Below the pieces are notes generated by a model, which was not told where the DNA came from, did not search any database, and saw only the letters and a program-made list of their open reading frames with translations. The translations under genes and the position numbers were made by a program. Shown piece after piece: positions 1 to 14,431 of a stretch of 14,431 nt of DNA. Position 1 is the first letter of the stretch, and each line of letters opens with the position of its first letter. The DNA is taken from contig JAUWNS010000049.1 in assembly GCA_030612485.1 (NCBI GenBank), forward strand, positions 1-14,431, in the 5' to 3' direction. Source of the stretch: Candidatus Bipolaricaulota bacterium. GTDB taxonomy: Bacteria; Bipolaricaulota; Bipolaricaulia; UBA7950; UBA9294.

Positions 1-339
1 ACCGTCGAATGAACGCACACCAAACAAACGCGCGAACAAATTCAGGTTCTCTATGGCACTCATCTTCTCGTAGAGATTTGCGTCCTCAAAGCAGACACCG
101 ATGTCTCCCTGTACTTTCTCAACGTTCCTGGCAACATCCATGCCAAGTAGTGTGGCTCTACCACCTTTGGGTTTAAGCTGTCCCGTCAGCATCTTAACAG
201 TAGTAGTCTTGCCGGCACCATTGGGACCCAGAAACCCTAGAATTTCGCCTTCAGCCACATTAAAACTGATGTGGTCCACGGCAACCAATTTGCCATACCG
301 GTAGGTCAGTTCCTCAGCAATAATCGCATCGCGAGCCAC
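1..339 (-). CDS. ABC transporter ATP-binding protein (N-terminal part, runs off left edge)
   Basis: This gene encodes the nucleotide-binding subunit of an ABC transporter, which hydrolyses ATP at the inner face of the membrane to drive export. The 113 codons visible give the N-terminal half of the domain. The Walker A motif GPNGAGKTT lies at residues 38-46, after an A-loop-like Tyr-Arg-Tyr at 13-15, and the Q-loop region is near residues 80-90. The order and the IGVCFEDANLYEKMS segment resemble the DrrA/CcmA-type (ABC-2) ATPases. Signature motif, Walker B and C-terminus lie beyond base 1. I chose the GTG start because AAGGAG sits 5 nt upstream; no in-frame ATG is better placed. The Q-loop position carries Glu (CFE) where Gln is usual. 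Its permease should be encoded off the left edge. The permease remnant at 363-683 is of another (LolE/FtsX-like) type, so the two need not be partners. Confidence 0.9.
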   Translation of the reverse strand, partial: MARDAIIAEELTYRYGKLVAVDHISFNVAEGEILGFLGPNGAGKTTTVKMLTGQLKPKGGRATLLGMDVARNVEKVQGDIGVCFEDANLYEKMSAIENLNLFARLFGVRSFDG

Positions 340-362
340 ATCATCTCCTTCCCCACTGTACG

Positions 363-683
363 CTAGATCCAGCTTGTTGGAATTGTATCATATACCTGAA
401 TGGCCCATTTGGTCAATCGAGAATCAAGCGCGCTCGCCACCTGTTGCAGCGTGAGCCCGTTCGACGGCACCGGATCGTCGGCGTAGCCCACGGCGCAGAC
501 CTGAAAGGCGCCCTGGTTCTGGGTAGTCTGCGAGTTCGTCATCGAGGCGAAGAAGCCATCGGTGATCCCCCACATCACCAGGATCACCCAGCTGCCGAAA
601 GCGACCGTGGCGATCATCAAGAATGTACGCTGCGGATGGTGCCACAGGTTGCACCACGCAATGCGCCAAGTCATGAGGTTCAT
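363..683 (-). pseudogene. truncated ABC transporter permease (LolE/FtsX-like), N-terminal remnant
   Basis: The ORF encodes 106 residues that begin like a full-length ABC permease of the LolE/FtsX/MacB type. There is a short basic N-terminus (MNLMTWRIAWCNLWHHPQRT), one transmembrane segment at about residues 20-42, and the start of the external domain (a GYADDPVPSNGLT-like stretch). Members of that family are usually near 400 residues with four membrane spans; here only the first span remains. Family-like sequence fades after about residue 92, and the last 14 or so residues come from what looks like the promoter of the next gene. The start codon overlaps the stop of the upstream tetR-type gene (ATGA), which implies translational coupling in the ancestral operon. 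I read it as a deletion remnant. A functional short membrane protein or an assembly error cannot be excluded. Confidence 0.7.
387..416 (-). promoter_or_regulatory. sigma70-type promoter for the ABC ATPase gene
   Basis: Read on the minus strand there is TTGACC (411-416), an 18-nt spacer and TATGAT (387-392), with transcription expected to start near 380, about 40 nt before the GTG start at 339. The -35 box lies inside the last codons of the permease remnant's ORF. It is a prediction from consensus only. Confidence 0.55.
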
Positions 684-1312
684 CCATCCTCCTTCTTCTG
701 TCGTCGTGTTGGGCAGGTCAGACCATCGGCGATCACCTGTGGAAGAAATTCAAGGAGCAACCTGTACAACTCTTCCGAGATGCTATCGCGCCCGAGCGGG
801 AGCAGCTTGATCATACCAAGAGAGTAGAGGATCTCCTGTGGATTACCGGGAATAATCTCCCCGCGTGCCTGCGCCTTGACGATCTCCTGAATGAGCGGCG
901 CATACAATTCCATTGAGCGTTCTACGATGTCCCCAATGTCTAACGTGCGCATCATTTGCACTAACTGACCCGGGTCATCGAGCTGAATACGAGCGAACTC
1001 GTTTGTCTCGATTTCGTGCACGATCCCGTGTAGCAGACTCAGCAACGCCTCGCGTGTGTCGTCGATCGCACCAAACGAACCATCGATCAAGCGTTGTGCT
1101 ATCGCTGGTAGCTCGGCGAGCAGGATCTCCGCGTACAGCCCCTCCTTGCTCTCGAAGAACAGGTAGAAGCTCGATTTTGCGATTCCAGCCAGCTTGACCA
1201 GATCGTCGATTGTCGTCTTCTTCAACCCGTAGCGCGTGAAGCACGACCGCCCAGCAGCGAAAAGCCGCTCGCGGATCTTCTCCTTTTCCACCTCTGTGAA
1301 AGCTCTGGGCAT
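680..1312 (-). CDS. TetR/AcrR-family transcriptional regulator
   Basis: A 210-residue protein of normal length for TetR-family dimeric repressors. The N-terminal three-helix DNA-binding domain spans about residues 10-60. The helix-turn-helix is around 33-52 and carries the family pattern TTIDDLVKLAGIAKSSFYLF followed by ESKEGLYAEIL. The rest (about 65-200) is the all-helical ligand-binding and dimerisation domain, whose ligand cannot be read from sequence. The ATG is preceded by AGAGGA at suitable spacing. The gene overlaps the permease start by 4 bases, so it probably controlled a transporter operon that includes that gene, and a palindrome on its own promoter suggests autorepression. Because the permease is now truncated, the regulator may be orphaned or may act on distant targets. 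Confidence 0.92.
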   Translation of the reverse strand: MPRAFTEVEKEKIRERLFAAGRSCFTRYGLKKTTIDDLVKLAGIAKSSFYLFFESKEGLYAEILLAELPAIAQRLIDGSFGAIDDTREALLSLLHGIVHEIETNEFARIQLDDPGQLVQMMRTLDIGDIVERSMELYAPLIQEIVKAQARGEIIPGNPQEILYSLGMIKLLPLGRDSISEELYRLLLEFLPQVIADGLTCPTRRQKKEDG

Positions 1313-1338
1313 GACCGATCCTCTGAATCATAGACGTT

Positions 1339-1355
1339 TATATTCACAGAATATA
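1339..1355. promoter_or_regulatory. candidate TetR operator, 17-bp perfect palindrome
   Basis: The sequence TATATTC-ACA-GAATATA is a perfect 7-bp inverted repeat with a 3-base centre. It covers the predicted -10 box of the tetR-type gene and ends 27 bp upstream of its start codon. This is the usual place for an autoregulatory TetR operator. An imperfect outer pair, CTCTGAAT (1321-1328) and ATACAGAG (1353-1360), surrounds it. Confidence 0.6.
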
Positions 1356-1377
1356 CAGAGCGCTCTAGAAATGTCAA
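1350..1377 (-). promoter_or_regulatory. promoter of the tetR-type gene
   Basis: On the minus strand: consensus -35 TTGACA (1372-1377), a 16-nt spacer and -10 TATATT (1350-1355). The -10 box coincides with the right half of the palindrome at 1339-1355. Predicted transcription start is near 1343, giving a leader of about 30 nt. Confidence 0.65.
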
Positions 1378-1460
1378 GATAATAGGCCATTCGAGGAAGG
1401 ATCCCGCAATCACGTTATGCAAGAAGCAAGGTTTAACCCTTGCCCGCAGTCCCACATACC

Positions 1461-1480
1461 AAAGACCCTGCTGAGTCCTT
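1461..1480 (-). terminator. weak hairpin downstream of radC
   Basis: In the minus-strand RNA the sequence can fold as AAGGACUC-AGCA-GGGUCUUU, an 8-bp stem with two G-U pairs and a 4-nt loop, about 40 nt after the radC stop. The uridines are inside the stem rather than following it, so it would be at best a poor intrinsic terminator. I found no better one between radC and the tetR promoter. Confidence 0.25.
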
Positions 1481-1520
1481 GAATCTTTATGTTTCTCCGG
1501 TTTTTGCATGACAAAGCTGT

Positions 1521-2186
1521 TTACATATTCCCTGTCTGCTTGAGCGACAGGTGGCCGTTCCTGGTAACGATGAGGTGATCGAGAACCTTGATCCCGAGGA
1601 TCTCTCCCGCTTTCACCAAGCGTTTCGTCAGGGCGAGATCCTCAGGGCTTGCTTCGAGTGTCCCCGAGGGGTGGTTGTGCGCGAGGATGACCGAGGCGGC
1701 CCGGTCGCTGATCGGATCGGCGAAGACCTCCCGCGGGTGTACCTGGTTGGAATCGAGCAATCCTACCGTGACCACGCGGCTCTCGATCACCTCGTTTGCC
1801 CCGTTGAGCGACAGGCAGACGAAGTACTCCTGTCGCTTGTCGCGGATCTGTTGGATGAACGGCAGGACGTCCTTCGCTTCGCGAATCGGGGCCTTCCCCT
1901 GGAGGAGGTGCCGTCGTGCCAGTTCGAAGGCGGCCACGATCTGACAGGCCTTGGCCCGTCCGATTCCCTCGACCCCTTCTAGCGTATCGACATCGGCCCG
2001 GTCCAATCGTTGCTCCAGCGAGTCGAGAATCAGCGAGGCCAGCTTGAGGACACTGACTCCTTTGATACCGCTTCCCAAGAGGATGGCCAGGAGTTCCGTA
2101 TCCGAAAGGGCCGCCGCGCCTTTGGCGATCAGCCTTTCCCGCGGCCGGTCAATATCCGGAATATCCCGGATGCGTTTTGTTGACAC
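1521..2186 (-). CDS. radC: RadC-family JAMM/MPN domain protein
   Basis: A complete 221-residue RadC-family protein, the usual length. The N-terminal part (about 1-95) includes a helix-hairpin-helix-like segment LEGVEGIGRAKACQI near residues 69-83. The C-terminal MPN/JAB domain (about 100-221) keeps the whole JAMM zinc signature: Glu153 in HPREVF, then H170-N-H172-P-S-G, Ser180 and Asp183. The fold predicts a zinc-dependent hydrolase, but the physiological role is unsettled; the historical DNA-repair assignment from E. coli radC102 was later traced to recG. The GTG start is supported by GAGGTGA about 7 nt upstream and by the conserved early SDIPDIDRPRERL-type segment. It stands alone, divergent from the beta-helix gene. 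Nothing else nearby (integrase, antirestriction genes) suggests a mobile element copy. Confidence 0.95.
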   Translation of the reverse strand: MSTKRIRDIPDIDRPRERLIAKGAAALSDTELLAILLGSGIKGVSVLKLASLILDSLEQRLDRADVDTLEGVEGIGRAKACQIVAAFELARRHLLQGKAPIREAKDVLPFIQQIRDKRQEYFVCLSLNGANEVIESRVVTVGLLDSNQVHPREVFADPISDRAASVILAHNHPSGTLEASPEDLALTKRLVKAGEILGIKVLDHLIVTRNGHLSLKQTGNM

Positions 2187-2209
2187 CGCTCATCACCTCA
2201 TCGTCTCAT

Positions 2210-2238
2210 AAAATAACAGATACGCATTGATTTGGCAA
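2210..2238 (-). promoter_or_regulatory. promoter of radC
   Basis: On the minus strand: TTGCCA (2233-2238), a 17-nt spacer and TATTTT (2210-2215), about 24 nt before the GTG start codon. Matches to consensus are moderate and the spacing is optimal. Confidence 0.5.
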
Positions 2239-2270
2239 CCCCTCCTTGCGCAGACCGTGGGCCCTCTAGC

Positions 2271-2317
2271 AAAAAAACCGTGTTGACATTGTCCCGAATC
2301 TGAAACTCATGTATATA
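2271..2317 (+). promoter_or_regulatory. promoter region of the beta-helix gene
   Basis: A seven-base A-tract (2271-2277) precedes TTGTCC (2289-2294), a 17-nt spacer and TATATA (2312-2317). A consensus TTGACA (2283-2288) is also present but stands 23 nt from the TATATA box, so it does not pair well with it. A second TATATA occurs at 2326-2331. The exact start site cannot be fixed by eye. The gene's ribosome binding site is the AAAAAGGGGG run at 2344-2353, 6 nt before the ATG. Confidence 0.45.
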
Positions 2318-2359
2318 TGCAGAGGTATATAAAGGATCGATACAAAAAGGGGGCACAAG

Positions 2360-5300
2360 ATGAACGGCACAAAACGGATTTTGGTCACGGCTATCACTCT
2401 GATCATAAGTCTTTCCTTCCTCGTTGTGGTTTCTACGGTTACCTTGGCGAAAACGATTGAGGTTCCAGGGGATTATACCACGCTGCAGCGGGCGATAGAT
2501 GCCGCACGCAGCGGCGATAAGATCATCCTCACGACAAGGGCGCGAACCTTGCGGGAAAACATAACTCTGCGCAACGATCGCCGGCTAACGATCACTACCT
2601 CATCGCGAACAAGGGAGGTGACGATCAATGGAAGCAGGCGGAATGAGCCTGTCATCACGCTCACCAATTGTAGCTCGATCACGTTCGAGAACATCATTAT
2701 CCAGAGCGGATCGGTCGGTGTTTTCTCTCAGAACAGCAGGGATATTGTATTTACGGACTGCACGATCGAGAAAAACAGGACTGCCGGACTCCAGGGGACC
2801 GGGTTCACGCTAGAAGACAGTGTAGTTCAGCGCAACGGCACATGGGGTGTTGAGTTGATCGGCGATCCGACCGACCCGAGTAAGGTGGAAGCGGTAATCG
2901 AGACGAGCACCATCGCTTATAATCGCCAGGGTGGGTTTTCTGTGCGGGCGGCTACCCTCGAGATCAAGAGCTCCACGATCGAGAAGAACCTCGGGTATGG
3001 GCTCGATGTCAGTGATAAGGCGGTGGTGACGTTCAACGACACGATAAGGCCTACCGTAATCTTTGAGAACAAGGGTGGAGGCATCTTCGTCCACGATGCC
3101 ACGCTCACGGTGCAGGGGACCGTTCGCGATAACAAAGGACCGGGAATCCTCGCTGAGTCAGCAACGCTCGACCTCGACGAGGCAACGGTCTCTGGAAACC
3201 CGGACGGAGGAGTGATCTACCGGGAATCGACTGGGACGATCAACGCCAGTCAGATCATCGATAATGATGACGACGGGGTAGTCCTCGAACTGGAAAGCAC
3301 GGTAACCTTCTCGGGGAGCACGGTCTCTGGACAGAGCGGCCGTGGAATATATGTAACCGGTGGTTCTGATGTTCGCCTTACTGAGAAGACCACTGTCACG
3401 GGAAACGGCACGGACGGCTTAGTAATCGACACTGCTACTGGCACGGTGAGCAATTCCACGATCGCCAGTAACACCGAGAACGGAATCCTCGTGCTCAACG
3501 GCGGGACGGTAACCGTACAGGAGAACTCGATAGTTACTGATAACACGATCGATGGTATCGCGGTCAATGGGGCAACAGCCAACATCGAAGGATCTCATGT
3601 TGAGAAGAGCGGAGTCAACGGTGTCTACGCAACTGACGAAGGGCAGGTGAACATCCTTAAGAAATCGATCATCTCCGAGAACGTAGCCGATGGACTTTCC
3701 CTGAAAGGGGCGACGGGGACGATCGACGACAGCACACTAAAAGAGAATGGCGCTAACGGAGCGCACGCGACGGAAAGCTCGTTCCTCTATGCCCGGAACG
3801 GGGCTCTCTTCTTTGCGAACGACGAGAACGGCCTGTTCAGCGAGGAGAGCTACCTGGAGATGGCGGACTGTGAGGTCCGTGCGAACCAGGTGAACGGGGT
3901 CTACACCGTCTCCTCTGAGGCGAAGATTGTGGGAACGACGATCGCTGAGCAGGTCGAACATGGAATCCTTATGGAGAATAGCTCTGTATTCGTCTCTTCA
4001 TCGAAGATCCTTGCCAATCGGATGGAAGGGATCAAGGAGGTGCGCTCTAAGCTCTCCCTCTCTGATTCGACCGTAGACGGAAACACTAACAACGGTCTCC
4101 TCTTGGAGCACGCGATCGCTGATATCCTTGATTCCATCATCACCAACAACGGGATCCACGGGATCGACGCGCAACAGAACTCTAGCGTAACTGCCACGAC
4201 GACCCTCATCTCCGGACATCCTGATGATGGAGTAAGCCTGCAAAACAGCTCCGGCGATTTCCTCCGGTGTCAGATTAAGGATAACCAGGCACACGGGATC
4301 GACGCAATGATCTCGACGATCGTGATGGATACCTGTGAAGTCTCGGGGAATAGCCTGAACGGCATCGAGTTGGTGAATTCGACCGCCGATCTTACGAATA
4401 GCGAACTCATCGACAATACGGGGCGGGGGCTGAACGCGCAGGATTCGACGGCATCGCTAATTGGCTGTACCATCTCCGGGCAGAAGGTGGAGGGGGTTGT
4501 CCTCACCAACTCTGCTGCCGGGTTCGAATCGACGAATATCGAGGGGAACGCGAGTGTCGGACTCCTCGCCACCAATTCGGTGGCTGCGCTGAACAAGGGG
4601 ACGGTCTCTAACAACGGCGATGATGGGATGCGCCTGACAAAAGCGTCGATCGACGCGAAGGAGCTCACCATCTTGTCGAATGCCGGGAATGGAATCCATG
4701 CCGAATCCTCCGGCGCGACGCTCTTCGATTGCACCGTGAGCAATAACGTAAGGGACGGTCTGTGGCTCCATTTCTCTCAAATCCAGGCCGAGCTGACCAC
4801 CATCACCAAGAACGGAGGTTATGGAATCTACGGCGAGGAGCGCTCACGCGCGACGATTCTCAACTCAGCGATTGCAGATCACCCGAAAGATGGAATTCGG
4901 ATGAGCGACTCCACTGCCGATGTGCGCGCAAGCCAGATCGTCGACAACCATGGCGAAGGGATCTTTGCCGATCGTTCGGTCGTGAAGCTTCTCGATGGAA
5001 GCGAGATCTCCGGACAGACGGGGAATGGCCTTCTACTCTCGAACAGCTTTGCCGAAGTGAAAGGGAGCACTCTTACTGATAACGGGATCGACGGGGTTCA
5101 TGCGACGACATCAACGATCATCCTATCGAACTCCGGGGTATCCGACCATCAAGCGAATGGACTCTACCTCATCGATTCCAAGGCCGAGCTTGAGAATTCT
5201 CACGTGACAGCGAACCATGAACGAGGGATCCGAGCAGAGCGGAACTCCGAAGCAAAACTCATCGGGAGCACAGTCGACGAGAACGGCTCGGAAGGGGTCA

Positions 5301-7081
5301 TCCTCGATTCGAGCTCGCTCGAGGCGAAGGAGAGCCAGATCGAGGGTAATGGGACGAACGGCATCGTCGGGGTGAACGGGAAGGTGACCCTTCTCGCCTC
5401 TACCGTTTCCGATCATCCGGATGACGGGATACTTCTCTCTGGGACCACGGCCGACATCACCGAGAGCCGCATCACCAACAACCGCGGCCACGGGATCGAC
5501 GCCCTGGCTGGGGTTAACTCGATGATCACCCTCAACGCCTCCGAAGTGTCGGGGAACAGCGAACAGGGGATTCACCTGGAGGACTCCGGGGCGGATCTCG
5601 TCGGGAGCAAGGTGGATCGAAACGGCGACGTCGGAATCTACGCCGAGCGGTCGATCCTGAACCTTTCGAAGGTGAGCGAGGTAACCAATCATCCGAGTGA
5701 CGGAATCGTGCTCAAATCGAGCTCGGCGAAGATCATCGATTCGCTGATCCGCGACAATAAGGGGCACGCCCTCCGCGCCGACGATTCCAAGGCAACCCTC
5801 GAAGGGGATACGATCAGCAATAATGGCGAGAACGGGTTGGAGGCCTCTGCTAGTTCGATCACCGCTGTCACCTGTCAGATCACAGATAACGGTGTATCGG
5901 CCGTCCACGCCACCAATCGGGCGCGGGTAACGCTCGTGGGGAGCAAGGTAACCGGGCATCCTAAGGATGCAATCGTTCTTGACATGAGTTCGGTTGACCT
6001 CCAGGATAGCGAAATCAAGGAGAACGACGCTCGCGGGATCGTGGCGACAAACGGGACTCTCACCGTCTCCGGAACCCTCATCTCCGAGCACCAGGGTGTG
6101 GGAATCGACCTCACCGATTCGCGTGCCGATGTGAAGAGCTCGCAGATCAAGGAGAACGGCGACCACGGTGTCGTCGCGATTAAATCCACGATCGTGCTGA
6201 ACGATTCAACCATCTCCGGGCACCCGGACGACGGAATCACGCTCGATACCTCTTCGTTGGAATTGGTCGGAAGCCTCCTTATCAACAATAAAGGGGTTGG
6301 AGTGATGGCCGTGGATTCCCAGACGACGATCTCCGGGAGCACCATCTCCGGCAACACCGGATACGGGCTGGATCTCATCGATAGTTCGGCAGTGGTGATG
6401 AACCTCTCCGAGATCAAGGAGAACGGCGACATTGCAATCAACACGAAGAACGCGACGGTTAGCCTCCTCAATTCGAGCATTACCGATCACCCGGCAACGG
6501 GTTTGTTCCTCAATAACTCTCCCGCGTCCCTCAGCAAGAGCACGATAAGTGGGAACCAGGGTTGGGGGGTCGAGGCCGTAGATCATACGGCGATGATGGC
6601 GAGTGACTCGCTATTCACTAATAACAAGCTTGGTGGAATCTCTCTTGTGAGCTCGGTCGCCGCGCTCCTAGGCGGGGATGTGAAGGAGAATCTCGGAAGC
6701 GGGGTCGCTTTGAGTGAGCGATCGGCAGTGCTGGTGATCGGTGCGACGGTCTCGGGTAACCAAGGAGAAGGATTCTTGATCGATACCTCATCGGCATCGA
6801 TGCGGCAAGCGACCGTCACCGGAAACAGCGGAAACGGGTTGGGGCTGTTCAACCAGTCCGTGCTATCGCTCTATGAGTCACAGGTGTCGGACAACATGAA
6901 GGACGGACTCCACCTCGAAAGCTCACTCGCCTCGGTTCGATCGAACACGATCACACAGAACACGGGGTTTGGGATCTTCGCCGATGGGGAGTCGCTCCTT
7001 GCCGGGTACGATAACACCATCTCTGGAAACGGGACCAACTTCTCGGAGACGATCCCCGTGGAGTTGACCCAGCCGCGGTAA
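2360..7081 (+). CDS. giant secreted right-handed parallel beta-helix protein
   Basis: A 1573-residue protein. Residues 1-30 form a Sec signal peptide (MNGTKR, then a long hydrophobic core and a cleavage site near STVTLA-K). Next is the usual NosD/pectate-lyase-like lead-in, VPGDYTTLQRAIDAARSGD (about 36-54). From about residue 80 to 1560 the protein is one uninterrupted ladder of 22-23 residue coils with the pattern S-x-I-x-x-N-x-x-x-G-I-x-x-x-x-S, some 60-65 turns. The turns alternate in character, giving 44-45 residue pairs and 89-residue four-coil blocks. Coils are most regular after about residue 590. No catalytic motif, transmembrane anchor, LPXTG, PEP-CTERM or autotransporter domain is seen; it ends VELTQPR and then tandem stops TAATAG. 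Known relatives act on polysaccharides or serve as adhesins, but with no recognisable active site a structural, surface or carbohydrate-binding role is only inferred. A monocistronic unit with its own promoter and terminator. Confidence 0.9.
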   Translation: MNGTKRILVTAITLIISLSFLVVVSTVTLAKTIEVPGDYTTLQRAIDAARSGDKIILTTRARTLRENITLRNDRRLTITTSSRTREVTINGSRRNEPVITLTNCSSITFENIIIQSGSVGVFSQNSRDIVFTDCTIEKNRTAGLQGTGFTLEDSVVQRNGTWGVELIGDPTDPSKVEAVIETSTIAYNRQGGFSVRAATLEIKSSTIEKNLGYGLDVSDKAVVTFNDTIRPTVIFENKGGGIFVHDATLTVQGTVRDNKGPGILAESATLDLDEATVSGNPDGGVIYRESTGTINASQIIDNDDDGVVLELESTVTFSGSTVSGQSGRGIYVTGGSDVRLTEKTTVTGNGTDGLVIDTATGTVSNSTIASNTENGILVLNGGTVTVQENSIVTDNTIDGIAVNGATANIEGSHVEKSGVNGVYATDEGQVNILKKSIISENVADGLSLKGATGTIDDSTLKENGANGAHATESSFLYARNGALFFANDENGLFSEESYLEMADCEVRANQVNGVYTVSSEAKIVGTTIAEQVEHGILMENSSVFVSSSKILANRMEGIKEVRSKLSLSDSTVDGNTNNGLLLEHAIADILDSIITNNGIHGIDAQQNSSVTATTTLISGHPDDGVSLQNSSGDFLRCQIKDNQAHGIDAMISTIVMDTCEVSGNSLNGIELVNSTADLTNSELIDNTGRGLNAQDSTASLIGCTISGQKVEGVVLTNSAAGFESTNIEGNASVGLLATNSVAALNKGTVSNNGDDGMRLTKASIDAKELTILSNAGNGIHAESSGATLFDCTVSNNVRDGLWLHFSQIQAELTTITKNGGYGIYGEERSRATILNSAIADHPKDGIRMSDSTADVRASQIVDNHGEGIFADRSVVKLLDGSEISGQTGNGLLLSNSFAEVKGSTLTDNGIDGVHATTSTIILSNSGVSDHQANGLYLIDSKAELENSHVTANHERGIRAERNSEAKLIGSTVDENGSEGVILDSSSLEAKESQIEGNGTNGIVGVNGKVTLLASTVSDHPDDGILLSGTTADITESRITNNRGHGIDALAGVNSMITLNASEVSGNSEQGIHLEDSGADLVGSKVDRNGDVGIYAERSILNLSKVSEVTNHPSDGIVLKSSSAKIIDSLIRDNKGHALRADDSKATLEGDTISNNGENGLEASASSITAVTCQITDNGVSAVHATNRARVTLVGSKVTGHPKDAIVLDMSSVDLQDSEIKENDARGIVATNGTLTVSGTLISEHQGVGIDLTDSRADVKSSQIKENGDHGVVAIKSTIVLNDSTISGHPDDGITLDTSSLELVGSLLINNKGVGVMAVDSQTTISGSTISGNTGYGLDLIDSSAVVMNLSEIKENGDIAINTKNATVSLLNSSITDHPATGLFLNNSPASLSKSTISGNQGWGVEAVDHTAMMASDSLFTNNKLGGISLVSSVAALLGGDVKENLGSGVALSERSAVLVIGATVSGNQGEGFLIDTSSASMRQATVTGNSGNGLGLFNQSVLSLYESQVSDNMKDGLHLESSLASVRSNTITQNTGFGIFADGESLLAGYDNTISGNGTNFSETIPVELTQPR
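2597..7040 (+). repeat. beta-helix coil array encoded in tandem (about 66-bp units, 267-bp higher-order period)
   Basis: The coding sequence is a degenerate tandem array of about 66-69 bp coil units. A higher-order period is visible. The turn (G/D/N)HP-x-D-G, or its His-only variant, starts at residues 840, 929, 1018, 1110, 1199, 1287 and 1376, spaced 88-92 residues (four coils). An earlier copy is at 619. The intermediate pairs at 885, 973, 1065, 1154, 1243 and 1331 carry other turns. Confidence 0.85.
6144..6430 (+). repeat. identical 20-bp direct repeat 267 bp apart
   Basis: The sequence agatcaaggagaacggcgac occurs at 6144-6163 and again at 6411-6430, exactly 267 bp (89 codons) apart and in the same frame. 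A shorter related copy (atcaaggagaacg) begins at 6014, 132 bp (two coils) before the first. The match at DNA level, including third positions, suggests relatively recent duplication or gene conversion. Confidence 0.8.
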
Positions 7082-7103
7082 TAGGTTGCGTTTGAGCAAA
7101 AAA

Positions 7104-7141
7104 ACACGATGGGGCGAGGTACCTACCTCGCCCCTTTTTTA
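7104..7141. terminator. bidirectional intrinsic terminator between convergent genes
   Basis: A GC-rich perfect inverted repeat, GGGGCGAGGTA-CC-TACCTCGCCCC (7111-7134), is followed by six T (7135-7140) for the plus-strand beta-helix gene. On the other side an A-run (about 7098-7104) gives a T-run a few bases after the hairpin for minus-strand transcription. The TAA stop of the minus-strand gene (7139-7141) lies at the end of the T-run. Confidence 0.9.
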
Positions 7142-9151
7142 TGGGTGCAGGCGGATTATTGTGAGCCCTTCTTCACGGTCAGCGACGTAGGCCATATCTT
7201 CAGTGGCGAAAATGTTGACCGCGCACCCTGGTGTGTCGAAGACAGCAAGGAGCTTTGGTGCAGTCGGATCGGTGAGGCTATATACCGAGAGTCCTTTGTT
7301 CGAGTCGGCTGCGTAGAGGAAATTTCCCCGTTGGAAGAACCCAACCACCTCCCCATCTGTGGTGACTGTCCTTACCTCGATTGGGTGTGCTGGGTCGCTA
7401 AGATCGATCACGCGGATTCCACGGTACCCTGCTGCTGCGTAGACGAAGTCGCCGTAGGCAGCGGCATCGGTCACATCGCCGGGAAGATCGATCTCGCTCA
7501 GTCCGACCGGGCGTGTGGGATCGGAGATGTCAATCACCTCTAACCCGACATCCCCGGTCGCTACAAGCGCGAGCGAACCAACGATCGTGATCCCCTCGGC
7601 AAAACCGCGCGTCGCCCAGGCCCCCACGCTCTTTGGAGCGGAAGGACTCGCGATGTCGATCACCTGCAAGCCGCTGTTGAAGTCGGCGATAAAAGCGTAG
7701 TGCCCCCTCACCGCCACGTCCTGGGCCGAGCCGGGTGTGTCGAGAACGCCCAGTTCCAAGAGGTTCGCAGGATCGGATATGTCTATGATCAAGAGTCCTT
7801 CTCCCCTGTCCGCGATGTAGGCTTTGTTCCCATCAAGCGCGATAGCTTGTGCGTAGCCACGTGTGCTGTGCGAACCGATCTCCACCGGGGCGATTGGATC
7901 GGAGAGGTCGATGACGAGGAGACCCTTCACCCCGACGATCAGGTAGGCTAGATCGCCCTTTACCCAGAGATCGAGCGCGTACCCCGAGGAGTTAAACCTC
8001 CCGATCGCTTCGAGCTTTAGGATCACGTCCAAGCGCACGGTGTATCCTCCGGTTCCGTCGCTTCGCGCGTGCTGCACGGAGAGGTAGTAGCTTCCGCTGG
8101 CCGGCGCGGTCCACTCGATCGTAGCCGCTTTCTGACCGAGCGCTTTGTCCTCGGCCAGCACGGTCATTCCATCTGGCGCATAGAGGGTCAGGACCACATC
8201 CATTGTGCTATCGTGAGGCTCGGCAACGAGGGTGTACTCTCCGTCTTTGGATGCGTTAAACGAGAATAGGTCGACATCACCAGGAACATCGATTCGACCG
8301 GAGACGCCGCCCCCCTCGGCGGGTATTGGTGTTGCCTTGCGGGCCTCGTTCGCGTGATCGTCCCCGTAGCCAAGCTGGGTAACTGTGAGGTCGTACCCCC
8401 CGGTCTCTGCTTCATCAGAGTGTCTTACTGAGATGAAGTATGTCCCAGATGATAAAGCACCCCAGGCGATCCGCGAGGCAGCGCCCATCCCTGAATCATC
8501 ATCGATTGCGACCGTGCTCCTCCCGTCGGTGTCGAGAAGCTCGACCACCGTGTCCATCCCTTCAGAGAGGTTCTTGCTCTCGATCACGTAGTCGTACCCC
8601 TTCTCGACGGAGAAGAAGAAGAGGTCGACATCCTCACCGACCTCTATGGAACCAGGGGTCGGCGTTCCGTCCGTCGCGACCGGAGAGGCCGTGATAGCGC
8701 TATCACCATGGTCGTCAGTTTGAACCGCAATGACCGAGAGCTCGTAGCAACCGGTGCCGCTGGTGGCACGAGCGTGCCGCACCATTGCGAAGTATGTTCC
8801 CGATAACTCGCAGGTCCATTCGATTCGCGAAGCCGTTCCCTCCCCCGAATCATCATCTACCGCGAGGATGGTCTGCCCATCGGTGCCGAAGAGGAAGAGG
8901 ATCGAGTCCATATCGGTCGAGAGGTGGCTCGTCTGGAGGATATAGCGGCGTCCTCCTACAGCGGAGAAGAGGATGTAGTCGATATCGCCGGGAGGATCGA
9001 TGCACCCGGAGAGAAGCGTGCCAGAAGTGGAGACCGGCGACGCTGTAAGCGGTGTGTTTCCGTGCATATCCGCAGGCAAGGCCGCCGCCCCGAAGCCGAT
9101 CAACGCGATTGAAACGATGATAACGAGTGATAATCGGTGTCTTGCATTCAT
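7139..9151 (-). CDS. secreted protein with three PPC domains and a seven-repeat LVIVD beta-propeller
   Basis: A 670-residue exported protein. The signal peptide is residues 1 to about 27 (MNARHR, hydrophobic core, AAALPA). Three bacterial pre-peptidase C-terminal (PPC) beta-sandwich domains follow, at about 28-143, 147-259 and 263-376. Each opens with an (A/D)D-x-H-G/A segment and ATP-I/V or ASPV, then shows the (P/E)GD-(I/V)D-(Y/L) strand, an MD-(S/T/V)-(I/V/L) strand, and an SGTYF- or SGSYY-type strand near the end. Residues 381-670 are seven LVIVD repeats of 42 residues (the last is 38), each with GLxVIDISDP-like endings, probably closing a seven-bladed propeller. No catalytic domain is present, so the role is likely binding or scaffolding outside the cell. 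The ATG follows GGGGAAGGAG at 9-nt spacing. The gene converges with the beta-helix gene and shares its terminator. Confidence 0.9.
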   Translation of the reverse strand: MNARHRLSLVIIVSIALIGFGAAALPADMHGNTPLTASPVSTSGTLLSGCIDPPGDIDYILFSAVGGRRYILQTSHLSTDMDSILFLFGTDGQTILAVDDDSGEGTASRIEWTCELSGTYFAMVRHARATSGTGCYELSVIAVQTDDHGDSAITASPVATDGTPTPGSIEVGEDVDLFFFSVEKGYDYVIESKNLSEGMDTVVELLDTDGRSTVAIDDDSGMGAASRIAWGALSSGTYFISVRHSDEAETGGYDLTVTQLGYGDDHANEARKATPIPAEGGGVSGRIDVPGDVDLFSFNASKDGEYTLVAEPHDSTMDVVLTLYAPDGMTVLAEDKALGQKAATIEWTAPASGSYYLSVQHARSDGTGGYTVRLDVILKLEAIGRFNSSGYALDLWVKGDLAYLIVGVKGLLVIDLSDPIAPVEIGSHSTRGYAQAIALDGNKAYIADRGEGLLIIDISDPANLLELGVLDTPGSAQDVAVRGHYAFIADFNSGLQVIDIASPSAPKSVGAWATRGFAEGITIVGSLALVATGDVGLEVIDISDPTRPVGLSEIDLPGDVTDAAAYGDFVYAAAGYRGIRVIDLSDPAHPIEVRTVTTDGEVVGFFQRGNFLYAADSNKGLSVYSLTDPTAPKLLAVFDTPGCAVNIFATEDMAYVADREEGLTIIRLHP
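7142..8011 (-). repeat. seven LVIVD repeats (42 codons each)
   Basis: Repeat starts fall at residues 381, 423, 465, 507, 549, 591 and 633. The first six are exactly 42 residues and the last is 38, ending at the C-terminus. The common ending is G-L-x-V-I-D-(I/L)-S-D-P-x-x-P; repeats 6 and 7 are the most divergent (LSVYSLTDP, LTIIRLHP). Confidence 0.85.
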
Positions 9152-9208
9152 TGTGCTCTTCTCCTTCCCCGGAAGATCAAAAAAATTCCTGTATAGCCTC
9201 TTGCATTC

Positions 9209-9237
9209 AGGATAGAGGCCCGGGTCTGTTCCTTCAA
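9209..9237 (-). promoter_or_regulatory. candidate promoter of the PPC/LVIVD gene
   Basis: On the minus strand: TTGAAG (9232-9237), a 17-nt spacer and TATCCT (9209-9214), about 58 nt before the ATG at 9151. Matches are partial. A TATACA further downstream lacks a good -35. Confidence 0.35.
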
Positions 9238-9271
9238 GTACGAGAGTGCGGCATTAAAACCCTTGTTTCCC

Positions 9272-9298
9272 CTGCCCGCTCGTTTCATGATCGGGCAG
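9272..9298. other. inverted repeat in the divergent intergenic region
   Basis: CTGCCCG (9272-9278) and CGGGCAG (9292-9298) form a perfect 7-bp inverted repeat around a 13-nt centre that contains TCATGA. It lies between the divergent PPC/LVIVD and ACT-domain genes and could be a regulator site or an RNA hairpin. No T-run follows, so it is not an obvious terminator. Confidence 0.35.
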
Positions 9299-9396
9299 TT
9301 GCGGATCGAACTTACCAATGTCCGTTTGAAAACTCCCAAATCTGCCGTGTTTGACGAGAGGCTTCCCTAAGATTGCGTTGGGGTGAGGTGAGTACG

Positions 9397-9801
9397 ATGC
9401 GCGGTGCGCGTTTGCAGAGAGAGCTCGTCATTCGAACGGATAACAGGGTTGGCTTGTTGGGAGAGATCACCCGGCTGTTGAGCGATATGGGGATCAGTAT
9501 CGTCTCAATCTCCGTTAGGGCGGAGAATGGAACTGCAACGTTCCATCTCCTTACCGCTGTACACCTCGCCGCTCGGGATGCCCTGCGCAGGGCCGGTTTC
9601 CTGGTGGAAGAGAGGGAGGTGATCGTCCTCGATCTCCCCCATCACCCGGGTTTTCTCTGCCGGGTGGCCGAGGCCCTGGCCCGCAAGGACCTCGACCTGC
9701 AAGAACTATACGCGACCGTGTCAGATGGGAGTACAAAGAGCTTGGTGGTCTTCACCACTTCCCATAACAACAAGGCCGTGCAGATGCTGCGCGGACACTG
9801 A
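9397..9801 (+). CDS. tandem ACT-domain protein
   Basis: A 134-residue protein made only of two ACT domains. The first covers about residues 8-68 (LVIRTDNRVGLLGEITRLL, then GISIVSISVRAENGTATF) and the second about 72-134 (VIVLDLPHHPGFLCRVAEAL, then LDLQELYATV and KSLVVFTT). ACT domains bind amino acids or other small ligands at dimer interfaces. Stand-alone tandem ACT proteins (COG4747-like) are presumed sensors or regulators, sometimes found beside acyl-CoA ligases, and no enzyme partner is visible here. I prefer the ATG at 9397 because GAGGTGA ends 5 nt upstream. A TTG at 9373 would add eight residues but has no comparable ribosome binding site. The gene is divergent from the PPC/LVIVD gene and ends 21 nt from the convergent macroglobulin gene, with no clear terminator between them. 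Confidence 0.85.
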   Translation: MRGARLQRELVIRTDNRVGLLGEITRLLSDMGISIVSISVRAENGTATFHLLTAVHLAARDALRRAGFLVEEREVIVLDLPHHPGFLCRVAEALARKDLDLQELYATVSDGSTKSLVVFTTSHNNKAVQMLRGH

Positions 9802-9822
9802 AATGTTTCCTCCCACCGCGAT

Positions 9823-12800
9823 TCATTCTCCCTCTGTTACCGTAAAGATCCGTCCATCTGCTCGCCCGAAGACCTCCGGGAAGTAGAACTCGTTCGCCGT
9901 GGTGGGGATGACATGGTAGGTCCCGACCTGCGTGGCACGGAAGGTGTACTGGTAGGTGTAGGTCCCCGCCGGCAGGTAATTGGCGAAGAGGACGACCTTT
10001 TCGTCGCGCATCTCGCTTCTGCTGTACCAGCGCCACCACCACCAGTAGAAGGATGACCACCGGTTGCTCTCTGACTCACGGAAGAGTCCCGGCTCTTGAG
10101 AAAGGAGGCTCGTCGTTTCCAGACTCGTATCGATCGCTTCGCAGCCGGCCGGGAGCGGATCCTCAATGACGACGTAGTACAGGTCGTGAGGGGCAATGAT
10201 CGTCAATCGCACCTGAACGGTCTCTCCCACGGAGGCGTGGTTCACCTCCTCGCACGTCTCGTTGAACGAGCAAGCGACCGGTACGTACTGGCGCTGAACG
10301 ATGATTCCCCGATCGAGCGCTTCGATCTCCTCGACTGGGAGATGAACCTTGAGGTGCGCGGTGTAGTAGATGCGTCCCGCGCCGGGACCGCGCCAGATGA
10401 CGAGGCGATTTCCGACGTCAGAAAGGAGATCGGCCACGTCCACCCGTAGCTTGATCGATTCACCCACGTTCTCTGGAACTACTTGCCCTTCGTCGAGGGT
10501 GCTCCCGTTCAAGCGGATACCGTAGTTGTAGGAACCTTCAAGTTCGCCTGTGACGACCATCCAATCGGTCAGCGCAATGAGCGCCCAGGCCGTCTCCTGC
10601 GTCGTCTCCCAGATTCCGTCTTTGCGTGCGATCATCAGCCAGCGTACAACGTTTGGTATGAGCGCGTTGTTGGGATCTAGTTTCGCCAGGCAATCGAGGA
10701 TGACGGCGGTGGAGCGGGTATCGGTGTTCATCGCCCAGAAATCGTAGTCCTCCTCCTCCCAGTGTGCGCCTGTGGCACTGAGGATGGCGGCGTTCTGAAT
10801 ATCCGAGAGGAGCGTCTGCACCCGACTGTCGTTCGCATCGATCAGGTTGAGGGTGAGCGCCAGGTAGGCGCGGGCATAGTGGCTCAGTTTCTCGCGGGCG
10901 TCGAATAGAGAGTCGGCCCACTTTCTCGCCTCGGAGGTGCGCCCTGCCTCGGTGATGACATAGAGGATCCACGCCTGCCGGTTCGCCTCGCAATAGGAGT
11001 CGAGCTCCTTGGAAGAGACCAACCTGCCGACGAGGAAGTCCAATCCACGCTCGATGACGTTCCTCTCCACCTCGAAGCCGACCTCCTGGACCTTTGTGAG
11101 GGCGAAGACGACGTACGCGGTGAGGTAGGAACTCGATTCATCCGCCCCCCACCAGCCCCCCCCGCCATCCGTGTGCTGCTTCAAGGTCAGACGGCTCAGC
11201 CCTTCTGCGACTAGATTAGGGAGCTTTGCCGAGAGTTCCGGGTCATCGATATTAAGGTCGCGCAGGGCGCGGTAGGTGAGGACGTTTGGGAGGAAGCGAC
11301 TGACGATCTGTTCGGTGCACTCGTAGGGGAAGTGTTCAAGGTAGTCGAGGCCGTCGCGCATCCCCGCAGCGAGCGAGGGATCGAGTTGGATCGTGAGTTC
11401 ACCTTGCCTGTCGTCGTACTTCGGAGGAAGGGCGATCACCTCGGTTCGGCTCCCCTCGTCCGTCAGCTGGCCGGCGGTCCCCACAATCTCCGGGGCGGTG
11501 TAGCGGTAGACAGGGAGGGTCCCATCCGGCCCTGTGGTCAAGCGTGGACGGGCGGCATCGGAGAGTTCGCCACTCGTGGCACTCATCGCGAGGTCCACCT
11601 GTGGGACATCCTCTACCGTCGCCCACCAGGAGACCTTCGCTTCCTCGCCGGCGGGGATATCGATCGATTGTGTGGCCGCGCTCTCCAGGGTTAGACCGGT
11701 GTATCCGATCGTGACCTCGACCGTGAGCAGGGTATCGGTGTTGTTGTTGACGAGCGCGTGAAGCTTCACCCGGTCTCCGACGACGAAGAAACGCGGGGTG
11801 ACCGGGCGGATCAGGAGCGGCTTGGTGACCAGAAGCTCGGTCGTCTTCTCACCTACCTGGGTCGCCTGCGTGACCCCGACGGCGCGGAAGATCCACGTGG
11901 TCAGGTTATCGGGAAGATCGATCGTGACCTGCGCCACTCCGTCAGTATCTGTGGAGATTTTCGCATTCCAGTAGGCGGTATCGTCGAACTGTTCGCGCAG
12001 CTCGACTCCCGGAGGGAGTTGGTCTGCAGCCCCTTCAGAAATGCGCTCGCCTCCTGCTTTTTCATCGACCGCCATCAGCGCGACCCCTGGTGCAGGCGGT
12101 ACGGCTCCAGTCGCTCGATCGAGCCCATAGCCTATATTGTCGTCTGTATCGGCAATCCCCACCTCCTCCATCTGCTCAGCGACGAGCCTGTTGATCGAGA
12201 TCGCGAGGCCGCTCGATGTCGTCACTCCCAACCCGCGGCGATCGTAGAACGCCTGCAGGATCGCATCGGGTTTGCGGGGCTTAAGGGTGAGGATCGCCTT
12301 GTCGACCAGGTCGAGGGAGAGGGAAGTGCTCACCGGTTCGCCGAGATCGTCGGTAACAAACACGGTGTAGCTCACCTGTGATCCCGGTAAGGCTTGTGCT
12401 ACCGAAGGGGTCAGGGTGATGTGGAGTGTCTGCGGGATGGGATCGACCGCCAGGGAGACGTAGCCGACCTTGGTGCTGGCTACGGCTGGGCTGCCACCTG
12501 AGGTTGTAAGTGCGGCCGCTTTCCCCTGCACGATCACTACACTGACGTAGATATTTGGGGCATGCTCCGCAGCGATTGGGAGGGTGTAGACCGTGCTGTT
12601 CGATTCGAGGCGGATCACTTCGTGGGTGAGTATCGTCCCGCGTTCGACGGTGACAAGGGCCCATTGTTCGCCGGAGAAGGGGCTGGGAATGAGTATCTGA
12701 GCCGTCTCTCCGGGCGTGTAAGTCGTCTTATCGCTGATCAGAGTGATCCGATCATCGTTGCTCCGTCGCCAGGAGACGGACTCCGGGCTGCTCGCCCAGA

Positions 12801-14431
12801 GGAAGAGGCTCGACTGCACCATCCGTTCGTACGCGTCGTGCCCGCGGACGACGACCTTATAAGAACCGCCGACCGGTGGAGTGAAGGTCACGACTCCTTC
12901 AGCGTTCTCGGAGGTGACAAGCGATCCGCTAGTGATCTCGATATCGTTCGTCTCCCACTCCCAGTGCCCGCCACCTGCCTCATCTTCGATATAGGTGTTC
13001 TTCCATTCACGGCGGTAGATGAGATATTCCAGCAGTTTTGCGGCGAGCCGCTCACCGTTCCAATCGACGGTGACCAGGTCGACGTTCATCTCGTCACCGG
13101 CGCGGCCGATGTATCGTTCTGCTGCCAGTCCGACATAGAAATCGCCACGGTGAGCGACGATCGTCGTGCGCCCGGAGAGGGTCTGGCCGTCGTTCCCGCG
13201 GACCGTGGCCTCGATCGTGAGAGTGCGACTCCCTAGTGGTGCTTCTGCTGACGGATCCGCGGTTAGGCTAGCCACACCCTCCGGAAGATCGATCACGAAC
13301 TTCCCGTTCGCATCGGTCCTCCCCGTCCCCTTGAGGACGATCTCCGGTGGAACGGGCGAACGCCACCAGCAGGACCACCATCTCCAGGGATCGTCTACGT
13401 CGGTGAACGTGTAGCGGGAGAACTGATCGGGCACGAAGCGGTACTCATCAGCAAGGACAACCCACTCCACCTGTGCATCCTTCACCCCGCCTCCGAAGAA
13501 GTACTGTACATTCACCGTTGCCTGGGGCGCTTCGCCGCGGGCGATCTCGGTATCCGCTGGGGTGACCGTAACCTCGAACTCCGGGGGGCGGTACGCGGCC
13601 ACCTGGAAGGAACCGGAGAAATTCGTCTCTTTGATGCTCGCGCGGAGGCTGTAGTTACCGAGGGCTGCCTCCTTGGTGAGGACGAGTTCCCCGGAGAAGG
13701 CACCGAACTGGTCTAGAGGGAGCGTCTCTTCGTAGACGACCTCCCATGCGACATCGCGGATCGTTACATCCACCGTGCTATGGTGCGGGAGAGCGTAGCG
13801 GGCGTCGTCCTCAGCACGGATCACGCCCTTGAAATACACCGTCTGGGCGGGGCGGTAGATCGGGCGGTCGGTGTAGATGTGAGCACGCCAATCCGGTGTA
13901 TAGCCCGAATTGAAGCCGAACTCCCACACGGAGATTCCATCGTTCCACTGAGTACTCCCCATGGTAAATGGCCGCTGAGAGAGTATGGTGGTTCCGTACC
14001 AATTGGACGATTCGTCCAATGAAAGAGTGGCCAATCCGTTGCTGTCGGTGATTGAAGCGGAGTGCTCCACCCCCTTGTTATCGACAGCGCGGAGGATGAG
14101 CCCAGGGACCGGAGCTCCGGTCTCGAGATCGGTCGCCCATGCAAGAACCTGATCCTCGTCGCTCTTGAGGGTGAGGTTGATCTCGCTCACTACCAAGAGG
14201 TGTCGGTGCTGCCAGCGGCTGTAAGAGATACCATCGGCATGCAGTTCCAAACAATAGATTCCCGGATCCAGCCTCCCACCCCCTTCGACAAGGTCGATCG
14301 GGGTGTAGCCCACCTCGTTGAGAGGGGACTCGACCGGGACCGACCAGTCGCGCAACCGTCCGCTAGAGGGAAGAACGAAGCGGTACCAATTATCCTGTGC
14401 TGCGAGATACTCATCGATAGTGAGACGGTAG
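9823..14431 (-). CDS. bacterial alpha-2-macroglobulin, thioester type (N-terminus beyond right edge)
   Basis: The reading frame stays open to base 14431, so the 1535 residues visible lack the true start; the TTG at 14355 is internal. Bacterial alpha-2-macroglobulins trap attacking proteases in the periplasm or at the cell surface. Counting from the right edge, a bacterial MG domain is followed by the MG2 hallmark YTDRPIYRPAQTVYFKG (about 186-202) and YRPPEFEVTV of MG3 (about 280). A bait-like, Ala/Gly/Glu-rich stretch is encoded around 11994-12185. The A2M core segment DLPDNLTTW is next, then the thioester motif CTEQ (codons 11308-11319, Cys at about residue 1038) heading the helical thioester domain, and a C-terminal MG10 domain (EDPLPAG, then LPAGTYTYQYTFRA). 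It ends FTVTEGE without an anchor. Two Trp clusters are odd. The usual partner pbpC is not visible. Confidence 0.93.
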   Translation of the reverse strand, partial: YRLTIDEYLAAQDNWYRFVLPSSGRLRDWSVPVESPLNEVGYTPIDLVEGGGRLDPGIYCLELHADGISYSRWQHRHLLVVSEINLTLKSDEDQVLAWATDLETGAPVPGLILRAVDNKGVEHSASITDSNGLATLSLDESSNWYGTTILSQRPFTMGSTQWNDGISVWEFGFNSGYTPDWRAHIYTDRPIYRPAQTVYFKGVIRAEDDARYALPHHSTVDVTIRDVAWEVVYEETLPLDQFGAFSGELVLTKEAALGNYSLRASIKETNFSGSFQVAAYRPPEFEVTVTPADTEIARGEAPQATVNVQYFFGGGVKDAQVEWVVLADEYRFVPDQFSRYTFTDVDDPWRWWSCWWRSPVPPEIVLKGTGRTDANGKFVIDLPEGVASLTADPSAEAPLGSRTLTIEATVRGNDGQTLSGRTTIVAHRGDFYVGLAAERYIGRAGDEMNVDLVTVDWNGERLAAKLLEYLIYRREWKNTYIEDEAGGGHWEWETNDIEITSGSLVTSENAEGVVTFTPPVGGSYKVVVRGHDAYERMVQSSLFLWASSPESVSWRRSNDDRITLISDKTTYTPGETAQILIPSPFSGEQWALVTVERGTILTHEVIRLESNSTVYTLPIAAEHAPNIYVSVVIVQGKAAALTTSGGSPAVASTKVGYVSLAVDPIPQTLHITLTPSVAQALPGSQVSYTVFVTDDLGEPVSTSLSLDLVDKAILTLKPRKPDAILQAFYDRRGLGVTTSSGLAISINRLVAEQMEEVGIADTDDNIGYGLDRATGAVPPAPGVALMAVDEKAGGERISEGAADQLPPGVELREQFDDTAYWNAKISTDTDGVAQVTIDLPDNLTTWIFRAVGVTQATQVGEKTTELLVTKPLLIRPVTPRFFVVGDRVKLHALVNNNTDTLLTVEVTIGYTGLTLESAATQSIDIPAGEEAKVSWWATVEDVPQVDLAMSATSGELSDAARPRLTTGPDGTLPVYRYTAPEIVGTAGQLTDEGSRTEVIALPPKYDDRQGELTIQLDPSLAAGMRDGLDYLEHFPYECTEQIVSRFLPNVLTYRALRDLNIDDPELSAKLPNLVAEGLSRLTLKQHTDGGGGWWGADESSSYLTAYVVFALTKVQEVGFEVERNVIERGLDFLVGRLVSSKELDSYCEANRQAWILYVITEAGRTSEARKWADSLFDAREKLSHYARAYLALTLNLIDANDSRVQTLLSDIQNAAILSATGAHWEEEDYDFWAMNTDTRSTAVILDCLAKLDPNNALIPNVVRWLMIARKDGIWETTQETAWALIALTDWMVVTGELEGSYNYGIRLNGSTLDEGQVVPENVGESIKLRVDVADLLSDVGNRLVIWRGPGAGRIYYTAHLKVHLPVEEIEALDRGIIVQRQYVPVACSFNETCEEVNHASVGETVQVRLTIIAPHDLYYVVIEDPLPAGCEAIDTSLETTSLLSQEPGLFRESESNRWSSFYWWWWRWYSRSEMRDEKVVLFANYLPAGTYTYQYTFRATQVGTYHVIPTTANEFYFPEVFGRADGRIFTVTEGE
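11308..11319 (-). other. CTEQ thioester motif of the macroglobulin
   Basis: Codons for Cys-Thr-Glu-Gln within HFPYECTEQIVSRFLP. In the A2M/C3 superfamily the Cys and Gln side chains form the internal thioester that covalently captures a target after bait cleavage, so the intact motif predicts a chemically active protein. Confidence 0.9.
11994..12185 (-). other. probable bait region of the macroglobulin
   Basis: About 64 codons between the MG6-like part and the A2M core encode a low-complexity segment rich in Ala, Gly, Glu, Asp and Pro (for example VPPAPGVALMAVDEKAGGE). It has few basic residues and no expected secondary structure. Its place in the domain order matches the protease-sensitive bait region. 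Boundaries are approximate. Confidence 0.6.

Follow-up and report, generated by a model that had tools for sequence, protein, structure and literature searches.

An apparent asparagine ladder interrupted by histidine in a giant predicted beta-helix protein of Candidatus Bipolaricaulota

The window, a stretch of 14,431 nucleotides from a Candidatus Bipolaricaulota assembly (contig JAUWNS010000049.1), encodes a giant beta-helix protein whose unusually long apparent asparagine ladder is interrupted, largely in steps of four coils, by turns in which His, usually followed by Pro, takes the place of Asn. The reading preferred here, with a probability of roughly 60%, is that these His rungs are a selected structural spacer turn within the ladder. 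The fold itself is already known; the His-interrupted, unusually long ladder is best read as a new variant of it.

According to the models, the 1573-residue protein is a right-handed parallel beta-helix, rod-like and of about 65 coils. Two AlphaFold2 models cover residues 30-830 (pLDDT 96.2) and residues 796-1425 (pLDDT 97.7), and DSSP assigns to them three-strand coils stacked as one continuous predicted helix over residues 30-1425. The coil parse places the anchor of coil 65 at residue 1562 of 1573. Given a rise of 4.8 A per coil, the rod would be about 31 nm long. The only Pfam models matching the protein at E <= 0.001 are Beta_helix (PF13229; E 1.6e-153, 505.9 bits against a cut-off of 25.9) and NosD (PF05048; 227.3 bits against a cut-off of 23.6), the latter overlapping the generic beta-helix match. 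Residues 1-30, read by eye, comprise a basic start, a long hydrophobic run and small residues preceding KTIEVPG, and the protein is probably exported.

Loop position -4 of the coil is apparently an asparagine ladder. It is occupied in the window protein by 49 Asn, 9 His, 4 Gln, 2 Ser and 1 Gly over the 65 coils. In the alignment of 16 segments described below it is the least variable column of the coil (0.23 bits, against about 2.6 bits for columns +2 and +4). A second regularity is found at position +3, which probably faces the core. Leu-type and Ala-type coils alternate here from about coil 21 to coil 58. The 11-sequence profile of coils 18-58 gives Leu at +3 (0.89) and Ala at +8 (0.61-0.62) for odd coils; for even coils it gives Ala at +3 (0.74) and a mixture of Val (0.26), Ala (0.19), Leu (0.16) and Ile (0.13) at +8, so that large and small core residues seem to swap between the two positions in alternating coils. 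The replacement of the ladder Asn by His (sometimes by Gln), usually with Pro next to it, is almost exclusively confined to coils that are Leu-type at +3. The features of the window are listed in Table 1.

Table 1. Coordinates of the beta-helix gene, its ladder turns and the flanking features in the window
Feature	Position	Strand	Basis or conservation
Giant beta-helix gene	2360..7081	+	ORF; 1573 aa, about 65 coils
Signal-peptide-like N terminus, residues 1-30	2360..2449	+	sequence, judged by eye
Short N-terminal helix, residues 42-48, preceding first coils	2483..2503	+	DSSP of predicted model (segment residues 13-19)
Coil 10 turn, Gln at ladder position	3329..3346	+	coil parse
Coil 19 turn, Gln at ladder position	3947..3964	+	His in G066, G067, G081
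Coil 23 turn GHPDDG, ladder His 620	4214..4231	+	coil parse; eighth HP turn
Coil 27 turn, Gln at ladder position	4478..4495	+	His in G081, G080, G094
Coil 33 turn DHPKDG, ladder His 841	4877..4894	+	His in 16/16 segments
Coil 35 turn, Gln at ladder position	5012..5029	+	His in 8/16 segments
Coil 37 turn DHQANG, ladder His 930	5144..5161	+	16 segments: His 9, Gln 1, Asn 6
Coil 41 turn DHPDDG, ladder His 1019	5411..5428	+	16 segments: His 15, Gln 1
Coil 45 turn NHPSDG, ladder His 1111	5687..5704	+	16 segments: His 13, Gln 3
Coil 49 turn GHPKDA, ladder His 1200	5954..5971	+	16 segments: His 15, Gln 1
Coil 51 turn EHQGVG, ladder His 1244	6086..6103	+	16 segments: His 10, Gln 5, Ser 1
Coil 53 turn GHPDDG, ladder His 1288	6218..6235	+	His in 16/16 segments
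Coil 57 turn DHPATG, ladder His 1377	6485..6502	+	His and Pro in 16/16 segments
Inverted repeat, T-rich runs on both strands	7111..7134	.	consensus terminator scan
Converging neighbour: PPC domains and LVIVD repeats	7139..9151	-	Pfam
ACT-domain gene	9373-9801	+	beside alpha-2-macroglobulin gene
Alpha-2-macroglobulin gene	9823-14430	-	

In the 65-coil parse the His rungs are coils 23, 33, 37, 41, 45, 49, 51, 53 and 57. A preliminary description of this DNA had listed seven turns beginning at residues 840, 929, 1018, 1110, 1199, 1287 and 1376, separated by 89, 89, 92, 89, 88 and 89 residues, and had taken every step as four coils. All of these numbers are correct, and the seven turns fall on coils 33, 37, 41, 45, 49, 53 and 57. 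The additional His that it placed at turn 1243 is His 1244 of coil 51, two coils out of the four-coil phase. Its motif for the turns, mostly HP-x-D-G, holds for the first two letters, HP being present in six of the seven turns; the whole HPxDG is present in four. The turn of coil 23, out of phase with the seven, had been overlooked. The four Gln rungs, coils 10, 19, 27 and 35, had also escaped notice, and with them the rule that His stands in for Asn. At coil 23, HP is present in all 10 rows having letters, the window included; the other two of the 12 rows are gaps.

The four-coil order is visible in the coil register of coils 32-58, and the raw sequence does not favour lag 89. The preliminary description had anticipated a stronger self-similarity at a lag of 89 residues than at 44-45. 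The raw autocorrelation of residues 111-1540 is -0.04 at lag 89, which is below that at lag 44 (0.10), with values of 0.15 at lag 22 and -0.12 at lag 45. In coil register the value for lag 4 is above that for lag 2 within coils 32-58 (1.49 vs 1.07); the two are close over coils 2-64 (1.20 vs 1.16), and lag 2 is the larger in coils 2-31 (1.25 vs 0.99). Six of the nine ladder His have a further His four coils on. Random placement over the 65 coils produced at least that much four-coil spacing in 6 of 200,000 trials, and placement limited to the 19 odd-numbered coils from 21 to 57 produced it in 7,483 of 200,000 (3.7%). Within the window alone, the restriction to odd coils is thus strong and the exact four-coil step is only moderate; it is conservation in relatives that carries the case.

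When the parity of the coils is kept in the shuffles, the lag-4 excess of the window is found at column -3 (z 3.4) and, less, at -4 and -6 (z 1.8 each). The corresponding values in the 11-sequence profile are 2.7 at -3, 1.5 at -4 and 4.2 at -6, and the remaining columns have z of 1.6 or less in both the window and the profile. The four-coil order is separate from the Leu/Ala alternation and is mostly limited to the turn.

Searched with the single protein, 24 of 100 Bipolaricaulota genomes have relatives of the helix at E <= 1e-20. At the same threshold the profile A2 matched in 44 of the 100, other helices being caught as well. A single closely related genome, at about 74% identity, was found. 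One of 301 Chloroflexota genomes drawn matched A2 at E <= 1e-20, and its helix has no His-Pro (HP) rungs. A protein database yielded three relatives to the single-protein query at E <= 1e-10. A search of it with the 11-row alignment A3 gave no relatives at E <= 1e-30 among 7988 candidates scored; assembled genomes do contain relatives, and the empty result is not evidence of rarity. A direct contig scan gave 34 pattern stretches, none of which was confirmed as a relative. One genome (G078) has two helix-like pieces widely separated on one contig, which may reflect a split gene, a paralogue or a fault of assembly.

The conservation of the rungs was examined in an alignment of 16 segments, consisting of the window and 15 relatives with 37-77% identity to it (632 columns per 630 window residues). 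The homologues share ancestry, so the counts of cells exceed the independent evidence. The nine His rungs (144 cells) hold 118 His, 13 Gln, 11 Asn and 2 Ser, and the ordinary rungs (303 cells) hold 299 Asn, 3 Ser and 1 His; Gln is confined to the His rungs. Pro at position -3 occupies 97 cells, always beside His or Gln, and is found in none of the 303 cells of the ordinary rungs. Coils 33, 41, 45, 49, 53 and 57 have His or Gln in all 16 segments and coil 37 has them in 10. The difference at coil 37 is associated with a two-coil slip: among the distant relatives G054, G065, G068, G071, G072 and G069, Asn stands at coil 37 in five, and His is present at coil 35 in every one of the six, replacing the His of coil 37 or accompanying it. 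The relatives keep most His rungs at the same coil, and homologues sharing the order, which the preliminary description had proposed to look for, do exist.

The same order is found in a wider sample of 18 related, non-independent proteins. Their 184 His-His steps comprise 103 of four coils, 35 of two and 17 of six; 170 are even and 14 odd, most of the odd ones being judged to arise in the N-terminal coils, where the array is less regular, or at cut ends. In these proteins the residue at +3 is bulky in 198 of 201 cells of His coils and in 483 of 981 cells of other coils. Some relatives are poor in His; G097 has 7 His in 72 coils. The shorter relatives G064, G060, G061 and G055 have 7, 7, 7 and 4 HP rungs, mostly four coils apart. 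In these four shorter relatives position +3 itself is apparently four-coil ordered, and Glu stands right before several His coils.

Of 12 further loci that were parsed, four belong to the family (L124, L126, L130 and L131, with 9, 4, 1 and 1 HP rungs; L124 and L126 repeat genomes already counted), and the eight outside it (L109 and L132-L138, of which L136 repeats G007) have none. HP rungs are also absent from the other helices G007, G058, P0001, P0002 and P0003, the long Asn run of P0001 being free of His. In total, no HP ladder rung was found in 12 distinct helices outside the family, a difference from NosD and generic Beta_helix repeat proteins (PF05048, PF13229); these helices are weak controls because several of them parse poorly.

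The predicted model of residues 796-1425 contains 27 readable coils. One identical DSSP pattern is common to 7 of the 8 His coils, the single Gln coil and 12 of the 18 Asn coils, and the remaining readable coils deviate from it slightly. The common pattern implies that His occupies one coil position, as had been proposed, in a six-residue loop with unchanged strand limits. Two reports (PMC6879350, PMC10715098) describe beta-helices in which the side chains of the Asn ladder line the inside of the turn. Aligned to AlgG, the profile has four rungs, three with Asn and one with His, opposite Asn residues of AlgG; the His rung of coil 33 meets Thr instead. The published ladders and the AlgG alignment together suggest that the -4 side chains of the window protein point inward and are hydrogen-bonded.

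One rival explanation is pure tandem duplication of a four-coil block, with His merely marking copies of an ancestral unit and having no role of its own. Several observations in the relatives favour it. In G070 whole coils repeat at lag 4 when columns -4 and -3 are removed (z 4.9, 0 of 1000 shuffles), and G088 has a weaker excess of the same kind (z 2.4, 9 of 1000). Close orthologs also differ in array length, most often by 2, 4 or 6 coils. Compared with the window protein, the helix is longer by 2 coils in G088, by 10 in both G066 and G067 (6 + 4), and by 4 in both G095 and G097; that of G081 is 4 coils longer on balance, and two one-coil gaps in it cancel out. Among the six close relatives that are nearly full-length, all but G081 have inserts solely of 2, 4 or 6 coils, and the coils inserted in close relatives fall within the N-terminal third. 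The six distant relatives have gaps of 1, 2, 3 and 4 coils, and their coil alignment is less sure. A possible old duplication of 16 coils joins coils 30-42 and 46-58 (positions 4661-6601), in which the His/Gln layout 0, 2, 4, 8 recurs; the lag-16 excess has z 3.9 over coils 30-58 (0 of 3000 shuffles) and z 2.3 over coils 18-64 (37 of 3000). It was noticed post hoc and is only suggestive.

The window protein itself argues against plain block duplication. Without columns -4 and -3 its lag-4 excess is absent (z -0.2, reached by 605 of 1000 parity-kept shuffles), z is 1.3 or less in 11 of the 13 relatives treated in the same way, the exceptions being G070 and G088, and the 11-sequence profile of coils 30-58 gives z -0.8. 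The His turn persists although the lag-4 excess elsewhere is gone, and neutral drift should erase both; since no four-coil excess is left outside the turn in the window, plain block duplication fails to explain the persistence. The footprint of duplication, one of two explanations offered in the preliminary description, is thus insufficient alone, and this rival is considered unlikely. Nor was a DNA tandem array with a 267-base period found in the window. Recent DNA duplication was ruled out, Tandem Repeats Finder giving just four arrays with units of 9-15 bases. The history that best fits these results is one in which the array lengthened by even numbers of coils and then drifted, its ladder rungs being held by selection.

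The other explanation in the preliminary description was a periodic metal or binding site made by a column of His on one face, taken here as a surface column with a spacing of about 1.9 nm. The occurrence of all His at one coil position of the model and the match to the Pfam NosD model, named 'periplasmic copper-binding protein' (PF05048), are in its favour. The same position, however, is the apparent ladder position, with Asn in 299 of the 303 cells of the intervening rungs, and the His rungs themselves accept Gln (13 of 144 cells) and Asn (11 of 144), which is poorly compatible with a metal site; moreover, lone His residues about 1.9 nm apart would be unable to share a metal ion. Because Gln and Asn replace His at what appears to be a ladder position, a metal or ligand column is regarded as highly improbable. 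A pH-sensitive ladder, in which protonation of His would loosen or tighten the rod, perhaps in the course of export or in acidic habitats, draws on the regular spacing and on the fact that His is the ionisable one among the residues common at -4. It is very unlikely, given that Gln is accepted on the same rungs in relatives. A more elaborate possibility, itself quite unlikely, is an undescribed hierarchical code in which the two-coil Leu/Ala packing and the four-coil His-Pro spacer would together set the mechanics of the rod, and the HP turns, about 1.9 nm apart, would form a ruler docking partners outside the Bipolaricaulota cells (propeller-type LVIVD proteins in one subfamily, nuclease/lamin-tail proteins in another).

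The preferred reading, that of spacer rungs in a long ladder, would work as follows. The Asn side chains at -4 would form bonds with the loops and with one another down the length of the rod. On a His or Gln rung, the longer side chain and the turn fixed by Pro would act as a spacer or cap, so that the ladder stays connected through the change of turn; such rungs would stiffen a very long rod and interrupt a stack of amides that would otherwise be uniform. The rod was probably lengthened in blocks of even coil number, and selection would have retained the spacer rungs after the remainder of each block had drifted. In favour of this reading are the nearly constant Asn of the ordinary rungs, the confinement of Gln to the His rungs and of Pro at -3 to places beside His or Gln, the bulky +3 residue of His coils, the mostly even His-His steps, the lag-4 signal being strongest in columns -6, -4 and -3, the strand limits common to His, Gln and most Asn coils, the four rungs that meet Asn in AlgG and the even inserts of five close relatives. 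Weighing against it are the Thr opposite the coil-33 His rung in AlgG, the 3.7% chance value of the four-coil step in the window, the shared ancestry of the homologues, the other gaps in G081 and the distant relatives, and the low His content of some relatives; G054, G065, G068, G071 and G072, with all columns kept, have no lag-4 excess over the parity-kept shuffles in the tested coils (z -0.9 to 0.6).

Mannuronan C5-epimerases and alginate lyases share the catalytic motif DPHD. This motif is absent from the window protein, in which none of the 29 His is preceded by Pro, and an alginate-active enzyme was ruled out on that ground. The Asn ladder of one such beta-helix, the PL6 lyase BcelPL6, has 10 steps and is described in a 2019 report as the longest then reported (PMC6879350); the 65 coils described here have 49 Asn, 9 His and 4 Gln at the ladder position. 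Periodic His is not mentioned for the alginate-converting beta-helix enzymes (PL6 lyases and the C5-epimerase AlgG, PDB 4nk6) in the accessible portions of the sources. For chlamydial Pmp proteins, as for the window protein, models predict an extended, regular beta-helix that carries an Asn ladder (PMC10715098). Unlike the window protein, which has no match to a barrel domain, Pmps belong to the autotransporters, and their coils carry FxxN paired with GGA(I,L,V); an autotransporter was ruled out because Pfam shows no barrel domain. A Pmp-like passenger with 43 coils, as against about 65 here, is termed record breaking in the part of PMC11166332 that was accessible.

A PDB search with the single protein gave no matches at E <= 0.01. 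A 16-row profile gave eight at E <= 1, the best being the tail fibre gp15 of Staphylococcus phage Andhra (8egr; E 4.7e-17). The structural Z is 38.2 over 340 residues for Bordetella Vag8 and 37.6 over 405 residues for 8egr, in the VIA fold comparison, which covers mainly model residues 282-630. The Vag8/pertactin passengers and gp15 have the fold in common with the window protein at 15-17% identity, and a function is not thereby shared. Searches of the literature on beta-helices, ladders and the phylum, with subscription journals and preprints lying outside their range, gave no His-interrupted Asn ladder or four-coil period among the matches listed.

The gene converging on the helix gene, which encodes LVIVD repeats and PPC domains, adjoins it in 9 of the 17 genomes examined, including the closer relatives. 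It is absent beside the helix in seven, namely the six distant relatives and G070, in which the 3' end of the helix is cut; the contig of the remaining genome, G081, stops within the helix gene. One adjacent ORF was examined in each of the distant relatives: it has SNase and lamin-tail domains in G054, G068, G071 and G072, is an alpha/beta hydrolase in G065 and has no Pfam match in G069. A scan of positions 6900-9500 gave four terminator-like sites against 2.1 expected, two of which are the repeat at 7111-7134 read on either strand. This repeat is possibly a shared two-way terminator of the converging helix and LVIVD genes.

Farther along the window, an ACT homologue occurs near the alpha-2-macroglobulin gene in 9 of 59 relatives' loci. 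One homologue of the alpha-2-macroglobulin has 92% identity, and others are from Bipolaricaulota, Anaerolineae or Chloroflexi; among the 59 genome loci, the first two listed (74% and 65%) and also L010 (71%) come from Candidatus Bipolaricaulota. On the other side of the helix gene, and on the strand opposite to it, a cut ABC-transporter ATPase occupies positions 1-339; the region 1-683 (-) contains this ATPase and a 106-residue ORF without a Pfam match, which by eye resembles the start of a membrane permease.

No experiments or annotated function were found for any member of the family. The helix most likely serves as an extracellular scaffold or adhesin. Prosthecae are known in one member of the phylum, according to the available part of PMC6092417, and no link between them and the helix protein was seen here. 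The ladder and the number of coils exceed the published records of 10 steps and 43 coils, as given in the accessible parts of the reports cited above.

The family is large, probably exported and belongs to a little-studied phylum. Beta-helices are usually described by their single-coil repeat, and in this family two more levels are conserved beyond it, the two-coil alternation of the core and the four-coil interruption of the ladder. If the spacer reading is true, it would provide a sequence rule for long, stiff, non-aggregating beta-helical rods, and the relatives, with about 37 to 80 or more parsed coils, would be a natural series for testing that rule.
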